Below are positions 1 to 64,000 of a stretch of 64,000 bases of DNA, one piece after another (position 1 is the first letter of the stretch; every line of letters begins with the position of its first letter). The notes beneath the pieces are model-generated. The model saw only the letters and a list, made by a program, of their open reading frames with translations. It searched no databases and was not told the origin of the DNA. Source of the DNA: Fuscovulum ytuae (lineage in GTDB: Bacteria; Pseudomonadota; Alphaproteobacteria; Rhodobacterales; Rhodobacteraceae); assembly GCF_029953595.1 (NCBI RefSeq), contig NZ_CP124535.1:2897001-2961000 (forward strand), in the 5' to 3' direction. A program made the translations under genes and the position numbers.

Positions 1-1
1 T

Positions 2-64
2 CCCTGCGCTCTCAAGGTGCTTGCCATCGCGCTTCTGGCCGCCACCAAGGTTCCGGAGGTTTGA
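2..64 (+). CDS. C-terminal tail of an upstream gene (partial)
   Basis: An open frame enters from the left edge and ends with TGA at 62-64, giving a tail that ends ...KVLAIALLAATKVPEV. The stop lies 1 base before the ATG of the DUF3833 gene, and that gene's GGAGG ribosome site lies inside this tail, as in a tightly coupled operon. The hydrophobic stretch could be a last membrane helix, but 20 residues are too few to assign a family. Whether the frame is really coding cannot be shown from the window. Confidence 0.35.
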   Translation, partial: PCALKVLAIALLAATKVPEV

Positions 65-65
65 C

Positions 66-626
66 ATGACTCCCTTCTTCTCGCTCCTGCTCGGTGCGCT
101 GATCACCCTCGTTCTTGTCGCGATGAAATCGCGCTTCGTGGGCTTTCGCACTCAGCGCCCCGCCGATCTGTCCGATCGTGGCCCGCGCTTTGACCTGCGC
201 ACCCACCTTTCGGGTCCAATCCTTTGCGAAGGCGTGATCTACGGCCCCACCGGCCGCGTCGCCTCGCGCTTCACCGCCGAGATGGAGGGGACATGGGACG
301 GCAATGTGGGCGTCCTGAAGGAACGGTTCCGCTACGATTCCGGCCGCATGCAGGATCGTGAGTGGCGGCTGTTCCTGTCCAATGACGGCACCATCCGGGC
401 CGAGGCGGATGATGTGGTCGGCCCCGGCCAAGGTCGCGCAGAAGGGCCGGGCGTCCTGCTCAATTACCGCATCAAGTTGGACGAAGAGGCGGGTGGCCAT
501 GTCCTGAACGTGACCGACTGGATGTATCTGATGGAAAACGGCACGATCATGAACCGCAGCCAGTTCACCAAGTTCGGCATCACCGTGGCCGAACTCGTTG
601 CCACCATGCGCAGGCTTCCGGCATGA
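66..626 (+). CDS. DUF3833 family protein
   Basis: This 186-residue protein has a hydrophobic N-terminus (MTPFFSLLLGALITLVLVAM), probably a membrane anchor or uncleaved signal. A beta-rich domain follows, with GPILCEGVIYGPTGRVASRF near the front and a repeated pattern of charged and aromatic strands, as in the DUF3833 family. I chose the ATG at 66 because GGAGG lies 7 bases upstream; an earlier in-frame ATG at 21 has no such site. The last 4 bases overlap the following SDR gene (ATGA), so the two are probably co-translated. From general knowledge, DUF3833 genes often sit with SDR, cyclopropane-fatty-acid synthase and photolyase genes in photo-oxidative stress clusters; only the SDR neighbour is visible here. 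The biochemical role is unknown. Confidence 0.75.
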   Translation: MTPFFSLLLGALITLVLVAMKSRFVGFRTQRPADLSDRGPRFDLRTHLSGPILCEGVIYGPTGRVASRFTAEMEGTWDGNVGVLKERFRYDSGRMQDREWRLFLSNDGTIRAEADDVVGPGQGRAEGPGVLLNYRIKLDEEAGGHVLNVTDWMYLMENGTIMNRSQFTKFGITVAELVATMRRLPA

Positions 627-1360
627 GGGAGTTTCGCGGCAAACGCTATTGGCTGGTTGGGGCGTCCGAAGGCCTTGGCCTCGCCCTTGCTCAGCGGCTC
701 AGCAGCGCGGGGGCTGAGGTGATCTTGTCTGCCCGCTCTCCCAACAAACTGGCCGAGGCTGTCGCCCTGATGCCCGGCCGCGCCACGCCCATTCCCTGCG
801 ACGTGGCCTCCACGGCCTCGGTGCGCGAGGCGGCGGAACAGGCGGGCCAGTTGGATGGTGTTGTCTTCCTTGCGGGCGTCTACTGGCCGATGAAAGCGCA
901 GGACTGGGATGCCGACGCGGTCGAGGCGATGTGTGACATCAACCTCACCGGCTGCGCCCGCGTCATGGGCGCGGTGCTGCCGGGCATGGTGGCGCGGCGT
1001 TCTGGCCATGTCGTCATCACCGGGTCTCTCTCGGGCTTTCGCGGCCTGCCGGGGGCCATCGGCTATTGTGCCTCCAAGGCCGGGACGATGTCACTGGCGG
1101 AATCGATGTATTGCGACCTGCGCGGGTCCGGGGTGGATGTGCAACTGTGCAACCCCGGTTTCATCAAGACGCGGCTGACCGACAAGAACGATTTCAACAT
1201 GCCGCAAATCATGGAACCGGGGCAGGCGGCGCAGATCATGTTCGAACACATGACGACTGACCGCTTTTCCAACAGCTTCCCGGTGCCCTTTGCATGGGTC
1301 TTCCGCCTGTCGCAATTCCTGCCGGACTGGGCCTATTACCGCCTCTTCGCGCCGAAGTGA
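623..1360 (+). CDS. SDR family oxidoreductase
   Basis: This 245-residue short-chain dehydrogenase has a Rossmann fold. The cofactor motif near residues 10-20 reads LVGASEGLGLALAQRL, a variant of TGxxxGxG. Ser of VITGSLSG and the YxxxK pair in GYCASKAG form the usual catalytic set. The C-terminus (FPVPFAWVFRLSQFLPDWAYYRLF) is hydrophobic, so membrane association is possible. It overlaps the DUF3833 gene by 4 bases and is likely expressed from the same transcript. The substrate cannot be told from the sequence. The gene is followed by a hairpin-rich spacer and a convergent rsmB. Confidence 0.85.
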   Translation: MREFRGKRYWLVGASEGLGLALAQRLSSAGAEVILSARSPNKLAEAVALMPGRATPIPCDVASTASVREAAEQAGQLDGVVFLAGVYWPMKAQDWDADAVEAMCDINLTGCARVMGAVLPGMVARRSGHVVITGSLSGFRGLPGAIGYCASKAGTMSLAESMYCDLRGSGVDVQLCNPGFIKTRLTDKNDFNMPQIMEPGQAAQIMFEHMTTDRFSNSFPVPFAWVFRLSQFLPDWAYYRLFAPK

Positions 1361-1431
1361 CCGTTTTCCGGCGCGAGACAGAAGGTGAAATTCCCGACGC
1401 AGGCGGTCTTGCGCCTCGCGGCGCAGCCGCG

Positions 1432-1452
1432 CGAAATCTGTGTCAGATTTCG
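1432..1452. repeat. Perfect intergenic inverted repeat
   Basis: CGAAATCTG (1432-1440) and CAGATTTCG (1444-1452) pair perfectly around a 3-base loop TGT. It lies between the convergent SDR and rsmB genes, just after a smaller stem TGCGCC/GGCGCA. There is no clear T-run on either side, so it may be a REP-like hairpin or a bidirectional end of transcription rather than a classical terminator. Confidence 0.6.
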
Positions 1453-1466
1453 TCGCGTTTTATGCG

Positions 1467-2723
1467 TCATAAAACGCCTTTCAACCGCGCCATGAAGAAC
1501 CCGTCCATCCCCCCCGCCTCGGCCCAATGATCGGGCCGCAGGCGCAACCCGCCCGCATCCGTCCACCACGCCTCTTCCACACCCGGCATCGCCACCCGCT
1601 CCACGCTTAGCCCTGGATGCCGCGCCAGCGCCGATGCCAACTGCCCCTCGCCCTCTTCCGGCAGCAGAGAGCAGGTGCAAAACACCACCCTTCCCCCCGG
1701 CCTGACCATCCCCAACGCCCGGTCCAGAAGCTGCGCCTGCAACGCCACCAGCCCCGCCACCTCTGACCCATCCTTCACGAAGGGCAGATCGGGATGCCGC
1801 CGGATCGTCCCCGTGGCCGAACAGGGCGCATCCAGAAGCACCGCGTCGAATTGTTTCGCAGGAGTCCAGTCCAAAGCATCGGCCACCACCACCTCCGCCT
1901 CCAGCGCGCAGCGGGCAAGGTTCTCGCGCAGCCGCGCCATCCGCGCCTCGGAAAGATCCAACGCCGTCACCTGCGCTCCGGCAGCGGCCAGTTGCAGCGT
2001 CTTGCCCCCCGGTGCCGCGCAAAGGTCCAGCACCCGCTCGCCCGGTTTCGGGTCAAGCAGCCGCACAGCCAGCGTGGCAGCAGCATCCTGCACCCACCAT
2101 CCCCCCGCCGCATAGCCAGCCAGAGCCGAAACCTGCCCCTTCTCCTCAAGCCGCAGCGAACCTGTCGGCAGAACAACACCCTCCGGCGCTTCCGCCCTGT
2201 CACGAACCGTCAGGTCCAAGGGCGGCGCACCCGCCTGCACGGCCTCCATCGCCGCCACAACTTCGCGCCCATAGGCATGCACAAGCGGCTGGCGCAGCCA
2301 GCGCGGCATCCGCTGCGGGGGCAGCCCTTCAAAGGGCTGTTCCGGCACCTTGCGCAGCACGGCATTCACCAGCCCCGCCAGATGGCCCGTCCGCTTGCCG
2401 CGCCGTACGATCTCCACGGCCGCATTCACCGCGCCATGCGCGGCCCCGCCCATCGCGATCTCCACCACGGCCAGCCGCAGCGCATCGCGCACCATCCGGG
2501 GCGGTGCCTTGCGTAGATGCGGCTCCAGCACTTTATCCGCAGGCTCCAGATGCCGCAGCACTGCCAAGGTCAACCGTTGTGCCCGGGCGCGGTCCCCCGG
2601 CGGCAGGCCACTCAGCGGCCCCTGCGGATCGGCCACCGCCTGCGTCATCAGCCGCCCCTCGCCCAGCACCGCGCCCAGCAGACCCACCGCCGCCGCCCGT
2701 GCCGCCAACCCCTCTGCCGCCAT
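1467..2723 (-). CDS. rsmB: 16S rRNA cytosine methyltransferase, RsmB family
   Basis: This 418-residue protein has two parts. The N-terminal helical region, about residues 1-140, resembles the NusB-like RNA-binding domain (DRARAQRLTLAVLRHLE, LVNAVLRKVPEQ). The C-terminal domain is an RNA m5C methyltransferase: SAM-binding DLCAAPGGKTLQLA, the DAPCSATGTIRRHPDL motif with its Pro-Cys, and the nucleophile motif FCTCSLLPEEGE. This set is typical of RsmB (m5C967 of 16S rRNA) and its relatives. The start at 2723 (MAAEGLAARAAA) was chosen because the reading frame upstream shows no family similarity. It is divergent from the small DUF1674 gene, leaving about 80 bases for both promoters. Confidence 0.9.
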   Translation of the reverse strand: MAAEGLAARAAAVGLLGAVLGEGRLMTQAVADPQGPLSGLPPGDRARAQRLTLAVLRHLEPADKVLEPHLRKAPPRMVRDALRLAVVEIAMGGAAHGAVNAAVEIVRRGKRTGHLAGLVNAVLRKVPEQPFEGLPPQRMPRWLRQPLVHAYGREVVAAMEAVQAGAPPLDLTVRDRAEAPEGVVLPTGSLRLEEKGQVSALAGYAAGGWWVQDAAATLAVRLLDPKPGERVLDLCAAPGGKTLQLAAAGAQVTALDLSEARMARLRENLARCALEAEVVVADALDWTPAKQFDAVLLDAPCSATGTIRRHPDLPFVKDGSEVAGLVALQAQLLDRALGMVRPGGRVVFCTCSLLPEEGEGQLASALARHPGLSVERVAMPGVEEAWWTDAGGLRLRPDHWAEAGGMDGFFMARLKGVL

Positions 2724-2802
2724 GCCGATACGCCCCCGATACGCCCCTTGTTCCCTTGGGGAACGGGCGTATATCAACAACCAGCGACAAGGAACCCTTC
2801 CC

Positions 2803-2985
2803 ATGACCGAAGAAAACCCGCGCCCCGACCTGCCGCCCGAAGCCCAGCGCGCCTTGGCTGAGGCAGAGGAACGCCGCAAAGCCGCCAAGGCGCAGGTCCT
2901 GCCCCCGGAACTCGGTGGCCGCGAAGGCCCGGAACCTGTCCGCTATGGCGATTGGGAAAAGAAGGGTCTGGCGATCGACTTCTAA
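2803..2985 (+). CDS. SDHAF4-like protein (DUF1674)
   Basis: This 60-residue protein has a charged Ala-rich helix and the C-terminal signature RYGDWEKKGLAIDF. That signature marks DUF1674, the bacterial relatives of succinate dehydrogenase assembly factor 4, which bind flavinylated SdhA before complex II is assembled. The length and C-terminus fit the family well. The bases AAGGAAC lie upstream of the ATG. It stands alone between divergent rsmB and the convergent small periplasmic gene. The function is carried over from the family and is not shown by context. Confidence 0.85.
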   Translation: MTEENPRPDLPPEAQRALAEAEERRKAAKAQVLPPELGGREGPEPVRYGDWEKKGLAIDF

Positions 2986-2995
2986 AGGGCCAGCC

Positions 2996-3391
2996 TTAAC
3001 GCAGTCGGAAGGATGCCGAATCCCCTGCGCCCTTGTCCACGGTAAAGCGAATCTCTTCGCCCCCCCGCGCCTCGACAAGCTGGCAGTTTCTCGGGATCGG
3101 ATAGCCTGACCAGTCCATCTCGCGGCAGAAATAGCCATCCTGCCATTCCCAGCTCCCGGTCACGTCCCAGCCAAGGGCACGCCCCTTGATCTCGCCGTCC
3201 TCTTCCACGGTCAAAGAGATGCCGAACATCCCCAACCGCAATTCCTTGCCGGAAACGGTTTCAATGAAATCCGACTTGTCGCTGATGCGCGCAAAGCTTT
3301 CTGCCGCAGCAGGCAATGCGGCAAGCGAAAGAAGGGCGGCTGGAAGAACGGCGTGCAACATGACGAAAGCCCCGATGGAAGCTGATGACAT
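2996..3391 (-). CDS. Small secreted (periplasmic) hypothetical protein
   Basis: The 131-residue protein has an N-terminal signal sequence (MLHAVLPAALLSLAALPAAA, probable cut near residue 30). The mature domain is about 100 residues with two Cys (YFCREMDW and RNCQLV) that could form a disulfide. The start at 3391 has AGGA 7 bases upstream; a second ATG at 3361 would give a shorter signal peptide. I do not recognise a named domain. Proteins like this beside dapB are sometimes labelled dihydrodipicolinate reductase in databases; this one has no dapB motifs, and that name would be wrong. A role in the envelope is only an inference from the signal peptide. Confidence 0.65.
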   Translation of the reverse strand: MSSASIGAFVMLHAVLPAALLSLAALPAAAESFARISDKSDFIETVSGKELRLGMFGISLTVEEDGEIKGRALGWDVTGSWEWQDGYFCREMDWSGYPIPRNCQLVEARGGEEIRFTVDKGAGDSASFRLR

Positions 3392-3471
3392 ACGGCAAAA
3401 GTCCTGTGCCGGATGAATACCGCATCCAGAATTGTGGTCAATGTCACGCTGACGTGAAGGTTGCCGAAAAA

Positions 3472-4281
3472 TTAAAGGCCCAGCACGTCCATCATGTCAT
3501 ATTGCCCCGGCTTCTGCCCTTGCCCCCACAAGGCCGCGCGCAAGGCACCTCTGGCAAAGATCGCGCGGTCAGTTGCGACATGCCGTAGGATGACCCGCTC
3601 GCCATCTGCGGCAAAGATGACATCATGCTCGCCCACGATATCGCCGCCCCGCACGGCGGCAAATCCGATCTGCCCCCGCTTGCGCGCGCCCGTGATCCCG
3701 TGCCGCCCGCTGTCCATCGCGTCGTCAAGATCGACGCCGCGCCCCTCGGCGGCGGCCCGGCCCAGCATCAGCGCCGTGCCTGACGGCGCATCCACCTTCA
3801 TCCGGTGATGCGCCTCAACGATCTCCACATCCCAATCCTCGTCCAAGGCGGCGGCGATCTTCTGGGTCAGCCGCACCAGAAGATTGACACCAAGGCTCAT
3901 ATTCCCCGCCCGAACGACAACCGCATGGCGGGCTGCGGCGTCGATCTTAGCCAGATGGGCGGCCTCCAGCCCCGTCGTGCCGATGACATGCACCGCCCGC
4001 GCCTGCGCGGCCAATGCGGCGAACTCCACCGTCGCCGCCGGGGCGGTGAAATCGATTACCGCCTGCGCCTTGGCAAAGGCCTCCAACGGGTCATCCGTCA
4101 CCGCCACGCCGATCGCCGCGCCCCCCATCGCCGCGCCAATATCGCGACCGACCCAATCATGCCCTGCCCGCTCGACAGCGCCCACCAGCCGCGCCTTGCC
4201 CGAAGCTACGATGGTGCGCACCAACATCTGCCCCATGCGCCCCGACGCACCCGTCACCACAATTCCCGGCAGATCGGCCAT
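3472..4281 (-). CDS. dapB: 4-hydroxy-tetrahydrodipicolinate reductase
   Basis: This 269-residue enzyme catalyses the NAD(P)H-dependent second committed step of the diaminopimelate/lysine pathway. The nucleotide-binding loop is [14 protein letters not shown] at the N-terminus. The catalytic and substrate motif [19 protein letters not shown] carries the His-His and Lys. The C-terminal [19 protein letters not shown] segment is also typical. Length matches the family. The ATG at 4281 has GGAGG at a good distance; an in-frame GTG 12 bases upstream overlaps that site and is less likely. It is divergent from rbfA, with about 95 bases between the two starts. Confidence 0.95.
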
Positions 4282-4375
4282 ATCATCCTCCACGCTTACC
4301 GCCCGTTTAGCCGCAACCGCCCCCCCATGAAAGCCCGCCGTTGCGGGCGCGGGCCAAAGGGCCTATGTGGAACCC

Positions 4376-4795
4376 ATGTCGAACAAGCGCTTCTCTTCGG
4401 GCAAGGGCCCTTCGCAACGCCAGCTTCGCGTGGGCGAACTCATCCGCCGCACGCTGTCGGACGTGCTGAACCGGGCCGAGATTCACGACCCCGACCTCAA
4501 CCGCATGTCCATTACGGTGGGCGAAGTGTCCTGCTCCCCCGACCTCAAGGTGGCGACGGTCTATGTCATGCCCCTCATGGGATCGGTCAAGGTTGAAGAG
4601 GCCATCGCAGCCCTTGCCCGCAACAAGGCCGAACTGCGCCGCCGCGTCAGCGCCGAGATGACGCTCAAATACGCCCCGGACCTGCGCTTCCGCCCGGATG
4701 AAACCTTTGACAGGTTGGACGAAACCCGCCGCCTCTTCTCGGATGAAAAGGTCAAGCGCGACCTTGCTGCCCCGGAAGATGAATCCGAGGCGTGA
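4376..4795 (+). CDS. rbfA: 30S ribosome-binding factor RbfA
   Basis: This 139-residue protein is a KH-fold 30S maturation factor that acts on the 16S rRNA 5' end and in cold adaptation. Family motifs are visible: [21 protein letters not shown] at the front, [17 protein letters not shown] in the middle and [14 protein letters not shown] toward the end. The ATG at 4376 gives [11 protein letters not shown]; a GTG 9 bases earlier is possible. In many relatives truB follows, but here the next gene is a convergent uvrC. Confidence 0.93.
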
Positions 4796-4805
4796 CAGGC
4801 CGTAG

Positions 4806-4824
4806 GGTGGGGTTCCGCCCCGCC
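4806..4824. terminator. Weak hairpin between rbfA and uvrC
   Basis: GGTGGGG and CCCCGCC can pair (with one G-T wobble) around the loop TTCCG in the 33-base gap between the two convergent genes. No U-tract follows on either strand, so the terminator role is uncertain. Confidence 0.35.
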
Positions 4825-4828
4825 GCCC

Positions 4829-6718
4829 CTATCTGTCGTGAAAGAAATCGTGGATCACCTGCGCCATCGCCTCGCTGATCCCGTCCACTGCCATCAGATC
4901 CGCCACCCCGGCGCGTGACACGGCCTTGGCGCTGCCGAAATGTGCCAGAAGGGCGCGTTTGCGCGCCGCTCCCACCCCCGGCACATCGTCCAAGGGTGTC
5001 GCACTCACCGCCTTCGCCCGCTTCGCCCGATGCGCGCCATTGGCCCAGCGATGCGCCTCATCCCGCAAGCGCTGTACGAAATACAGAACCGGGTCATTCC
5101 GCTGCAACGCAAAGGGCGGCTCGCCGGGGCGGTGGAACTCTTCCTTCCCGGCATCGCGGTCGATCCCCTTGGCCACCCCGATATAGGGAATGTCCTCCAC
5201 CCCCAACTCGGCCATGATCTCGCCCACTGCGGACACTTGCCCCGCGCCCCCGTCGATCAGCAATAGGTCCGGCCAGGCATCGGTCTTCCGCTCCGGGTCC
5301 TCTTTCAACAGCCGCTCGAATCGCCGGGTCAGCACCTCTTTCATCATCCCGAAATCGTCGCCCGCCTTGCCCGCCGCGCCCTTGATGTTGAACTTGCGAT
5401 ACTGCCCCTTGTCGAACCCGTCGGGTCCCGCAACGATCATCCCCCCCACGGCATCCGACCCTTGGATATGCGCGTTGTCATAGACCTCGATCCGCCTTGG
5501 TGGGGCGTCCAGATCGAAGGCATCCGCCAACCCGATCAGCAGCTTCGACTGCGCCGCCCCTTCGGCCATCCGCCGCGCCAGCGACTCGCGCGCATTGCGC
5601 GCCGCATTCTCCACCAGTTCCGCCTTTTCGCCCCGCTGCGGCACCGCCAGTTCCACCTTCCGCCCTGCCCGTTCGGCCAAGGCAGCCGCCACCAGATCCT
5701 CATTCTCCACCGGATGCGACAGAAGGATCAGGCGCGGCGGCTCTTTGTCGTCATAGAACTGGGCCACAAAGGCCTCCAGAATCTCGCTCTCCTCCGCCCC
5801 CGATCCCGTGCGCGGATAGAAATCCCGGTTCCCCCAGCTTTGGTTCGCGCGGATGAAAAAGACCTGCACGCAGGCCTGCCCCCCTTCCAGATGCAGCGCG
5901 ATCACATCCGCCTCTGCCACCCCACGCGGATTGATGCCCTGCGCCGATTGCACCTGGGTCAGCGCCCGGATTCGGTCGCGCAGCGCGGCGGCCCGCTCAA
6001 ACTCCATCGCCTCGGACGCCGCCGCCATCTGCCCGGCCAATTGCGCCTGCACCTCAGTCGACTTGCCCTGTAGGAACCGCTCAGCATCCGACACCTGCGC
6101 GGCATATTGCTCAGGCGTCACTCGCCCCACGCAAGGGGCCGAACAGCGCTTGATCTGAAACAGCAGGCAGGGCCGCGTGCGGCTTTCGAACATCGCATCC
6201 GAACAGTTCCGCAAGAGGAATACCTTCTGCAACTGGTTCAGCGTGCGGTTCACCGCCCCCGCACTGGCAAAGGGCCCGAAGTAACTGCCCTTTTCCGACC
6301 GCTTACCGCGATGCTTCTTGATCTGTGGAAAGGCATGCTCTTTCCCGATCAGGATATTGGGGAAAGACTTGTCGTCGCGCAGCAGCACGTTATAGCGCGG
6401 CTTCAATTGCTTGATGAGGTTCTGCTCCAACAGCAGCGCCTCCATCTCTGTCCGCGTCGTCAGGAACATCATCGACGCGGTTTCCGAAATCATCCGCGCG
6501 ATGCGCCCGGAATGGCCCGACGGGCGCGCATAATTCGATACCCGCGCCTTCAGGTTCCGCGCCTTGCCGACATACAGCACCTCGGACTTCGCGTTCAGCA
6601 TCCGGTAAACACCGGGCGAGGAATCGAGCGTCCGCAGATAGGATTGGATCACCTCATGGCCTGTCGCCACGGGTGCCCCCGTCCCCTCTTCGCCGTCCTT
6701 CTGCACGCCGTCTGACAA
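4829..6718 (-). CDS. uvrC: Excinuclease ABC subunit C
   Basis: This 629-residue subunit makes both incisions in UvrABC nucleotide excision repair. In order it shows a GIY-YIG nuclease domain (about residues 33-115: [26 protein letters not shown]), a Cys-rich linker ([19 protein letters not shown]), a UVR helix pair near 215-245, an RNase H-like nuclease domain ([34 protein letters not shown]), and C-terminal helix-hairpin-helix motifs ([36 protein letters not shown]). The start used is a TTG at 6718 preceded by AAGG; a GTG four codons later is possible. The long upstream spacer is AT-rich and carries a DnaA box. Confidence 0.95.
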
Positions 6719-6810
6719 TGCCCTTACACCTTTATCTTAGACACATCGATTCCCCCCCTTGGCTGCAACGCTCCGCGACGAAGGGCAAGAGGGAAGCTGT
6801 CCACGGTTTC

Positions 6811-6819
6811 TGTGGATAA
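6811..6819 (-). promoter_or_regulatory. DnaA box
   Basis: TGTGGATAA on the + strand is the exact complement of the consensus DnaA box TTATCCACA. It lies about 90 bases upstream of the uvrC start inside an AT-rich spacer. One box alone by chance is not rare in 64 kb, so its meaning depends on the neighbouring partial boxes. Confidence 0.5.
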
Positions 6820-6880
6820 CTCTGCGGGAAAGTTTTTGGCAGGCCGAATTTTCCCTTGTTTTCTGCTGCTTTCCTTGCAT

Positions 6881-6897
6881 TGCCTAAAATTTAGGCA
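6881..6897. repeat. 17-base perfect palindrome
   Basis: TGCCTAAA and TTTAGGCA flank a single central A. Symmetry and AT-rich setting suggest a dimeric protein-binding site upstream of uvrC rather than a terminator. Confidence 0.45.
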
Positions 6898-7042
6898 AAT
6901 TTGCAAGTATTTGAAAACAAACAAAAGATTTTCTAGATTGCGGCAAATCACTGAAAAACTTAGGGATTTTGTAACGTCTTGGTAACCACAATGTCAGAAG
7001 TGGACAACTCTGTAACGACCATCGGTTGAAGGGGTGTAAACC

Positions 7043-7819
7043 TTACTCAACACCTACGACATCCGGCGTCTGCCATGCCAGATGCTGCCCGCCATCCACC
7101 GCGATCATCTGCCCAGTCACAGCCCGCGCATCGATCAGGTAACCCAGCGCTGCGGTGATGTCTTCGGGCATCGCGCCGCGTTGCAGAACCGTCGCCGCGC
7201 GTTGGCGCGCAAAGGCCTCTGCCGTCTGCCGTCCGCCTTGCAAGGTCGGCCCCGGACCGATGGCATTCACGCGCACCCGTGGGGCCAAGCCCTGCGCTGC
7301 CGTCTGCGTCAGGGCCCACAGCGCCGCCTTGGCAATCGTATAGCTCGTGAATTCCGGGGTCAGCTTCCAGACCCTCTGATCCACCATGTTCACGATCAAC
7401 CCGCGCGCCACAGGTTCGCCGCCGTCATCACTCTCTGGCTCCGGCACCTGCGCGGCAAAGGCCTGGGTCAGCACGAAGGGCGCGCGCAGGTTCGATTCGA
7501 TATGCCGATCCCAACTTTCCCGCGTCGCGCTGGCGAAATCATCATGCTCAAAGATCGAGGCATTGTTGACCAACACTGTCAAAGGCCCACCCAAGGCCTC
7601 TGCCGCGCGCGGCAGCAACGTTTGCACCTCGCCTTCAATCAGAACATCGGCAGCCAATGTCACCGCCCGCCGCCCCATTGCGGCGATCTCGGCCGCCACG
7701 GCCTCGGCTTCATCTTTACTGCCTGCGTAATGCACGGCCACGTCATATCCCCGGCTGGCCAGATACAGGGCCATCGCCCGCCCCAGCCGACGCCCGGCCC
7801 CCGTCACCAATGCCCGCAT
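7043..7819 (-). CDS. SDR family oxidoreductase, pteridine-reductase-like
   Basis: This 258-residue short-chain dehydrogenase starts MRALVTGAGRRLGRAMALYL. The TGxxxRxG form of the cofactor motif is found in pteridine and dihydromonapterin reductases (FolM/PTR1-like). NNASIFEHDD and the catalytic SYTIAKAALWALTQ (Tyr and Lys) follow, then the family's C-terminal VDGGQHLAW. The ATG at 7819 was chosen because the longer frame runs into the neighbouring small gene. It is the last of a minus-strand run (S49 peptidase, zinc-ribbon protein, SDR) with almost no gaps. Reduction of a pterin is an inference from the motif; a FabG-like ketoreductase is the alternative. Confidence 0.85.
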   Translation of the reverse strand: MRALVTGAGRRLGRAMALYLASRGYDVAVHYAGSKDEAEAVAAEIAAMGRRAVTLAADVLIEGEVQTLLPRAAEALGGPLTVLVNNASIFEHDDFASATRESWDRHIESNLRAPFVLTQAFAAQVPEPESDDGGEPVARGLIVNMVDQRVWKLTPEFTSYTIAKAALWALTQTAAQGLAPRVRVNAIGPGPTLQGGRQTAEAFARQRAATVLQRGAMPEDITAALGYLIDARAVTGQMIAVDGGQHLAWQTPDVVGVE

Positions 7820-7820
7820 G

Positions 7821-8009
7821 TCAGCCCTTCCCGCAGTCGCACCCGCCCTTGCCGATGAGATAGCGCCCACATCCCCGACAGCGAGAGGGCTTTGCCCGCG
7901 CGACCCGCTTCTTCACCGACCGCGAAATGGCACCGGGAAACAGCCATTTGCCGATCATCCCGATCAGGGCCATGCCGCCTAGGAACAGGATGAAGATCTT
8001 CAGCAGCAT
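7821..8009 (-). CDS. Small membrane protein with zinc-ribbon tail
   Basis: This 62-residue protein has one N-terminal membrane helix (MLLKIFILFLGGMALIGMIGKWLF) and a basic linker. The C-terminus carries four Cys in two pairs (CRGCGRYLI...CDCGKG), a short zinc-ribbon pattern. It lies between the S49 peptidase gene (4-base gap) and the SDR gene (1-base gap), so it is almost surely in one transcript with them. The start at 8009 gives a clean membrane helix. No function is known to me. Confidence 0.7.
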   Translation of the reverse strand: MLLKIFILFLGGMALIGMIGKWLFPGAISRSVKKRVARAKPSRCRGCGRYLIGKGGCDCGKG

Positions 8010-8013
8010 GCCG

Positions 8014-8808
8014 TCACAGCCCGAACCGCGCCCAAAGCGCGCGTTCCTCGACACCCTGCATCAGCCCATCCGTCGCCGCCATCCCCAACCGCTGCAACAG
8101 CCCGCGCTTCTGCCCATAGGGGATCAGCCGCACCTTATCGCCATACATCTCCATCAATTTGGGACGCAGATGTGCCACGCCATCCACAAGGCCCAGCTTG
8201 ACCGCCTCCGCCCCCACCCAGACATCGGCGTTGAACAGGTCTGCCGAAAGGTCCAGCCGCGACGCACGCCGCGCCTTTACGTGGTCGATAAAGGCCGCAT
8301 GGATCGGCTCCTGCAATTTGCGCAAGCGTTCCACATCCTCCGGCTTTTGCGGCAGGAAGGGGTCGGCAAAACTCTTCGACCTGCCCGCCGTCACCACCCG
8401 CCGCTCGATCCCCTGCCGCGCCATCAGTTCTGGGAACCCGAAAGACGCAAAGATCACCCCGATCGACCCCACGATCGATGACGCATCCACCCAGATGTCA
8501 TCCCCCGCACAGGCCAACCAATAGCCGCCGCTCGCCGCCACATCCTCCACAAAGGCATGGACCGGGACCTTCTTCTCTTCCGCCAGCCGCCGCACCCGCG
8601 CCGCGATCAGCGCCGATTGCACCGCCGATCCGCCGGGAGAGTTGATGACAAGCGCCACCGCCGCAGGCTTGCCCTTGGCAAAGGCCCGCTCAATCAGCGG
8701 CGCGACGCTCTGATCATTCAACCCGCGCGACCCCACACCGATCGCGCCTTGCAGGCGGATCACGGGAACCATGGCGGGTTTGGGCACGAAGGGGATGAAA
8801 CGTCTCAT
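8014..8808 (-). CDS. S49 family peptidase (SppA/SohB-like)
   Basis: This 264-residue serine protease is of the ClpP/crotonase fold and is likely involved in clearing signal peptides or membrane protein fragments. The nucleophile is Ser93 in VAASGGYWLA and the general base is Lys145 in TAGRSKSFADPF. The 52-residue spacing between them matches that of known short SppA enzymes. NSPGG near residue 57 forms the oxyanion region. There is no strong N-terminal membrane helix, only a short hydrophobic start, so it may be cytoplasmic or peripheral. It is the first gene of the minus-strand trio and divergent from the LysR gene. Confidence 0.88.
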   Translation of the reverse strand: MRRFIPFVPKPAMVPVIRLQGAIGVGSRGLNDQSVAPLIERAFAKGKPAAVALVINSPGGSAVQSALIAARVRRLAEEKKVPVHAFVEDVAASGGYWLACAGDDIWVDASSIVGSIGVIFASFGFPELMARQGIERRVVTAGRSKSFADPFLPQKPEDVERLRKLQEPIHAAFIDHVKARRASRLDLSADLFNADVWVGAEAVKLGLVDGVAHLRPKLMEMYGDKVRLIPYGQKRGLLQRLGMAATDGLMQGVEERALWARFGL

Positions 8809-8870
8809 GCCACACAGCTAAGGGTCCGGGGCCTTGCGGACAAGTGAGGAATGACGGCAGCATCGCTCAC

Positions 8871-9764
8871 ATGATCGACAAGCTGGAAATGTTCATCGCC
8901 CTCGCCAACGAACGCCATTTCGGCCGCGCGGCCGAGGTCTGTGGCGTCACGCAACCCACCCTATCCTCTGCCATCCGGCAGCTGGAGGATCAGCTGGGCG
9001 TCCAACTCGTCTTTCGCGGCAGCCGCTATCAGGGCCTCACGCCCGAAGGCCAGCGCGTGCTCGACTGGGGCCGCCGCATCGTAGGCGACATGCGCGCGCT
9101 CAAGGACGAGATGCGCACCGTCCGCGCAGGGTTATCCGGCAACCTGCGCATCGGCGTCATCCCAACTGCCCTGCCGATGGTCGCGGGCCTCACGGGCCCT
9201 TTCACAGCCAAACACCCCAACGTCCGCGTCTCCATCCTGTCGCGCACCAGCACCGAAATCCTCACGGGGATCGAGGCGCTCGAACTCGACGCAGGCATCA
9301 CCTATCTCGACAACGAACCGCTCGGTCGCGTGGCGCAGGTGCCGCTTTACGCGGAATTCTACCGCTACCTCTGCGCCCCCGGCACGCCATTGGCCGACCG
9401 GGATCAGGTGACATGGTCCGAACTGGCCGAACAGCCGCTTTGTCTGCTCACAGGCGACATGCAGAACCGCCGCATCGTAAACCAGCATCTGGCCGAGGCC
9501 GGGGTCGCCGTCGTGCCACAGATCGAATCGAATTCCACCATCGCGCTGACCAGCCATGTGCTGACGGGGCGCTGGGCCTCTATCGTGCCGCGTCAATTGG
9601 CGCAGATGTTTGTGGCGGGGGGGCAGCTCCGTTCCATCCCCATCGTGGCACCCGAAGTGGAACACCTCGTCGGCCTGATCACCGCGCGCCGCGACCCGAT
9701 CACCCCCGTCCTCGCGGCCCTGATCGCCGAAGCAGAGCGTTTCGCCAAGGCCGCCGCCGCTTAG
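8871..9764 (+). CDS. LysR family regulator, probable regulator of the fds operon
   Basis: This 297-residue protein has an N-terminal winged helix-turn-helix (residues about 1-60: FIALANERHFGRAAEVCGVTQPTLSSAIRQLEDQLG) and a periplasmic-binding-like effector domain (about 90-295). The ATG at 8871 starts MIDKLEMF at the family's normal distance from the HTH; a GTG at 8844 would add nine residues. It lies directly upstream of and in the same direction as the formate dehydrogenase genes. The 160-base gap carries a palindromic site of LysR type. Control of fds in response to formate is an inference from this setting; related LysR proteins act so in other bacteria. Confidence 0.88.
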   Translation: MIDKLEMFIALANERHFGRAAEVCGVTQPTLSSAIRQLEDQLGVQLVFRGSRYQGLTPEGQRVLDWGRRIVGDMRALKDEMRTVRAGLSGNLRIGVIPTALPMVAGLTGPFTAKHPNVRVSILSRTSTEILTGIEALELDAGITYLDNEPLGRVAQVPLYAEFYRYLCAPGTPLADRDQVTWSELAEQPLCLLTGDMQNRRIVNQHLAEAGVAVVPQIESNSTIALTSHVLTGRWASIVPRQLAQMFVAGGQLRSIPIVAPEVEHLVGLITARRDPITPVLAALIAEAERFAKAAAA

Positions 9765-9863
9765 GGTGCGGGCTTGCACGCACCCCGGGCATCAGGGCGA
9801 AATCTGACTGCCCAGTACGAACCCCGCCGCTTCAATAGACGCCATCTATCAAACGACGGTAAT

Positions 9864-9886
9864 TCAATATTGATTTCCCTATCAAT
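9864..9886. promoter_or_regulatory. Candidate LysR operator upstream of fdsG
   Basis: TCAATATTGA (9864-9873) is a perfect 10-base palindrome. It overlaps a second dyad, ATTGAT (9869-9874) and ATCAAT (9881-9886), separated by 6 bases. A further ATCAA lies at 9847. LysR proteins typically bind such nested AT-rich dyads with a T-N11-A core, and the only LysR gene nearby is immediately upstream. The site is 40-60 bases before the fdsG start. Confidence 0.55.
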
Positions 9887-9925
9887 CGGCGTATCCCGGT
9901 AGACAGCTACCAAGGAAGGCCGCCG

Positions 9926-10396
9926 ATGTCGCAGACCAGCACCGAAATCGCCGCGCGGGTGGGGGAAATCCTCGACGCGCATCAGGGGATGGAGGGGCCG
10001 CTCTTGCCGATCCTCCACGCCATTCAGGCAGCCTTCGGCTATGTGCCGCGCGACGCGCTTCCCATCATCGCCAAACACCTGAACCTGACGCGGGCCGAGG
10101 TGCATGGTGTCATGTCCTTCTACCACGACTTCCGCGAAGACCCGGCGGGCCGCCACGTCCTGAAACTCTGCCGGGCTGAGGCATGTCAGGCCATGGGCGG
10201 TGACCGCGTGGCGCAGCATGCGCAAAACCGTCTTGGCATCGAATGGCACGAAACCACCAAAGACGGGCGCATCACCTTGGAACCCGTCTTCTGCCTTGGC
10301 CTCTGTGCCTGCGCTCCCGCCGCTCTGGTCGATGGCAAGGTCGTCGGTCGGGTAGATGAAGCCCGCCTTGACGCGATTATCGAAGGGGCGCGCTGA
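9926..10396 (+). CDS. fdsG: NAD-dependent formate dehydrogenase gamma subunit
   Basis: This 156-residue protein is homologous to NuoE and carries one [2Fe-2S] cluster. The four ligands are visible as LCRAEACQAMG (Cys-x4-Cys) and FCLGLCACAPAA (Cys-x3-Cys). The N-terminal helical part (GEILDAHQGMEGPLLPILHAIQAAFGYVP) is also typical. It passes electrons between the FdsA and FdsB modules of the soluble, molybdenum-dependent formate dehydrogenase. GGAAGG precedes the ATG. Its stop overlaps the fdsB start by one base. Confidence 0.93.
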   Translation: MSQTSTEIAARVGEILDAHQGMEGPLLPILHAIQAAFGYVPRDALPIIAKHLNLTRAEVHGVMSFYHDFREDPAGRHVLKLCRAEACQAMGGDRVAQHAQNRLGIEWHETTKDGRITLEPVFCLGLCACAPAALVDGKVVGRVDEARLDAIIEGAR

Positions 10397-11925
10397 TGAA
10401 AATCTACATCCCCCGCGACGCCGCCGCCCGTGGCCTTGGTGCCGATGACGTCGCCGCCGCCGTCGCGGCCGAGGCCGCCAAGCGTGGCACCAAAGTCGAA
10501 ATCATCCGCAACGGTTCGCGTGGCATGGTCTGGCTGGAGCCGCTGGTCGAGGTGGCCACCGACGCAGGCCGCATCGCCTTTGGCCCCCTGACCCCTGCTG
10601 ATGTGCCCGCCCTCTTTGGCGATCTGGAACAGCACCCAAAGGCGCTCGGCCTGACCGAAGCGCTGCCGTGGATGGCGAAACAGACCCGCCTCACCTTCGC
10701 CCGTGTCGGCGTGATCGACCCCCTCTCGCTGGCGGATTACGAAGCCCATGGCGGGCTTGCGGGCCTGCGCCGTGCGCTGACCATGGACAGCGCCGCCATC
10801 GTGGCCGAAGTGACCGAATCCGGCCTGCGCGGCCGTGGCGGCGCAGGCTTCCCGACCGGCATCAAATGGAAAACGGTGGCCGAGGCGAAGGCTGATCAGA
10901 AATACATCGTCTGCAACGCTGACGAAGGCGATAGCGGCACCTTTGCCGACCGCATGCTGATGGAAGGCGACCCCTTCACCCTGATCGAAGGCATGGCCAT
11001 CGCGGGCATCGGCACGGGCGCGACCAAGGGCTATGTCTACCTTCGCTCCGAATATCCGGATGCGATCGAGGTGATGACGGCGGCCGTGGAAATCGCCCGG
11101 AAATCGGGCCTTCTCGGCCCCTCCATCCTTGGTTCCGGCAAGGCCTTTGACATGGAGATACGCACCGGTGCGGGTGCCTATGTCTGTGGCGAGGAAACCT
11201 CGCTTCTCAACTCGCTGGAAGGCAAGCGCGGCATCGTCCGCGCCAAGCCGCCGCTGCCCGCGCTGCAAGGCTTCATGGGCAAGCCCACCGTTGTGAACAA
11301 CGTCATCTCGCTGGCCACCGTTCCGGTGATCTTTGAAAAGGGCGCCGCCCATTACAAGGATTTCGGCCTTGGCCGGTCGCGCGGCACGATCCCGCTGCAA
11401 ATCGCCGGCAACGTCAAATTCGGCGGCCTGTTCGAGGTGGCCTTTGGCCTGACCCTTGGTCAGATCGTCGATGACATCGGCGGCGGCACCGCCACAGGCC
11501 GCCCGGTCAAGGCCGTGCAGGTGGGTGGCCCCTTGGGCGCCTACTTCCCCCGCGCGCTGTTCGACACCCCCTTCGGCTATGAAGAATTCGGCGCGAAAGA
11601 GGGCCTGATCGGCCATGCTGGCCTCGTCATTTTTGACGAAACCGCCGACATGCTGAAACAGGCCCGCTTTGCGATGGAATTCTGCGCCATCGAAAGCTGC
11701 GGCAAATGCACCCCCTGCCGCATCGGCGCGGTGCGCGGCGTGGAAACGGTGGACCGCATCGCCAAGGGTGATGCCGACGCTATCCCGCTGCTGACCGACC
11801 TCTGCAACACGATGAAATCTGGCTCGCTCTGCGCGCTGGGCGGCTTCACCCCCTATCCGGTGATGTCCGCGCTCAACCACTTCCCTGACGACTTCGCCCC
11901 CGCGATGAAAGAGGCCGCCGAATGA
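10396..11925 (+). CDS. fdsB: NAD-dependent formate dehydrogenase beta subunit
   Basis: This 509-residue diaphorase subunit is homologous to NuoF and holds FMN, the NAD site and one [4Fe-4S] cluster. The first 110 residues form a thioredoxin-like domain without cysteines, as usual for FdsB. LRGRGGAGFPTGIKWK binds FMN/NADH, and CNADEGDSGTFADR, GAGAYVCGEETSLLNSLEG and ESCGKCTPCRIGAVRG (cluster ligands) follow. It reduces NAD with electrons from formate. The last four bases overlap fdsA (ATGA), which implies coupled translation of the complex. Confidence 0.95.
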   Translation: MKIYIPRDAAARGLGADDVAAAVAAEAAKRGTKVEIIRNGSRGMVWLEPLVEVATDAGRIAFGPLTPADVPALFGDLEQHPKALGLTEALPWMAKQTRLTFARVGVIDPLSLADYEAHGGLAGLRRALTMDSAAIVAEVTESGLRGRGGAGFPTGIKWKTVAEAKADQKYIVCNADEGDSGTFADRMLMEGDPFTLIEGMAIAGIGTGATKGYVYLRSEYPDAIEVMTAAVEIARKSGLLGPSILGSGKAFDMEIRTGAGAYVCGEETSLLNSLEGKRGIVRAKPPLPALQGFMGKPTVVNNVISLATVPVIFEKGAAHYKDFGLGRSRGTIPLQIAGNVKFGGLFEVAFGLTLGQIVDDIGGGTATGRPVKAVQVGGPLGAYFPRALFDTPFGYEEFGAKEGLIGHAGLVIFDETADMLKQARFAMEFCAIESCGKCTPCRIGAVRGVETVDRIAKGDADAIPLLTDLCNTMKSGSLCALGGFTPYPVMSALNHFPDDFAPAMKEAAE

Positions 11926-14798
11926 AAGACTTCATCATCCCCGACCGCGATTTCGGCACGCCCGCCGCGAAATCCAAGCAGATGGTGACATTGACCATCG
12001 ACGGCTTTGACGTGACCGTGCCCGAAGGCACCTCGATCATGCGCGCCGCCGCCGAACTGGGCATCTCTGTCCCCAAGCTCTGCGCCACCGACTCGCTTGA
12101 CGCCTTCGGTTCCTGCCGCCTCTGCCTTGTGGAAATCGAAGGTCGCAACGGCACCCCGGCTTCCTGCACCACCCCCGTCGCGCCGGGGATCAAGGTCCAC
12201 ACCCAGAACAGCAAGCTGAAACAGCTCCGCCGCGGGGTGATGGAACTGTATATCTCCGACCACCCGCTCGACTGCCTGACCTGCGCCGCCAATGGCGACT
12301 GCGAATTGCAAGACATGGCCGGGGCCGTCGGCCTGCGCGACGTGCGCTATGAAAAAGGCGAAAACCATTTCGAGGTGCGCAATACCTCCGGCGAAAAGAA
12401 CCCCAACTGGATTCCCAAGGACGAATCCAACCCCTACTTCGCCTATGACCCGGCGAAATGCATCGTCTGCTCGCGCTGCGTCCGCGCGTGCGAGGAAATC
12501 CAAGGCACCTTCGCCCTGACGATCGAAGGCCGCGGCTTCGACAGCCGCGTGTCCTTCGGCGCCAAGACCGACACGGCGCTCACCTCTGACTGCGTCTCCT
12601 GCGGGGCCTGCGTGCAGGCCTGCCCGACGGGCACCCTGCAAGAGAAATCCGTGATCGACATCGGCACCCCCGACCGGTCGGTCATCACCACCTGCGCCTA
12701 TTGCGGCGTCGGCTGCTCCTTCAAGGCGGAAATGCGCGGCGACGAACTGGTCCGCATGACCCCCTACAAGCACGGCAAGGCCAACCGCGGCCATTCCTGC
12801 GTCAAGGGCCGCTTCGCCTATGGCTACGCCAGCCACAAGGACCGCATCCTGTCGCCCATGATCCGCGACTCGATCAACGACCCCTGGAAAGAAGTGACAT
12901 GGGCCGAGGCGATGGAATTCGCCTCAAACCGCATGAAGGGCATCATCGCCAAACATGGGCGGCAGTCGGTCGGCGTCATCACCTCGTCGCGCTGCACGAA
13001 TGAAGAGGCCTATCTCGTCCAGAAACTCACCCGCGCGGTGTTCCAGAACAACAACACCGACACCTGCGCCCGCGTCTGCCATTCGCCCACCGGATACGGG
13101 CTGGGCCAGACCTTCGGCACCTCGGCCGGCACGCAGGATTTCGACAGCGTGGAACATACCGATGTCGTGATCCTGATCGGCGCGAACCCCACCGATGGCC
13201 ATCCCGTCTTTGCCAGCCGCCTGAAGAAGCGGCTGCGCCAAGGGGCCAAGCTCATCGTCATCGACCCGCGCCGGATCGACCTTGTCGACACCGCCCATAT
13301 CAAGGCCGCGCATCACCTGCCGCTGACGCCGGGCACCAACGTGGCCGTCGTCACGGCCATCGCCCATACCATCGTCACCGAAGGCCTCTTCGACGAAGCC
13401 TTCATCCGTGATCGCTGCGATTGGGACGAATTCCAAGACTACGCCGAATTCGTCTCCGACCCCCGCCACAGCCCGGAAGCCACGCAATTCCTGACGGGCG
13501 TCAAGGCCGACGAACTCCGCGCCGCTGCCCGCCTTTATGCCAAGGGCGGCAATGGCGCGATCTACTACGGCCTTGGCGTCACCGAACACAGCCAAGGCTC
13601 CACCACCGTCATCGGCATCGCCAACCTCGCCATGCTGACCGGCAATATCGGCCGCCCCGGCGTGGGCGTGAACCCGCTGCGCGGGCAGAACAACGTGCAA
13701 GGCTCCTGCGACATGGGCAGCTTCCCGCACGAACTGCCCGGCTACCGCCATGTGAAGAATGACTCTGTCCGCGAGGTTTTTGAATCCCTCTGGGGCGTGA
13801 AGATCGATAACGAACCCGGCCTGCGCATCCCCAACATGCTCGATGCGGCAGTCGAAGGCACTTTCAAGGGCCTTTACTGCCAAGGCGAAGACATCCTGCA
13901 ATCCGACCCTGACACGAAACATGTGGCAGCGGGCCTTGCGGCGATGGATTGCGTCATCGTTCACGACCTCTTCCTGAACGAAACCGCGAATTACGCCCAT
14001 GTCTTCTTCCCCGGCTCCTCCTTCCTTGAAAAGGACGGCACCTTCACCAATGCCGAACGCCGCATCAACCGCGTGCGCAAGGTGATGGCCCCCCGTCAGG
14101 GCTATGCCGATTGGGAAGTCACGCAGATGTTTGCGCAGGCGATGGGGGCCGACTGGCACTACACCCACCCGTCGCAGATCATGGACGAAATCGCCATGCT
14201 GACCCCCTCCTTCGCGGGCGTCAGCTATGAAAAGCTGGAAGAAATGGGCTCCGTCCAATGGCCCTGCAACGCGAGTGCCCCCGAAGGCACGCCGCTGATG
14301 CATATCGACGGCTTTGTCCGCGGCAAGGGCAAGTTCATCGTCACCGAATATGTGGCGACGGATGAAAAGACTGGCCCGCGCTTCCCGCTTTTGCTGACGA
14401 CGGGGCGGATTCTGTCGCAATACAACGTCGGTGCGCAGACGCGGCGGACCCAAAACGTGGTCTGGCACGAAGAAGACCTTCTCGAAATCCACCCCCATGA
14501 CGCCGAACTGCGCGGTGTGCGGGATGGTCAATTCGTGAAACTGTCCTCCCGCTCTGGCGAAACCTCGCTGCGGGCCAAGATCACGGATCGCGTCTCGCCC
14601 GGTGTGGTCTATACGACCTTCCACCACCCGACGACGCAGGCCAATGTCATCACCACCGATTTCTCGGACTGGGCCACCAACTGCCCGGAATACAAGGTGA
14701 CGGCCGTGCAGGTCAGCCCGTCCAACGGCCCCACCGAATGGCAAGAGGAATACGCCGCACAGGCCGAACACGCGCGCCGCATTCTGGCGGCCGAGTGA
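11922..14798 (+). CDS. fdsA: NAD-dependent formate dehydrogenase catalytic alpha subunit
   Basis: This 958-residue subunit oxidises formate at a molybdenum bis-guanine-dinucleotide centre. The N-terminal part is NuoG-like: a [2Fe-2S] domain (DAFGSCRLCLVEIEG), a His-Cys3 cluster site (HPLDCLTCAANGDCELQ) and two [4Fe-4S] motifs (CIVCSRCVRACEE, CVSCGACVQACPTG). The DMSO-reductase-type domain starts with TTCAYCGVGCSF, another [4Fe-4S] site. The metal ligand lies in TDTCARVCHSPTGYG and is cysteine, not selenocysteine. Cytoplasmic, with no Tat signal. It overlaps fdsB by four bases and fdhD by one. Confidence 0.96.
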   Translation: MKDFIIPDRDFGTPAAKSKQMVTLTIDGFDVTVPEGTSIMRAAAELGISVPKLCATDSLDAFGSCRLCLVEIEGRNGTPASCTTPVAPGIKVHTQNSKLKQLRRGVMELYISDHPLDCLTCAANGDCELQDMAGAVGLRDVRYEKGENHFEVRNTSGEKNPNWIPKDESNPYFAYDPAKCIVCSRCVRACEEIQGTFALTIEGRGFDSRVSFGAKTDTALTSDCVSCGACVQACPTGTLQEKSVIDIGTPDRSVITTCAYCGVGCSFKAEMRGDELVRMTPYKHGKANRGHSCVKGRFAYGYASHKDRILSPMIRDSINDPWKEVTWAEAMEFASNRMKGIIAKHGRQSVGVITSSRCTNEEAYLVQKLTRAVFQNNNTDTCARVCHSPTGYGLGQTFGTSAGTQDFDSVEHTDVVILIGANPTDGHPVFASRLKKRLRQGAKLIVIDPRRIDLVDTAHIKAAHHLPLTPGTNVAVVTAIAHTIVTEGLFDEAFIRDRCDWDEFQDYAEFVSDPRHSPEATQFLTGVKADELRAAARLYAKGGNGAIYYGLGVTEHSQGSTTVIGIANLAMLTGNIGRPGVGVNPLRGQNNVQGSCDMGSFPHELPGYRHVKNDSVREVFESLWGVKIDNEPGLRIPNMLDAAVEGTFKGLYCQGEDILQSDPDTKHVAAGLAAMDCVIVHDLFLNETANYAHVFFPGSSFLEKDGTFTNAERRINRVRKVMAPRQGYADWEVTQMFAQAMGADWHYTHPSQIMDEIAMLTPSFAGVSYEKLEEMGSVQWPCNASAPEGTPLMHIDGFVRGKGKFIVTEYVATDEKTGPRFPLLLTTGRILSQYNVGAQTRRTQNVVWHEEDLLEIHPHDAELRGVRDGQFVKLSSRSGETSLRAKITDRVSPGVVYTTFHHPTTQANVITTDFSDWATNCPEYKVTAVQVSPSNGPTEWQEEYAAQAEHARRILAAE

Positions 14799-15598
14799 TG
14801 GAGACCGCGCGCCGCCTTCCCCGCCTCAGCTTTGGCTCGGCGGGAATCGAGCAGGGGTCCCGCCCCCTGCCCGAAGAGGTGGCCGTGGCGCTGTCCTTCA
14901 ACGGGTCGACGCAGGCGGTCATGATGGCCACCCCCGCCGACCTGACGGATTTCGCCTATGGCTTTGCCCTGACCGAAGGCATCGCCACACCGGATCAGAT
15001 TGATAGCGTTGATATCGTTCCAGCAGGGGACGGGGTCGATGTGCAGGTCTGGCTGCATGCCGATGCCGAACAGCGCCTCGCCGCCCGCCGCCGCACCATG
15101 GCAGGCCCCGTCGGCTGTGGCCTCTGCGGCATCGACAGCATCGAACAGGCCATGCGCCCCGTGGCCCAGATCGCGCCCTCGCCCCTGCGGATGACACCCT
15201 CGCAGGTGATGCGGGCCGTAGCGTCCCTGACCGACCGTCAACCGCTGCACGACTACACCCGCGCCGCCCATTGCGCCGCCTATTGGACGACCGAAGGCAT
15301 GGTCGCCGCGCGCGAGGATGTGGGCCGCCACAACGCGCTGGACAAGCTGGCAGGCCATGTGATCCGCGCCCGCTATGCCCAAGGCGCGGTGGTCCTGACC
15401 AGCCGCGTGTCGATCGATATGGTGCAGAAGGTCTGCGCCCTTGGCGCGCCGATCCTGATCGCCGTCTCGGCCCCCACCGCCCATGCCGTTGACCTTGCCG
15501 AAGAGGCGGGTCTGACCCTGATCGCCCTTGCCCGGTCCGACCGGTTCGAGGTTTTCACCCATTCTGACCGACTGACGGAGAGCGCCCATGTCCGCTGA
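14798..15598 (+). CDS. fdhD: Formate dehydrogenase accessory sulfurtransferase FdhD
   Basis: This 266-residue protein (called FdsC in fds operons) delivers sulfur to, and helps insert, the bis-MGD cofactor of FdsA. The functional Cys pair is in GPVGCGLCGIDSIEQ. EDVGRHNALDKLAGH and TSRVSIDMVQKVCALGAPILIAVSAPTAHAVDLA are family landmarks. The start at 14798 (METARRL) overlaps the fdsA stop by one base. The 3' end overlaps fdsD by 11 bases, so the five genes form one tight operon. Confidence 0.94.
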   Translation: METARRLPRLSFGSAGIEQGSRPLPEEVAVALSFNGSTQAVMMATPADLTDFAYGFALTEGIATPDQIDSVDIVPAGDGVDVQVWLHADAEQRLAARRRTMAGPVGCGLCGIDSIEQAMRPVAQIAPSPLRMTPSQVMRAVASLTDRQPLHDYTRAAHCAAYWTTEGMVAAREDVGRHNALDKLAGHVIRARYAQGAVVLTSRVSIDMVQKVCALGAPILIAVSAPTAHAVDLAEEAGLTLIALARSDRFEVFTHSDRLTESAHVR

Positions 15599-15824
15599 TC
15601 CCCATGAAAAGCTGATCTACATGGCCAATCAGATTTCGAAATTCTTCGAATCGAAGCCCGAGGCCGAGGGCGTTGCCGGCATCGCCGCCCATATCAACGA
15701 TTTTTGGGAACCCCGGATGCGGCGGCACTTCTTCGAAGTGGTCGATGCAGGCGGGGCCGGCCTGCGCCCGCTGGTTCTGGCGGCATCGGCAAAGATCAAG
15801 CGTCCCGTTCCCGAAACCGTGTAA
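15588..15824 (+). CDS. fdsD: NAD-dependent formate dehydrogenase delta subunit
   Basis: This 78-residue protein matches FdsD in size and pattern: KLIYMANQISKFFESKPE...GIAAHINDFWEPRMR. It is the last gene of the operon and has GGAGAG before its ATG inside the end of fdhD. FdsD supports assembly or stability of the complex in relatives and has no cofactor motif. Hairpins that may end the transcript follow within about 20-110 bases. Confidence 0.92.
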   Translation: MSADPHEKLIYMANQISKFFESKPEAEGVAGIAAHINDFWEPRMRRHFFEVVDAGGAGLRPLVLAASAKIKRPVPETV

Positions 15825-15893
15825 AGGGATCGGCGCGGCTGCGCCGCAAGCCTTTCCTGTCGCCTCCGCGCTTCGCGCTCCGGCTCCGTTGTC

Positions 15894-15933
15894 AGGGGAC
15901 GTTCCGTCCCCTCTGTCTGCGCGTGCCGCGCAG
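15894..15933. terminator. Hairpin pair after fdsD, possible transcript end
   Basis: AGGGGACG (15894-15901) pairs perfectly with CGTCCCCT (15905-15912) around TTC. CTGCGCG (15917-15923) pairs with CGCGCAG (15927-15933) around TGC. Smaller GC hairpins precede them from about 15835. No T-run follows, so this may be a REP-like block rather than a classical terminator, although it closes the fds operon. Confidence 0.5.
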
Positions 15934-15948
15934 CCATTCACCCCTTGA

Positions 15949-15971
15949 GAGTATTTTTCGCCAAGATGAAG
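15949..15971 (+). repeat. Dispersed intergenic repeat, copy 1 (GAGTATTT...GCCAAGATGAAG)
   Basis: GAGTATTT, a short variable core, then GCCAAGATGAAG. The same two blocks recur at 41723-41744 in the same orientation. Both copies are intergenic and follow a strong GC-rich hairpin. I recall this word as frequent in Rhodobacteraceae spacers, but could not search here. Confidence 0.7.
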
Positions 15972-16002
15972 GTGGCGTTAACCTTAACCTGTTGCCACCG
16001 TT

Positions 16003-16061
16003 CGCTGCGTGACCACAGTTTGCGGCACAAAAGGCGGCACAAAACAGGGCACAACCGTTTC
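16003..16061 (+). repeat. 59-base dispersed repeat, copy 1
   Basis: This block is the reverse complement of 30453-30511 with only two mismatches (57 of 59). It contains three spaced GCACAA words. Both copies are outside genes: this one lies between fdsD and a small membrane protein gene, the other after kamA. Confidence 0.85.
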
Positions 16062-16090
16062 GGGCGGAACGCAGTGATGAATGCGTGTTT

Positions 16091-16282
16091 TCAGCTGTTT
16101 GTCGGAATATCCCGCGACAGCCGCATATAGGTGAACATCCCCGTCAGGAACCCTGCAAAGGCAAGGAATCCGGCGGTCACCATTTGGGTCTGATCCTGAA
16201 TATCCGCAGAAAGTGCCAAATAGCCAAAGGCCCAAAAGCCAGACCAAGAAATCACACAAATCAAGGCGATAAGCTTGTTCAT
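16091..16282 (-). CDS. Small two-helix membrane protein
   Basis: This 63-residue protein has two predicted membrane helices (LIALICVISWSGFWAFGYLAL and MVTAGFLAFAGFLTGMFTYM) and a short polar tail. The ATG at 16282 is preceded by GGAGGAGGG about nine bases away; an in-frame ATG at 16291 lies too close to that site. It lies alone between two spacers near the fds and rfb operons. I do not recognise the family. Confidence 0.6.
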   Translation of the reverse strand: MNKLIALICVISWSGFWAFGYLALSADIQDQTQMVTAGFLAFAGFLTGMFTYMRLSRDIPTNS

Positions 16283-16389
16283 CCCTGTCATCCCTCCTCC
16301 CAAAGGGCGGGCCGAAAGGGGTGAGTCATCGGCCCGACTGCGGCAGGATAACGCAGGTTAGGCAGAAATCATCATGTTTTTTGCATGTA

Positions 16390-17265
16390 TCATTCCGAAG
16401 CAATCCCAAGCAGATAGCGGCCGTAATCGTTCTTTCGGAAGGTGTCCGCGCGTTTCAGCAGCGCCTCGCGCGTGATGAACCCCGACCGCCACGCAATCTC
16501 GTCCGGGCTGCCCACTTGCAGCCCTTGCCGATCGGTCAGGGTGCGCACGAAGTTCCCGGCATCGAGCAGCGAGCCGTGGGTGCCCGTGTCCAGCCAGGCA
16601 TAGCCGCGCCCCATGCGTTCGACCCGGAGACTGCCCTCGCTGCGGTATTTCTCAAGCAGATCAACGATTTCCAGCTCTCCCCGTGCAGAAGGGCGGACTG
16701 TTTCGGCAAGGTCCGGCGCGCGACCGTCAAGGTAATAGAGGCCTGTCACCGCATAGTTCGACGGGGGTTTTTCCGGCTTTTCCTGAATGCTGCGCACCGT
16801 GCCATCGGGGGCGAAATCAACCACACCATAGCGTTCGGGGTCGGCCACCCGGTAACCAAAGACCGTGCCTCCCATCGGTTGCGCGTCGGCGGCGGCAAGG
16901 GTTTCCGGCAACCCGTGGCCGAAGAAGATGTTGTCGCCCAGAACCATGGCCGAAGGCGCGCCATTCAGGAAATCGCGTGCCAGCAGATAGGCCTGCGCCA
17001 GACCGTCGGGCGCGGGCTGCACGATCCATGTGAAAGACAAGCCCCACTGGCTGCCATCCCCCATAAGCCTTTGGAATTGCGTCTGATCTTCTGGCGTCGT
17101 GATGATCGCGATCTCGCGTATCCCGCCCAACATCAGCACTGAAAGCGGGTAGTAGATCATCGGCTTGTCATAAAGCGGGAGAAGCTGCTTCGACACGCCC
17201 ATCGTAATGGGCCAGAGCCTTGTGCCAGACCCACCGGCGAGGATGATGCCCTTGCGTTTGGTCAT
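16390..17265 (-). CDS. rfbA: Glucose-1-phosphate thymidylyltransferase
   Basis: This 291-residue enzyme (RmlA) makes dTDP-glucose from dTTP and glucose-1-phosphate, the first step to dTDP-L-rhamnose. The pyrophosphorylase signature GGSGTRLWPITMGVSKQLLPLYDKP is at the N-terminus. VLGDNIFFGHG, GYRVADPERYGVVDF and EKPEKPPSNYAVTGLYYLD follow. Length fits the family. Its start overlaps the rfbD stop by 4 bases. It is the last of four rhamnose genes, although it acts first. Confidence 0.96.
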   Translation of the reverse strand: MTKRKGIILAGGSGTRLWPITMGVSKQLLPLYDKPMIYYPLSVLMLGGIREIAIITTPEDQTQFQRLMGDGSQWGLSFTWIVQPAPDGLAQAYLLARDFLNGAPSAMVLGDNIFFGHGLPETLAAADAQPMGGTVFGYRVADPERYGVVDFAPDGTVRSIQEKPEKPPSNYAVTGLYYLDGRAPDLAETVRPSARGELEIVDLLEKYRSEGSLRVERMGRGYAWLDTGTHGSLLDAGNFVRTLTDRQGLQVGSPDEIAWRSGFITREALLKRADTFRKNDYGRYLLGIASE

Positions 17266-18116
17266 GCGCGCAACTCCTTCAGAATCTCGGCAAGGCCCGT
17301 GTGCCAGTCGGGGCGGGGGATGCCGAAGTCACGGGTCAATGTGGAACAGTCCAGCCGCGAATTCATCGGTCTGGCAGCTGGTGTCGGATAGGCAGAGGAC
17401 GGGATACCGGACACCGCGCAGGAAAAGCCCGCGCCGGCCATGATGGCGCGGGCGAAATCCGCCCAGCTCGTGTCGGGCGCGCCCGCGAAATGATATGTTC
17501 CGCCCCCGGCGCTGTCGCGCAGCGCAGTTGCCGCCACGAAAAGCGCATCGGCAATGGCCGCAGCAGGCGTTGGACCACCCACCTGATCTGCTACGACATT
17601 CAGCGCAGGTCGTTCAGCCCCCAGCCGCAGCATCGTCTTGACGAAGTTCTGGCCATGGGCCGACACGACCCAGCTTGTCCGGAGGATCAAATGGTGCGCA
17701 CCACTGGCGCGGATCGCCTGCTCGCCCGCCAGTTTTGACCGCCCATAGGCATTCAGAGGTGCAGTCGGGTGATCCGTCGTGAAGGGCGCTTCGCCTTGGC
17801 CGTCAAACACGTAATCCGTCGAGATGTGAAGGAATGGGATACCCTTCGCCCCACAGGCATGCGCCATCGCCCCGGGGCTGTCGCCATTGACGCGGGTGGC
17901 GGCGTTCTCTTCCGCTTCGGCACGATCCACTGCCGTCCAGGCGGCGGCGTTGATCACCGCGTCGCAGTCATGGTGCGCGATGGCATCGGCACAACTTGCC
18001 GGATCGGCGAGATCCGCTTGGTCACGGCCAAGGAATACAGGTGAAACGCCATTGGGGCAGCGGCGGGCCAGTTCGCGCGCAACCTGCCCTGTCTGACCAA
18101 AGACGAGAAGCTTCAC
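17262..18116 (-). CDS. rfbD: dTDP-4-dehydrorhamnose reductase
   Basis: This 284-residue protein (RmlD) performs the last, NAD(P)H-dependent step to dTDP-L-rhamnose. The Rossmann motif is [27 protein letters not shown] follows, and the catalytic [10 protein letters not shown] carries the YxxxK pair. The start is a GTG at 18116 that overlaps the rfbB stop as GTGA. Upstream in-frame sequence belongs to rfbB, so the longer reading is excluded. Confidence 0.95.
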
Positions 18117-19153
18117 GCCTTTACCCCCAGCCGTTCGCCCACACCTTGCCGCGCCAGCAACGGGCGCCACCAATCCTCATTCTCCAGATACCAACGGACG
18201 GTGCGTCGTAGCCCTTCCTCCAGCGTGACAGAGGGTCGCCAGCCCAGCTCCTCTCGCATCCGGGACGGATCGATGGCATAGCGCAGATCATGTCCGGGAC
18301 GGTCAGCCACAAAGGTAATCAGCCGGTCGTGCGGCGCACCCTGTGAATGCATTTCGTCCATCAAGCGGCAAATCATGCGCACAAGGTCGATATTCCGCGC
18401 CTCATTCTCGCCCCCGATGTTATAGCTGCGCCCGACCTCGCCCTTTTGCAAAACGGTTAGCAGGGCATCGGCGTGATCTTCGACGAACAGCCAGTCGCGC
18501 ACATTCTCGCCCTTGCCATAGACGGGGATCTCTTTGCCCGACAGCGCGTTCAGAATCACGACGGGGATCAGCTTCTCGGGAAAGTGGAAGGGTCCGTAAT
18601 TATTGGAACAATTGGTCAGGACGATAGGCAGGCCATAGGTTTCATGCCATGCACGGACCAGATGGTCGGACGCGGCCTTGGACGCTGAATAGGGGCTGCG
18701 GGGGTCATAAGGCGTGTTTTCGGTGAATTTGCCGGTGGGGCCGAGCGATCCGAACACCTCATCTGTCGAGATATGGTGAAAGCGAAATTCCTCCGGCTTG
18801 CCCTTGCGCGTCCAGAAGGCGCGCGTGGCCTCAAGCAGCGTGAAGGTGCCGTTGATGTTTGTCTCGATAAAGGTGCCGGGGCCGTCGATGGATCGGTCGA
18901 CATGGCTTTCGGCGGCAAGATGCATCAGCGCATCAGGATCATGCGCAGCAAGAATGCGGTCCATCGCGGAGCGGTCGCGAATATCTGCCTTTTCAAAGGT
19001 ATAGCGCGGCGAGTTGCCGACAGAGGCCACATTCTCAAGGCAGGCGGCATAGGTCAGGGCATCGACATTCACCACCGAATGCCCCTGCGCCACGGCAAGC
19101 CGCACAACGGCAGAGCCGATAAAGCCCGCACCGCCGGTGACAAGGATTTTCAT
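18113..19153 (-). CDS. rfbB: dTDP-glucose 4,6-dehydratase
   Basis: This 346-residue extended SDR (RmlB) converts dTDP-glucose to the 4-keto-6-deoxy sugar. [19 protein letters not shown] binds [26 protein letters not shown] and the catalytic [12 protein letters not shown] are all present, with [14 protein letters not shown] further on. The ATG at 19153 overlaps the rfbC stop by 4 bases. Confidence 0.96.
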
Positions 19154-19710
19154 GCCGTCTCTCCATAAGTGAAGGGGCTTTGCCAATCGGCAAAGGCGGG
19201 TGCGGCAAGATCCTTCTCCGACAGCACGGGATCGCCCGCAAAGCCCCAATTCACGCCCGCCGAGTCCCAGCGAACCGATCCGTCATGTTGGGGCGAATAA
19301 AGGTCGGTGCATTTGTATTGCACCTCGCAATCGTCAGTGAGGGTGACGAAGCCGTGGAGGAACCCTTTTGGAACCAACAGTTGCCGCCCATTCTCGGCGC
19401 TAAGTTCTACTCCGACCGAACGCCCATAGGTGGGCGACCCGCGCCTTGCATCCACCGCAACATCCCAGATCGCACCCCTCGAGCAGCGGACCAACTTATC
19501 CTGCGCGCGCGGCGGGGATTGATAATGCAGGCCACGCAGCGTGCCCTTCTGTGCAGAAAACGAATGGTTGTCTTGCACAAAGGCCAGATCGAGCCCTGCT
19601 TCCCGCATCCGCGCGGCGTTCCACGTTTCCACGAACCAGCCGCGCGAGTCACCAAATCGGCGCGGGGTCAGGATCAACAAGTCGGGAAGGTCTGTCTTTT
19701 CGATCTGCAT
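19150..19710 (-). CDS. rfbC: dTDP-4-dehydrorhamnose 3,5-epimerase
   Basis: This 186-residue cupin-fold epimerase (RmlC) is the first gene of the rhamnose operon. Family marks are [47 protein letters not shown] and [25 protein letters not shown]. The operon rfbC-rfbB-rfbD-rfbA supplies dTDP-L-rhamnose for surface polysaccharide. It lies about 30 kb from the polysaccharide genes at the right end of this window. Confidence 0.96.
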
Positions 19711-19750
19711 AGGAAAACTCGTCTCACACCTAAATCACTGGGTAAAGCCG

Positions 19751-20389
19751 TCAGATCAGATCGGCCACCGACTTTGCAACGGCTTCGCCCAGCTTGGCAT
19801 GCGCCGTCTCGTCGAAATGGACCCCGTCAATCGGGCTGACCTCTATCACCTGTCCCGCATCCAGAAAGCCGATCCCGCGCGATGCGGCAAGCGCGCGATA
19901 ATGTCGGGCCAACGCCTGTGACCGCGCTGCACCACCCCAGAATTCGGTCTTGATCGGGCCAGTTTCCACCACGGGCGGCGGGCAGATCAGCAGGATGCGG
20001 AACCCGCCATGGCGCGCCTGATAATCCAGCGACATCGCCACATCGAGCAACCCCGCAACCCCGGCTGTTACCTGTTCCGGCGTCGTGGCAAAGCGCGTCT
20101 TCACATCGTTGGTGCCCAGCATCAGCGTCATCACGTCGATGGGACCGTGCGATTGCAGGGCCATGCGCAGGGCAGGGCGGGCGTTCATGTAATCGCCCAT
20201 CACAGGATCATCGAATTGTGCGGTGCGGCCCGGTAGCCCTTCTTCGACCAGTTCCCAATCGGACCCCAGCGCGGCATGGGTGACCGTGGGCCAGCGTATC
20301 CCCTTGGGAAAGCGGCGGTATTCCGCGCGGTCGATGATCGGCGGCGTCCCATGGGTGTTACTATCGCCAAAGGTCAGAAGAACGGGCAT
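19751..20389 (-). CDS. SGNH/GDSL hydrolase
   Basis: This 212-residue esterase-type protein has the four SGNH blocks: FGDSNTHGT (Ser nucleophile), a Gly in block II, LMLGTNDVKTRF (Asn) and DGVHFDETAHAKL (Asp-x-x-His). There is no signal peptide, so it is likely cytoplasmic. GGAGG precedes the ATG at 20389. It lies 40 bases upstream of rfbC and may share its promoter region. Related enzymes act as acyl-ester hydrolases or sugar acetyl esterases. A link to rhamnose sugars is possible but rests on position only. Confidence 0.85.
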   Translation of the reverse strand: MPVLLTFGDSNTHGTPPIIDRAEYRRFPKGIRWPTVTHAALGSDWELVEEGLPGRTAQFDDPVMGDYMNARPALRMALQSHGPIDVMTLMLGTNDVKTRFATTPEQVTAGVAGLLDVAMSLDYQARHGGFRILLICPPPVVETGPIKTEFWGGAARSQALARHYRALAASRGIGFLDAGQVIEVSPIDGVHFDETAHAKLGEAVAKSVADLI

Positions 20390-20520
20390 TGCGCCTCCGT
20401 AGGCCGTGATGGGTTGGAAGCTAAGGTCTCCTATCCCGCAGGTAAAGCGGCTTTGCCCCCTTGGCCTTTGCCGCCCCCGCGCGCATATAAGGCACAAAGA
20501 CATGCGTTATGAGGAATGCG

Positions 20521-21423
20521 ATGTTCGGGATCGACGAAAAGACAGCGCCTCAGGGTGATCTGATCAAGGAAGGCACCGAGGCCACGTTCATGCAAGACGT
20601 GATCGAAGCCAGCCGCGAGGTGCCGGTGATCGTGGATTTCTGGGCCACTTGGTGCGGTCCCTGCCGTACGCTTGGCCCGGCGCTTGAGGCGGCGGTGATG
20701 GCCGCCAAGGGCAAGGTCAAGATGGTGAAAGTCGATGTCGACAAGAACCAGATGATCGCAGGACAGATGCGCATCCAGTCCATCCCGACGGTCTATGCCT
20801 TCTGGCAAGGCCAGCCGGTCGATGGCTTCCAGGGTGCGATCCCTGCCTCTGAGATCAAGAAGTTCATCGATAAACTGACGGCGCTGTCTGATGATGGCGG
20901 CCTTGAAGAGGCGATCGAGGCGGCTGAGCAGATGCTGGCCGAAGGGGCCGTCACTGACGCCGCGGAAACCTTCGCGGCCATTCTGGGCGAAGAGCCGGAA
21001 AATGCAGCTGCATATGGCGGATTGGTGCGTTGCCACCTTGCACTTGGGCAACTTGATCAGGCCGAGGCGATGCTGTCCGCAGCCCCCGCCGCCATCGCCA
21101 AGACAAAAGAGCTTGAGGCCGCGCGCGCCCAGCTTGATCTTGCCCGTCAGGCCGCCAATGCAGGACCGGAACAAGAGCTTCGCGCCGCGGTCGAGGCAGA
21201 TCCCAACAATCGGCAAGCCCGGTTCGACCTTGCAACAGCCCTACATGCGGCAGGCAAAGTGGATGAAGCGGTTGACGTCCTACTTGATCTGTTCCGGCTG
21301 GATCGGGAATGGAACGACGGCGCGGCCAAGGCGCAACTTCTCACGATCTTCGATGCGCTGAAGCCAACCGATCCCATCGTTCTGAAGGGCCGTCGCAGGC
21401 TTTCGTCGATGATATTTGCCTGA
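20521..21423 (+). CDS. Thioredoxin-fold co-chaperone, CnoX/YbbN family
   Basis: This 300-residue protein has an N-terminal thioredoxin domain (residues about 10-115) with an intact active site FWATWCGPCRTLGPALE. A TPR-like helical domain follows (about 125-300: EAAEQMLAEGAVTDAAETFAAILGEEPENAAAYGGLVRC and two further repeats). This fusion is CnoX, a holdase and redox partner of GroEL in other bacteria. The ATG at 20521 has GAGGA six bases upstream; an ATG at 20509 lies before it. It leads a short operon with the LON-domain and Trm112 genes. Confidence 0.9.
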   Translation: MFGIDEKTAPQGDLIKEGTEATFMQDVIEASREVPVIVDFWATWCGPCRTLGPALEAAVMAAKGKVKMVKVDVDKNQMIAGQMRIQSIPTVYAFWQGQPVDGFQGAIPASEIKKFIDKLTALSDDGGLEEAIEAAEQMLAEGAVTDAAETFAAILGEEPENAAAYGGLVRCHLALGQLDQAEAMLSAAPAAIAKTKELEAARAQLDLARQAANAGPEQELRAAVEADPNNRQARFDLATALHAAGKVDEAVDVLLDLFRLDREWNDGAAKAQLLTIFDALKPTDPIVLKGRRRLSSMIFA

Positions 21424-21449
21424 CGGCCCGACAGGGCTACCTGAGGCGC

Positions 21450-22094
21450 ATGATGAACGCAGCCGACCTGCCCGATACCATTCCCGTGTTTCCCTTGCCC
21501 GGTGCTCTTCTTTTGCCGCGAGGGAGGCTTCCGCTTCACATTTTCGAACCGCGCTATCTGGCGATGATCGAGGATTGTCTGAAGACAAAGCATCGCCTGA
21601 TCGGGATGATCCAGCCACGCGAGGTGCCGGGAACGGGCGAAAAGCGGCTGAATGCCATCGGCTGCGCGGGCCGTCTGACCGGATTTTCGGAAACCGAGGA
21701 TGGGCGCTATATGATTACCCTGTCCGGCATATCGCGGTTCCGAGTGAAGGAAGAGGTGGCAGGTTTCACCCCCTATCGCCGCTGCGCAGTGGACTGGGCT
21801 GGCTTCCAGCGCGACCTTGGCGCGACAGAAGAGGATGCCGGTTTTCGACGGGCGGAATTCCTAGACCTGCTCGGGCGCTATTTTTCTGCGATGAACCTGT
21901 CGACGGACTGGTCCGGCATGAAAGAGGCCGAGACGGAGTTACTGATCAATTCACTATCCATGCTCTGTCCCTTCAGCCCAGAAGACAAGCAGGCGCTGCT
22001 TGAGGCGCCGTCGCTGACCACGCGCAGGGAAACGCTGGTGACATTGATCGAATTCGCCCTGCGCGGCGGGTCATCGGATGAGGTGATGCAATGA
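21450..22094 (+). CDS. LON peptidase substrate-binding domain protein
   Basis: This 214-residue protein consists of only the N-terminal substrate-recognition domain of Lon: [36 protein letters not shown], then [13 protein letters not shown]. No AAA or protease part follows. GAGG lies before the ATG at 21450 (a second ATG follows directly). It stands 26 bases after cnoX and overlaps Trm112 by 4 bases. The function of these stand-alone domains is not settled. Confidence 0.9.
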
Positions 22095-22273
22095 CCGAGG
22101 CCACGGTGTTTGACCGCCGGATGTTGGATGCGTTGGTCTGCCCCATGACGCAGGCCGTGCTGACCTATGATGCCGAACGGCAGGAACTGGTGTCGCGGGC
22201 GGCGCATCTGGCCTTTCCGATCCGTGACGGCATCCCGATCATGCTGGTCAGTGAGGCACGCGCGCTGGACTAG
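22091..22273 (+). CDS. Trm112 family protein
   Basis: This 60-residue protein has [17 protein letters not shown] and [18 protein letters not shown], the usual Trm112 pattern of alphaproteobacteria, with only one of the zinc-type cysteines kept. In eukaryotes Trm112 activates methyltransferases; the bacterial role is less clear. Its TAG stop is part of a CTAG palindrome that also provides the TAG stop of convergent ubiH. Confidence 0.9.
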
Positions 22274-23499
22274 ATCTGTTTTCCGGCCAGAAGGCGCGGC
22301 AGATCACCCTGCAAACCGGCGGCCTGCCGGATGAAACGGCGACGCAAGCCCGGAAGTGCGTTCACGAGCCCAAGCCCAAGGTCACGGCCAGTGCGCAAGA
22401 TCGGGTTATCGTTCGAAAACAGTCGATTGACAGTATCCATGCCAAGGGCAAGCGTGGTGGAGTCGAACCTTCGCCACCGCTGATAGGCCTCAAGTGTTGT
22501 GAGGCTGCCAATATCTTCGCCCCTGCGATGCGCCTCGATCAAGGTTTGCGCCAGCGCTGCCACATCGCGCAGGCCAAGGTTCAGGCCCTGTCCAGCGATG
22601 GGATGCACGCCATGCGCCGCATCCCCCACCAACGCCACGCGCGGCGCCACAAATCGTTCGGCAAGAGAAAGGGAAAGCGGATAGGTGAACCGATCCCCGG
22701 CAAGCGTTATTTCGCCCAGAAAATCGCCGAAACGGGGGCGCAGCGCCGCAAGATACTGGTCATCCGGCAGGGCCTGTATGCGGGCGGCGTTTTCCTCTGT
22801 CTCGCTCCAAACGATGCTGGAATGATGGCCGCCTTTCAGGGGCAAGATGGCCAAAGGTCCCTCGGGCATGAAGAATTGATGCGCGGTGCCGCAATGATCT
22901 TTCTCATGCCGGATCGCGGTGACCAATGCCGTCTGCCCATAGCCCCATCCAACACGGCGTATGCCCGCCCGCGTGGCCGTTCCGCTGCCGCGCCCATCGC
23001 ACCCCACCAAAAGGCGGCCCTTCAAACGTCCACCACTGGCAAGCGTGATAGTAACGCCATTCACCGTCACATCCTGATCTGTGACGGTTTCGCCCGACAG
23101 AAGGGTGATATTTGGCTCTTCCCGCATCGCAGCAAGGAAGGCCGCGTAAAGGTGGCGATCTTCCAGAAGAAAGCCCATCGGCCCTTCCTCAATCTCGGCT
23201 GCATCGAAGGTCAGAAAGAAGGGCGCCGGGCCTTGGCCCGCAAGACCGTCGCTGGCTTTGATCTGAAGGATAGGCTGGGCCAGATCGCCGACCGTCGGCC
23301 AGATGCCGATCATCGTCAGCAAGCGGCGCGATGCGATGGCCAGCGCATAGGCTCGCCCGTCAAACCCGGCTTCGGCCCGCGCAGGCGCGGGGCGCGCATC
23401 GACCACTGTCACCCGTAACCCCCCATGCGCAAGGGCAAGGGCAAGAGCCGGGCCGTTCAGGCCTCCGCCTGCGATCAGGATATCGGTATCGAATTTCAT
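22270..23499 (-). CDS. UbiH/VisC-family FAD-dependent hydroxylase
   Basis: This 409-residue flavoprotein monooxygenase probably hydroxylates the ubiquinone ring. [19 protein letters not shown] binds FAD, the DG motif reads [17 protein letters not shown], and the second FAD motif is [24 protein letters not shown]. The ATG at 23499 places the FAD loop at the normal distance; an in-frame ATG at 23535 is possible. It is convergent with Trm112 and divergent from the amidase gene, about 80 bases apart. Confidence 0.9.
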
Positions 23500-23578
23500 G
23501 ATGGCCAATATGATGGCGGCAAACGGATTGTCCATGCGCCGCTCTGCCGCTACCGTCCGGTCCGATATGGAGGCGCGC

Positions 23579-24910
23579 ATGGGCAAGAATTGGCAAAACC
23601 TCACAGCTGCGGAATTGGGGCGCGAGATTGGCGCAGGGCGGATCAACCCTGTCGATCTGGCAGAACAGCATCTTGACGCGATCGCAAACCACCCGCTTGC
23701 CGACCGCATCTATGCCCGCTTGACACCCGCCCGCGCACGGGCCGAGGCGATGGCCGCCCATGGCAGAGCGCGCAAAGGGTTCCGCCGTGGTCTGCTGGAC
23801 GGCGTTCCGATAAGCTGGAAGGACCTATTCGATACGGCGGGGGCGGCGACAGAGGCGGGGTCCGCCCTTCTGAAGGGCCGCGTGCCTGCGCGGGATGCCG
23901 AAGTGGTAGAGGTGGCCACCCAAGGCGGTCTGGTCTGTCTTGGAAAGACGCATATGTCTGAACTGGCCTTTTCCGGGCTTGGGTTGAACCCAGTCACGGC
24001 AACGCCCCCTTGCATCAATGACGAAGGCGCGGTTCCGGGCGGATCCTCGTCTGGGGCGGCCGCTTCCGTCGCCTATGGTTTGGCGCCTGCAGCGATCGGG
24101 TCGGATACGGGCGGGTCAGTCCGCATTCCGGCGGCATGGAATGATCTGGTCGGGCTCAAGACAACGGCGGGCCGCATCTCGTTGCGCGGAACTGTGCCGC
24201 TTTGCGAAAAGTTCGACACCATCGGCCCCATTGCACGCACGGTCGAGGATTGCGCGCTTCTTCTGGCAGCCATGGAAGGCGGCCGCCCCACCGATCTTGG
24301 CGGGGCAAGCCTGTCTGGCATGCGCTTTCTGGTGCTTGAAACGGTCGCGCTTGACGATCTGCGCGAACGGCCCGCGCAGGGGTTCGAGGATGCAGTTGCT
24401 CGGCTTGCGGCGGGTGGTGCCCAAATCACCCATGGCAAAGTGCCCGAAGTGGCCGAAGCGATGGGTCTGGCCGCGCTGATCTTCACCGCCGAAGCCTATG
24501 GCATCTGGCGCGACACGATCGAAGCTGCGCCTCAAAAAATGTTCCCCCGCATCTTGGAACGCTTCCGTTCGGGCGCGTCATTCAGCGCGTCTGACTACGT
24601 ATCAGGCTGGCGGCGGCTAAAGGTGCTGCGGAAGGTTTGGCAGGAAAAGACAGCGGGATACGACGCCGTTATCCTTCCCACTTCGCCCATCTTGCCACCG
24701 CAGTCGGATAGGCTGATGACGGATGATGCCTATTACGTCACGGAAAACCTGCTGGCCTTGCGCAACACGCGGATTGGCAACCTGATGGGCCTTTGTGGAT
24801 TGACCCTACCCACAATGCAGCCTTCCTGCGGGATCAGTTTCCTTGGCGCACCGCATCAGGAAGAACGTCTACTGCGTGTGGGTGCGGCCGCGACAAGGGC
24901 GCTGCGGTAA
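23579..24910 (+). CDS. Amidase (amidase signature family)
   Basis: This 443-residue hydrolase has the Ser-cisSer-Lys set: Lys in PISWKDLFDTAG, the Gly/Ser-rich GGSSSGAAASVA and SDTGGSVRIPAAWNDLVGLK. Length suits the family. GGAGG lies six bases before the ATG at 23579. Possible roles range from scavenging amides to a GatA-like activity; no gatB or gatC lies nearby, so a tRNA amidotransferase is unlikely. An aminotransferase gene follows in the same direction after about 130 bases. Confidence 0.9.
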   Translation: MGKNWQNLTAAELGREIGAGRINPVDLAEQHLDAIANHPLADRIYARLTPARARAEAMAAHGRARKGFRRGLLDGVPISWKDLFDTAGAATEAGSALLKGRVPARDAEVVEVATQGGLVCLGKTHMSELAFSGLGLNPVTATPPCINDEGAVPGGSSSGAAASVAYGLAPAAIGSDTGGSVRIPAAWNDLVGLKTTAGRISLRGTVPLCEKFDTIGPIARTVEDCALLLAAMEGGRPTDLGGASLSGMRFLVLETVALDDLRERPAQGFEDAVARLAAGGAQITHGKVPEVAEAMGLAALIFTAEAYGIWRDTIEAAPQKMFPRILERFRSGASFSASDYVSGWRRLKVLRKVWQEKTAGYDAVILPTSPILPPQSDRLMTDDAYYVTENLLALRNTRIGNLMGLCGLTLPTMQPSCGISFLGAPHQEERLLRVGAAATRALR

Positions 24911-25041
24911 GGGGCAGAGTCGCAAAAGCCACAGCTTTGGCTGCCAAGTGATGGCGCGAGTTGCCTTTTTCTGGACCACCGCCCATCGGTTGGCTATCGT
25001 GCTTCAAAACGGGGCGACACGACCCCGGGATTGAGGCACGA

Positions 25042-26220
25042 ATGCAGTTTCCTGAGCGGTTCTTGAGCCTGCCAGATTACGCATTTCCGCGTTTGCGGAA
25101 ATTGCTTGACCCCCACAAGCCGGGGGCCGAGCCGATTGCCATGACCATCGGAGAGCCGCGCCATCCGATGCCTGATTTCGTTGGTCCGGTGCTTGCGGAG
25201 AGCGTGGCAGGCTTTGCTGTCTATCCCCCGAATGACGGAACTCCAGAGTTACTTGCCGCGATATCCGGTTGGCTGAAGCGGCGCTACGGGGTCGATCTGG
25301 GCGATGATCGGTTGATGGTGCTGAACGGCACGCGCGAAGGGCTTTTCAACGCCGCTGTTGCCCTGTGCCCTGAAGCGAAGGGTGGCAAAAGGCCGATCGT
25401 ACTGATGCCCAACCCCTTCTATCAGGTCTATGCCGTGGCTGCGCTAGCGATGGGGGCAGAGCCTGTCTATGTGCCCGCCACGGCAGCGACGGGGTTCCTG
25501 CCGGATTATGCGGCGCTGCCCAAGGAGGTGCTGGACCGGGTCGCAATCGCCTACCTCTGTTCGCCCGCCAATCCGCAAGGGGCAATTGCATCGCGCGATT
25601 ATCTGGCGGGGCTGCTGCGACTTGCGGAAACCCACGATTTCCGCATCTTTTCCGACGAATGCTATTCCGAGATCTGGCGCGATGCGCCGCCCCCTGGTTC
25701 GCTGGAGGTGGCCGCCGAGATCGGGGCGGACCCAGAACGCATTTTCGTTTTTCATTCGTTGTCGAAACGGTCAAACCTGCCGGGACTTCGGTCGGGTTTC
25801 GTGGCGGGCGGCCCGCAGGGCATCGCCCGCATCCGCCAACTGCGCGCCTTTGCCGGTGCGCCCCTGCCGCTGCCTGTTCAACGGGTGAGTGAACAGGCTT
25901 GGTCGGATGAGGCGCATGTGCGTGCCAATCTTGCGCTGTACCAGGAAAAGTTCCGCATCGCGGATGAGGTATTCGCAGGCGTGCAGGGGTTTTCCAATCC
26001 TGAAGGCGGGTTCTTTCTCTGGCTTCCAGTCGAAGATGGGGAAGAGGCTGCCCTAAAGCTTTGGACACAGGCGGGGGTGCGGGTACTGCCCGGCGCTTAC
26101 CTGTCGCGTGACGCCGGGGGGCAGAACCCCGGCAAGGGATATATCCGGGTCGCGATGGTGGCCCCAAGGGACGAAATGCAGCGTGGGCTGATCCGGCTTC
26201 GCGACTGCATCTACGGGTGA
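25042..26220 (+). CDS. PLP aminotransferase, class I/II (DapC-like)
   Basis: This 392-residue fold-type I enzyme has [16 protein letters not shown] (cofactor pocket), [21 protein letters not shown], the SDECYSEIW Asp/Tyr pair and [16 protein letters not shown] with the Schiff-base Lys. The [10 protein letters not shown] opening and overall pattern resemble succinyldiaminopimelate transaminases, so a part in lysine/DAP synthesis with dapB is plausible but not proven. TGAGG precedes the ATG at 25042. Its end abuts ftsK. Confidence 0.88.
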
Positions 26221-26231
26221 GGTATAGCAGC

Positions 26232-29200
26232 ATGGCATCCTATCAGGCACGGCAGCGGGATCCCCTTCTGGATCAGAACATGCAGGCGATGCTGGAACGT
26301 CGCGGACGCGAGCTTTTGGGGCTTGTCCTTGTGGCGGTCGCACTGGCCTTTGTCGCGATGCTCTGGACCTATTCGCCTGACGATCCGGGTTGGATGGTCG
26401 CTACGGATGAGCCTGCCAAGAATGCACTTGGCCGTTTCGGGGCGGCGCTGGCCTCAACCCTAATCATCATCGGGGGAAAGGGCGCATGGTCCATCCCCCT
26501 CATTCTGATGGTTTGGGGTGGGCGCTTCCTGACGCATCGTGGCGCCGACCGAGTCTTGGGCCGGATCGTCTTTGCCGTGATCGCAGTCGCCATGTGTTCG
26601 GTCTATGCAGCGACGTTGGTCCCGGGACAGGGTTGGCCACATTCCTTCGGGTTGGGCGGGCTGTTCGGAGATACTGTTCTTGGTGCGTTGATTGGGATCG
26701 TGCCGGGCAGCGCGGGCTTTAGCCTGAAACTAGTATCGCTTTTGCTGGGTATCGGCGTGCTGGCGATGCTGCTTTTCGTGACGGGTTTTGATCGCGCTGA
26801 ATTACGACAGATTGGGCGGTTCTTGATGGTTGGCACCGTCATCGCCTATTCGCAGGCAATGGCAGTGGCGGGACGGGGCGCGCAAGGGACTGCGCGCGCA
26901 GCGCTTGCCATGCAAGAACGTCGCCGCATGGCACATGCCAATCGAGCAGAGGCATCTGTGCGCCGCTCTGCGGCGTGGGAGGCTGAAGCGGCACCAACCA
27001 ATGCACGAGGCGTAGTGCGCCGCCCCCTGAGCGAACCACCGGCCTCACCTGCGCAAGGTGCGGCGGAATGGGGCCGTCCGGTGCAATTGCGGGCAGAACC
27101 GCGCTATGCAGCCCCCCTTGCGGAGGCGCCGCATTACGCGCCACCTAAGGAAAAGCTGGGCCTACTTGCCCGCGTGCCGGGATTGATGCGCCGCCTGTCC
27201 GACCCAGAGCCGGAACTGGTAGAACCGACGCAGCCCGACTATGACGGAGGGATCCGACCGGATGAAGACCGCATCCGCGCACGCATCTCGGACGCGATAA
27301 AGTCGCGTATCCGCAATCCGGGCGGACCTGTGAATGTCGTTCAAGCGGCGGTGCAGCGGCGGGAGCCGGCATTACGGCGGGGGCCGCAACCCTTGATCGC
27401 CGATCTGACACCTGCGCCGCGCCCCCTGCCGGTGGAGCCGCCGTTGACGCCGACCATGACTGTTCCCGTGGCGCCGATAGTCCCTCCGTTGGGTGTAACG
27501 CAGCGCCAAACGCTTGATATGCCGCAAGATCATTCCCTTCCCGAGTTGGAAGAGGCTTGGGAGGATGGCGACAACATGTTCCACGCCGATGGCTGGATGC
27601 CTGAGGCAGAGGATTACGTCGACGAGGATGATATCCCCACCCCTGCCCGTCCCCTGACGGCGGATCGTCGCCCGGTGGTTCAGCATGTGGCGAAGAAACC
27701 CGCAGCCCCGTCGCGGCAGGCGATGGCCGAGGCGCAGCCGCGCCTGCGCTTCGAAGAAATGCAGCCGGAATATGAACTTCCGCCGCTTTCCCTTTTGGCC
27801 GCGCCTTCAACGGTGCAGCGCCACACGCTTTCGGACGAGGCATTGGAAGAAAACGCCCGGATGCTGGAAAACGTGCTCGACGACTATGGTGTGAAGGGTG
27901 AGATCGTAAGCGTACGCCCCGGCCCGGTTGTCACGATGTATGAACTGGAACCTGCGCCGGGCCTGAAAGCCAGCCGCGTGATCGGGCTGGCCGATGACAT
28001 TGCGCGGTCGATGTCGGCCCTATCGGCGCGGGTGTCGACGGTGCCGGGGCGGACAGTGATCGGGATCGAACTGCCGAACGCGCATCGGGAGAAGGTCGTG
28101 CTGCGGGAAATCCTTTCTGCACGGGACTTTGGCGATAGCAACATGCGGCTGCCACTTGCTTTGGGCAAGGATATCGGCGGTGAACCCTTGGTCGCGAACC
28201 TTGCCAAGATGCCCCACCTTCTTATCGCGGGGACCACGGGTTCGGGTAAATCGGTTGCGATCAACACCATGATCCTGTCGCTTCTTTATAAGCTGACGCC
28301 CGAAGAATGTCGGCTGATCATGATCGACCCAAAGATGCTTGAACTGTCGGTCTATGACGGGATTCCGCATCTTCTTTCGCCTGTGGTGACAGACCCCAAG
28401 AAAGCCGTCGTCGCCTTGAAATGGGTGGTGGGCGAGATGGAAGAGCGTTACCGCAAAATGTCCAAGATGGGCGTGCGGAACATCGAAGGCTATAACGGCC
28501 GGGTGCGCGAGGCGCTGGCCAAGGGTGAGCTTTTCAAGCGCACCATCCAGACTGGGTTTGACGAGGATACCGGCGAGCCGGTCTTCGAGACAGAAGAATT
28601 CGCCCCCGTCGCACTGCCCTATATCGTTGTCATTGTGGACGAGATGGCCGATCTGATGATGGTGGCGGGCAAAGAGATTGAGGCCTGTATTCAAAGACTT
28701 GCGCAGATGGCGCGGGCGTCGGGCATCCACCTGATCATGGCGACGCAGCGGCCTTCGGTGGATGTGATCACGGGGACGATCAAGGCCAACTTCCCGACCC
28801 GGATTTCTTTCCAGGTAACCAGCAAGATCGACAGCCGCACGATCCTTGGTGAACAGGGGGCCGAACAGCTTTTGGGCATGGGCGACATGCTTTACATGGC
28901 TGGCGGCGCAAAGATCACCCGTATCCACGGGCCCTTTGTCTCGGATGAGGAAGTCGAGGAAATCGTCAACCACCTCAAGAGCTTTGGGCCGCCGCAATAC
29001 ATGTCGGGCGTGGTCGAAGGGCCGGAAGATGATAAGGCCGACGACATCGATCTGGTGCTGGGCCTTGGCGGAGGCGGGGCCGAGGGCAGCGATGAAGCTC
29101 TTTACGATCAAGCCGTTGCCATCGTGGCGCGGGACCGGAAATGTTCCACGTCCTACATCCAGCGCAAGCTGGGGATCGGCTATAACAAGGCCGCGCGTCT

Positions 29201-29282
29201 GGTAGAGCAGATGGAGGAAGAAGGCGTCGTCACCCGCGCCAACCATGTGGGCAAGCGCGAGATTCTTATTCCGGAGGCATAG
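26232..29282 (+). CDS. ftsK: DNA translocase FtsK
   Basis: This protein of about 1016 residues pumps DNA at the septum and activates XerCD at dif. Four N-terminal membrane helices lie within about residues 25-205. A Pro/Ala-rich, variable linker runs to about 535. The motor follows with Walker [10 protein letters not shown] near residue 666 and [18 protein letters not shown] (Walker B). The C-terminal gamma winged helix ([27 protein letters not shown]) recognises KOPS-type DNA signs. The ATG at 26232 has GAGG nine bases upstream; a GTG at 26217 overlaps the previous stop. A terminator hairpin follows directly. Confidence 0.95.
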
Positions 29283-29312
29283 TCAAAGGCGTTAAGAAAT
29301 TGTTAAGGCAAC

Positions 29313-29340
29313 GGCCGCCCAAGGGGCGGCCTTGTTCTTT
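29313..29340 (+). terminator. Rho-independent terminator of ftsK
   Basis: GGCCGCCC (29313-29320) and GGGCGGCC (29324-29331) form a perfect 8-base stem with loop AAG, followed by TTGTTCTTT. It starts 30 bases after the ftsK stop. Confidence 0.85.
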
Positions 29341-29370
29341 CGGACCCTGCTTGATAGGTGCCGCGCCCGG

Positions 29371-30423
29371 ATGAACGAGGCAGGTATGACCGAACAGCGG
29401 GCAATCAATGGCTTGGCAGAGATGGTGGCAGCGGGACTCGTGTCGCCCGCGCAGGCACCTTCGCTGACCCCAGTGGAAGAGGCGTTCCGCATCCGCATGA
29501 CCGGGGCGATGCGGGGGCGGGTTTTGGGGGTGGGGGATGCGGTGGCGCGGCAATTTGTGCCGGAGGCTGCCGAAATGATAATCCGGGAGGAGGAATTGGC
29601 TGATCCCATCGGGGATGAGGTCTATTCCCCGGTGAAGGGGCTGACGCATCGCTATCCGGATCGTGTCATCCTGCATGTAACCAAGACCTGTGAGGTTTAT
29701 TGCCGGTTCTGTTTCCGGCGTGAGGCGGTGGGGGACGAGGGAACGTTGCCTGATACTGATCTTGTGGCAGCCCTTGATTACATCGCGCTTCATCCGGCGA
29801 TCCGCGAGGTGATCCTGACGGGGGGCGATCCGCTGGTGCTTTCTGCAAGGCGCATCAAGGGGTTGATGGATCGGCTATCAATGATAGCGCATGTCGATCA
29901 GGTGCGGATTCACACGCGGATTCCGGTGGTTGCGCCGGAAAAGGTGACGGAGGCGCTGGTCGCGGCACTGCGGGGCGCGCGGGTCTGGGTGGTGGTTCAC
30001 ACGAACCATGCGCAGGAGATCGGAGAGGCCGCCGAGGCGGCCTTGGCGCGGTTGGCGGAGGCGGGTATTCCGCTGCTGTCGCAGTCGGTCCTGCTGCGCG
30101 GTATCAATGATAGCGTCGCGGCTTTGGAGGAATTGTTCCGCAAACTCATGCGGTTGCGGGTGAAGCCCTATTACCTGCACCATTGCGATCTGGCCAAAGG
30201 AACGGGGCATTTCCGCACCACGATTGCGGAAGGAAAAGCCTTGATGGCGGGGCTGCGCGGGCGGATCAGCGGGACGCTAATCCCGACCTATGTGCTTGAT
30301 ATTCCGGGTGGTTACGGAAAGGTGCCGCTGGTTCGAGACCATGCGGAACCATTGGGCGATGGGCTGTGGCGGATCACCGACTGGCAGGGCGGGCACCATC
30401 TTTACCGCGATCCTGAACGATAG
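29371..30423 (+). CDS. KamA-type radical SAM protein (lysine 2,3-aminomutase family)
   Basis: This protein of about 350 residues has the radical SAM ligands Cys107, Cys111 and Cys114 in TCEVYCRFCFRRE. GGDPLVLS (SAM contact) and RIHTRIPVV, then PYYLHHCDLAKGTGHFR (substrate/PLP region) follow, as in lysine 2,3-aminomutases and EpmB. PLP and a [4Fe-4S] cluster are expected. The enzyme could make beta-lysine as a free metabolite or modify elongation factor P; no efp or epmA gene is nearby to decide. The start is unsure: ATG 29371 or 29386; an earlier in-frame TTG lies inside the ftsK terminator. Confidence 0.87.
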   Translation: MNEAGMTEQRAINGLAEMVAAGLVSPAQAPSLTPVEEAFRIRMTGAMRGRVLGVGDAVARQFVPEAAEMIIREEELADPIGDEVYSPVKGLTHRYPDRVILHVTKTCEVYCRFCFRREAVGDEGTLPDTDLVAALDYIALHPAIREVILTGGDPLVLSARRIKGLMDRLSMIAHVDQVRIHTRIPVVAPEKVTEALVAALRGARVWVVVHTNHAQEIGEAAEAALARLAEAGIPLLSQSVLLRGINDSVAALEELFRKLMRLRVKPYYLHHCDLAKGTGHFRTTIAEGKALMAGLRGRISGTLIPTYVLDIPGGYGKVPLVRDHAEPLGDGLWRITDWQGGHHLYRDPER

Positions 30424-30452
30424 GGATTATCGGATCGGGAAACGAAGGGCCA

Positions 30453-30511
30453 GAAACGATTGTGCCCTGTTTTGTGCCGCCTTTTGTGCAGCAAACTGTG
30501 GTCACGCAGCG
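30453..30511 (-). repeat. 59-base dispersed repeat, copy 2
   Basis: This block is the reverse complement of 16003-16061, 57 of 59 bases identical. Three TTGTGC words are spaced 11-12 bases apart. It begins 30 bases after the kamA stop, in the gap between convergent kamA and dadA. Confidence 0.85.
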
Positions 30512-30568
30512 CGCGCTGGTGGGAGATTTAGGTAACCAGAAATGGCGTCGAGGCTTGAGCGGTAAGAA

Positions 30569-30588
30569 GATGGGCAATACTGCCCATC
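30569..30588. terminator. Hairpin between convergent kamA and dadA
   Basis: GATGGGCA and TGCCCATC pair perfectly around ATAC. The outer bases GGTA and TACC extend the symmetry imperfectly. It sits 7 bases from the dadA stop and could end both transcripts. There is no long T-run, so a REP-type repeat is the alternative. Confidence 0.5.
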
Positions 30589-30595
30589 CTACCGA

Positions 30596-31900
30596 TCAGG
30601 CGGGCTGCGCCACACCGAAGCCCCTTGCACGGGACGCGCTGCGGGATTTCAGGTAACGGGCATAGCCGAGGTCGGCGCTTTCAATCTCGGTCGTGCGGCC
30701 TGACACGATATCAGCGAGCACGCGGCCCGAGCCTGCGGCCATCGTCCAGCCGAGCGTGCCATGGCCCGTGTTCAGGAAGAGGTTCGGCACGGTGGAGCGA
30801 CCCACGACCGGGGTGCCATCGGGTGTCATCGGACGCAGGCCGGTCCAGAAGGTGGCGCGCGATTGATCGCCCGCGCCGCCGAACAGGTCTTCGACCGAAT
30901 GTTCCAGCGTGGCGCGGCGTTTGGGGTTTAGCGACAGGTCGAAGCCTGCGATTTCCGCCATGCCACCCACGCGGATGCGGTCGCCCAGACGGGTGATCGC
31001 GATCTTGTGGGTTTCGTCCATCACGGTGGAGATGGGGGCGCGGCTTTCATCGGTGATCGGGACGGTGATCGAATAGCCCTTCACCGGATAGACCGGGAGT
31101 TTCATGCCGAAGGGCGCGACGAGGAAGGGTGAATAGCTGCCAAGGGCCACGACGAAGGCATCGGCTGTAACGCGCCCTTCGGAGGTGCGGGCGGCCACGA
31201 TCCGGCTGCCATCGCTTTCCAGCCCGGCAATGCCCACGCCATAGCGGAAGATCACGCCCAGCTTTTCGGCCATTTCGGCAAGGCTGTTGGTGAATTTGAA
31301 GCAATCACCGGTTTCATCGCCCGGCAGGCGCAGGCCGCCCGCGATCTTGTCGCGCGCGCCGGCGAGGCCGGGTTCGGCGGCGAGGCAGGCGTCGCGGTCC
31401 AGCACCTCAAACGGGACGCCATCGGCGCGCAGCACCTCAATATCTTTCGCGGCAGCTTCGACCTGCTTCTGCGTGCGGAAGAGTTGCAGCGTGCCTTGGG
31501 TGCGTTCGTCATAGGAGATGCCGGTTTCTGCGCGCAGGTCCATCAGGCAGTCGCGCGAGTATTCGGCAAGGCGGACCATGCGGCGCTTGTTGGTCTGGTA
31601 AGCCGCCGTCGTGCAGTTCGCCAGCATCTTTGCCATCCAGCCGAGTTTCGCCAGATCGGGGCGCGGCTGGATGATCAGCGGCGCGTGTTTCATGAACATC
31701 CACTTGATGGCCTTGGCCGGAATGCCGGGGGCCGCCCAAGGCGAGGAATAGCCGGGTGAGATTTCGCCCGCATTGGCGAAGGACGTTTCCAGCGAAGGGC
31801 CGGACTGGCGGTCAATCACCGTGACCTCATGCCCGGCCTTGGCCAAATACCAGGCCGAGGTGACACCGATCACGCCTGCGCCGAGAACCACGATCTTCAT
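30596..31900 (-). CDS. dadA: D-amino acid dehydrogenase small subunit
   Basis: This 434-residue flavoprotein oxidatively deaminates D-amino acids such as D-alanine and feeds electrons to the respiratory chain. The N-terminus [29 protein letters not shown] binds [23 protein letters not shown] and the C-terminal [36 protein letters not shown] are DadA marks. No alanine racemase or Lrp-type regulator gene is adjacent. The 349-base divergent gap to lolA contains a symmetric site. Confidence 0.94.
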
Positions 31901-32012
31901 CTTTGCCTGCCTTGCCAGAGGGTTGGGTGCGAATTGCGCGGAAGATGCCGGAATCCCTTGGGAAGGTGCTTGCGATGATGTGGCGTGTCCGAGGAAATCT
32001 TGGGAGAAAAAA

Positions 32013-32033
32013 TGCCAATTTTTGAAGTTGGCA
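32013..32033. promoter_or_regulatory. Candidate operator in the dadA-lolA spacer
   Basis: TGCCAA (32013-32018) and TTGGCA (32028-32033) are perfect inverted arms nine bases apart, in a locally AT-rich part of the 349-base spacer between divergent dadA and lolA. The site is about 115 bases before dadA. DadA genes in relatives are often controlled by Lrp-type regulators, but no regulator lies next to it here. The rest of the spacer shows no other clear feature. Confidence 0.35.
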
Positions 32034-32249
32034 GTAAATTATTGCGCTAAGTTTTAGTAGGGCCGGAGAAAAATACGGTTCTGAGAGAATTATCGGAGAT
32101 TTCCGTCTTCACACTTTGCTCAGGAATTGGGCGATTCCCCTTGGCCTTGCCCCTGCCGGGGCGTGTGTGTGATCACGCGGTCGGCACAAGGTTGCAACAT
32201 TGCGGGAGCCGGGGATGCACAGGCGGGGGCGAGCGGATATATTCGGGCC

Positions 32250-32864
32250 ATGAACAGACGCACCGCCCTTTTGGCCCCGATCCTTGCGATGACCCTCGCC
32301 CCGTTGGCGACCCTGCCTGCGCGGGCGGAACTTGTGCCTTTGGCTACGCTTTCGGCCTATCTGAATGGGCTGACCACGGCCGAGGCCGATTTCACCCAGA
32401 TCAATGCGGATGGCAGCATTTCGGAAGGGCGGCTTTACATCCGCCGTCCGGGGCGGGTGCGGTTCGAATATGCGCCGCCTGACCGCAGCCTTGTGATGGC
32501 AGGGGGCGGGCAGGTGGCGATTTTCGATGCCAAGTCGAACCAGCCGCCCGAGCAGTATCCGCTGCGGCGCACGCCATTGAACCTGATCCTTGCCGATAAG
32601 GTGAACCTTGGCACGGCGCGCATGGTGGTGGGGCATTACGAGGCAGAGGATACCACGCGCGTCGTGGCGCAAGACCCGGATGCGCCGGAATATGGGACGA
32701 TCGAATTGGTGTTTTCCAATGATCCCGTTGCGCTGACCTCATGGATCATCACGGATGATCTGGGCAATCGCACGACCATTGTGTTGGACCGGATGGTGAC
32801 GGGGATGAACCTGCCTGCATCGCTGTTCAACATCACGCTGGAAGTGGAAAAGCGGGGCCGGTGA
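32250..32864 (+). CDS. lolA: Outer-membrane lipoprotein carrier LolA
   Basis: This 204-residue periplasmic protein carries lipoproteins from LolCDE to the outer membrane. A signal peptide ends at PARA (residues 1-26, no lipobox Cys). The mature part has EADFTQINADGSISEGRLYIRRPGRVRFEYAPPDRSLVMAGGGQVAIFD, the typical half-barrel opening. The ATG at 32250 gives a normal signal sequence; the frame upstream lacks similarity. Its TGA stop lies in the loop of a terminator hairpin. Confidence 0.92.
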   Translation: MNRRTALLAPILAMTLAPLATLPARAELVPLATLSAYLNGLTTAEADFTQINADGSISEGRLYIRRPGRVRFEYAPPDRSLVMAGGGQVAIFDAKSNQPPEQYPLRRTPLNLILADKVNLGTARMVVGHYEAEDTTRVVAQDPDAPEYGTIELVFSNDPVALTSWIITDDLGNRTTIVLDRMVTGMNLPASLFNITLEVEKRGR

Positions 32865-32880
32865 TCCGGCCCCTTTTCCT
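32854..32880 (+). terminator. Terminator overlapping the lolA stop codon
   Basis: GGGGCCGG (32854-32861) and CCGGCCCC (32866-32873) form a perfect stem with loop TGAT, followed by TTTTCCTT. The lolA stop TGA (32862-32864) lies in the loop. Confidence 0.85.
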
Positions 32881-32892
32881 TCGGTTCAATCT

Positions 32893-33477
32893 TTAGATGC
32901 GGCCGCAGGAGGCCAGCTGGGCGCGATACATTTCGGCCCGTTGGGCGACCTTGGCCGAAACGTCCATGAGCCAGGGCTTGTTCAGGTAGGATTGGTTGGC
33001 ATAGCCCGTCCGCCCCTCATGATAGGCGAGGTATTGCGCCTGCGCGTCCCATTTGGAAATGCCGAGGCGCTGGGTCGAGATGTCCATATACCAGCCCATG
33101 AAATCAGCAGCGTCATCAATCCGGTCGCGGCGCGCGCCCCAGCGGCCGACGGCGTCTTCATATTCCTCCCACGTGCCGTCGAGGGCCTGGCTATAGCCAT
33201 AGGCCGAGGATTGGCGGCCCATCGGGATGATGCCCAAGGCATAGCGATGGGGGGTGCGGGCATTGCCGATGAATTTGGATTCCTGATGGAAGGTGGCCAT
33301 CTGGACATGGATCGGCACGCCCCAGCGGCGTTCGGCATCGCGCATGGCACGGAAATAGGCCGGACGCTCGGCCACAAGGGCGCAGGCGTTATCAAGATTG
33401 CGTGGCGCCGAATAGTTGCCGCCCCCGCAGGAGGCCAACAACATCAAGAGGATCGACGCGCGGAGGATTCTGCTCAT
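32893..33477 (-). CDS. Lytic transglycosylase-like (SLT domain) lipoprotein
   Basis: This 194-residue protein has a lipoprotein signal (LLMLLASCGGG, lipid-bearing Cys17). The transglycosylase catalytic Glu is probably Glu66 in MATFHQESKFIGN. RYALGIIPMGRQSSAYGYSQALDGTWEEYE and YLAYHEGRTGY match the later parts of the fold. It would cleave peptidoglycan glycan strands from the inner face of the outer membrane. The ATG at 33477 was chosen for the clean signal peptide. It is convergent with lolA. Confidence 0.85.
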   Translation of the reverse strand: MSRILRASILLMLLASCGGGNYSAPRNLDNACALVAERPAYFRAMRDAERRWGVPIHVQMATFHQESKFIGNARTPHRYALGIIPMGRQSSAYGYSQALDGTWEEYEDAVGRWGARRDRIDDAADFMGWYMDISTQRLGISKWDAQAQYLAYHEGRTGYANQSYLNKPWLMDVSAKVAQRAEMYRAQLASCGRI

Positions 33478-33556
33478 TTGCCCACTCGCACGATTTTTGT
33501 TTTGCCGGGCAGGATAGGGCAAATTCGCGTCGGGGGAAATGGGGCAAAGGGGCGCG

Positions 33557-34438
33557 TCAGATCAGAAAGGCGAGAGTGAGCGGAAGTGTGATCACCGAAA
33601 GGAGGGTGGAGGCGATGACAAGACCCGCGACGGCATCGGAGTCGGCGCCGTATTTCTCGGCCATCATATAGGAGGTGACGGCGACGGGGGTGGTGACCTG
33701 AAGGATCAGGACGGCAAGCGCCACGGGGGGCAGGTTGAGTGCGAGGCCCGCGCCAAGGGCGGCCGCAAGGCAGAAGGCCGCGCGAAGAAGCGAGAGGGCG
33801 AAGGCGCGGCCCAAGTGGCGGGCGTTCAGCCGTGCCACCGCGACGCCGAGCGTGATGAGCATGAGGGGGATGGCGATCTGGCCGATCAGGTCGAGAGAGT
33901 TGGTGAGCCAGCGGGGCGTCTGCCAGCCCTGCCAGAGAAAGAGCGCGCCGAGGAGCGTGGCGCCCATGATCGGTTCCTTCAAAAGCCGGGCGGGCGACCC
34001 GCCGCCTGCCACGATCCAGAGGCCGAAGGTAAAGCTCCACAGGATCATCACGGCAAAGACGACGATGGCATAGCCAAGGCCTTCGGCGCCGAAAGCAAAG
34101 AGGGCAAGGGGAAGCCCCACATTCCCGGTGTTCCCGAAGATGAGCGGGCCAAGATAGGTGCGTAGGTCAAGCCGCAGGAGGCGGGTGGTGATCCAGAAGA
34201 TGATCGTCAGTCCGCCATAGGCCAATGCCGCCGCCAGTGAGAGGGTGGTGAGGGCGGAGGGATCGATCTCGGTCTTCATCAGCGCGGTGAAGACGAGGGC
34301 GGGGACAGAAAGGGTCATGCAGAGGCGTGTGATGAACTCCATCCGGTAGTCGAAACCGGCGCGAACCCAGAGAAATCCGATCAAACCAAGCAAGCCGACG
34401 GGGGCCACGATTTCGAGCACTGTCAGGATGAGGTTCAC
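33557..34438 (-). CDS. AEC family transporter (auxin efflux carrier type)
   Basis: This 293-residue integral membrane protein has about ten helices split by a central polar loop. FGNTGNVGLPLALFAFG contains the conserved Asn/Gly-Pro segment of helix 4, and LQVTTPVAVTSYMMAEKYGAD is the C-terminal partner. The family exports organic acids or related anions in bacteria. The substrate is unknown. It lies between the transglycosylase gene and the divergent hspQ. Confidence 0.87.
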   Translation of the reverse strand: MNLILTVLEIVAPVGLLGLIGFLWVRAGFDYRMEFITRLCMTLSVPALVFTALMKTEIDPSALTTLSLAAALAYGGLTIIFWITTRLLRLDLRTYLGPLIFGNTGNVGLPLALFAFGAEGLGYAIVVFAVMILWSFTFGLWIVAGGGSPARLLKEPIMGATLLGALFLWQGWQTPRWLTNSLDLIGQIAIPLMLITLGVAVARLNARHLGRAFALSLLRAAFCLAAALGAGLALNLPPVALAVLILQVTTPVAVTSYMMAEKYGADSDAVAGLVIASTLLSVITLPLTLAFLI

Positions 34439-34522
34439 AGACTGTTTCCCCGCTGTTGCACCTGCCCGATGGACAAGAGGTGGCGGGTGGGATTAGTAAA
34501 AGAATTCAAGGGATGCAATGTC

Positions 34523-34849
34523 ATGTTTACCGCGCAGGCCAAATTTCACATCGGGCAGGTTGTCCGCCACCGGAAGCACCCCTTCCGCGGTGTGATATTT
34601 GATGTGGACCCGCGGTTTTCCAACACCGAAGAATGGTATGACGCCATCCCCGAAGACAGCCGCCCCGTAAAGGACCAGCCGTTCTACCATCTGCTGGCCG
34701 AAAATGATCAATCCTATTACGTGGCCTATGTGTCAGAGCAGAACCTTCTGCCCGATGAAACCGGGGAACCGGTAGGGCATCCCGATCTGCCGGATCTGTT
34801 CGGCGATTTCGAGGATGGCCGCTATCCGCTTCAGTTTCAGCTGAACTGA
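34523..34849 (+). CDS. hspQ: Heat shock protein HspQ
   Basis: This 108-residue protein belongs to the hemimethylated-DNA-binding YccV/HspQ family. AKFHIGQVVRHRKHPFRGVIFDVDPRFSNTEEWY and PFYHLLAENDQSYYVAYVSEQNLL are clear. In enterobacteria HspQ is a specificity factor and enhancer of the Lon protease. The ATG at 34523 was preferred; AAGGGA lies about ten bases upstream. The stress-type function is carried over from the family. Confidence 0.92.
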   Translation: MFTAQAKFHIGQVVRHRKHPFRGVIFDVDPRFSNTEEWYDAIPEDSRPVKDQPFYHLLAENDQSYYVAYVSEQNLLPDETGEPVGHPDLPDLFGDFEDGRYPLQFQLN

Positions 34850-34910
34850 CGCAAACCTTTCCTTCATTCTTTCCTGCCACGCTTTGCCCATTCGGCAAGG
34901 AGGGATGCGC

Positions 34911-35246
34911 ATGGATTTGCAGATCGAAGGACGCGGCGGGGTGACGATCATCCGCCCGGACGAGGCGCGGCTGGATGCCTTGGGCGCGGTCGGGTTCAAG
35001 GACAGGATGAAGGCGGCGGTGGAGTCCGCACCGGGGCGGGTGGTGCTGGATCTGTCCGGCGTTGGGTTCATCGACTCCAGCGGGTTGGGCGCAGTGGTTG
35101 CCGTGCGGCGCTTTCTGCGGGCAGGTCAGGCGATGGATTTGGCGGGGCTGACCGGGCCTGTGGCGCGGGTCTTTCGACTGACGCGGATGGATATGCTGTT
35201 CGCCATTCATGCAGAGGTGGCCGATGCCCTTGGCGAAGCGGCGTGA
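34911..35246 (+). CDS. STAS-domain anti-anti-sigma factor
   Basis: This 111-residue protein is a single STAS domain like SpoIIAA/RsbV. VVLDLSGVGFIDSSGLGAVVAV carries the Ser (56 or 57) that a partner kinase would phosphorylate. AAGGAGG lies seven bases before the ATG at 34911; an ATG at 34905 is too close to it. It overlaps the HATPase gene by 23 bases, so the two are made together as a switch pair. Confidence 0.9.
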   Translation: MDLQIEGRGGVTIIRPDEARLDALGAVGFKDRMKAAVESAPGRVVLDLSGVGFIDSSGLGAVVAVRRFLRAGQAMDLAGLTGPVARVFRLTRMDMLFAIHAEVADALGEAA

Positions 35247-35664
35247 ACGGCATGTGATCGCAGCCGATCCGGCGGCGGTGCGCGGCCTGCTGGAGCGGTT
35301 GGAACAAGACCCGGCGCTGGTCCGGCTAAGCGAGGAGGAAAGGGATTGCACACTGCTGGTTCTGGCAGAGGTGCTGAACAATGTGGTGGAACATGGCTAT
35401 GGTGGCAGGCCCGGCTGGATTGGGCTGGTGGCGCTGCCGGGGCGTCCGGGGCTGGGCTGGCGTGTGGTGGATCGGGCCTCTCGCGCGCCATCCGCCGGAG
35501 AAATGGCGCGAGAGATGCCTTCGCAGGCGGCTGAAGGCGGGTTTGGCCTGCCCTTGATCCGCGCCTTGACGGAACGGTTCGCGCTGCGGCGGAAGCGGGG
35601 ACTGAACATCCTGACGCTGGAGGTGCGGGCAGAAGGAGGGGTGACAATGGCGCATGGCCTTTAG
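35224..35664 (+). CDS. HATPase-type anti-sigma factor / serine kinase (RsbW-like)
   Basis: This 146-residue protein has the GHKL fold. LLVLAEVLNNVVEHGY is the N box (Glu/Asn for Mg-ATP) and GGFGLPLIRALTE the G-rich lid. It should phosphorylate the adjacent STAS protein and bind another target such as a sigma factor. No sigma factor or PP2C phosphatase gene is next to it, so its target lies elsewhere. The ATG at 35224 has GAGG six bases upstream. Confidence 0.88.
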   Translation: MPLAKRRERHVIAADPAAVRGLLERLEQDPALVRLSEEERDCTLLVLAEVLNNVVEHGYGGRPGWIGLVALPGRPGLGWRVVDRASRAPSAGEMAREMPSQAAEGGFGLPLIRALTERFALRRKRGLNILTLEVRAEGGVTMAHGL

Positions 35665-36060
35665 TTCTGTTTGCGTGCCGTGAGCGGGGTGACGGCGGAT
35701 TAAGCGCGAGATGCAGCGCCGGACTGGCCTTATCAGCGGGGCGGGCGCAGGCACGGCTAAACCTTTTCGCGTCACCGCCGTTAAGTTCACCGTAGCTGTT
35801 GTGCGAGCTGCCCCCCGGTGCCGCGATTTCTGCCCCCACCCATTCCCGGCACCGGGGGTATCCTTTCCCCAAATGACCCAAACCGATCGGCCAGACTGGC
35901 CACAGTGAAACTGTGGTGACATGGGGTGCCGATGCAGGCCATGGCATGTGGTTGCGGGATGGAACAGAAGGCGCGTTTCTTCTGCGACGGACGGGCGTTG
36001 CGCGTTATTGGAAAGATCGACGAAGCCGCCTAGGTTGCCCCCGACAGGACAGGGAGAACC
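35665..36060. other. Spacer upstream of ggt with a perfect hairpin
   Basis: This 396-base gap has no well supported gene. CCACAGT (35900-35906) and ACTGTGG (35910-35916) form a perfect hairpin with loop GAA. A short frame at 35932-36033 (33 residues, rich in Cys near its start: ACGCGME) ends 27 bases before ggt; it could be a leader peptide or chance. The ggt promoter should lie here. Confidence 0.45.
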
Positions 36061-37641
36061 ATGATGCGCGATTTCCATTTGCCCGGCCGTTCCGCCGTCT
36101 ATGCGACGAACGGGATCTGCGCCACGTCGCATCCTTTGGCGGCAAAGGTCGCGGTGGAGGTGATGGAGCGTGGCGGGAATGCCGTGGATGCGGCGATTGC
36201 CGGGGCGGTGCTTTTGGGCCTGTGCGAGCCCCAGATGACGGGGATCGGCGGGGATTGCTTTGTCCTGCTGAAACCGGCGGGCCGGGAAGATGTGATCGCG
36301 TTGAACGGATCGGGGCGCGCGCCTGCGGGCCTGTCGGCGGCCGAGATGCGGGGGCGTGGCCTGTCGGCGGTGCCGTTGCATGGGGTAGAGGCGGTGACGC
36401 TGCCCGGTGCGGTGGATGCCTTTTGCCGTCTTTCGACGGATTGGGGGAAGCTTGGCCTTGATGCGGTGCTGACGCCTGCCATCCGCTATGCCGAGGATGG
36501 CGTGCCGGTCGCCCCGCGGGTGGCCTTTGACTGGGCGGGGGATGCGGAATTCCTGCAAGGCGTGGCACGGCGGCATTATCTGGTGAATGGTCGGGTGCCG
36601 AAGGCGGGCGAGATGTTCCGCGCGCCCGGACAGGCCGAGGTGCTGCGCCGCATCGCGCGCGAGGGGCGGGCGGGGTTCTATGAGGGTGAGGTGGCGGAAG
36701 ACATGGTCGCCTCGCTGCGTGCTTTGGGCGGGACGCATTCGATGGAGGATTTCGCAGGCGTGGCCTGCGATTACACGACGCCGGTTGGTGGCACCTATAA
36801 AGGCGTGGAACTTCTGGAGCATCCGCCGAATGGGCAGGGGGCGACGGCGATCCTGATGCTGAACATCCTGAGTCATTTCGATCTGGCGTCGATGGACCCA
36901 TTCGGGGCGGAACGCGCGCATATCGAGGCAGAGGCGACGAAGCTTGCCTATGACGCGCGGAACCGGTTCATCGCGGACCCGGATCATATGGCGCGGCTGA
37001 ACCATATGCTTGCGCCCGAGACGGCGGCGCGGCTGGCCGCGCTGATCGACCCCGGGCGTGCGATGGCGGCGGCGGCCCCGCTGACGGAAGCGGTGCATAA
37101 GGACACGATCTATATCACCGTGGTCGACAAGGACCGGATGGCGGTGAGCCTGATCTATTCGATCTTCTGGGGCTTTGGCGCTGGGCTGGCGTCGGAGAAG
37201 TTCGGGATCAATTTCCAGAACCGGGGGGCGGGGTTCACGCTGGCCGAGGGGCATCCGAATGAGGCGGGGCCGGGCAAACGGCCGATGCATACCATCATCC
37301 CGGGGATGCTGCGGCAGAATGGCCGGGTGACGATGCCCTTTGGCGTGATGGGCGGGGCCTATCAGCCCTGCGGCCATGCGCGGCTGGTGACGAATCTTGT
37401 GGATTTCGGGATGGAGTTGCAGGCCGCGAATGACGCGCCACGCTGTTTCACGGGCCCGGAAGGGATGAAGGTCGAGCGCGGCTATTCCGATGCGGTGCGG
37501 GCAAGGCTGGCGGAGATGGGGCATGACGTGTCGATCCCCGACGAGCCGATTGGCGGGTGCCAAGCGATTTTCATCTGCGAGGACGGGGTTCTGGTGGGGG
37601 CATCGGACCCGCGCAAGGATGGCTGCGCGCTGGGATACTGA
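36061..37641 (+). CDS. ggt: Gamma-glutamyltransferase
   Basis: This 526-residue Ntn-hydrolase precursor should self-cleave before the catalytic Thr349 (HKDTIYITVVD). Other marks are GGNAVDAAIAGAVLLGLCEPQMTGIGGDCF, PNGQGATAILMLNIL and the C-terminal GGACQ-like GGCQAIFI. It transfers or hydrolyses gamma-glutamyl groups, for example of glutathione. No signal peptide is seen, unlike periplasmic enterobacterial GGT, so it may be cytoplasmic and of the acylase-like branch. GGGAG precedes the ATG. The msrC-like and GFA genes follow in the same direction. Confidence 0.9.
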   Translation: MMRDFHLPGRSAVYATNGICATSHPLAAKVAVEVMERGGNAVDAAIAGAVLLGLCEPQMTGIGGDCFVLLKPAGREDVIALNGSGRAPAGLSAAEMRGRGLSAVPLHGVEAVTLPGAVDAFCRLSTDWGKLGLDAVLTPAIRYAEDGVPVAPRVAFDWAGDAEFLQGVARRHYLVNGRVPKAGEMFRAPGQAEVLRRIAREGRAGFYEGEVAEDMVASLRALGGTHSMEDFAGVACDYTTPVGGTYKGVELLEHPPNGQGATAILMLNILSHFDLASMDPFGAERAHIEAEATKLAYDARNRFIADPDHMARLNHMLAPETAARLAALIDPGRAMAAAAPLTEAVHKDTIYITVVDKDRMAVSLIYSIFWGFGAGLASEKFGINFQNRGAGFTLAEGHPNEAGPGKRPMHTIIPGMLRQNGRVTMPFGVMGGAYQPCGHARLVTNLVDFGMELQAANDAPRCFTGPEGMKVERGYSDAVRARLAEMGHDVSIPDEPIGGCQAIFICEDGVLVGASDPRKDGCALGY

Positions 37642-37657
37642 TCGACGGGGACGTGGG

Positions 37658-38116
37658 ATGACGGTGGATTACGACGGGATCACGGCGCGCATCCGCGCGC
37701 TGTGCGAAGGCGAGACGGATACGGTCGCGCTGATGGCGACGGTGGTGTGCGAGATCCATCACGGGCATCCGTTCTGCGATTGGACGGGGTTCTATCGGGT
37801 GGTGGGGCCGGAATTGCTGAAAATCGGGCCGTATCAGGGGGGGCATGGCTGTCTGGTCATTCCCTTCTCGCGCGGGGTTTGCGGTGCGGCGGCGCGGACG
37901 GGCAAGGTGCAGAATGTGCCGGATGTGGAGGCGTTTGCGGATCACATTGCCTGTTCGTCTTCGACCAAATCGGAACTGGTGTTGCCGGTGTGGAACGGGA
38001 AGGGCGTTCTGCTGGGGGTTCTTGATCTGGACAGCGATACGCCTGCGGCCTTTACGCAGGCAGATGAGGATTGGTTGGTACCTTTGCTGGCGGAAGTGTT
38101 CCGCGAGGCCCTCTGA
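37658..38116 (+). CDS. msrC: Free methionine-(R)-sulfoxide reductase (GAF domain)
   Basis: This 152-residue protein is a single GAF domain. FCDWTGFYRVVG, PFSRGVCGAAARTG and ACSSSTKSELVLPV carry the cysteines that form the active site in fRMsr. WNGKGVLLGVLDLDSDTPAAFTQADE closes the fold. It reduces free Met-R-sulfoxide with thioredoxin. The ATG at 37658 stands 16 bases after ggt. Its stop overlaps the GFA gene by one base, which suggests a redox/thiol theme for this trio. Confidence 0.9.
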   Translation: MTVDYDGITARIRALCEGETDTVALMATVVCEIHHGHPFCDWTGFYRVVGPELLKIGPYQGGHGCLVIPFSRGVCGAAARTGKVQNVPDVEAFADHIACSSSTKSELVLPVWNGKGVLLGVLDLDSDTPAAFTQADEDWLVPLLAEVFREAL

Positions 38117-38913
38117 TGCGGGGGGCGTGCCATTGCGGGGCGGTGCGGTTCGAGGTGGACGCACCGATCCGCGACGTGCTGGCCTGCCATTGCACCCAGT
38201 GCCGCAAAGTGAGCGGGCATTATTGGGCGGCTTCTTCCGTGCCGGTCGCACATTGGCGTGTGACGGAAGCGCGGGGGCTGCGGTGGTATCGGTCGTCGCC
38301 CGTGGCGCAGCGGGGGTTCTGTGGGGAATGCGGCGCAACGCTGTTCTGGCTGCCAGAGGCGGATGCGGTTTTTGACTGGGGCACGCCTGCGGATCACGCG
38401 ATCAGTTTTTCCCCCGGCGCGCTGGAGGGGCCCACGTCGATCAAGGTTGCGCAGCATATCTACACGGAAGATGCGGGGGATTATTATGCGCCCGAAGGCC
38501 CACCACCCGAGGCGGGCGCAGCGCCGGATCGGTTGGCGGCGTCCTGCTTGTGCGGGGCCTGCCGGTTCACCCTGCCGGGGCCTGCGGGGGCGATCACGGC
38601 CTGCCATTGCCACCAATGCCGAAGCCTTTCGGGGCATTATTCCGCGTCTTTCGATGTGCAGGAGGCGGTGGTGGAGTGGCAGGCGAAGGATGGCCTTGCC
38701 GAATATCGCACCATGGGCGGCGGGGTACGAGGGTTCTGCAAGGGTTGCGGCAGCAGCCTGTGGTTTCGCGCGGCGGATGGGGGTTTCTCGGTCGAGGCGG
38801 GGGTGGTGGATGGTCCGACGGGCGGGCGGCTGGCCGCGCATATCTTTGTGGCCGAGAAGGGCAGCCATTACGAGATTGACGATGGACTGCCGCAGTTTTC
38901 AGGCTGGGACTAG
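38116..38913 (+). CDS. Double GFA/CENP-V domain protein
   Basis: This 265-residue protein consists of two tandem GFA domains. Domain 1 (about 1-125) has GACHCGAVRFE, CHCTQCRKVSGHY and GFCGECGATLFW. Domain 2 (about 148-265) has CLCGACRF, CHCHQCRSLSGHY and GFCKGCGSSLWF. Each domain keeps a full set of zinc cysteines. Most members have one domain. The name glutathione-dependent formaldehyde-activating enzyme comes from one member; the real function here is unknown. It is coupled to the fRMsr gene. Confidence 0.9.
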   Translation: MRGACHCGAVRFEVDAPIRDVLACHCTQCRKVSGHYWAASSVPVAHWRVTEARGLRWYRSSPVAQRGFCGECGATLFWLPEADAVFDWGTPADHAISFSPGALEGPTSIKVAQHIYTEDAGDYYAPEGPPPEAGAAPDRLAASCLCGACRFTLPGPAGAITACHCHQCRSLSGHYSASFDVQEAVVEWQAKDGLAEYRTMGGGVRGFCKGCGSSLWFRAADGGFSVEAGVVDGPTGGRLAAHIFVAEKGSHYEIDDGLPQFSGWD

Positions 38914-38916
38914 CGG

Positions 38917-39342
38917 TCAGATGCGGCGGCTGGGCACCCAAGCATAGCCGTTGGGGCAGAGGATGACGGCCTCGCGCAGGCCGTGGTTGGGCTTGTCGGT
39001 CGGTGCTTGCAGGATTGTGGCCTGAGGGAATCCGGCGGCGGCCTTGGCGGCAAGGTCGGGGTCGGCCTCATGCAGGCGCAACTCGATCCCTGCGCCGCGC
39101 GGCGGCGTTTCGGGCAAGAGCGCGTGCAGCGGATGCGCGGTATAGGTGGCATCGGCATGCAGTTGGAGCGGCTGTCCCGCATGGAGCATCAGCGCGAAAT
39201 CGGCGGTGGCTTGATGGGCGGTCATGCCGAAACAGGCGGTGAGGAAGGCGACCTGCGCCTGCACATCGCGGACGAGGAGATTGACGGTCACCGCGCGCAG
39301 CGCGTGGCCGATTTCGGGCGCGGGGAGGCGGTCGTAATCCAT
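38917..39342 (-). CDS. VOC (glyoxalase/bleomycin resistance) family protein
   Basis: This 141-residue protein shows the paired beta-alpha-beta-beta-beta modules of the VOC fold: VTVNLLVRDVQAQVAFLTACFGMTAH in the first half and GIELRLHEADPDLAAKAA in the second, ending with LCPNGYAWVPSRR. Metal ligands are not clearly of the glyoxalase I type. It is convergent with the GFA gene, with only 3 bases between the stops. Confidence 0.8.
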   Translation of the reverse strand: MDYDRLPAPEIGHALRAVTVNLLVRDVQAQVAFLTACFGMTAHQATADFALMLHAGQPLQLHADATYTAHPLHALLPETPPRGAGIELRLHEADPDLAAKAAAGFPQATILQAPTDKPNHGLREAVILCPNGYAWVPSRRI

Positions 39343-39438
39343 CGGGACCTTTCCTTTGCGGCAGGGTGATCGGGCCTTGGGCGGCTGTCAACGTGCTCTG
39401 CGCTGGACAAGTGCCGTGCGGGAAGGCAGGCAAGGCGC

Positions 39439-40059
39439 ATGGATGCGCTGTTCGACCTGATCCCCCTTGCGGACCTGCTGGCCTTTCTGGCGGCGGGGAT
39501 CGTTTTGAACCTGACGCCGGGGGCGGATGTGATCTTTGCCACAGCTTGTGGTGTGGCCGGAGGGCCGCGCGTGGGGGCGGTGGCGGGCCTTGGGGTGGGC
39601 TTTGGCGGGCTGTTCCATGTGGGCTTGGCGGTGCTGGGGGTGAGCGCGCTGATCGCGGCGCATCCTTCTGCGCTGATGGCCCTGAAGCTTGCCGGGGCTG
39701 GGTATCTGCTGTGGTTGGCTTGGGGCAGTTGGCGGGCCGATCCGGGTCGTGAAGGTCGGGGCGAGATGCGGGCGGGCTTGGCGCTTTGGCGGGGGTTTGT
39801 CACCAATGCCTTGAACCCGAAGGTGGCGCTTTTCGTGCTTGCCTTCCTGCCGCAATTCACCGATCCCGCCCGAGGACCGGTCTGGGCGCAGATCGCGGTT
39901 CTAGGGGCGCTGTTTACCCTGACCGGAACGGCGATCACCTGCGGATATGGGGCGCTTGCGGGCTTTGCCGGGCAAAGGCTTGCGGGGCGGATGGGGTTGA
40001 TGAACAAGGTGGCGGCGGTGATGCTGCTGGCTTTGGCGTTGCGGATGGCATGGGGGTAA
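39439..40059 (+). CDS. LysE family amino-acid exporter
   Basis: This 206-residue membrane protein has about six helices. FLAAGIVLNLTPGADVIFATACGVAGG is the family's N-terminal signature, and GFVTNALNPKVALFVLAFLPQF the second conserved part. Such RhtB/LysE proteins export amino acids such as homoserine, threonine or leucine. The substrate is unknown. The homocysteine methyltransferase gene follows after 3 bases. Confidence 0.9.
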   Translation: MDALFDLIPLADLLAFLAAGIVLNLTPGADVIFATACGVAGGPRVGAVAGLGVGFGGLFHVGLAVLGVSALIAAHPSALMALKLAGAGYLLWLAWGSWRADPGREGRGEMRAGLALWRGFVTNALNPKVALFVLAFLPQFTDPARGPVWAQIAVLGALFTLTGTAITCGYGALAGFAGQRLAGRMGLMNKVAAVMLLALALRMAWG

Positions 40060-40062
40060 GAA

Positions 40063-40959
40063 ATGGCCGAGATCACGCTTCTGGATGGGGGCATGGGGCA
40101 GGAATTGGTGGCGCGGTCGGGTGATGAGCCGACGCAACTTTGGGCCACGCGGGTCATGATCGACCATCCGGGGTTGGTGGCGGCAATCCATGACGATTAT
40201 TTCGCGGCGGGTGCGTCGGTGGCGACGACGAATACCTATAACATCTTGCATGACCGGTTGCAGCGGGTGGGGATGGATGCCGAGTTCCATGCCCTGCATC
40301 TGCGGGCGCTGATGGAGGCGCATGAGGCGCGGGCGCGCGCTGGGCGGGGGATCATCGCGGGGTCGATGGGGCCTTTGGGCGAAAGCTATCGGCCCGATCT
40401 GACGCCGCCGGTGGAAGTGTCGGCGGCGCAATATGCCGAGAAGGCGCGGATCATGGCGGCACATGTGGATGTGGTGTTGTGCGAGACGATGTCATCGCTT
40501 GATCTGGCGCGGGGGGCGTTGATCGGGGCGCAAGCGGCGGGAAAGCCTGTCTGGCTTTCGGTGTCGGTGCATGATCGGGATGGCACGAAGCTGCGGTCGG
40601 GGGAACCTGTGGCGGGGCTGGCTGAGGTGTTGAAGGCCGCGCCTGCGGCGGCGGTTCTGGCGAATTGTTCGATGCCCGAGGCGATGGCCGCGGCTTTGGG
40701 CGCGTTGCAGGGGCTGGGCCTGCCCTTCGGGGCCTATGCGAACGGGTTTTCCGAAATCTCGCACCTGCCACTGCCGGAGGATGGCGGCGCACCCGCCTAT
40801 TGCGCGCGGCATGATCTTTCGCCGGAGCGCTATGTGGAGTTTGCCATGTCCTGGGTGGAAATGGGGGCGACGATCGTGGGCGGCTGCTGCGAGGTGGGGC
40901 CTGCGCATATCGCGGCGCTGGCGGGCGCTTTGCGCGAAGCGGGGCATGTGGTGGTGTGA
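40063..40959 (+). CDS. Homocysteine S-methyltransferase family protein
   Basis: This 298-residue TIM-barrel enzyme has the N-terminal LLDGGMGQELVARSG and the zinc ligands: Cys in LANCSMPEA and the Cys pair in VGGCCEVGPAHI. It would use S-methylmethionine, SAM or betaine as methyl donor to make methionine. It is tightly linked to the exporter (3-base gap) and to the following pseudouridine synthase (GTGA overlap), which is probably organisational rather than functional. Confidence 0.9.
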   Translation: MAEITLLDGGMGQELVARSGDEPTQLWATRVMIDHPGLVAAIHDDYFAAGASVATTNTYNILHDRLQRVGMDAEFHALHLRALMEAHEARARAGRGIIAGSMGPLGESYRPDLTPPVEVSAAQYAEKARIMAAHVDVVLCETMSSLDLARGALIGAQAAGKPVWLSVSVHDRDGTKLRSGEPVAGLAEVLKAAPAAAVLANCSMPEAMAAALGALQGLGLPFGAYANGFSEISHLPLPEDGGAPAYCARHDLSPERYVEFAMSWVEMGATIVGGCCEVGPAHIAALAGALREAGHVVV

Positions 40960-41615
40960 GCCTGCTGGCCGATTTCAGCTATGATCCGCCTGCGGGCGAC
41001 CCGGTGATCCTGTTTGAGGATGATCGGGTGATCGTGGTGGACAAGCCTTCTGGGCTGTTGTCGGTGCCGGGGAAGCTGGAAGGTCGGGCGGATTGCCTGA
41101 TGTCGCGGCTGGAGGCGTTTCGGCCCGGTGCCCTGTTGGTGCATCGGTTGGATTGCGACACGTCGGGGGTGATGATCTTTGCGCGGGACAAGGCGGCGCA
41201 GGGGTTTCTGGGGCAGGAATTCGAGAAGCGCCGGGCGCGGAAGAGTTACGTCGCGCGTGTCAGCGGCATGATGGCCGAGGATCGGGGCCGCGTGGACCTG
41301 CCTTTATGCGCGGATTGGGACTATCGGCCCCGGCAGAAGGTGGATTTCGAGCGCGGGCGGCCTGCGGTGACGGAGTGGGAGGTGGTGTCACGCGGAGCGG
41401 GCGAGACGCGGGTGCGGATGTTCCCGCTGACCGGGCGAAGCCACCAGTTGCGGGTGCATATGCTGTCTTTGGGGCATCCAATCCTTGGCGATCCGATCTA
41501 TGCGGAAGGAGCGGCGCGGGATTACCCCCGGCTGATGCTGCATGCCGAGATGCTGGGGCTGCACCATCCCGGCAGCGGGGAATGGGTGGAGTTTCGGGCG
41601 GCCTGTCCGTTCTGA
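40956..41615 (+). CDS. RluA-family pseudouridine synthase
   Basis: This 219-residue enzyme has the catalytic Asp66 in VHRLDCDTSGVMIFARD. DKPSGLLSVPG precedes it, and TGRSHQLRVHMLSLGHPILGDPIY is the C-terminal RNA-binding motif. There is no S4 domain, so it resembles the short RluA group that modifies 23S rRNA and some tRNAs. The start is a GTG overlapping the previous stop. A strong palindrome follows about 30 bases after the stop. Confidence 0.92.
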   Translation: MSLLADFSYDPPAGDPVILFEDDRVIVVDKPSGLLSVPGKLEGRADCLMSRLEAFRPGALLVHRLDCDTSGVMIFARDKAAQGFLGQEFEKRRARKSYVARVSGMMAEDRGRVDLPLCADWDYRPRQKVDFERGRPAVTEWEVVSRGAGETRVRMFPLTGRSHQLRVHMLSLGHPILGDPIYAEGAARDYPRLMLHAEMLGLHHPGSGEWVEFRAACPF

Positions 41616-41647
41616 TTGGGCTGGTGGGGTGATGCCCCCTCCCCCGG

Positions 41648-41676
41648 CCCCTCCCCCGTGAAGGACGGGGGAGGGG
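41648..41676. repeat. Perfect 12-base inverted repeat
   Basis: CCCCTCCCCCGT (41648-41659) and ACGGGGGAGGGG (41665-41676) pair perfectly around GAAGG. It lies between the convergent RluA and flavin oxidoreductase genes and may end both transcripts, though no T-run follows. The strand asymmetry (C-only and G-only arms) is striking. Confidence 0.75.
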
Positions 41677-41722
41677 AGGGTTCTGGTCCTGTTGGCGTGG
41701 TGCCTGTCGGGGCGTTGCTGGT

Positions 41723-41744
41723 GAGTATTTGGGCCAAGATGAAG
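41723..41744 (+). repeat. Dispersed intergenic repeat, copy 2 (GAGTATTT...GCCAAGATGAAG)
   Basis: The same two blocks as 15949-15971, with a core one base shorter. It touches the stop of the flavin oxidoreductase gene, 46 bases after the perfect palindrome. Confidence 0.7.
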
Positions 41745-41745
41745 A

Positions 41746-43725
41746 TCAGAGCGTGAGCGCGAGTTTCCGGCCTTCGTGGAAGGCATAGGGGGCCTGGCGC
41801 GGGGCGGCGCAATCGCCGATGCGGTGGGTTTCCTTGCCGGGGAAGGTTTCGGGGAAGGGGTCGAAGGCGATATTGGTCGTGGCCATCACGAGGGCGGAGG
41901 CGGGGATTGTGGTTTCCTCACCCGTCAGGCCGGATTTCACGGTGGCGCCGTTGCCGTGCCAGCGGGTGATGACATGTTCCGTCAGGAATTGCGCGCCGAG
42001 TTTGGCAAGGCGCTGGCGGGCGGGAGCGTCGGCGGAGGTGCGGGTGATTTCCTTGCCGACGTAAGGGTCGGGGGTGACGAGGATCACTTTCTTCCCCTGT
42101 TCGGCCATGTGCCATGCAGTGCCGACGCCGCGCCAATTGCCGCCTTCGTCATAGAGGATCACCGTGTCGCCAAGGCGGGCTTCGCGGCGCATGACATCTT
42201 CTGCCGACCAGACATTGCCGTTTTCGAGGCCGGGGAGTTTGGGCTGGGCGGGGAGCCAGCGTTGTTTCGCATCCGGGTCGGGGAGGGAGCCGGTGGCGAG
42301 GATGACCGTGTCGGCGGGGTGGTTTGCGATGTCGTCTTCGTCGAGGAAGGTGTTGAGGTGGAGGGTGACGCCCAGCCGAGCGAATTGGCGTTCGTACCAA
42401 TCCATCAGGTCGAGAATCTGGGCGCGGCGAGGTTGCATTCCGGCAAGGCGGAATTGACCGCCGATCTGGGGGGCGGCCTCGGCAATCTCGACCCTATGCC
42501 CGCGTTCGGCCGCGGCGCGGGCAGCCTCACACCCGGCGGGGCCTGCGCCGACGATCAGGATATGGCGGGGGCGCTCGGCGGGGGTGAAGCGGTCGCCGCC
42601 CCATTCCCATTCGCGGCCCGCGCTGGGGTTGATCAGGCAGGAGATCCAGTAATCGCGCGACCGGCGGCCCCAGCACATCTGGTTGCAGGAGATGCAGGCG
42701 CGGATGTCGCTTGCACGCCCTGCCATCGTCTTTGCGGCAAGATGGGGGTCGGCGATCTGGCCGCGCACGATCGACACCATGTCGGCCTGACCGGAGGCGA
42801 TGATGGTTTCGGCATTGTCGGGGGTTCGGATATGGGCCTCGGAGGTGACCTTGGCATGTTTCACCACGCCCTTAAGGATTTCCGTCACCGGGGCGGTGAG
42901 CTTTTCGGCGAAGAGGAAGGTGGGCATCAGCCGTTCGAAATCGAGATAGCCGCCATGGCCGCAGGTGACATAGTCGATCTGGCCCGTCGCGTCGTGGAGG
43001 GCGACGATTTCGGTGAGGCTTTCCACCGACAGGGTCACGTCATGCGCATCGGAGGTGGAGACGGCGAGGCCCACGATGAAATCCTCGCCACAGGCGCGGC
43101 GGATGCCGTCGATGATGCGGCGGGAGAAGCGGGTGCGGTTTTCGAGGTTGCCGCCCCATTGATCGTCGCGGGTGTTGGACCACGGGGTCCAGAACTGATC
43201 GAGGAGGGAATGGTAGGCGGCCCAAACCTCTACCCCCTGAAAGCCTGCCTTGTGGCAGCGGATGGCGGCGGCGATATGGGCGTCGATGAGTTCCTCAATC
43301 TCCGGTTCCGTCATGCGGTGGGAGCCGTCGGAGTCGTGATAGCTGGAGTGGCCGGAGGGGGACCAGTGGGGCTGGAAGCTGAGGTCGGAGTCCCCATGCG
43401 CGCCGATGTGGTAGAGTTGCTGGAGGATGACGGCGCCTTCGGCCTTTGCTGCATCGGTCACCTTGCGGAAGGCGGGGATGATATCATCGGTGCCATGGAG
43501 GTAGTTGCCGCGGGTGAGGACGCCGGTGCGGTGGACGGGGACGGGTTCCATCACGATCATGCCCGCGCCGCCTTTGGCCCGTTCGGCAATATAGCCCAGC
43601 GTCCGGGGGCCGGGGAGGCCCATGTCGGACATGTTGTTGGTATGCGCGCCAAAGACGATGCGGTTTCGGAGCGTCGTGCCGCGGAGCGTGATCGGCGAGA
43701 TGAGGTGGGGGTGCGGATGGGGCAT
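41746..43725 (-). CDS. Fe-S flavin NADH oxidoreductase (dienoyl-CoA reductase / TMADH type)
   Basis: This 659-residue enzyme has an N-terminal old-yellow-enzyme TIM barrel with FMN (residues 1-370: LRNRIVFGAHTNNMSDMGLP). A [4Fe-4S] site follows (CISCNQMCWGRRSRDYWISC). The C-terminal half binds FAD/NAD: HILIVGAGPAGCEAARAAAERGHRVEIAEA. The plan is shared by 2,4-dienoyl-CoA reductase, trimethylamine dehydrogenase and N-methylproline demethylases. The substrate cannot be chosen; the lack of fatty-acid or methylamine neighbours gives no help. The ATG at 43725 (MPHPHPHLISPITL) starts at the barrel; the open frame upstream is not similar to the family. Confidence 0.88.
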   Translation of the reverse strand: MPHPHPHLISPITLRGTTLRNRIVFGAHTNNMSDMGLPGPRTLGYIAERAKGGAGMIVMEPVPVHRTGVLTRGNYLHGTDDIIPAFRKVTDAAKAEGAVILQQLYHIGAHGDSDLSFQPHWSPSGHSSYHDSDGSHRMTEPEIEELIDAHIAAAIRCHKAGFQGVEVWAAYHSLLDQFWTPWSNTRDDQWGGNLENRTRFSRRIIDGIRRACGEDFIVGLAVSTSDAHDVTLSVESLTEIVALHDATGQIDYVTCGHGGYLDFERLMPTFLFAEKLTAPVTEILKGVVKHAKVTSEAHIRTPDNAETIIASGQADMVSIVRGQIADPHLAAKTMAGRASDIRACISCNQMCWGRRSRDYWISCLINPSAGREWEWGGDRFTPAERPRHILIVGAGPAGCEAARAAAERGHRVEIAEAAPQIGGQFRLAGMQPRRAQILDLMDWYERQFARLGVTLHLNTFLDEDDIANHPADTVILATGSLPDPDAKQRWLPAQPKLPGLENGNVWSAEDVMRREARLGDTVILYDEGGNWRGVGTAWHMAEQGKKVILVTPDPYVGKEITRTSADAPARQRLAKLGAQFLTEHVITRWHGNGATVKSGLTGEETTIPASALVMATTNIAFDPFPETFPGKETHRIGDCAAPRQAPYAFHEGRKLALTL

Positions 43726-44844
43726 GGCGCGCGTCCTTTGGCGGGTTGCGATCAGGCTAGCGCGGGCTGAGGGAGGGGTGTGAGGGTCGAGGGCGACAGG
43801 ATTGTGCCGGAGAGCGGCATCAGGGCCGGGTCTACTCAGGGCGGACGCCTTGTGTAGAGAGAGGACTGTGCTGCAGGCAGGGACGATTTTTGTCCGAAGG
43901 ATTGTGACCGACGTAGTTGCCGGGCCTGGTTCGAATAGCCTTGGCTGGAGATTCTTCCCGTGGGCGTTTTGAGTTCCAGTCGGGCGGCGGCTCGATTTCC
44001 AGGTGGCGAGGGGCCAATGGGCCTTTGTCAATTCGCCCATTGCTTAGACCCAACTTATCTCGCCAGTCGCATCAAGATGGTCCCGGCCTTTGTTTTTTAA
44101 AAAAGCAATCATGGGTTGATTGTCTTTGAATGAAGCAACTTGCGGTGACATTTCAATCATCGTCATCGACCCCTGTGTGACGGTCGATCGGTGCCATGTT
44201 GTTGGTCCTTCGTGCTATCTCTCGCAGGGCGTCCGCGATGCTGTTCTCCTCCTTCCGCTCTGGTGTGTAAGTCGGGTCTTCAAGGCGTGACGAACCGGCA
44301 TGGCCTGCGAATGATCGGGGCAGGGCGATGATCCGTCGTCTCCGAGGCGTTCCCATAAGGAAACGAATTTTAGAAGAATATCGCGAGATGATCGAGCTGC
44401 ACCGATCTTGCCGTCGAATGCGTGCGGTTAATCCCGTGAGTGCGTCTTGAGATTTGGTGGTGCTGCGAACAGCCGAATTGCGGGAATGTTTTTTCAATTC
44501 CAGAGAAGCACTAGGGCAATGCCAATGCCAATGTTTCGGTCTCTGAATTTACCCCAATTTTTGACCCCGAATTGGCCGGTTTTGAGAGGGATTTAGAGCC
44601 CTTTGGCTGGGAGTTCTTTCACATTGAGGCATGCGCTCCGATGCGTAAGAAAATATCCACAGAATAAGGTGATTTTCGTTTGTTTTCATTGGTCTAAAGG
44701 CTGAAAGAGGGATATTATTAATCATCAAAATTGACGCTCTGGATAGAGAATCGCTCGATCTGCTCTCAAAGGCTTTGCTGATGGCTCGGCAAGGCGAGTG
44801 GTGAGGCATGCTCAATCCAATCTCATCGACTGGAAGGGCAAAAC
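43726..44844. other. 1.1 kb spacer, lower GC, no convincing gene
   Basis: This stretch upstream of the ERF gene is less GC-rich than its neighbours. Short open frames exist at 44153-44497 and 44549-44854 on the minus strand, but they lack good starts and recognisable domains. It marks the change from core genes to the accessory patch and may contain the promoter of the ERF genes near 44700-44840. Confidence 0.5.
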
Positions 44845-45960
44845 ATGCTTGCAAGTGGATCAGGGAATTCGGGTGGCGCTATTGCCGGGCGGGATGGTTT
44901 GACGGCCAGTCGGGCGGCCTTGGATCAAGCGCTGCCAAATCAAATGTCGCAAAATCAGATGACGTCAAATCAGACGCTCTTTCCCAAGGCGCAGATCCTT
45001 GGCGCGGTTGTTTTGGCGAAGTCCAAAATCCGTCGCTTGGCCAAGGGAGACCGGAACCTTGAGGAGGCTTATGCCTTTACCTCAATCGACAGATTCCTTG
45101 AACATATCAATCCGATCTGCGTCGAGGCGGGCCTCGTGATCCTGATGGACGAGGTGGCGGTGGCGGATGGAGCGTCAGGCGCGCGGCAGGGTGCGGAGTC
45201 CTGGCTGCGGATCACCTATGACATCACCTTGGCCCATATCTCCGGCGAAACGCTTGGACCCTTTCGCCGTCATGTAGATATCCCCCGTTCTGGGCCGCAG
45301 GCCTTTGGGGCGGCGCAGAGTTATGTCTTGAAGCAGTTCCTCCGGGCGCAGTTCCAGATCGCGACGGGGGAGGCGGATGATCCGGACTTTGGGACGAAGC
45401 CGCCCAGCCGAGCGCCCGCGTCGGATCGAAGCGGGATACGGGCGCAGGAAGCCAACACGTGCAACGTGGATGACCTTGCCATGGAGATCATGGGGTTGAG
45501 GACATGTGCGCAGCAGATCGCGGAGGCGAGCTCTGGTCGAAGGCTTCTGAGCATCCTTGCGGGCCTTGCCGATGAGGCGGTTGCGCATCCGATGCTGAAG
45601 GCGGCACGTCTGCAGGCCCTGACCCGCATCGTCTCGACCGCGCCGAGCGTGGCCGCACTGGAAAAGCTGGAGCAGCATTTTGCGGGCGACTGGTCACATG
45701 TCGCGGATGAGGCCGCGCATCGCAGGCTGCAGCTCGATCTCCTCGACAGTCAAGCGGAGGAGGCGCTCGTGGCGCAGGCGGGGCAGATGGCGCGAGGGAC
45801 AGCCAGTGAGGAGGCTCCGATGTCTCACACCTTTGAATCCGATGATTTGGGGGAACCCGCATTAAACGCAGCGGCGCTTGCGAACCCCTACGCGTCATCG
45901 CCCGTGCCCCCTGACACACTCGACTTTGGTGACATCCCCTATCATGAGGCAGCCGAATGA
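44845..45960 (+). CDS. ERF family single-strand annealing protein
   Basis: This 371-residue protein has the ERF core at about residues 45-180: ILGAVVLAKSKIRRLAKGDRN, YAFTSIDRFLEHINPICVEAGL and GPQAFGAAQSYVLKQFLRAQFQIATGEADDPD. Phage Erf proteins anneal single strands and promote recombination of phage genomes. The C-terminal half is a separate helical region, different from the core. GGAAGGG lies six bases before the ATG. The next gene overlaps by 4 bases. No integrase or other recombination gene is present nearby, so this is likely a cut-down prophage or plasmid module. Confidence 0.85.
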   Translation: MLASGSGNSGGAIAGRDGLTASRAALDQALPNQMSQNQMTSNQTLFPKAQILGAVVLAKSKIRRLAKGDRNLEEAYAFTSIDRFLEHINPICVEAGLVILMDEVAVADGASGARQGAESWLRITYDITLAHISGETLGPFRRHVDIPRSGPQAFGAAQSYVLKQFLRAQFQIATGEADDPDFGTKPPSRAPASDRSGIRAQEANTCNVDDLAMEIMGLRTCAQQIAEASSGRRLLSILAGLADEAVAHPMLKAARLQALTRIVSTAPSVAALEKLEQHFAGDWSHVADEAAHRRLQLDLLDSQAEEALVAQAGQMARGTASEEAPMSHTFESDDLGEPALNAAALANPYASSPVPPDTLDFGDIPYHEAAE

Positions 45961-46670
45961 ACGACCTCACACCCCCACCCATGGGCCATAACAATCCGCC
46001 GGAACCTCTAGAGCGGTCTGCAGCCATCTTGGCCCCTTTCAGCGCCTATCTCGATGAAGCGGAGAACTGGCTTGATGGCATTCCCGTCGAGAGCGAGGAG
46101 CAACTCGAAGCGGTTGATGCCCTCCTTCTCAATGTGAAAGCTGCAGAGAAGGCCGTGATTCAGGCCCGCGACGCCGCAACCAAGCCCTTGCACGAGGCCT
46201 GGAAGGCCGAGATCGCGCAGTGGAAGGCAGCGGTCGATGATCTGGAGCGGCTGAAAAAGGGCCTTGCCCGCATCGCAAATGACTTCAAGGTCAAGCTTGC
46301 CGATCAGCGCGAAGCGGAAGCGCGGCGCATTCGTGCAGATGCCGAGAAACGTGTGCAGGCAGCAAAGAACTTGGCGAGCCAAGCCGACCGGGGCGATATC
46401 CATGCGGTGCGCGTGGCAGAGGCTGCGCGCAAAGAGGCCGAAGAGACAATGCGGGCGGCCCGCATTATTGAGAAGACCCGGCCAAAAGGCATCCGAACCG
46501 TCCGGAAATGGGCCTATTTTAATGCGGAGGGTCGTCGGTCAGCTCTGCATTGGATCGCCCGACACGACCGCGAGGCCATGACTGAGTTCATCGACAGCTA
46601 CGTGGCGCGGAACTTTCGGGAGAGGGCGATCGATGGGGTCAATGTCTGGGAGGAGCGGGAGGCGTATTAG
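45957..46670 (+). CDS. Coiled-coil phage-type protein (MGHNNPP start motif)
   Basis: This 237-residue protein begins MNDLTPPPMGHNNPPEPLE, a short N-terminal motif that recurs in alphaproteobacterial phage-like proteins. Residues about 25-180 are charged helices, likely a long coiled coil (ERLKKGLARIANDFKVKLADQREAEARRIRADAEKRVQAAK). The C-terminal TVRKWAYFNAEGRRSALHWIARHDREAMTEFIDSYVARNFRE is more globular. It is translated with the ERF gene (ATGA overlap). A helper role in recombination is suggested by this pairing only. Confidence 0.7.
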   Translation: MNDLTPPPMGHNNPPEPLERSAAILAPFSAYLDEAENWLDGIPVESEEQLEAVDALLLNVKAAEKAVIQARDAATKPLHEAWKAEIAQWKAAVDDLERLKKGLARIANDFKVKLADQREAEARRIRADAEKRVQAAKNLASQADRGDIHAVRVAEAARKEAEETMRAARIIEKTRPKGIRTVRKWAYFNAEGRRSALHWIARHDREAMTEFIDSYVARNFRERAIDGVNVWEEREAY

Positions 46671-46787
46671 CAGAGCGCTGAAATAGTCGGCGATGCGGAA
46701 CGGTTTCCTTTGTGCGCAACTTACGGGCGTTTTGGCTTCAGGTGCCTTGGCGCAAAAAGCATGCCGGTTTCAAGCGGTTTTCCTTCG

Positions 46788-47507
46788 TCACGCAGCCAGC
46801 AGGCGGGACAGTGAGGCAAGGTTGTTGGCAGCCATCGTCGGGATGAAGCGTGAGCTCAACCGTTCGACACCCCGATAGACGGTCTGGGCCATACCACCGA
46901 CGGTCTTGGCCCAGCCGAAAGCCTCTTCGATCCGTTTGCGGTGTTTGATCGACAGGGCGTGGTGCGGCCGTCGATCGCTGAAAATCTCGATTTCTGCACG
47001 ACATGGGGCGTGACACAGGCCTGCCTCAGGTCGGCGACGAGCTCTGCGACGTCGAAGCCCTTGTCGGCAGCCAGCGTCAGTTGTCGGTTCGAGCCCGGTG
47101 AATGGCGGTGGATCATGGCCAGCGCGGCGCGCCCTTCCGCATGATCGTCGGCCTGCGTCAGGTCGCCCTGCACGATCAGACCAGAGCGCTGTTCCATCAG
47201 AGCATGACCCATGCAGCGAAGTATCGCGCCGTTGCCGGGTGATTTCTTGTAACGGCTAACGGCGCGCATCGGGGTCGGTGGTCGAGGCATGGGTGGAATT
47301 GGACCGTTTCGCGCCCTTGAAATCGACTTCGGCATTCCGGTGAGGCTTGGGGGCGCGGGGTATCAGATCGGCCTCGGTGGGGGTCTCGGAAGGTACGGCC
47401 TCAAGCGTAGCATCTGACGCGGGCGGATCGCCCTGCCCTTCATCATCAGGCGGGGTCGTATCAGCCTTGGGCTGAAAGCCTTTCGACCGAAGAGTATGGC
47501 CAGCCAC
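46788..47507 (-). pseudogene. IS5-type transposase remnant with several frameshifts
   Basis: Pieces in different frames read as one IS5-family transposase: first VDFKGAKRSNSTHASTTDPDAR (about 47270-47340), then MGHALMEQRSGLIVQGDLTQADDHAE to RFSAIDGRTT (about 46980-47230), then ALSIKHRKRIEEAFG, then GWAKTVGGMAQTVYRGVERLSS to a stop at 46788. At least three frameshifts join these parts, and the N-terminal domain is missing. It separates the ERF pair from the next two small genes. No terminal repeats could be recognised. Confidence 0.8.
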
Positions 47508-47913
47508 CGCGCTAGCACGGTCACGGCCGCTGCGGAGCAGAGCAAAGGTGCGCGCGGATCTGTGCCCGGCTCACTACGCCAAGCGGCGGGTTGCGTCCCG
47601 AGATGGATGCGGAGCGAAACAGGCAGGCCGTCTTCACTCCCTCCACGCCGCGGGCGGCGCGCAGAACTCATCGCCGCCCGCGACCCGCGGGATCTGAATT
47701 TGGTTCTTCACGCTGTCAACCGGCCGACCTGCCCGCGCATGTGGACTGGTCGTACATATACATCATGTTGTAGCGATTCGCAAACAAGCCACAATATGTA
47801 CACTTTTTCTGAAAACGGAATATCAAGCCCATACACAGTAGAAATTCAGTTGACCTTTTGTTCTTCCACAGTGCTCCGACAAAAGGATAGGATGGGCGCT
47901 AGGGGTGATCATC
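47508..47913. other. Spacer between IS remnant and the HGG gene pair
   Basis: About 400 bases without a supported gene. The left half is GC-rich like the IS remnant and may hold more of it; the part from 47740 to 47890 is AT-rich and probably carries the promoter of the next two genes. Confidence 0.45.
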
Positions 47914-48573
47914 ATGTCCAAGCGCAAGATCGAGAGTTCGGAAGACCCATATGACGTCCTGATGGGCAACGCCGTCCATCAAATGCCGGCGTTTCGTCAG
48001 ACATTGTGCTCTGACCGGATCTCAGACGAGCAATACGCAGCGCAAAAGATTTCGGAGATCAGCCGCGTTCTTTGGCTGACCGACAGGATGTCCGAGGATG
48101 AGAAGAACCTGCGTATCGCGCGAGCGATTGAGCTTTACGAAAGCTTGGCACCGCAGGACGGAATGGAGGCGATGCTTGCGCTGCAAATGGTCGCCACGCA
48201 TTTCGCGGCCCTTGAGGCCATGAGCCAGGCCGGGTTTCCCGGGCGCTTCATCGGCGGCGTCGAAAAGTTCATAAACACGTCCGCGAAGCTCATGTCCCTC
48301 TACACGCGCCAGATGGAGGCGCTGGAGGCCCAAACGAGGCGACGCGCCAAGAGCCAGCAGCCCTTGGCGGTTCAAGAGGTCGAGACCACGCAGGAGACCT
48401 GGACCTTGACTGACAGCGCGGGGCCCAGCACCGTGACACCCATCACGCCCCAGAAACCGCGGCGGCTGCGCGCGGCGAAGGCAGGGGGGCCCGCTCTTAG
48501 CCTTGTCTCCACTGCGGCAGCCCTGCCGCAGAAAGCGCGTGCCGCAGGAAGATCGAAGGCGAAGCGCGCATGA
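47914..48573 (+). CDS. Hypothetical protein of mobile DNA, partner of the HGG protein
   Basis: This 219-residue protein is helical in its first 150 residues, with ISEISRVLWLTDRMSEDEKNLRIARAIELYESLAPQDGMEAMLALQMVATHFAALEAM and a segment FINTSAKLMSLYTRQMEALEAQTRRRAK. The last 70 residues are basic, Ala/Pro-rich and probably disordered. From memory, proteins with a MEAMLAxQMVATH segment lie beside HGG proteins in alphaproteobacterial phage-like regions, as here. The ATG at 47914 (AGGGG upstream) is preferred over a GTG at 47905. The function is unknown; the basic tail suggests nucleic-acid contact. Confidence 0.65.
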   Translation: MSKRKIESSEDPYDVLMGNAVHQMPAFRQTLCSDRISDEQYAAQKISEISRVLWLTDRMSEDEKNLRIARAIELYESLAPQDGMEAMLALQMVATHFAALEAMSQAGFPGRFIGGVEKFINTSAKLMSLYTRQMEALEAQTRRRAKSQQPLAVQEVETTQETWTLTDSAGPSTVTPITPQKPRRLRAAKAGGPALSLVSTAAALPQKARAAGRSKAKRA

Positions 48574-48830
48574 CCGGCACACATCCCAGAAACACGGACG
48601 CGATGCGCGAGAGCGCTCGCTGTGGGGCAAAGACCCGGAAAGGGACGCCCTGCCTGGCACCCGCCGTGCAGGGCAAAGCCCGCTGCCGCATGCATGGGGG
48701 CGCGAAGGGGAGCGGGGCGCCTCTGGGCAATCAAAACGCCCTAAAACACGGCGCCCATACCGCTGAAATGAAGAGGTTCAATGCCTTCCTGCGCGAGGCC
48801 ATCGCCCGGAGCCATGATCTTCTCAAGTGA
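48570..48830 (+). CDS. HGG-motif small protein, possible zinc binder
   Basis: This 86-residue protein reads RCGAKTRKGTPCLAPAVQG (Cys18, Cys28), then RCRMHGGAKGSGAPLGNQN (Cys39, His42). The spacing of three Cys and one His is consistent with a small zinc site, followed by the conserved HGG...GAPxGNxNALKHG tail. Such proteins are common in prophages and plasmids of alphaproteobacteria. It overlaps the previous gene by 4 bases (ATGA). The function is not known to me. Confidence 0.7.
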   Translation: MTGTHPRNTDAMRESARCGAKTRKGTPCLAPAVQGKARCRMHGGAKGSGAPLGNQNALKHGAHTAEMKRFNAFLREAIARSHDLLK

Positions 48831-49551
48831 AGGCCGGCGGCGGCCAATCAACGACGGCCGCGGTCCTCTCGGCTTTCGAAGGCTGGGGCCACGAACAGAG
48901 AAGATGGCGCGGGTCCGAGACACAGCTGGTGGTGCAAAAAGGGAACGGGGCGGAACGACGAGAGGAGGAAACCCTGAAGAGGGGCGCGAGGCCGAGCTGC
49001 TCTGCTCACATTCCTCCACCTTTCAGGGCGCTGAAATAGTCCTGTCTCGACGGCAGTTTGAGAATATTGTTCACCTTTTGCACTGTCACGGCGCTTGTGA
49101 CGACGCGCGAGACGGACGGGACGAGCGGGTCGTTGTTCAGCTAAGCAGTCCCTATGTGGGACTTCATTCCACATGAGGTCAATTTGATAGGAGCCAACAC
49201 TGTAAAGCTAGAGACCGAAGGCTTTGGAATTAGAAACCAGATCAGGAGTTTGGGCTGTCTGAAGGATGATCAAGCCTAGCCCGGCTGCGGCGATTAAATT
49301 ATGCCATGCACAGCGAAACATGCAATAGATCCCTATTAATAACAAGGACTTTTAGTGTTTAGGATTGCGAGCAGAACTCACATGAGAGGCGGCTGATTCC
49401 GCGCCATGCTTTCGGTCCGGATTTGGCGAACCGACACAGCGATGATTTAGTAGATTAATTCGCATAATGATAAAATAAATTGGGTGTTTGATGCTGCAGA
49501 AATCCACTGCACGGCTGCTATGGTGCGGGAGACAGCCGATCGGTCGGCGAC
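48831..49551. other. 720-base spacer, AT-rich from about 49180
   Basis: No supported gene. The first 350 bases are GC-rich with overlapping open frames of no similarity, perhaps decayed mobile DNA. From 49180 to 49500 the DNA is AT-rich and unlike the flanking genes. It forms the right edge of the accessory patch before the polysaccharide genes. Confidence 0.5.
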
Positions 49552-50802
49552 CTAAGGCTTATTCAGCCCGCGCAGCCGTACCGTGATCAGCGCGAGCAGC
49601 GTTATGGACGTTGCCACTATGACGGCGCGGAAGATGCTGATGCCGAAGACCGAGACTGAAAGACCGAATAGTAGATAGGCGGGGGCGAGGATCAGGCCCA
49701 TGCGGGCAAGCGTCATTACCTGAGCATCCGGGTGATGACGCCAGCGCCAGAATGCGAGCCAGGTGCCCAGAAGGGCGAGGAGAAGGGATAGGGCTCCAAC
49801 GATGCCGCCATTCGAAAGCGCGTCGATGACATCGTTATCGGCCGAGGTGAGAGGGCCGATCACCGCATAGTAGGGATCGGTGGCGACGAGTTCGGCCCAA
49901 CGGGCATCCTTGCCTTCCACACCTGCGCCAAGAATCGGATTTTCGGTGAAGATGTGAAGGCCGAGGGTCCAGAGTTCGAAGCGCAAGCTGACGGAGCGGT
50001 CGGTGACCTCTCCCCCCGATTTGAACCAGTGGACTGCGCCATTGAAGCCCGTGGCGATGCGGTCGCGCACGAGCGGTGCCGGTGCGAGCAGGGTGAGGGT
50101 GACCAGCGCAGAAAGGGCCGAGGCGGCAAGGGCGTGGCGCTGCCAAAGCGGGCGGTGTCGGGTGATCATGTAGGCGGCGAGCAACGCGAAAAGGAGGAAA
50201 AGGGGCCAGCCGCCCTTTGACCCGCTCAGGAGCGAGGCGACCATCGCGGCGAGGGCGGCGAGGAAAAGGCCCGCGCGCCATAGGAACGGACGGTTGGGAA
50301 AGGGGAAGAGAAGCGCGGCTACAGTGCAGAGGCCGGACAGGATGACGGCGTTGTGGCCGAATTTGATCGGGTTCCCGGCGGCACCTTGGGCGCGGATATT
50401 GGAATCGATCATCGCTTCCCATATCGCATGGCCGCCTGCCAGAAGGGCCGCCAGCCCAACCGCCGCGATCCATGGGAGGCTGGGCCAGCCCCCGGCGCGG
50501 ATGGTGAAAGCCATGGCGGGGAGGAGGATGAAGGGGATTAGCCGTTCATATGCGCCGGGGTCGGTGTCGCCGTGGTAGATGTTGAGGAGGAGGCCGGTCA
50601 GGGCAAAGGCGGCGAAGCCCCCCAGCAGAGCCTTCCATGAGGCGCGGAGCGCGGGGTCGGTGATAGGGGTGGTGTTGCGCGCGCGGCGGAAGAGGAAAAG
50701 ACCCGCGAAGGAGAGCAGGACCGGTGCGGCGAGGTAGATGTTCGGAACGACAAGCAGAAGTGCCGTTCCGGCGAGGAAGAGGCCATGCCACAGGCGCATC
50801 AT
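49552..50802 (-). CDS. O-antigen ligase/polymerase-like membrane protein
   Basis: This protein of about 416 residues has ten to twelve membrane helices and a large periplasmic loop at about residues 225-320 (TGFNGAVHWFKSGGEVTDRSVSLRFELWTLGLHIFTENPILGAGVEGKD). The arginine-rich RFELW and the NPILGAGVE motif are typical of the WaaL/Wzy superfamily. It polymerises or ligates surface glycans. The ATG at 50802 is one of two adjacent ATGs with no strong ribosome site; a TTG at 50862 would add 20 residues. It is the last of the minus-strand trio with GT2 and FkbM. Confidence 0.85.
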   Translation of the reverse strand: MMRLWHGLFLAGTALLLVVPNIYLAAPVLLSFAGLFLFRRARNTTPITDPALRASWKALLGGFAAFALTGLLLNIYHGDTDPGAYERLIPFILLPAMAFTIRAGGWPSLPWIAAVGLAALLAGGHAIWEAMIDSNIRAQGAAGNPIKFGHNAVILSGLCTVAALLFPFPNRPFLWRAGLFLAALAAMVASLLSGSKGGWPLFLLFALLAAYMITRHRPLWQRHALAASALSALVTLTLLAPAPLVRDRIATGFNGAVHWFKSGGEVTDRSVSLRFELWTLGLHIFTENPILGAGVEGKDARWAELVATDPYYAVIGPLTSADNDVIDALSNGGIVGALSLLLALLGTWLAFWRWRHHPDAQVMTLARMGLILAPAYLLFGLSVSVFGISIFRAVIVATSITLLALITVRLRGLNKP

Positions 50803-50871
50803 TTGGGAGGCCGCTCCGTTCTGTTCGGGCCTTTTGGTCGGATGTGGGGGCGGGCTTGTCAACAGGGATCG

Positions 50872-51753
50872 TTAACCCCGCCAGTCAAGTACACCGCACA
50901 TGCGGCCCCACATGCGGGCCAGCAAGCGGGGGGATATGGCGAGGGCGCGCAGGGGTAGGGCGGCGGCGGTTTGCCAGATGAGGCGGCGGCGGAGGGCTTG
51001 GGCGGCGGCGGGGCCGCTGTATTTGGCGGCGTAGATCAGCTTGGACTGAGCGTGGTGGTAGCCGCGCCAATATTCATCACGCAAGGGGGCGTTGCCCTTG
51101 ACCGAGCGGCGGGAGAGGTGGGTGGCCGTCGCGCCGGGATCGATGATGAGCGGCAGGCGGGCGTTGAACCATTTGCGGCAGAGATCGTCATCTTCGTAGT
51201 AGAGGAAGAAGGTCTCATCAAAGAAGCCATGTGGGGCGGCGACGGACATGCGGATCAGCATGGCCGCCCCTGTGACAAAGCCCACGCAGGCGGGGCCGTC
51301 GGCGGCGGGGCCTTTGGAGGGCCAGAGGTCATTCACCCAGCGGTGGCCAAGATCGACGCGCCCGTCCCCATCAACGATGCGGGGGGCGATTAGCGCGGCT
51401 TCGGGGAATTGGTCGGCGGTGGCGACGAGTTGGGCCAGCGCATCGGAGGTAAGCGTGCAGTCGGGGTTCAGGAGCAGCGCGAAATCGGTATGGACCAAAT
51501 CGAGCGCGCGGTTGTTCGCTGCGCCGAAGCCGAGGTTGCGGGGATGGCGCAAGATGGTGGCGTTGGGCAGGAGGCGGCGGCCTTCCTCAGCGCTGCCATC
51601 ACCAGAGGCGTTGTCGGACAGGATCACGCGGGGGCAGGCGGAGAGGAGTGGCACCAGCGCAGGCAGGCAATGGGCGCTGTTATAGGTGACGATGATGGGC
51701 GTGACCCGCGCAAGGGCAGCGGTAATGTCATCTGGAACGCGCGATGTCTGCAT
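50872..51753 (-). CDS. Family 2 glycosyltransferase (rhamnosyltransferase-like)
   Basis: This 293-residue GT-A enzyme starts with VTPIIVTYNSAHCLPALVPLL. RVILSDNASGDGS and LGFGAANNRALDLVHTDFALLLNPDCTL (nucleotide-sugar site, DC in place of the usual DxD) follow, then GFFDETFFLYYEDDDLCRKW with the acidic catalytic base region. The pattern is that of WbbL-type rhamnosyltransferases, which fits the dTDP-rhamnose operon elsewhere in this window. The donor is inferred and not proven. Confidence 0.88.
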   Translation of the reverse strand: MQTSRVPDDITAALARVTPIIVTYNSAHCLPALVPLLSACPRVILSDNASGDGSAEEGRRLLPNATILRHPRNLGFGAANNRALDLVHTDFALLLNPDCTLTSDALAQLVATADQFPEAALIAPRIVDGDGRVDLGHRWVNDLWPSKGPAADGPACVGFVTGAAMLIRMSVAAPHGFFDETFFLYYEDDDLCRKWFNARLPLIIDPGATATHLSRRSVKGNAPLRDEYWRGYHHAQSKLIYAAKYSGPAAAQALRRRLIWQTAAALPLRALAISPRLLARMWGRMCGVLDWRG

Positions 51754-51855
51754 GCCTTGCCCTGTCTGCCGCCCTTTGCGGGCTGTTTTCTGGGCTTACG
51801 CGCCTTCGCGCGCCGGATCAATCGCGGGGCGTCAGGCGCGGCCCCGACGGGCGGA

Positions 51856-52710
51856 TCAGCGCGCGAGGAGGTAGAGCGAATTGTTCCGTGTTCGGCCCTG
51901 CAGGCGGTAGCCGTGGCGGGCGAAGGCGGCGGTGCAGCCGGGATAATCGGCATCGGCTTCGGGATGTTCGATCACGATGCGGCGGGGGAGTAGGTCTGGC
52001 CCGCAGCCGTCAAGGAAGGGGACGAGAGCGCGGTCCTCATGTCCTTCGATGTCGATCTTCAGGCCGTGGATGCGGGTCAGCCCGGCCTCGGACACCAGAG
52101 CGGCAAGGGTGCGGACGGGCATTTCGCCGCTGTCGCTTTCTTCGATGGCGACGATGGCCACGTCATCCTTGCGGATGACGAGGTCGGCGCTGCCGTCGCG
52201 GTCGCTGACGGCGGCATGGGTGAGGGTGAGGTTGGTCTGCGCCCCGGCGGCGGCGTTCCAGCCGATCTGGGCGATCATGCGGGGATTGGCGTCGATGCCA
52301 AGAACGTGGCCCTTGGGGCGGGCGGCGGCGAGTGGGAGGCCATAAAGTCCGATGTTGCAGCCGATATCGACGAAGGTGGCGTCCTGCGGCGCGTCCGTCA
52401 GCAGGAAGTCGATGTCGGTGCGGTTGTATTCCGGCACAAGGAGGAGGCCGTATTCGATCAGGTTCCGTTCGCCATAGATGCGGAAGGCTGCGTTGCGGAA
52501 GCGGATGTCGAGTTTGCCTTGGCCGAGGGCGAGGATGAGCCGGGTCATCCTTGAACGGAAAGCGCCGCGGCGCAGGATGGTCTTTTGCGCAAGGCTGATC
52601 AGGGCACGCTGGAGGGCATTCGGGGCATAGGTGCCATAAGGCGGTTGGCCTGCGATGGCCGCTACGCCAGATTCGCCTTCTGTCACCTTGCGCCAGTTGC
52701 CCTGCATCAT
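51856..52710 (-). CDS. FkbM family methyltransferase
   Basis: This protein of about 284 residues is a SAM-dependent O-methyltransferase. FVDIGCNIGLYGLPLAAARP binds SAM, GIDANPRMIAQIGWN follows, and IHGLKIDIEGHEDRALVPFL is the FkbM signature. Members often methylate sugars in surface glycans, which suits the adjacent GT2 and Wzy/WaaL-like genes. Two adjacent ATGs (52707 and 52710) are possible starts. Confidence 0.88.
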   Translation of the reverse strand: MMQGNWRKVTEGESGVAAIAGQPPYGTYAPNALQRALISLAQKTILRRGAFRSRMTRLILALGQGKLDIRFRNAAFRIYGERNLIEYGLLLVPEYNRTDIDFLLTDAPQDATFVDIGCNIGLYGLPLAAARPKGHVLGIDANPRMIAQIGWNAAAGAQTNLTLTHAAVSDRDGSADLVIRKDDVAIVAIEESDSGEMPVRTLAALVSEAGLTRIHGLKIDIEGHEDRALVPFLDGCGPDLLPRRIVIEHPEADADYPGCTAAFARHGYRLQGRTRNNSLYLLAR

Positions 52711-52783
52711 CGCCCCGTTCGCTTGTCCCTTCCCCCTATGGCGGCAAAAGGGGGCGGATGCCAAGGGCGGGTAGCAGGAAAAT

Positions 52784-52814
52784 GCCCATCCCCTTTGCAA
52801 TGAAGGGGATGGGC
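52784..52814 (-). terminator. Terminator of the peroxiredoxin gene
   Basis: GCCCATCCCCTT (52784-52795) and AAGGGGATGGGC (52803-52814) form a perfect 12-base stem with a 7-base loop. On the minus strand it begins 7 bases after the peroxiredoxin stop and is followed by ATTTTCC. Confidence 0.85.
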
Positions 52815-52821
52815 GGATCGA

Positions 52822-53481
52822 TTACTTCGCCGGAACCTTCGCAAAGCGCAGGTAAGGCAGTTTGATGTCCAATTCGCCAAAGCGTTCCTTGGCCTGATCG
52901 TCGGTAAGGGCGAGGGCCACGATCATGTCCTGACCCGGCACCCAGTTGGCGGGGGCGGCGAGGGGGACGCCGTCGGTTGCGCGGACGGCATCGAGGGCGC
53001 GGAGGATTTCGGCGAAGTTGCGGCCCACGCTCATCGGGTAGGTCATGGTCAGGCGGACCTTCTTGTCCGGGCCGATGATATAGACGGTGCGCACCGTGGC
53101 CGTATGGGCCGGGGTGCGGCCTTCAGTGGGCGTATAGTAATCGGCGGGCAGCATGTCATAGGCCTTGGCCACCGTCAGCGACGAGTCATCGATGATGGGG
53201 AAATCGGCGGGGGCGCCACCGAAAGCCTCAATATCCCGCTTCCACTTCTGGTGATCGCCGACCGAGTCGACCGAGACGCCGAGGACCTTGGTGTTCCGCT
53301 TGGCCCATTCGGCGGCAAGCTGGGCCACCGCCCCGAATTCGGTGGTGCAGACGGGGGTGAAATCGCGCGGGTGCGAAAAGACGATCCCGTAGCTGTCGCC
53401 CAGCCATTCGTGGAAGCGGATGGTGCCCGCCGTGGATTCGGCGGTGAAGTCGGGGGCGATGTCGTTGATGCGGACGGCCAT
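52822..53481 (-). CDS. 1-Cys peroxiredoxin (Prx6 type)
   Basis: This 219-residue thiol peroxidase has its peroxidatic Cys45 in SHPRDFTPVCTTEFG. The Prx6-type C-terminal arm (about 165-219) has no second Cys in a resolving position. VLGVSVDSVGDHQKWKRDIE and LTMTYPMSVGRNFAEILRALDA are typical. AGGAG lies before the ATG at 53481. It is a single-gene unit with its own terminator and is not part of the polysaccharide operons around it. Confidence 0.93.
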   Translation of the reverse strand: MAVRINDIAPDFTAESTAGTIRFHEWLGDSYGIVFSHPRDFTPVCTTEFGAVAQLAAEWAKRNTKVLGVSVDSVGDHQKWKRDIEAFGGAPADFPIIDDSSLTVAKAYDMLPADYYTPTEGRTPAHTATVRTVYIIGPDKKVRLTMTYPMSVGRNFAEILRALDAVRATDGVPLAAPANWVPGQDMIVALALTDDQAKERFGELDIKLPYLRFAKVPAK

Positions 53482-53745
53482 GGCCAATGCTCCTATCGGT
53501 GTCTTGCTGCGGGATAGATACGCGATGCAGAACAGGGTTTCATCCCCCTTGCCGATTTCGTGTGAAAATGGGGAAGGTCATCTTGCCGCAGCCTGCGATG
53601 CAGAACGCTTTCCCAAGTTGTGCCACTAGGGCAGGCCGTGTTTGCGACGGCAAAGGGTGGCCGGGTGCGACGGAAGATGTCGCATCCCCGCTTGCCTCTG
53701 CCGGGGTGGCCTGATTTGGTGCCGGGCAACCTTGGAGGTGACGCC

Positions 53746-55191
53746 ATGCTGATCAAGCGCGATTTCTATATCGATGGCCGTTGGACGGCCCCCCTTGCCC
53801 CGCGCGACTGTCCGGTGATTGACCCGTCGACGGAAGAGGCCTGCGCGGTGATCTCTCTGGGATCGGCGGCGGATACCGATCTGGCGGTGGCGGCGGCGAA
53901 GCGGGCCTTCCCGGCATGGGCCGCGACGCCGCCTGCGGAACGGAAGCGCTATGTCGAGGCGATCCTTGCGCAATATGAGGCGCGGGAAGAGGAGATGGCG
54001 CAGGCGATCAGCATGGAAATGGGCGCACCCATCGACATGTCGCGGTCCGATCAGGCCCCCTGCCTGCCGTGGCATCTGAAGAATTTTCTGACAGCCTTTG
54101 ACCATATCGAATGGATTCGCCCCCTTGGCCCACATGCGCCGAATGACCGGATCGCGATGGAACCCATCGGGGTGGTTGGGCTGATCACGCCGTGGAACTG
54201 GCCGATGAATCAGGTGACGCTGAAGGTGATCCCGGCGTTGCTGGCGGGCTGCACCTGCGTCTTGAAGCCGTCGGAGGAATCGCCGCTGTCATCGCTGCTG
54301 TTTGCCGAATTCGTGCATGATGCGGGCGTTCCGGCCGGGGTGTTCAACCTTGTGAACGGTGACGGGATGGGGGTCGGTTCGCGGCTGTCGGAGCATCCGG
54401 ATGTGGAGATGATCTCTTTCACCGGGTCCACCCGCGCCGGGAAGGCGATTTCCAAGGCGGCGGCGGAAACGTTGAAGCGCGTGACGCTGGAACTGGGCGG
54501 GAAGGGCGCGAACCTGATCTTCGCCGATGCCGATGACCGGGCGGTGGAGCGGGGGGTGCGGCACTGCTTCAACAATTCCGGGCAAAGCTGCAATGCGCCG
54601 ACCCGGATGCTGGTGGAGCGTCCGGTCTATGACCGCGCGGTGGAGATCGCCGCGAAGGTGGCAGAGGGGACGAAGGTCGCCTCGGCGCATGAGGCGGGGC
54701 GGCATATCGGTCCGGTGGTGAACAAGCGCCAATGGGACCAGATCCAAGGGTATATCCAGAAGGGGATCGAGGAAGGCGCCCGCTTGGTGGCGGGTGGATT
54801 GGGGTTGCCCGAGGGGATGAACAAGGGCTATTTCGTGCGGCCCACGGTGTTTGCGGATGTGAAGCCGGGCATGACCATTGAGAAGGAAGAGATTTTTGGA
54901 CCTGTCCTGTCGATCATCCCCTTCGATACCGAAGAAGAGGCGGTGCAGATCGCCAATGACACGCCCTATGGCCTGACGAACTACGTCCAATCGCAGGACG
55001 GCGCGCGCCGGAACCGTCTGGCGCGGCAGTTGCGGTCGGGTATGGTGGAGATGAACGGCAAGTCGCGCGGGGCCGGGTCGCCCTTTGGGGGCGTCAAGGC
55101 GTCTGGGAGGGCGCGCGAGGGGGGTGTTTGGGGGATCGAGGAGTTTCTGGAGGTGAAAGCGATTTCGGGGTGGGATGTGGCGACGGAGTAA
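53746..55191 (+). CDS. Aldehyde dehydrogenase family protein
   Basis: This 481-residue NAD(P)-dependent enzyme has the PWNWPMNQVTLKVIPALLAG cofactor/active-site Asn region. The general base Glu is in LELGGKGANLIF and the nucleophile Cys in NNSGQSCNAPTRM. EEIFGPVLSIIPF follows near the C-terminus. GGAGG lies before the ATG at 53746. The substrate is not evident; the family includes many broad-range dehydrogenases. No linked pathway genes are seen. Confidence 0.93.
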   Translation: MLIKRDFYIDGRWTAPLAPRDCPVIDPSTEEACAVISLGSAADTDLAVAAAKRAFPAWAATPPAERKRYVEAILAQYEAREEEMAQAISMEMGAPIDMSRSDQAPCLPWHLKNFLTAFDHIEWIRPLGPHAPNDRIAMEPIGVVGLITPWNWPMNQVTLKVIPALLAGCTCVLKPSEESPLSSLLFAEFVHDAGVPAGVFNLVNGDGMGVGSRLSEHPDVEMISFTGSTRAGKAISKAAAETLKRVTLELGGKGANLIFADADDRAVERGVRHCFNNSGQSCNAPTRMLVERPVYDRAVEIAAKVAEGTKVASAHEAGRHIGPVVNKRQWDQIQGYIQKGIEEGARLVAGGLGLPEGMNKGYFVRPTVFADVKPGMTIEKEEIFGPVLSIIPFDTEEEAVQIANDTPYGLTNYVQSQDGARRNRLARQLRSGMVEMNGKSRGAGSPFGGVKASGRAREGGVWGIEEFLEVKAISGWDVATE

Positions 55192-55664
55192 TCTTGCCGA
55201 ATCTGTTTCACGCAGTAAGAGGATTTTGGCTGTCAAGTGGGCAGTGGCGTCGTCAGAACACTATGCTTTATGTTATCGAATTGAATTCACGGTAAGGTTT
55301 GGTGCCGATCTTGGCCGTTCGAGGCAGGCACGCGTCACGAGTGTGAAATGTCAATTGCACTTGGAAAGACGTCGTTCAACATGAGCTTAAAGAACCGCGA
55401 CGAGGATGTCGTCGATATAGGTGAGTTATTTTCAGCCATCCGGGCGCGTCTTTGGATCGCCGCACTTTTTGCGATCTGCGGGATCGTGTTCGGGATGACA
55501 GTCAATCGGGAACCGGTTTTTCAGGCACGAGCTGTATTTCAGCACTTCGACGCCTTTAGCCAAAGCAAGGTTGCCGTTGGAGGCCAATTTATCGAGCAAA
55601 TGAACGGCACGGTCTTTATCGATCAAGTTCATGATGCGCTATCTGACGCCGCCTTGTCTGAATG

Positions 55665-57326
55665 GGGCCGAGGCTGTATGGAAACTCGGTGGTGACGTTG
55701 GTCGCATAGGCGATCGGAGCATTTCCGGGGATCAGGTTCGCAATGAGCGCACATCGCGTTCACCACGCCTCTGGGGGATCTGACGGTTTCCGGTCGGCCC
55801 GATGTAGCTCAAGATGATGTAGATCAGCCCTGCATGGCCCGCATCAGCCCCCTGACGCCGAGCAGGGCGACCATTCGCTTGATGTTGTAGGCCAGCACGT
55901 TCAGCGCCATCTCGCTGCGGACGTTCTTCAGCCTGCGTGTCAGGAAATGGGTGCTGCCCATCCATGCCTTTATCGTGCCGAACGGGTGTTCGACCGTGCA
56001 GCGGCGGAGGGTCATGTAGTCTGGGTCGCGTCCCAGACGGCTCTCCATGTCGTCGACCAAATCTTCCCGCTCCCAGCGCGAAATCCGCCGCTCGTTGCCG
56101 GTCGTGCAATTGGTCCGGAGCGGGCAGGTCTTGCATCCGTTGATCCAATATCGCCGGATCGGGATGCCACGCTCCTCGGTCGTGTAGCGGTAGGTCAGGT
56201 CTTCGCCTGCAGGGCAGACATAGACATCCCGTTTGGTGTCGTAGACGAAGTCCGCCTTCACATACATGCCCTTGGCCGCATTGCCCGAGGTCGCGGGCCG
56301 TGGCACGGTCGTGGTGATGCCTGCCTCATGACAGGCCAGGATCTCGGGGCTGCTGAAATAGCCCTTGTCGGCGATGGCATGGAGCTTGTCCCGCCCAAGG
56401 GCGGCCTTGGCCGCGATGGCCATCGGGCTGAGCTGTTCGCGGTCGAAGCCCTGATTGGTGACCTCATGCGCGATGATGAGATGGGTCTCGGCATCGACTG
56501 CACTCTGCACGTTGTAGCCGACCATCCCGCTGTTCCGCGCGCTGGTCGCCATCGCGCGGGCGTCGGGGTCAGTCAGGGAAATCTGGCCATCCGGTGCGGC
56601 GGCCAAAGCCTTGTCCACCTCCCTGAGGCGCGCGATCTCCTGCCGGATGCGGCCATAGCGGCGGGACAGATGCTCGACCTTTCCGCCCCTTGCCTCGCCT
56701 TCCTCCTGCCGGTCGATGCGGACCATCTCGGTGATGTAACGTTCGACATCGGCTTCGAGATGGGCGATGCGGCTGGCGATCTTGCCCTTTGTGAAGTTCC
56801 TGTCGCGGTTGTTCACGGCCCTGAACTTGCTGCCGTCGATGGCGACGCAATCGCCCTTCAGGGTGCCAATCCGGCGGCAGAGCTCGACGAACTGCGCGCA
56901 GACCTTGCGGATGCCCGCGCCGTTGTCGCGCCGGAAATCCGCAATGGTCTTGTGATCCGGTACCAGCTTGCCGGTCAGCCACATGACCTCGACATTGCGC
57001 CCTGCCTCGCGCTCCAACCTGCGGCTCGACGGGATGCGGTTCAGGTATCCATAGATGAACAGCTTGAGCAGCATTGCTGGGTGATAGCCGGGCCGTCCAG
57101 TCCGTGCGGCGGCAGAGCGAACGAAACCGAGACGTTGCAGATCCAGTTCTTCGACGAAGAAATCCACGACGCGAACGAGGCTGTCCTCACCGATCCAGTC
57201 GTCCAGACGGTCCGGGAAAAGCACCGACTGGCCACGATCAACACCCTCGATGAAACCCGCCATGCCCGCCTCCGCCTGACCTGCGGAAGTCTACCACACA
57301 GAGCAGTTTCCACACAGCCTCGGCCC
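55665..57326 (-). mobile_element. IS1182-family insertion sequence
   Basis: The ends are imperfect inverted repeats: left GGGCCGAGGCTGTATGGAAA and right (reverse complement) GGGCCGAGGCTGTGTGGAAA. They bound about 1.66 kb with one transposase gene on the minus strand. The wzz-like reading frame is cut on the left and taken up on the right. Exact ends are uncertain by a few bases, and no target duplication could be seen. The transposase looks intact, so insertion may be recent. Confidence 0.85.
55824..57263 (-). CDS. IS1182 family transposase
   Basis: This 479-residue transposase begins MAGFIEGVDRGQSVLFPDRLDDWI. The DUF772-type N-terminal domain has RTGRPGYHPAMLLKLFIYGYLNRIPSSRRLEREA. The DDE catalytic part has CVAIDGSKFRAVNNRDRN (first Asp), HAIADKGYFSSPEIL (second Asp) and RRCTVEHPFGTIKAWMG (Glu). 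The four-Cys segment VCPAGEDL...CKTCPLRTNC typical of IS1182 lies between. No frameshift or stop is seen. Confidence 0.94.
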   Translation of the reverse strand: MAGFIEGVDRGQSVLFPDRLDDWIGEDSLVRVVDFFVEELDLQRLGFVRSAAARTGRPGYHPAMLLKLFIYGYLNRIPSSRRLEREAGRNVEVMWLTGKLVPDHKTIADFRRDNGAGIRKVCAQFVELCRRIGTLKGDCVAIDGSKFRAVNNRDRNFTKGKIASRIAHLEADVERYITEMVRIDRQEEGEARGGKVEHLSRRYGRIRQEIARLREVDKALAAAPDGQISLTDPDARAMATSARNSGMVGYNVQSAVDAETHLIIAHEVTNQGFDREQLSPMAIAAKAALGRDKLHAIADKGYFSSPEILACHEAGITTTVPRPATSGNAAKGMYVKADFVYDTKRDVYVCPAGEDLTYRYTTEERGIPIRRYWINGCKTCPLRTNCTTGNERRISRWEREDLVDDMESRLGRDPDYMTLRRCTVEHPFGTIKAWMGSTHFLTRRLKNVRSEMALNVLAYNIKRMVALLGVRGLMRAMQG

Positions 57327-58555
57327 AAACCTTGCCCCGCAGGATCGTATGGCCGAACGGGATATGTTTCGATCCGTTTTCTGGCAATCCGTCCGGTTTT
57401 CCCGAACGACGGATGAATTGATTGATATCGTGGCAACGCATCCATCCGGAGTATTCGCGGCAGAATTGGCAAATGTGACGGCGCAAACGGCCATCAGGGT
57501 GCTTGCAGGATCGCAAGATGATCTTGCTATCGCTTGGGTTGCCAAAGCCAGCGCCGAAATTGCAGAAGCAGCAATTCAGCGAGACAGGGCACAATCGGCA
57601 CTGAACGATGCGCTTCGAGAGGGTAAGAACGACCGCGTGGTTGAAGCACGCGAAAGGGACCATGCCCTCGCGCGCGCTCGGCACGATCTTCTTGTTCAGA
57701 CCTACGGAGTTGAGGCGAAAGCCTTGATGGTAAACGCGCGCCCTGTCTTGACGATGGTGCAAGAGGCAAGCGTTCCAGCCGAACCTATCCCGATGGGGCT
57801 TGCGCCATCTGTCGTCTTTGGGTCCCTCGGACTTGTCTTTGGCACGTTGCTTTCCGGGTTGATGGGAGTAGCGTCGGGGCGCATATATGCGGCGCAGACG
57901 ATGCGACGTCTTGCCGATGCAACAGTGAATGCAGAACAGGAAGCGCAGGACGAAGGGGCAGAAAGGGCGCCCGGTTCATCTGCTGGCTATCGCATTGCTG
58001 AACCGGCCGCGACTGAGATCATGGTGACTTATCGGGATAGAGCCACGAACTTGGCCGTTGTTATTGCGACGGATAAGGCAATTTCCGCCCTACCTGCAGG
58101 TCTTTGGCTGGCGAGACGCGCGTCAGCGGATGACAAAGGGTCAATCATCATAGCGTTTGGCCATCGCATCGAGGGTGAAAGGCAAGGAGCAACCGGGACA
58201 GTTGAAGGCGAAAGCGGAGTATTTTCGGTGACCCGAATGTCCAACGCGACAGAGGTTCTTTGTCCTACGAACGCGTTCGACTTCAGCCTGCACATTGATG
58301 AGATCATGAAAGGCCATCGGTCTAAGGCACCTGAACAAGTAATTATTTGCTGTACTGCTGAATGGGCCGGCCCCGTTCTGCGCGGGTTGGCGACACGGGC
58401 ACCCTTTGTTATTGCCGTTACAGAATTGGGACGAACAAAGCGATCTACTCTTGAAGCGCTGCGTCGCGTGGCTGCGCTGGACGCGATCATTCTTCAACGA
58501 TCTTCCGGCCGAAGGGCTTTTCGCATCTTTCGGACAGGGCGACAGTAAGAGGACG

Positions 58556-58573
58556 GGTTACGTATTCGTAACC
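58556..58573. repeat. Inverted repeat between the two Wzz-like genes
   Basis: GGTTACG and CGTAACC pair perfectly around TATT, 8 bases after the first Wzz-like stop. It may be a weak terminator or operator. The rest of the 246-base gap shows nothing clear. Confidence 0.45.
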
Positions 58574-58794
58574 ACCAGCAGTCATCGTAGAGTGCGCGCC
58601 TAGTGGCTTGGGCGGCGTTTGCAGCACAGAATACTGTTTTTGAAGACATCGGGTCGCGAATGCCTTCACCAGGACCCTGAATGTGATAAGGCTATGCGCC
58701 GTGGGAATGGCGGGACGATTGTGCAGTGTTGTAGCGCGGTCCGATGCTTCTTTGTTAAGTGTGTGTAGCGTCTAGTAGCGAGTGAAACAGTAAG

Positions 58795-60273
58795 ATGGCG
58801 AACGCGAATTCTTCCGGTCGCGAGGACGATGTCGTAGACTTGTCCGAGCTTTTTCTGGCGATCTGGGCCAAGAGTTGGATTATTGGCCTGTGCGTGCTGC
58901 TGGGGGTAGGGTTTGGTTTCCGCGAACAGCCGGAAACAGTTTTCCAGACCCGCGCGGTCTTTGATCATTTTGATCCGATCACGAGCGCCACGGTTTCCAT
59001 CGGTGATCCTGTCGTCGAGCGATTGCTGGGATTCCAGTTCGTGGACAAGGTCTTTGCCACCATCCGCTCCGATATTCTTCCTGAACTTGTCGGAGAAAGC
59101 GCTTCGGATAGCGCGGCCGCGATGGCGGCGTTCCGTGATGTCTATCGAAAGGCGATCCGTATCTCTCGGACCTCGGCCGGGATGATCGAAGTGCTGGCAA
59201 CGCATCCTTTGGCACGGGCTGCGGCCGAACTGGCGAATGCGACAGCGCGCAAGGCGATGGACGAGCTGACGGCGGCGCGGGTGGACGAGGCATCCGATTG
59301 GATGAACCGTGCAACGGCAGCCATCGGAGAGGCCTCTCTGATCCGCGACACAGCGCTGACGGAACTAAGCACGGCCATCCGCGAGAATGCGGACGCAAGC
59401 TTGATCGACGCACGCAGGAGCGACCTTGCTATTGCGCGCGGACGGCATGACCTTTTGGTGGAGGCGTTCAACATCGACGCCCTTCTAGGGGTGTCCAAAC
59501 CTGTCCTGACCTTGGTGCAAGAGGCGAATGTGCCATTAAGTCCTGCCCCCAAGGGTGCGCCTGCTTGGGCCGTGTTTGGCGTGATGGGCCTTGTATTTGG
59601 GACGCTCTTGGCCGGCGTGCTTGGGGTTTCCTCTGGGCGCATTCATGCAGCGCGCACAATAGGACGCCTTGCGTCTGCCTCTGTTGAAGGGGGGCAAGAC
59701 ACCGGCGGCCGTGTCTTCGGCACTAACGGCCAATCGCGGGACGGGTATGCCATCACCGAACCGGACGCGACCGAGATCATGGTCGCGTTCCGCGCCAGGG
59801 GATCGGGTCTGGCCGTTTTGGTGGCGACCGATGCAGCCCTTTCATCCCTTCCTGCCGCGTTATGGATGGCCAACCGTGCTTCCATCGGCGGGCCGGGCGC
59901 TACCGTAATCGCCATTGGATTACCCTTGCCTAGCGAGGCGTCTACCTCGGTCGGGACGGCAATTCATGGCCATGGTACGCTACTGGTACATCGGCAAGCG
60001 GATGGGACCGAGGTGCAGTATCCGTCCGAAAGTTTCGACTTCAGCCTGCATTTCCGGGAAATTCTGGCGCAACGCGACAAGAATACCGCGGGGACTACTG
60101 GCCCCATGATCATCGCTTGCAGCGCGACATGGGCAGGTACTGTCCTGCGTGGAATGGACGGATATGTTCCTTTGGTCGTGGCTGTCACTGCTCCGGGTCG
60201 GACACGACGTTCGAACCTTGAAGACCTGCGCCGGATGGTTTCACTGGATGTGAACATCCTGCAGCGAGCGTGA
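58795..60273 (+). CDS. Wzz-like polysaccharide chain-length protein with kinase-like C-terminal domain
   Basis: This 492-residue inner-membrane protein has a Wzz domain: an acidic start DDVVDLSELFLAIWAK, helix 1 (about 28-44) and a periplasmic helical region with EVLATHPLARAAAELANATARKAMDEL. NVPLSPAPKGAPAWAVFGVMGLVFGTLLAGVLGV forms the Pro-rich end and helix 2 (about 255-277). The cytoplasmic tail (about 320-492) resembles the fold of BY-type tyrosine kinases (FDFSLHFREIL, VLRGMDGYVPLVVAVTAPGRTRRSNLEDLRRM) but lacks a Walker A loop. It controls glycan length or export. The preceding split gene is a paralogue. Confidence 0.82.
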   Translation: MANANSSGREDDVVDLSELFLAIWAKSWIIGLCVLLGVGFGFREQPETVFQTRAVFDHFDPITSATVSIGDPVVERLLGFQFVDKVFATIRSDILPELVGESASDSAAAMAAFRDVYRKAIRISRTSAGMIEVLATHPLARAAAELANATARKAMDELTAARVDEASDWMNRATAAIGEASLIRDTALTELSTAIRENADASLIDARRSDLAIARGRHDLLVEAFNIDALLGVSKPVLTLVQEANVPLSPAPKGAPAWAVFGVMGLVFGTLLAGVLGVSSGRIHAARTIGRLASASVEGGQDTGGRVFGTNGQSRDGYAITEPDATEIMVAFRARGSGLAVLVATDAALSSLPAALWMANRASIGGPGATVIAIGLPLPSEASTSVGTAIHGHGTLLVHRQADGTEVQYPSESFDFSLHFREILAQRDKNTAGTTGPMIIACSATWAGTVLRGMDGYVPLVVAVTAPGRTRRSNLEDLRRMVSLDVNILQRA

Positions 60274-60503
60274 GAGGGCTGCCTTGACGAACGCCGCTAA
60301 CACGCTGCGGGTGCGATGGCTTGAGCGTGTTGTTCGCCACCAGCCCGTGAGAGCGATGGCAAGCGGTCGCAGATAGGGGTATGACGCTATCGGATGCAGG
60401 AGGCGGCGATTTACGCGCCCTGTGCGTCTCCCGGTGCGCATGGCAGATCGAAGGTGATTGTGATCTGGCTTGACGCGCCAGAAGGACAGGATCGGCAATA
60501 GAC

Positions 60504-61967
60504 ATGGAAACAGTTACGGCCAATACGACGATCCGCGAGGCAATGCGGGTGCTGGATCGGTCACAGACAAAACTTTGCGTGGCAACAGACACATCCGGAA
60601 AGGTCATACGCACCTTGACGGATGGTGATGTCCGCCGCGCCCTTTTGGGGGGTGCGACTTTAGACAGCCACATCGGCAACCTGCCCGGCAAAGAGCCAAT
60701 CACCTTTCCAGAGGGCACGCCGCGAGAACCACTTTTGCAGGCGATGCGGAGCCATTCCATCAATGCCGTGGTGATCGTCGACAAGGCCGGAGCCCCAGTG
60801 GATGTGATTGCACGCACGACACTGGAAAACCTAATCCTTCTATCGCCGCCGCATATGGGAACGGCGGAGGTCGTGTTTATTCAACAGGCCTTTGACGAGA
60901 ACTGGGTTGCTCCGGCGGGGCCGCATCTTGCCCGGTTCGAGGAAGGTCTGAAAGCCGTCAGCGGACGGCAGCACGCGCTGGCCCTATCATCGGGAAGCGC
61001 GGGTCTGCACCTGGCTTTGCGGGTTCTGGGCATTGGGGCCGGAGAACGTGTCTATGTATCAGATCTGACCTTCATCGCGTCCCTGCAGCCGATCCTCTAC
61101 GAAGGTGCGATACCTGTGCTGATCGATGCCGAGCCTGAGGGTTGGAACATGTCTCCCGTCGCACTTGGTCGAAAGTTAGAGATTGACGCGGTGCAAGGGC
61201 AGCTTCCCTCGGCGATTATTGTTGTGCATCTTTATGGCCAATCGGCCGATATGGATTCAATCGTGGCGCTGGCAGATCGCTATGGCGTGCCGATCATCGA
61301 GGATGCAGCCGAAAGCCTTGGCGCAACCTATCGCAATCGTCCAAGCGGAGCGCATGGCCTGCTGAGCGTCTTTTCCTTCAACGGCAACAAGATCATCACC
61401 ACATCGGGTGGTGGGGCGCTTGTTTCGGATCGTGGCGATTTGGTGGAGAAGGCGCGAAACCTGTCACAACAGGGGCGAGACACTGCTGAGCATTACCAGC
61501 ACAGCCAGATTGCCTATAATTATAGAATGTCGAACATTCTGGCCGGGATCGGAATTGCCCAATTGGGCCATCTTCCTGACCGAGTGGCGAGGCGTCGTGC
61601 TGTTTTCGCGCGGTATCAAGACGGGTTTCGTGACATTCCCGGCATCAGGTTTCAAGGCGACTTGGCGGGTGGCCATGGAACCCGCTGGTTGACCGTGATC
61701 GATCTAGACCCGGACCGGATCGCAAGGCACCCCTATCAATTCATGCGGCGGCTTCGGGCACATGGAATCGAAACACGCCCGGCATGGAAGCCGATGCATA
61801 TGCAGCCGCTTTGCCATGGAATGGAATTCGTGCCGCATGATCCTGTAATGGCGGTGTCACCGGGGCTTTTCCTGCGGTCGCTGTGCCTGCCTTCGGGGAG
61901 TTCTTTGTCGGTTGTGGATCAAGACCGGGTGATCGAAGCCGTGCGTCAGATCGTTTCAGAAGAATAG
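60504..61967 (+). CDS. CBS-domain / DegT-family aminotransferase fusion
   Basis: This 487-residue protein joins an N-terminal CBS pair (about 1-115: TTIREAMRVLDRSQTKLCVATDTSGKVIRTLTDGDVRRALL) to a DegT/DnrJ/EryC1/StrS sugar aminotransferase (about 118-487). The PLP Lys is Lys296 in SFNGNKIITTSGGGAL; ALALSSGSAGLHLALRVLG and PIIEDAAESLGATYRN are other PLP motifs. Such enzymes aminate keto-sugars for surface glycans, such as perosamine or bacillosamine. A CBS pair is known on sugar nucleotidyltransferases but unusual here; it may bind a nucleotide as a control. The asnB gene follows after 13 bases. Confidence 0.87.
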   Translation: METVTANTTIREAMRVLDRSQTKLCVATDTSGKVIRTLTDGDVRRALLGGATLDSHIGNLPGKEPITFPEGTPREPLLQAMRSHSINAVVIVDKAGAPVDVIARTTLENLILLSPPHMGTAEVVFIQQAFDENWVAPAGPHLARFEEGLKAVSGRQHALALSSGSAGLHLALRVLGIGAGERVYVSDLTFIASLQPILYEGAIPVLIDAEPEGWNMSPVALGRKLEIDAVQGQLPSAIIVVHLYGQSADMDSIVALADRYGVPIIEDAAESLGATYRNRPSGAHGLLSVFSFNGNKIITTSGGGALVSDRGDLVEKARNLSQQGRDTAEHYQHSQIAYNYRMSNILAGIGIAQLGHLPDRVARRRAVFARYQDGFRDIPGIRFQGDLAGGHGTRWLTVIDLDPDRIARHPYQFMRRLRAHGIETRPAWKPMHMQPLCHGMEFVPHDPVMAVSPGLFLRSLCLPSGSSLSVVDQDRVIEAVRQIVSEE

Positions 61968-61980
61968 GAAACTGGGCGGG

Positions 61981-63822
61981 ATGTGCGGAATTTTTGGACA
62001 GTTCAGTTTTGGGCGTGGGCCGGTCGATCCTTCAGTGATCCAATCCATGGCAGGCAGCATCCGTCATCGCGGCCCTGATGCAACGGGCTACCACGCGGAT
62101 GAGACGGCGGTGGTTGGCAATTGCCGACTGTCGATCCTTGATCTCAGCGAGGCAAGCAACCAACCGCTTGTTTCCGAGGATGGTAGGACCTTCGTCGTGC
62201 AGAACGGCGAGATCTTCAATTTTATCGAACTGCGCGAAGAGTTGCAGAAGCAGGGGCACAGGTTCCACACCACCGGGGATACCGAAGTTATCCTGCGCGC
62301 TTTCGAGGCTTGGGGGCCGGATTTCGTGACGCGGTTGAACGGCATGTTCGCGATCGCGGTATATGATGGCGCAGCTGGACGCCTGTACCTTTATCGTGAC
62401 CGTCTCGGGGTTAAGCCGCTGTTTATTGCCGGGGGGCCAAAGGACGGGCGTTTGTGGTTTGCTTCAGAGATCAAGGCGATCTTGAGAAATGGTCGGGATT
62501 ATGCGCCGAACATGTCGGCGCTGGCGCAATTTTTCGCGCTGAACTACGTGCCGCAGCCAGATACGATGTTTTCCGGGATTGCACATCTACCTCCCGGTCA
62601 CATGGCGCGGGTTGACGCGTCGGGCCTATCGATCACGCGTTATTGGGACCTTTCGAGGCTATCGGCTGAACCGGATATGTCACCGGCCGAGGCACAAGCG
62701 GGGCTATTGCGGTTGTTGGATGACGCAACGCGCATCAGGATGCGGTCGGATGCCCCCTTCGGCGCGTTCCTTTCGGGTGGGTTGGACAGCTCTTCCGTCG
62801 TGGGATTCATGAGCCTCTACAAACCCAGCGGCCTGCACACCTTCTCGGTTGGTTTCGACGATCCGCGTTTTGACGAAAGTGCCTATGCTTTGGACGCCGC
62901 TCGGCGCTTTGGCACGCTGCATGAACGAAACTTATCCGATCCGCAAAGCGCGTCGCTCTGGCCGCTTTTCATCTATCATTGCGACCAGCCGCATGGAGAC
63001 GTGTCCTTCATTCCGACCTTCCAAGTTTCCAGCGCGGCGGTGAAGCAAGTCAAAATGGTGTTGACCGGGGACGGCGGAGACGAACTGTTCGGCGGATACG
63101 AGAAGTATCTTCAGGTATTTCCCGGCGGCCGAACCGATCATCTAAAGGTCGGATGGGAGGATGCCTTTGTTCGTCAATCGGGTCTTTTGCAGGGGACTGA
63201 GGCGTCAGAACTATTGTCCGGAGCATTGGGTGAGGCCTTTGGGGATGACGATCCTTACCGCGCGCTCTCATCCGAGATTCGCAAAGTCGGACATATGGAC
63301 CCGATCAATCGTGTGCTCTTTGCCGAAACCGTCACGCTTTTGCCCGGCAACAACCTTGTGAAGCCGGATCGCATGGCGATGGCCAATTCATTGGAGGTGC
63401 GGTCGCCCTTTCTTGACTATCGTATGGCAGAGTTCGCCTTCACCGTTCCGGGTGAGATGAAGCTGAACGACGGCGAAACGAAATGGGTGATGAAGAAGGC
63501 TGTAGAGCCGCTTCTCGGGTCGGCCCTGACATGGCGTAAGAAGCAGATGTTCACCGTTCCGGTAGGTGAATGGTTCCGTCAGGCTCTGGCCGGAAGTTGT
63601 CGAGACATGTTGTTGAGCGGTCGGCTGGAAGCGCGGGGGATCGTCGACACGCACGTGGTGAAGGCGATGATCGACGCGCACGTGGTCGGGACCGCAAACT
63701 ACACGCGACAACTGAGGGCAATTTATTCCTTGGAATTGTGGTATCGGCTTTTCGTGGACCGTGATCCTGATTGGCTTGATCAGGCAAGATCACCCAATCC
63801 CGCCGAGGTGGGGTTCACCTGA
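61981..63822 (+). CDS. asnB: Asparagine synthase (glutamine-hydrolysing)
   Basis: This 613-residue enzyme has the N-terminal glutaminase domain with Cys2 (MCGIFGQFSFG) and RGPDATGYH, then the ATP pyrophosphatase loop FLSGGLDSSSVVGFMS near residue 265 and GDGGDELFGGYEKYL. Within a polysaccharide locus, AsnB-like proteins often amidate sugar acids or other carboxylates rather than make free asparagine, so the acceptor is uncertain. Its last base overlaps the ATG of the following aldolase gene. Confidence 0.92.
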   Translation: MCGIFGQFSFGRGPVDPSVIQSMAGSIRHRGPDATGYHADETAVVGNCRLSILDLSEASNQPLVSEDGRTFVVQNGEIFNFIELREELQKQGHRFHTTGDTEVILRAFEAWGPDFVTRLNGMFAIAVYDGAAGRLYLYRDRLGVKPLFIAGGPKDGRLWFASEIKAILRNGRDYAPNMSALAQFFALNYVPQPDTMFSGIAHLPPGHMARVDASGLSITRYWDLSRLSAEPDMSPAEAQAGLLRLLDDATRIRMRSDAPFGAFLSGGLDSSSVVGFMSLYKPSGLHTFSVGFDDPRFDESAYALDAARRFGTLHERNLSDPQSASLWPLFIYHCDQPHGDVSFIPTFQVSSAAVKQVKMVLTGDGGDELFGGYEKYLQVFPGGRTDHLKVGWEDAFVRQSGLLQGTEASELLSGALGEAFGDDDPYRALSSEIRKVGHMDPINRVLFAETVTLLPGNNLVKPDRMAMANSLEVRSPFLDYRMAEFAFTVPGEMKLNDGETKWVMKKAVEPLLGSALTWRKKQMFTVPVGEWFRQALAGSCRDMLLSGRLEARGIVDTHVVKAMIDAHVVGTANYTRQLRAIYSLELWYRLFVDRDPDWLDQARSPNPAEVGFT

Positions 63823-64000
63823 TGCAGTTCCTTATGATCGTGAACGATTCCGAGATCGCGCGATTTGTGGCGCAGAACGGGGTTGACCGTCTGTTTGTTG
63901 ATCTGGAGTGGATGGGAAAGGATAGCCGCCAGAAGGGGCTGGACACGTGGAAAAGCCGGCAAACGCCGGCCGATGTGTCGCGGTTGCGCGAGGCCGTACC
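63822..64000 (+). CDS. HpcH/HpaI aldolase family protein (partial, runs off the window)
   Basis: The first 59 residues start MQFLMIVNDSEIARFVAQNG, then VDRLFVDLEWMGKDSRQKG and a segment ending VSRLREAV, the opening of HpcH/HpaI or citrate-lyase-type aldolase barrels found in glycan loci. The ATG overlaps the asnB stop (TGATG), implying co-expression. Catalytic residues lie beyond the window, so the assignment rests on this start only. Confidence 0.65.
   Translation, partial: MQFLMIVNDSEIARFVAQNGVDRLFVDLEWMGKDSRQKGLDTWKSRQTPADVSRLREAV

Follow-up and report, generated by a model that had tools for sequence, protein, structure and literature searches.

We identified a single open reading frame in Fuscovulum ytuae in which a pair of CBS domains precedes a complete DegT-type aminotransferase, as the first gene of a putative operon for nonulosonic acid (NulO) synthesis. 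The gene lies near the end of the 64,000-nucleotide stretch of DNA that was analyzed (the window). We consider it reasonably likely that the protein carries out a LegC-like step under end-product control exerted through its CBS pair. An earlier note on this DNA had read the fusion as a control on amino-sugar synthesis; that remains the best interpretation, and the genomic context narrows the pathway to NulO synthesis.

The CBS pair and the aminotransferase occupy one uninterrupted frame of 487 codons (Table 1), as the earlier note had described. Family membership is clear for both parts: PF01041 (DegT_DnrJ_EryC1) scores 299.5 bits against a cut-off of 19.8 and the PLP lysine is present, and PF00571 (CBS) matches two stretches of the whole protein with 40 bits against a cut-off of 24. 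Scored singly in the genome, the first repeat reaches 27.6 bits, above that cut-off, and the second, from which the TxxD signature is absent, 20.9, below it. The note had assigned the N-terminal 115 residues to the CBS part, which is close, the boundary falling near residue 110. The kpsF model TIGR00393 also matches residues 3–98 (E 1.5e-8), under the model's own cut-off. An AlphaFold2 model of the whole protein has a mean pLDDT of 92.8, and the CBS part modeled alone (pLDDT 92.6) takes up a CBS fold with Z scores up to 16.3 against solved CBS pairs.

Table 1. Coordinates of the fusion gene, its parts and the genes that follow it (window positions unless locus L016 is given)
Feature	Position	Strand	Remarks
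CBS-DegT fusion gene	60504..61967	+	ATG start, 487 aa, no internal stop
CBS pair, residues 1-110, KdsD/NTase-like subfamily	60504..60833	+	Pfam CBS, fold match, CBS tree
TDGDVRR, residues 39-45, first CBS repeat	60618..60638	+	predicted ligand/phosphate loop
DegT/PglE-type PLP aminotransferase domain, residues 124-481	60873..61946	+	PF01041 E 5e-89
D267 of EDAAE motif	61302..61304	+	invariant in both alignments
K296, predicted PLP Schiff-base lysine	61389..61391	+	invariant in both alignments; aligns with PglE K184
asnB-type asparagine synthase/amidotransferase	61981..63822	+	13 nt downstream of fusion
HpcH/HpaI-like aldolase gene, start	63822..64000	+	runs past window end; L016 3823-4656
neuB	L016 4653-5708		after aldolase gene

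The aminotransferase part is entire and retains the active-site lysine, as had been proposed. K296 pairs with K184 of PglE, a position that is alanine in the K184A entry 4ztc, and D267 is presumably the aspartate that contacts the PLP pyridine. The nearest folds are a metagenomic sugar transaminase (7b0m), GDP-perosamine synthase (3bn1) and PglE (4ztc). PglE, the Campylobacter UDP-4-keto-6-deoxy-GlcNAc aminotransferase (4ztc, 1o61), resembles the fusion in fold and in its NGNK lysine motif, with 35–37% identity in the structure alignment. However, the solved PglE chains, of 386–394 residues, lack the CBS pair. The earlier note had asked whether many characterized proteins share this architecture, and as far as seen they do not: none of the 60 PDB sequence matches spans both parts, and a search of open-licence literature found no relevant paper on CBS-DegT proteins.

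The tight operon that begins with the fusion gene has the order CBS-DegT, asnB, aldolase, neuB, the last two overlapping at their ends. An asnB-type gene also adjoins the fusion in L018, L019, L022 and L231. Within approximately 29 kb there are genes for a NeuC-type epimerase, a MurJ-like flippase, a CMP-sugar synthetase, a PglD-like acetyltransferase and a PglF-like dehydratase, as well as a WbuX-type N-acetyl-sugar amidotransferase with HisH/HisF partners. NeuB exceeds the NCBIfam cut-off for N-acetylneuraminate synthase and NeuC that for the UDP-GlcNAc 2-epimerase NeuC_NnaA; the CMP-synthetase falls under the PseF cut-off and is assigned by Pfam PF02348, and PglD and PglF are called from similarity only. 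With NeuB, a NeuC-type epimerase, a CMP-synthetase, a dehydratase and an acetyltransferase in proximity, the locus has the gene set of a legionaminic-type NulO cluster. Following the known order of such pathways, we place the fusion at the LegC/PglE step of a putative UDP-linked legionaminic-type route. The product could be legionaminic acid, an epimer or an acetamidino form.

Judged from the same context (NeuB, NeuC, CMP-synthetase, PglD, PglF), the fusion would act at the step taken by LegC, the aminotransferase of the legionaminic pathway. The LegC model TIGR04181 gives it 325.5 bits, below the curated cut-off of 420, which is also not reached by a Legionella fusion (383.8) or by an unfused relative (374.9). 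The Plesiomonas legionaminic cluster lists PtmE, LegC, LegG and LegI, with a LegC of 382 residues that is too short for a fusion like this one (PMC4481668).

In the mechanism we propose, a PglF-like dehydratase would supply the 4-keto sugar, which the fusion would convert, as LegC and PglE do, to UDP-4-amino-4,6-dideoxy-GlcNAc; the route would run from PglF through CBS-DegT, PglD, NeuC and NeuB to the CMP-synthetase. A substrate and reaction of the LegC/PglE type are very probable. The CBS pair would act allosterically: binding of an effector at the first repeat (TDGDxRR) would alter the catalytic part, and amino-sugar would enter NulO synthesis only as required. A regulatory role of this kind for the CBS pair is probable.

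The same CBS subfamily occurs on several other enzymes. A profile of the fused CBS pairs, run against 299 Proteobacterial genomes, finds it on nucleotidyltransferases, DegT aminotransferases, GHMP kinases, NeuB and KdsD. The 49 non-KdsD matches typed by sequence comprise 43 nucleotidyltransferases, three DegT proteins, two GHMP kinases and one NeuB, in agreement with the earlier statement that such pairs mostly precede sugar nucleotidyltransferases. Those plasmid matches to the CBS part that have an annotated gene are DegT-type aminotransferases, nucleotidyltransferases, KpsF/GutQ isomerases and one hypothetical protein. Among the CBS sequences compared, [TS]DGDxRR is conserved in 27 of 28 DegT rows, 39 of 43 nucleotidyltransferase rows, 23 of 23 SIS/KdsD rows and both GHMP kinase rows; the NeuB carrier is L268. 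The motif in the first repeat and the tree grouping place the window CBS pair in this KdsD/nucleotidyltransferase-type subfamily.

KdsD, which belongs to the Kdo pathway, has the TDGDxRR motif in common with the fusion (KdsD/KpsF arabinose-5-phosphate isomerase, 3k2v, 3fna, 4o9k). However, its CBS pair is C-terminal, whereas that of the fusion is N-terminal, and KdsD-type genes do not stand near NeuB (0/87 among the matches listed, the 22 typed ones all being SIS). KdsD is likewise given two CBS domains in PMC10448790. The CBS-nucleotidyltransferases sampled here probably correspond to PtmE, given their resemblance; PtmE is also listed for Aliivibrio clusters in PMC7371886. The PtmE-type proteins of legionaminic loci carry a related CBS pair, mostly with NeuB in the same stretch. 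In their loci, however, the pair is on the nucleotidyltransferase, and where a DegT gene is present, in 11 of 17 stretches, it is unfused in all 11. CBS-nucleotidyltransferases and CBS-KdsD are already known kinds of protein.

NeuB is found in 59 of the 61 genomes with a non-KdsD form of the module compared with 54 of the 238 others (full tables), or in 58/61 compared with 45/238 when the listed NeuB places are counted. The two CBS genomes that lack NeuB, G787 and G829, are 78% and 76% complete. Among the matches listed, many of them on short contigs, 37 of 63 non-KdsD CBS genes lie within 12 kb of NeuB compared with none of 87 KdsD-type genes; the type of 49 of the 63 was assigned from sequence and that of the other 14 from score alone, and without the low-scoring G904, G922 and G700, added after inspection, the count is 34/60. 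A universal association of the module with NeuB was considered and dropped, as 45 of the 103 genomes with a listed NeuB lack the module.

A quick tree of NeuB proteins drew on 40 chosen genomes of these 45 without the module; sequences split by the aligner, one from these genomes and seven from CBS-nucleotidyltransferase loci, were removed. Its PseI-like clade of 36 rows holds none of the 34 NeuB from CBS loci compared with 35 of 39 from module-free genomes; five other NeuB rows, one inside the clade and four outside, are counted in neither figure. All six clade members sampled exceed the PseI cut-off. The four module-free NeuB outside the clade obtain their higher score as NeuB, which in one case exceeds the NeuB cut-off.

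CBS-DegT and CBS-nucleotidyltransferase genes never occur together, either in 29 CBS-DegT stretches of at least 7 kb (which include repeats, L100 and L230 being the same gene and L022 and L023 near-identical plasmids) or in 17 CBS-nucleotidyltransferase stretches. Among the CBS-profile matches of the window genome there is no CBS-nucleotidyltransferase; besides the fusion there are KdsD, the best match (5e-14), and weaker CBS proteins (next 6e-7). In 10 of the 12 fused genomes there is one further match, of KdsD-like ORF size. G865 has two, one typed as KdsD and the other an untyped 637-aa ORF, and G668 has two, one of them a 358-aa ORF near a second NeuB. G651 and G810 carry a CBS-nucleotidyltransferase and a CBS-GHMP kinase 15–23 kb apart, each near its own NeuB, and a count of one per locus therefore depends on how the locus is cut. 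The simplest account is end-product control, with the CBS module marking enzymes of CMP-ulosonate pathways, usually as one copy per NeuB. If upheld in a full survey, this pattern would be a useful general rule.

Several of these loci show further arrangements. L190 and L196 carry the pair on an HddA-like GHMP kinase (L190 by Pfam/NCBIfam, under the HddA cut-off), and in L257, a larger stretch of a CBS-GHMP kinase locus, NeuB and CMP-synthetase genes adjoin. A single ORF in L268 (6972-9305, minus strand) joins the CBS pair to NeuB with its SAF domain and a xylose-isomerase-like TIM barrel. In L269 (3494-5899) and in similar ORFs of L270, L271 and L273, NeuB follows a FAD-dependent amine-oxidase-like domain (Pfam on L269 only), with a CMP-synthetase-like gene downstream.

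Among the five PDB matches with inspected alignments, KdsD 4o9k gives the best single stretch to the CBS part (57.9 bits), and its title mentions a complex. We take the ligand in this structure to be CMP-Kdo, and a CMP-nonulosonate is therefore the leading candidate ligand for the fusion. By this analogy the likeliest effector would be the end product CMP-NulO, acting as feedback, although we give that particular ligand only about an even chance. More tentatively, with odds we would put a little short of even, the pair may be a portable module that senses CMP-ulosonic acids (CMP-Kdo, CMP-legionaminate and related compounds) and that became attached on separate occasions to five unrelated enzymes (KdsD, nucleotidyltransferase, DegT aminotransferase, GHMP kinase and NeuB) as one end-product gate per pathway. 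In the UDP route the gate would be on the LegC step because there is no dedicated nucleotidyltransferase there. A sensor found repeatedly on different enzymes within one pathway offers a direct route to its ligand, and also lets the gated enzyme be predicted for any given nonulosonic acid cluster.

Adenine nucleotides are common ligands of CBS pairs in general, and the high fold matches of the CBS part include pairs bound to SAM/MTA and to AMP. The pair could accordingly sense AMP/ATP or another general signal and tie surface-sugar synthesis to the energy state of the cell. We regard this as unlikely, since a general energy sensor should have little reason to follow NeuB-type NulO loci, to be absent from those of PseI type, or to have a motif in common with the Kdo-pathway enzyme KdsD. 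By the same analogy with KdsD, a CMP-sugar end product appears the likelier ligand, and the likeliest overall.

It is less likely still that the CBS pair has a structural or docking function, in oligomerization or in channelling to NeuC/NeuB, with no small-molecule effector. The second repeat without its signature fits such a role, and docking could also explain a module that moves between enzymes of one pathway. However, a pure scaffold need not keep the first-repeat motif, which is nearly invariant among the DegT and SIS proteins.

The genes that surround fused and unfused DegT proteins bear on the choice of substrate. NeuB, NeuC and CMP-synthetase genes adjoin 12 of 14 fused genes compared with none of 65 unfused relatives (Fisher test 1.8e-12, a value that ignores kinship) among the best 80 matches, for which the same flank was requested. 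This sample is biased to close relatives, many of its contigs are shorter than the requested flank, and a filter removed L101 from its 66 unfused loci. Restricting the comparison to stretches of at least 19 kb in the same sample gives 10/11 and 0/42. The 79 genes are not independent events because most of the 25 LegC-type fusions belong to a single lineage. Neighbors were sought with proteins of the window locus, L018, L019 and L021 (E 1e-8 or 1e-12 depending on the set), so that distant homologues may be missed. In the best 80 matches the unfused, PglE-like relatives mostly adjoin a sugar-phosphate transferase (49/65), PglD (34/65) or PglF (30/65), as in bacillosamine synthesis; one unfused locus, L102, has NeuB alone. 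The CBS pair also separates, in this sample, the aminotransferases of NulO clusters from near relatives in bacillosamine-like clusters that the same family models score alike.

The separate fusions L021, L025 and L227 also stand with NeuB, and L113 (seen in L234), an unfused tree neighbor of L014/L025, does not. The fused genes of L228–L231 have AsnB and/or HpcH beside them and NeuB was not found within reach; L228 and L231 end at contig ends, and L229 and L230, stretches of 17 kb, do not. NeuB is present somewhere in all 12 fused genomes tested. It is improbable that the enzyme has a different sugar substrate, such as a perosamine- or bacillosamine-type sugar destined for direct transfer, beside NulO genes that are neighbors only by operon assembly: GDP-perosamine synthase is as near in fold as PglE and L229 and L230 lack NeuB in their stretches, but the contrast between fused and unfused genes and the separate fusions with NeuB both argue against it.

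An architecture search of plasmids and of family, class, phylum and named-genome sets collected at least 28 distinct CBS-DegT proteins in Proteobacteria. Examples come from Roseovarius, Agrobacterium, Devosia, Ramlibacter, Methyloversatilis, Amphritea and Legionella worsleiensis; the nearest named relatives of the fusion protein are on Roseobacter-group plasmids. Identical architectures therefore exist, the idea of a unique fusion was dropped, and with 28 such ORFs the fusion is not a chance event. Of the 295 genomes in the family sample, 12 contain a match at E ≤1e-60, and in five of these 12 it is fused.

A quick DegT tree (28 fused and 99 unfused proteins) places 25 fused rows in one clade of 26 with support 83. 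L117 and L014/L025 fall outside this clade, and the starred branches cannot be reconciled with fewer than three label changes. The DegT label has to change four times on the CBS tree, which has few columns, and two of these changes are forced. Repeated origins of the fusion are therefore probable, and losses may have occurred as well. L098, which has no CBS pair, sits inside the fused clade at an open fork. L127, entered as unfused, shows part of a CBS signal (E 6e-4), and in G359 the second match extends over CBS columns in one search and has no CBS call in another; both may be degenerate fusions. An apparent extra N-terminal domain in the long ORFs of L026, L031 and L033 was rejected, as it seems to be the overlap, read out of frame, with a PglD-like gene upstream.

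L022 and L023 are NulO loci with the fusion, on plasmids of Roseovarius and Pseudohalocynthiibacter, and have most protein accessions in common over 29 kb. This sharing across two genera suggests recent transfer of the whole cluster. An IS110-family transposase gene lies inside the sugar locus downstream of the window (L016 11443-12462, minus strand). Within the window, a second transposase ORF (55824-57263, DDE/DUF772) lies on the opposite strand between two ORFs in the interval 55348-58548. By eye, the two flanking ORFs look like parts of the paralogue at 58795-60273, which itself has a weak Wzz match under the cut-off; the flanking ORF at 57349-58548 has no Pfam match. The layout is as if an insertion had split one copy of the paralogue.
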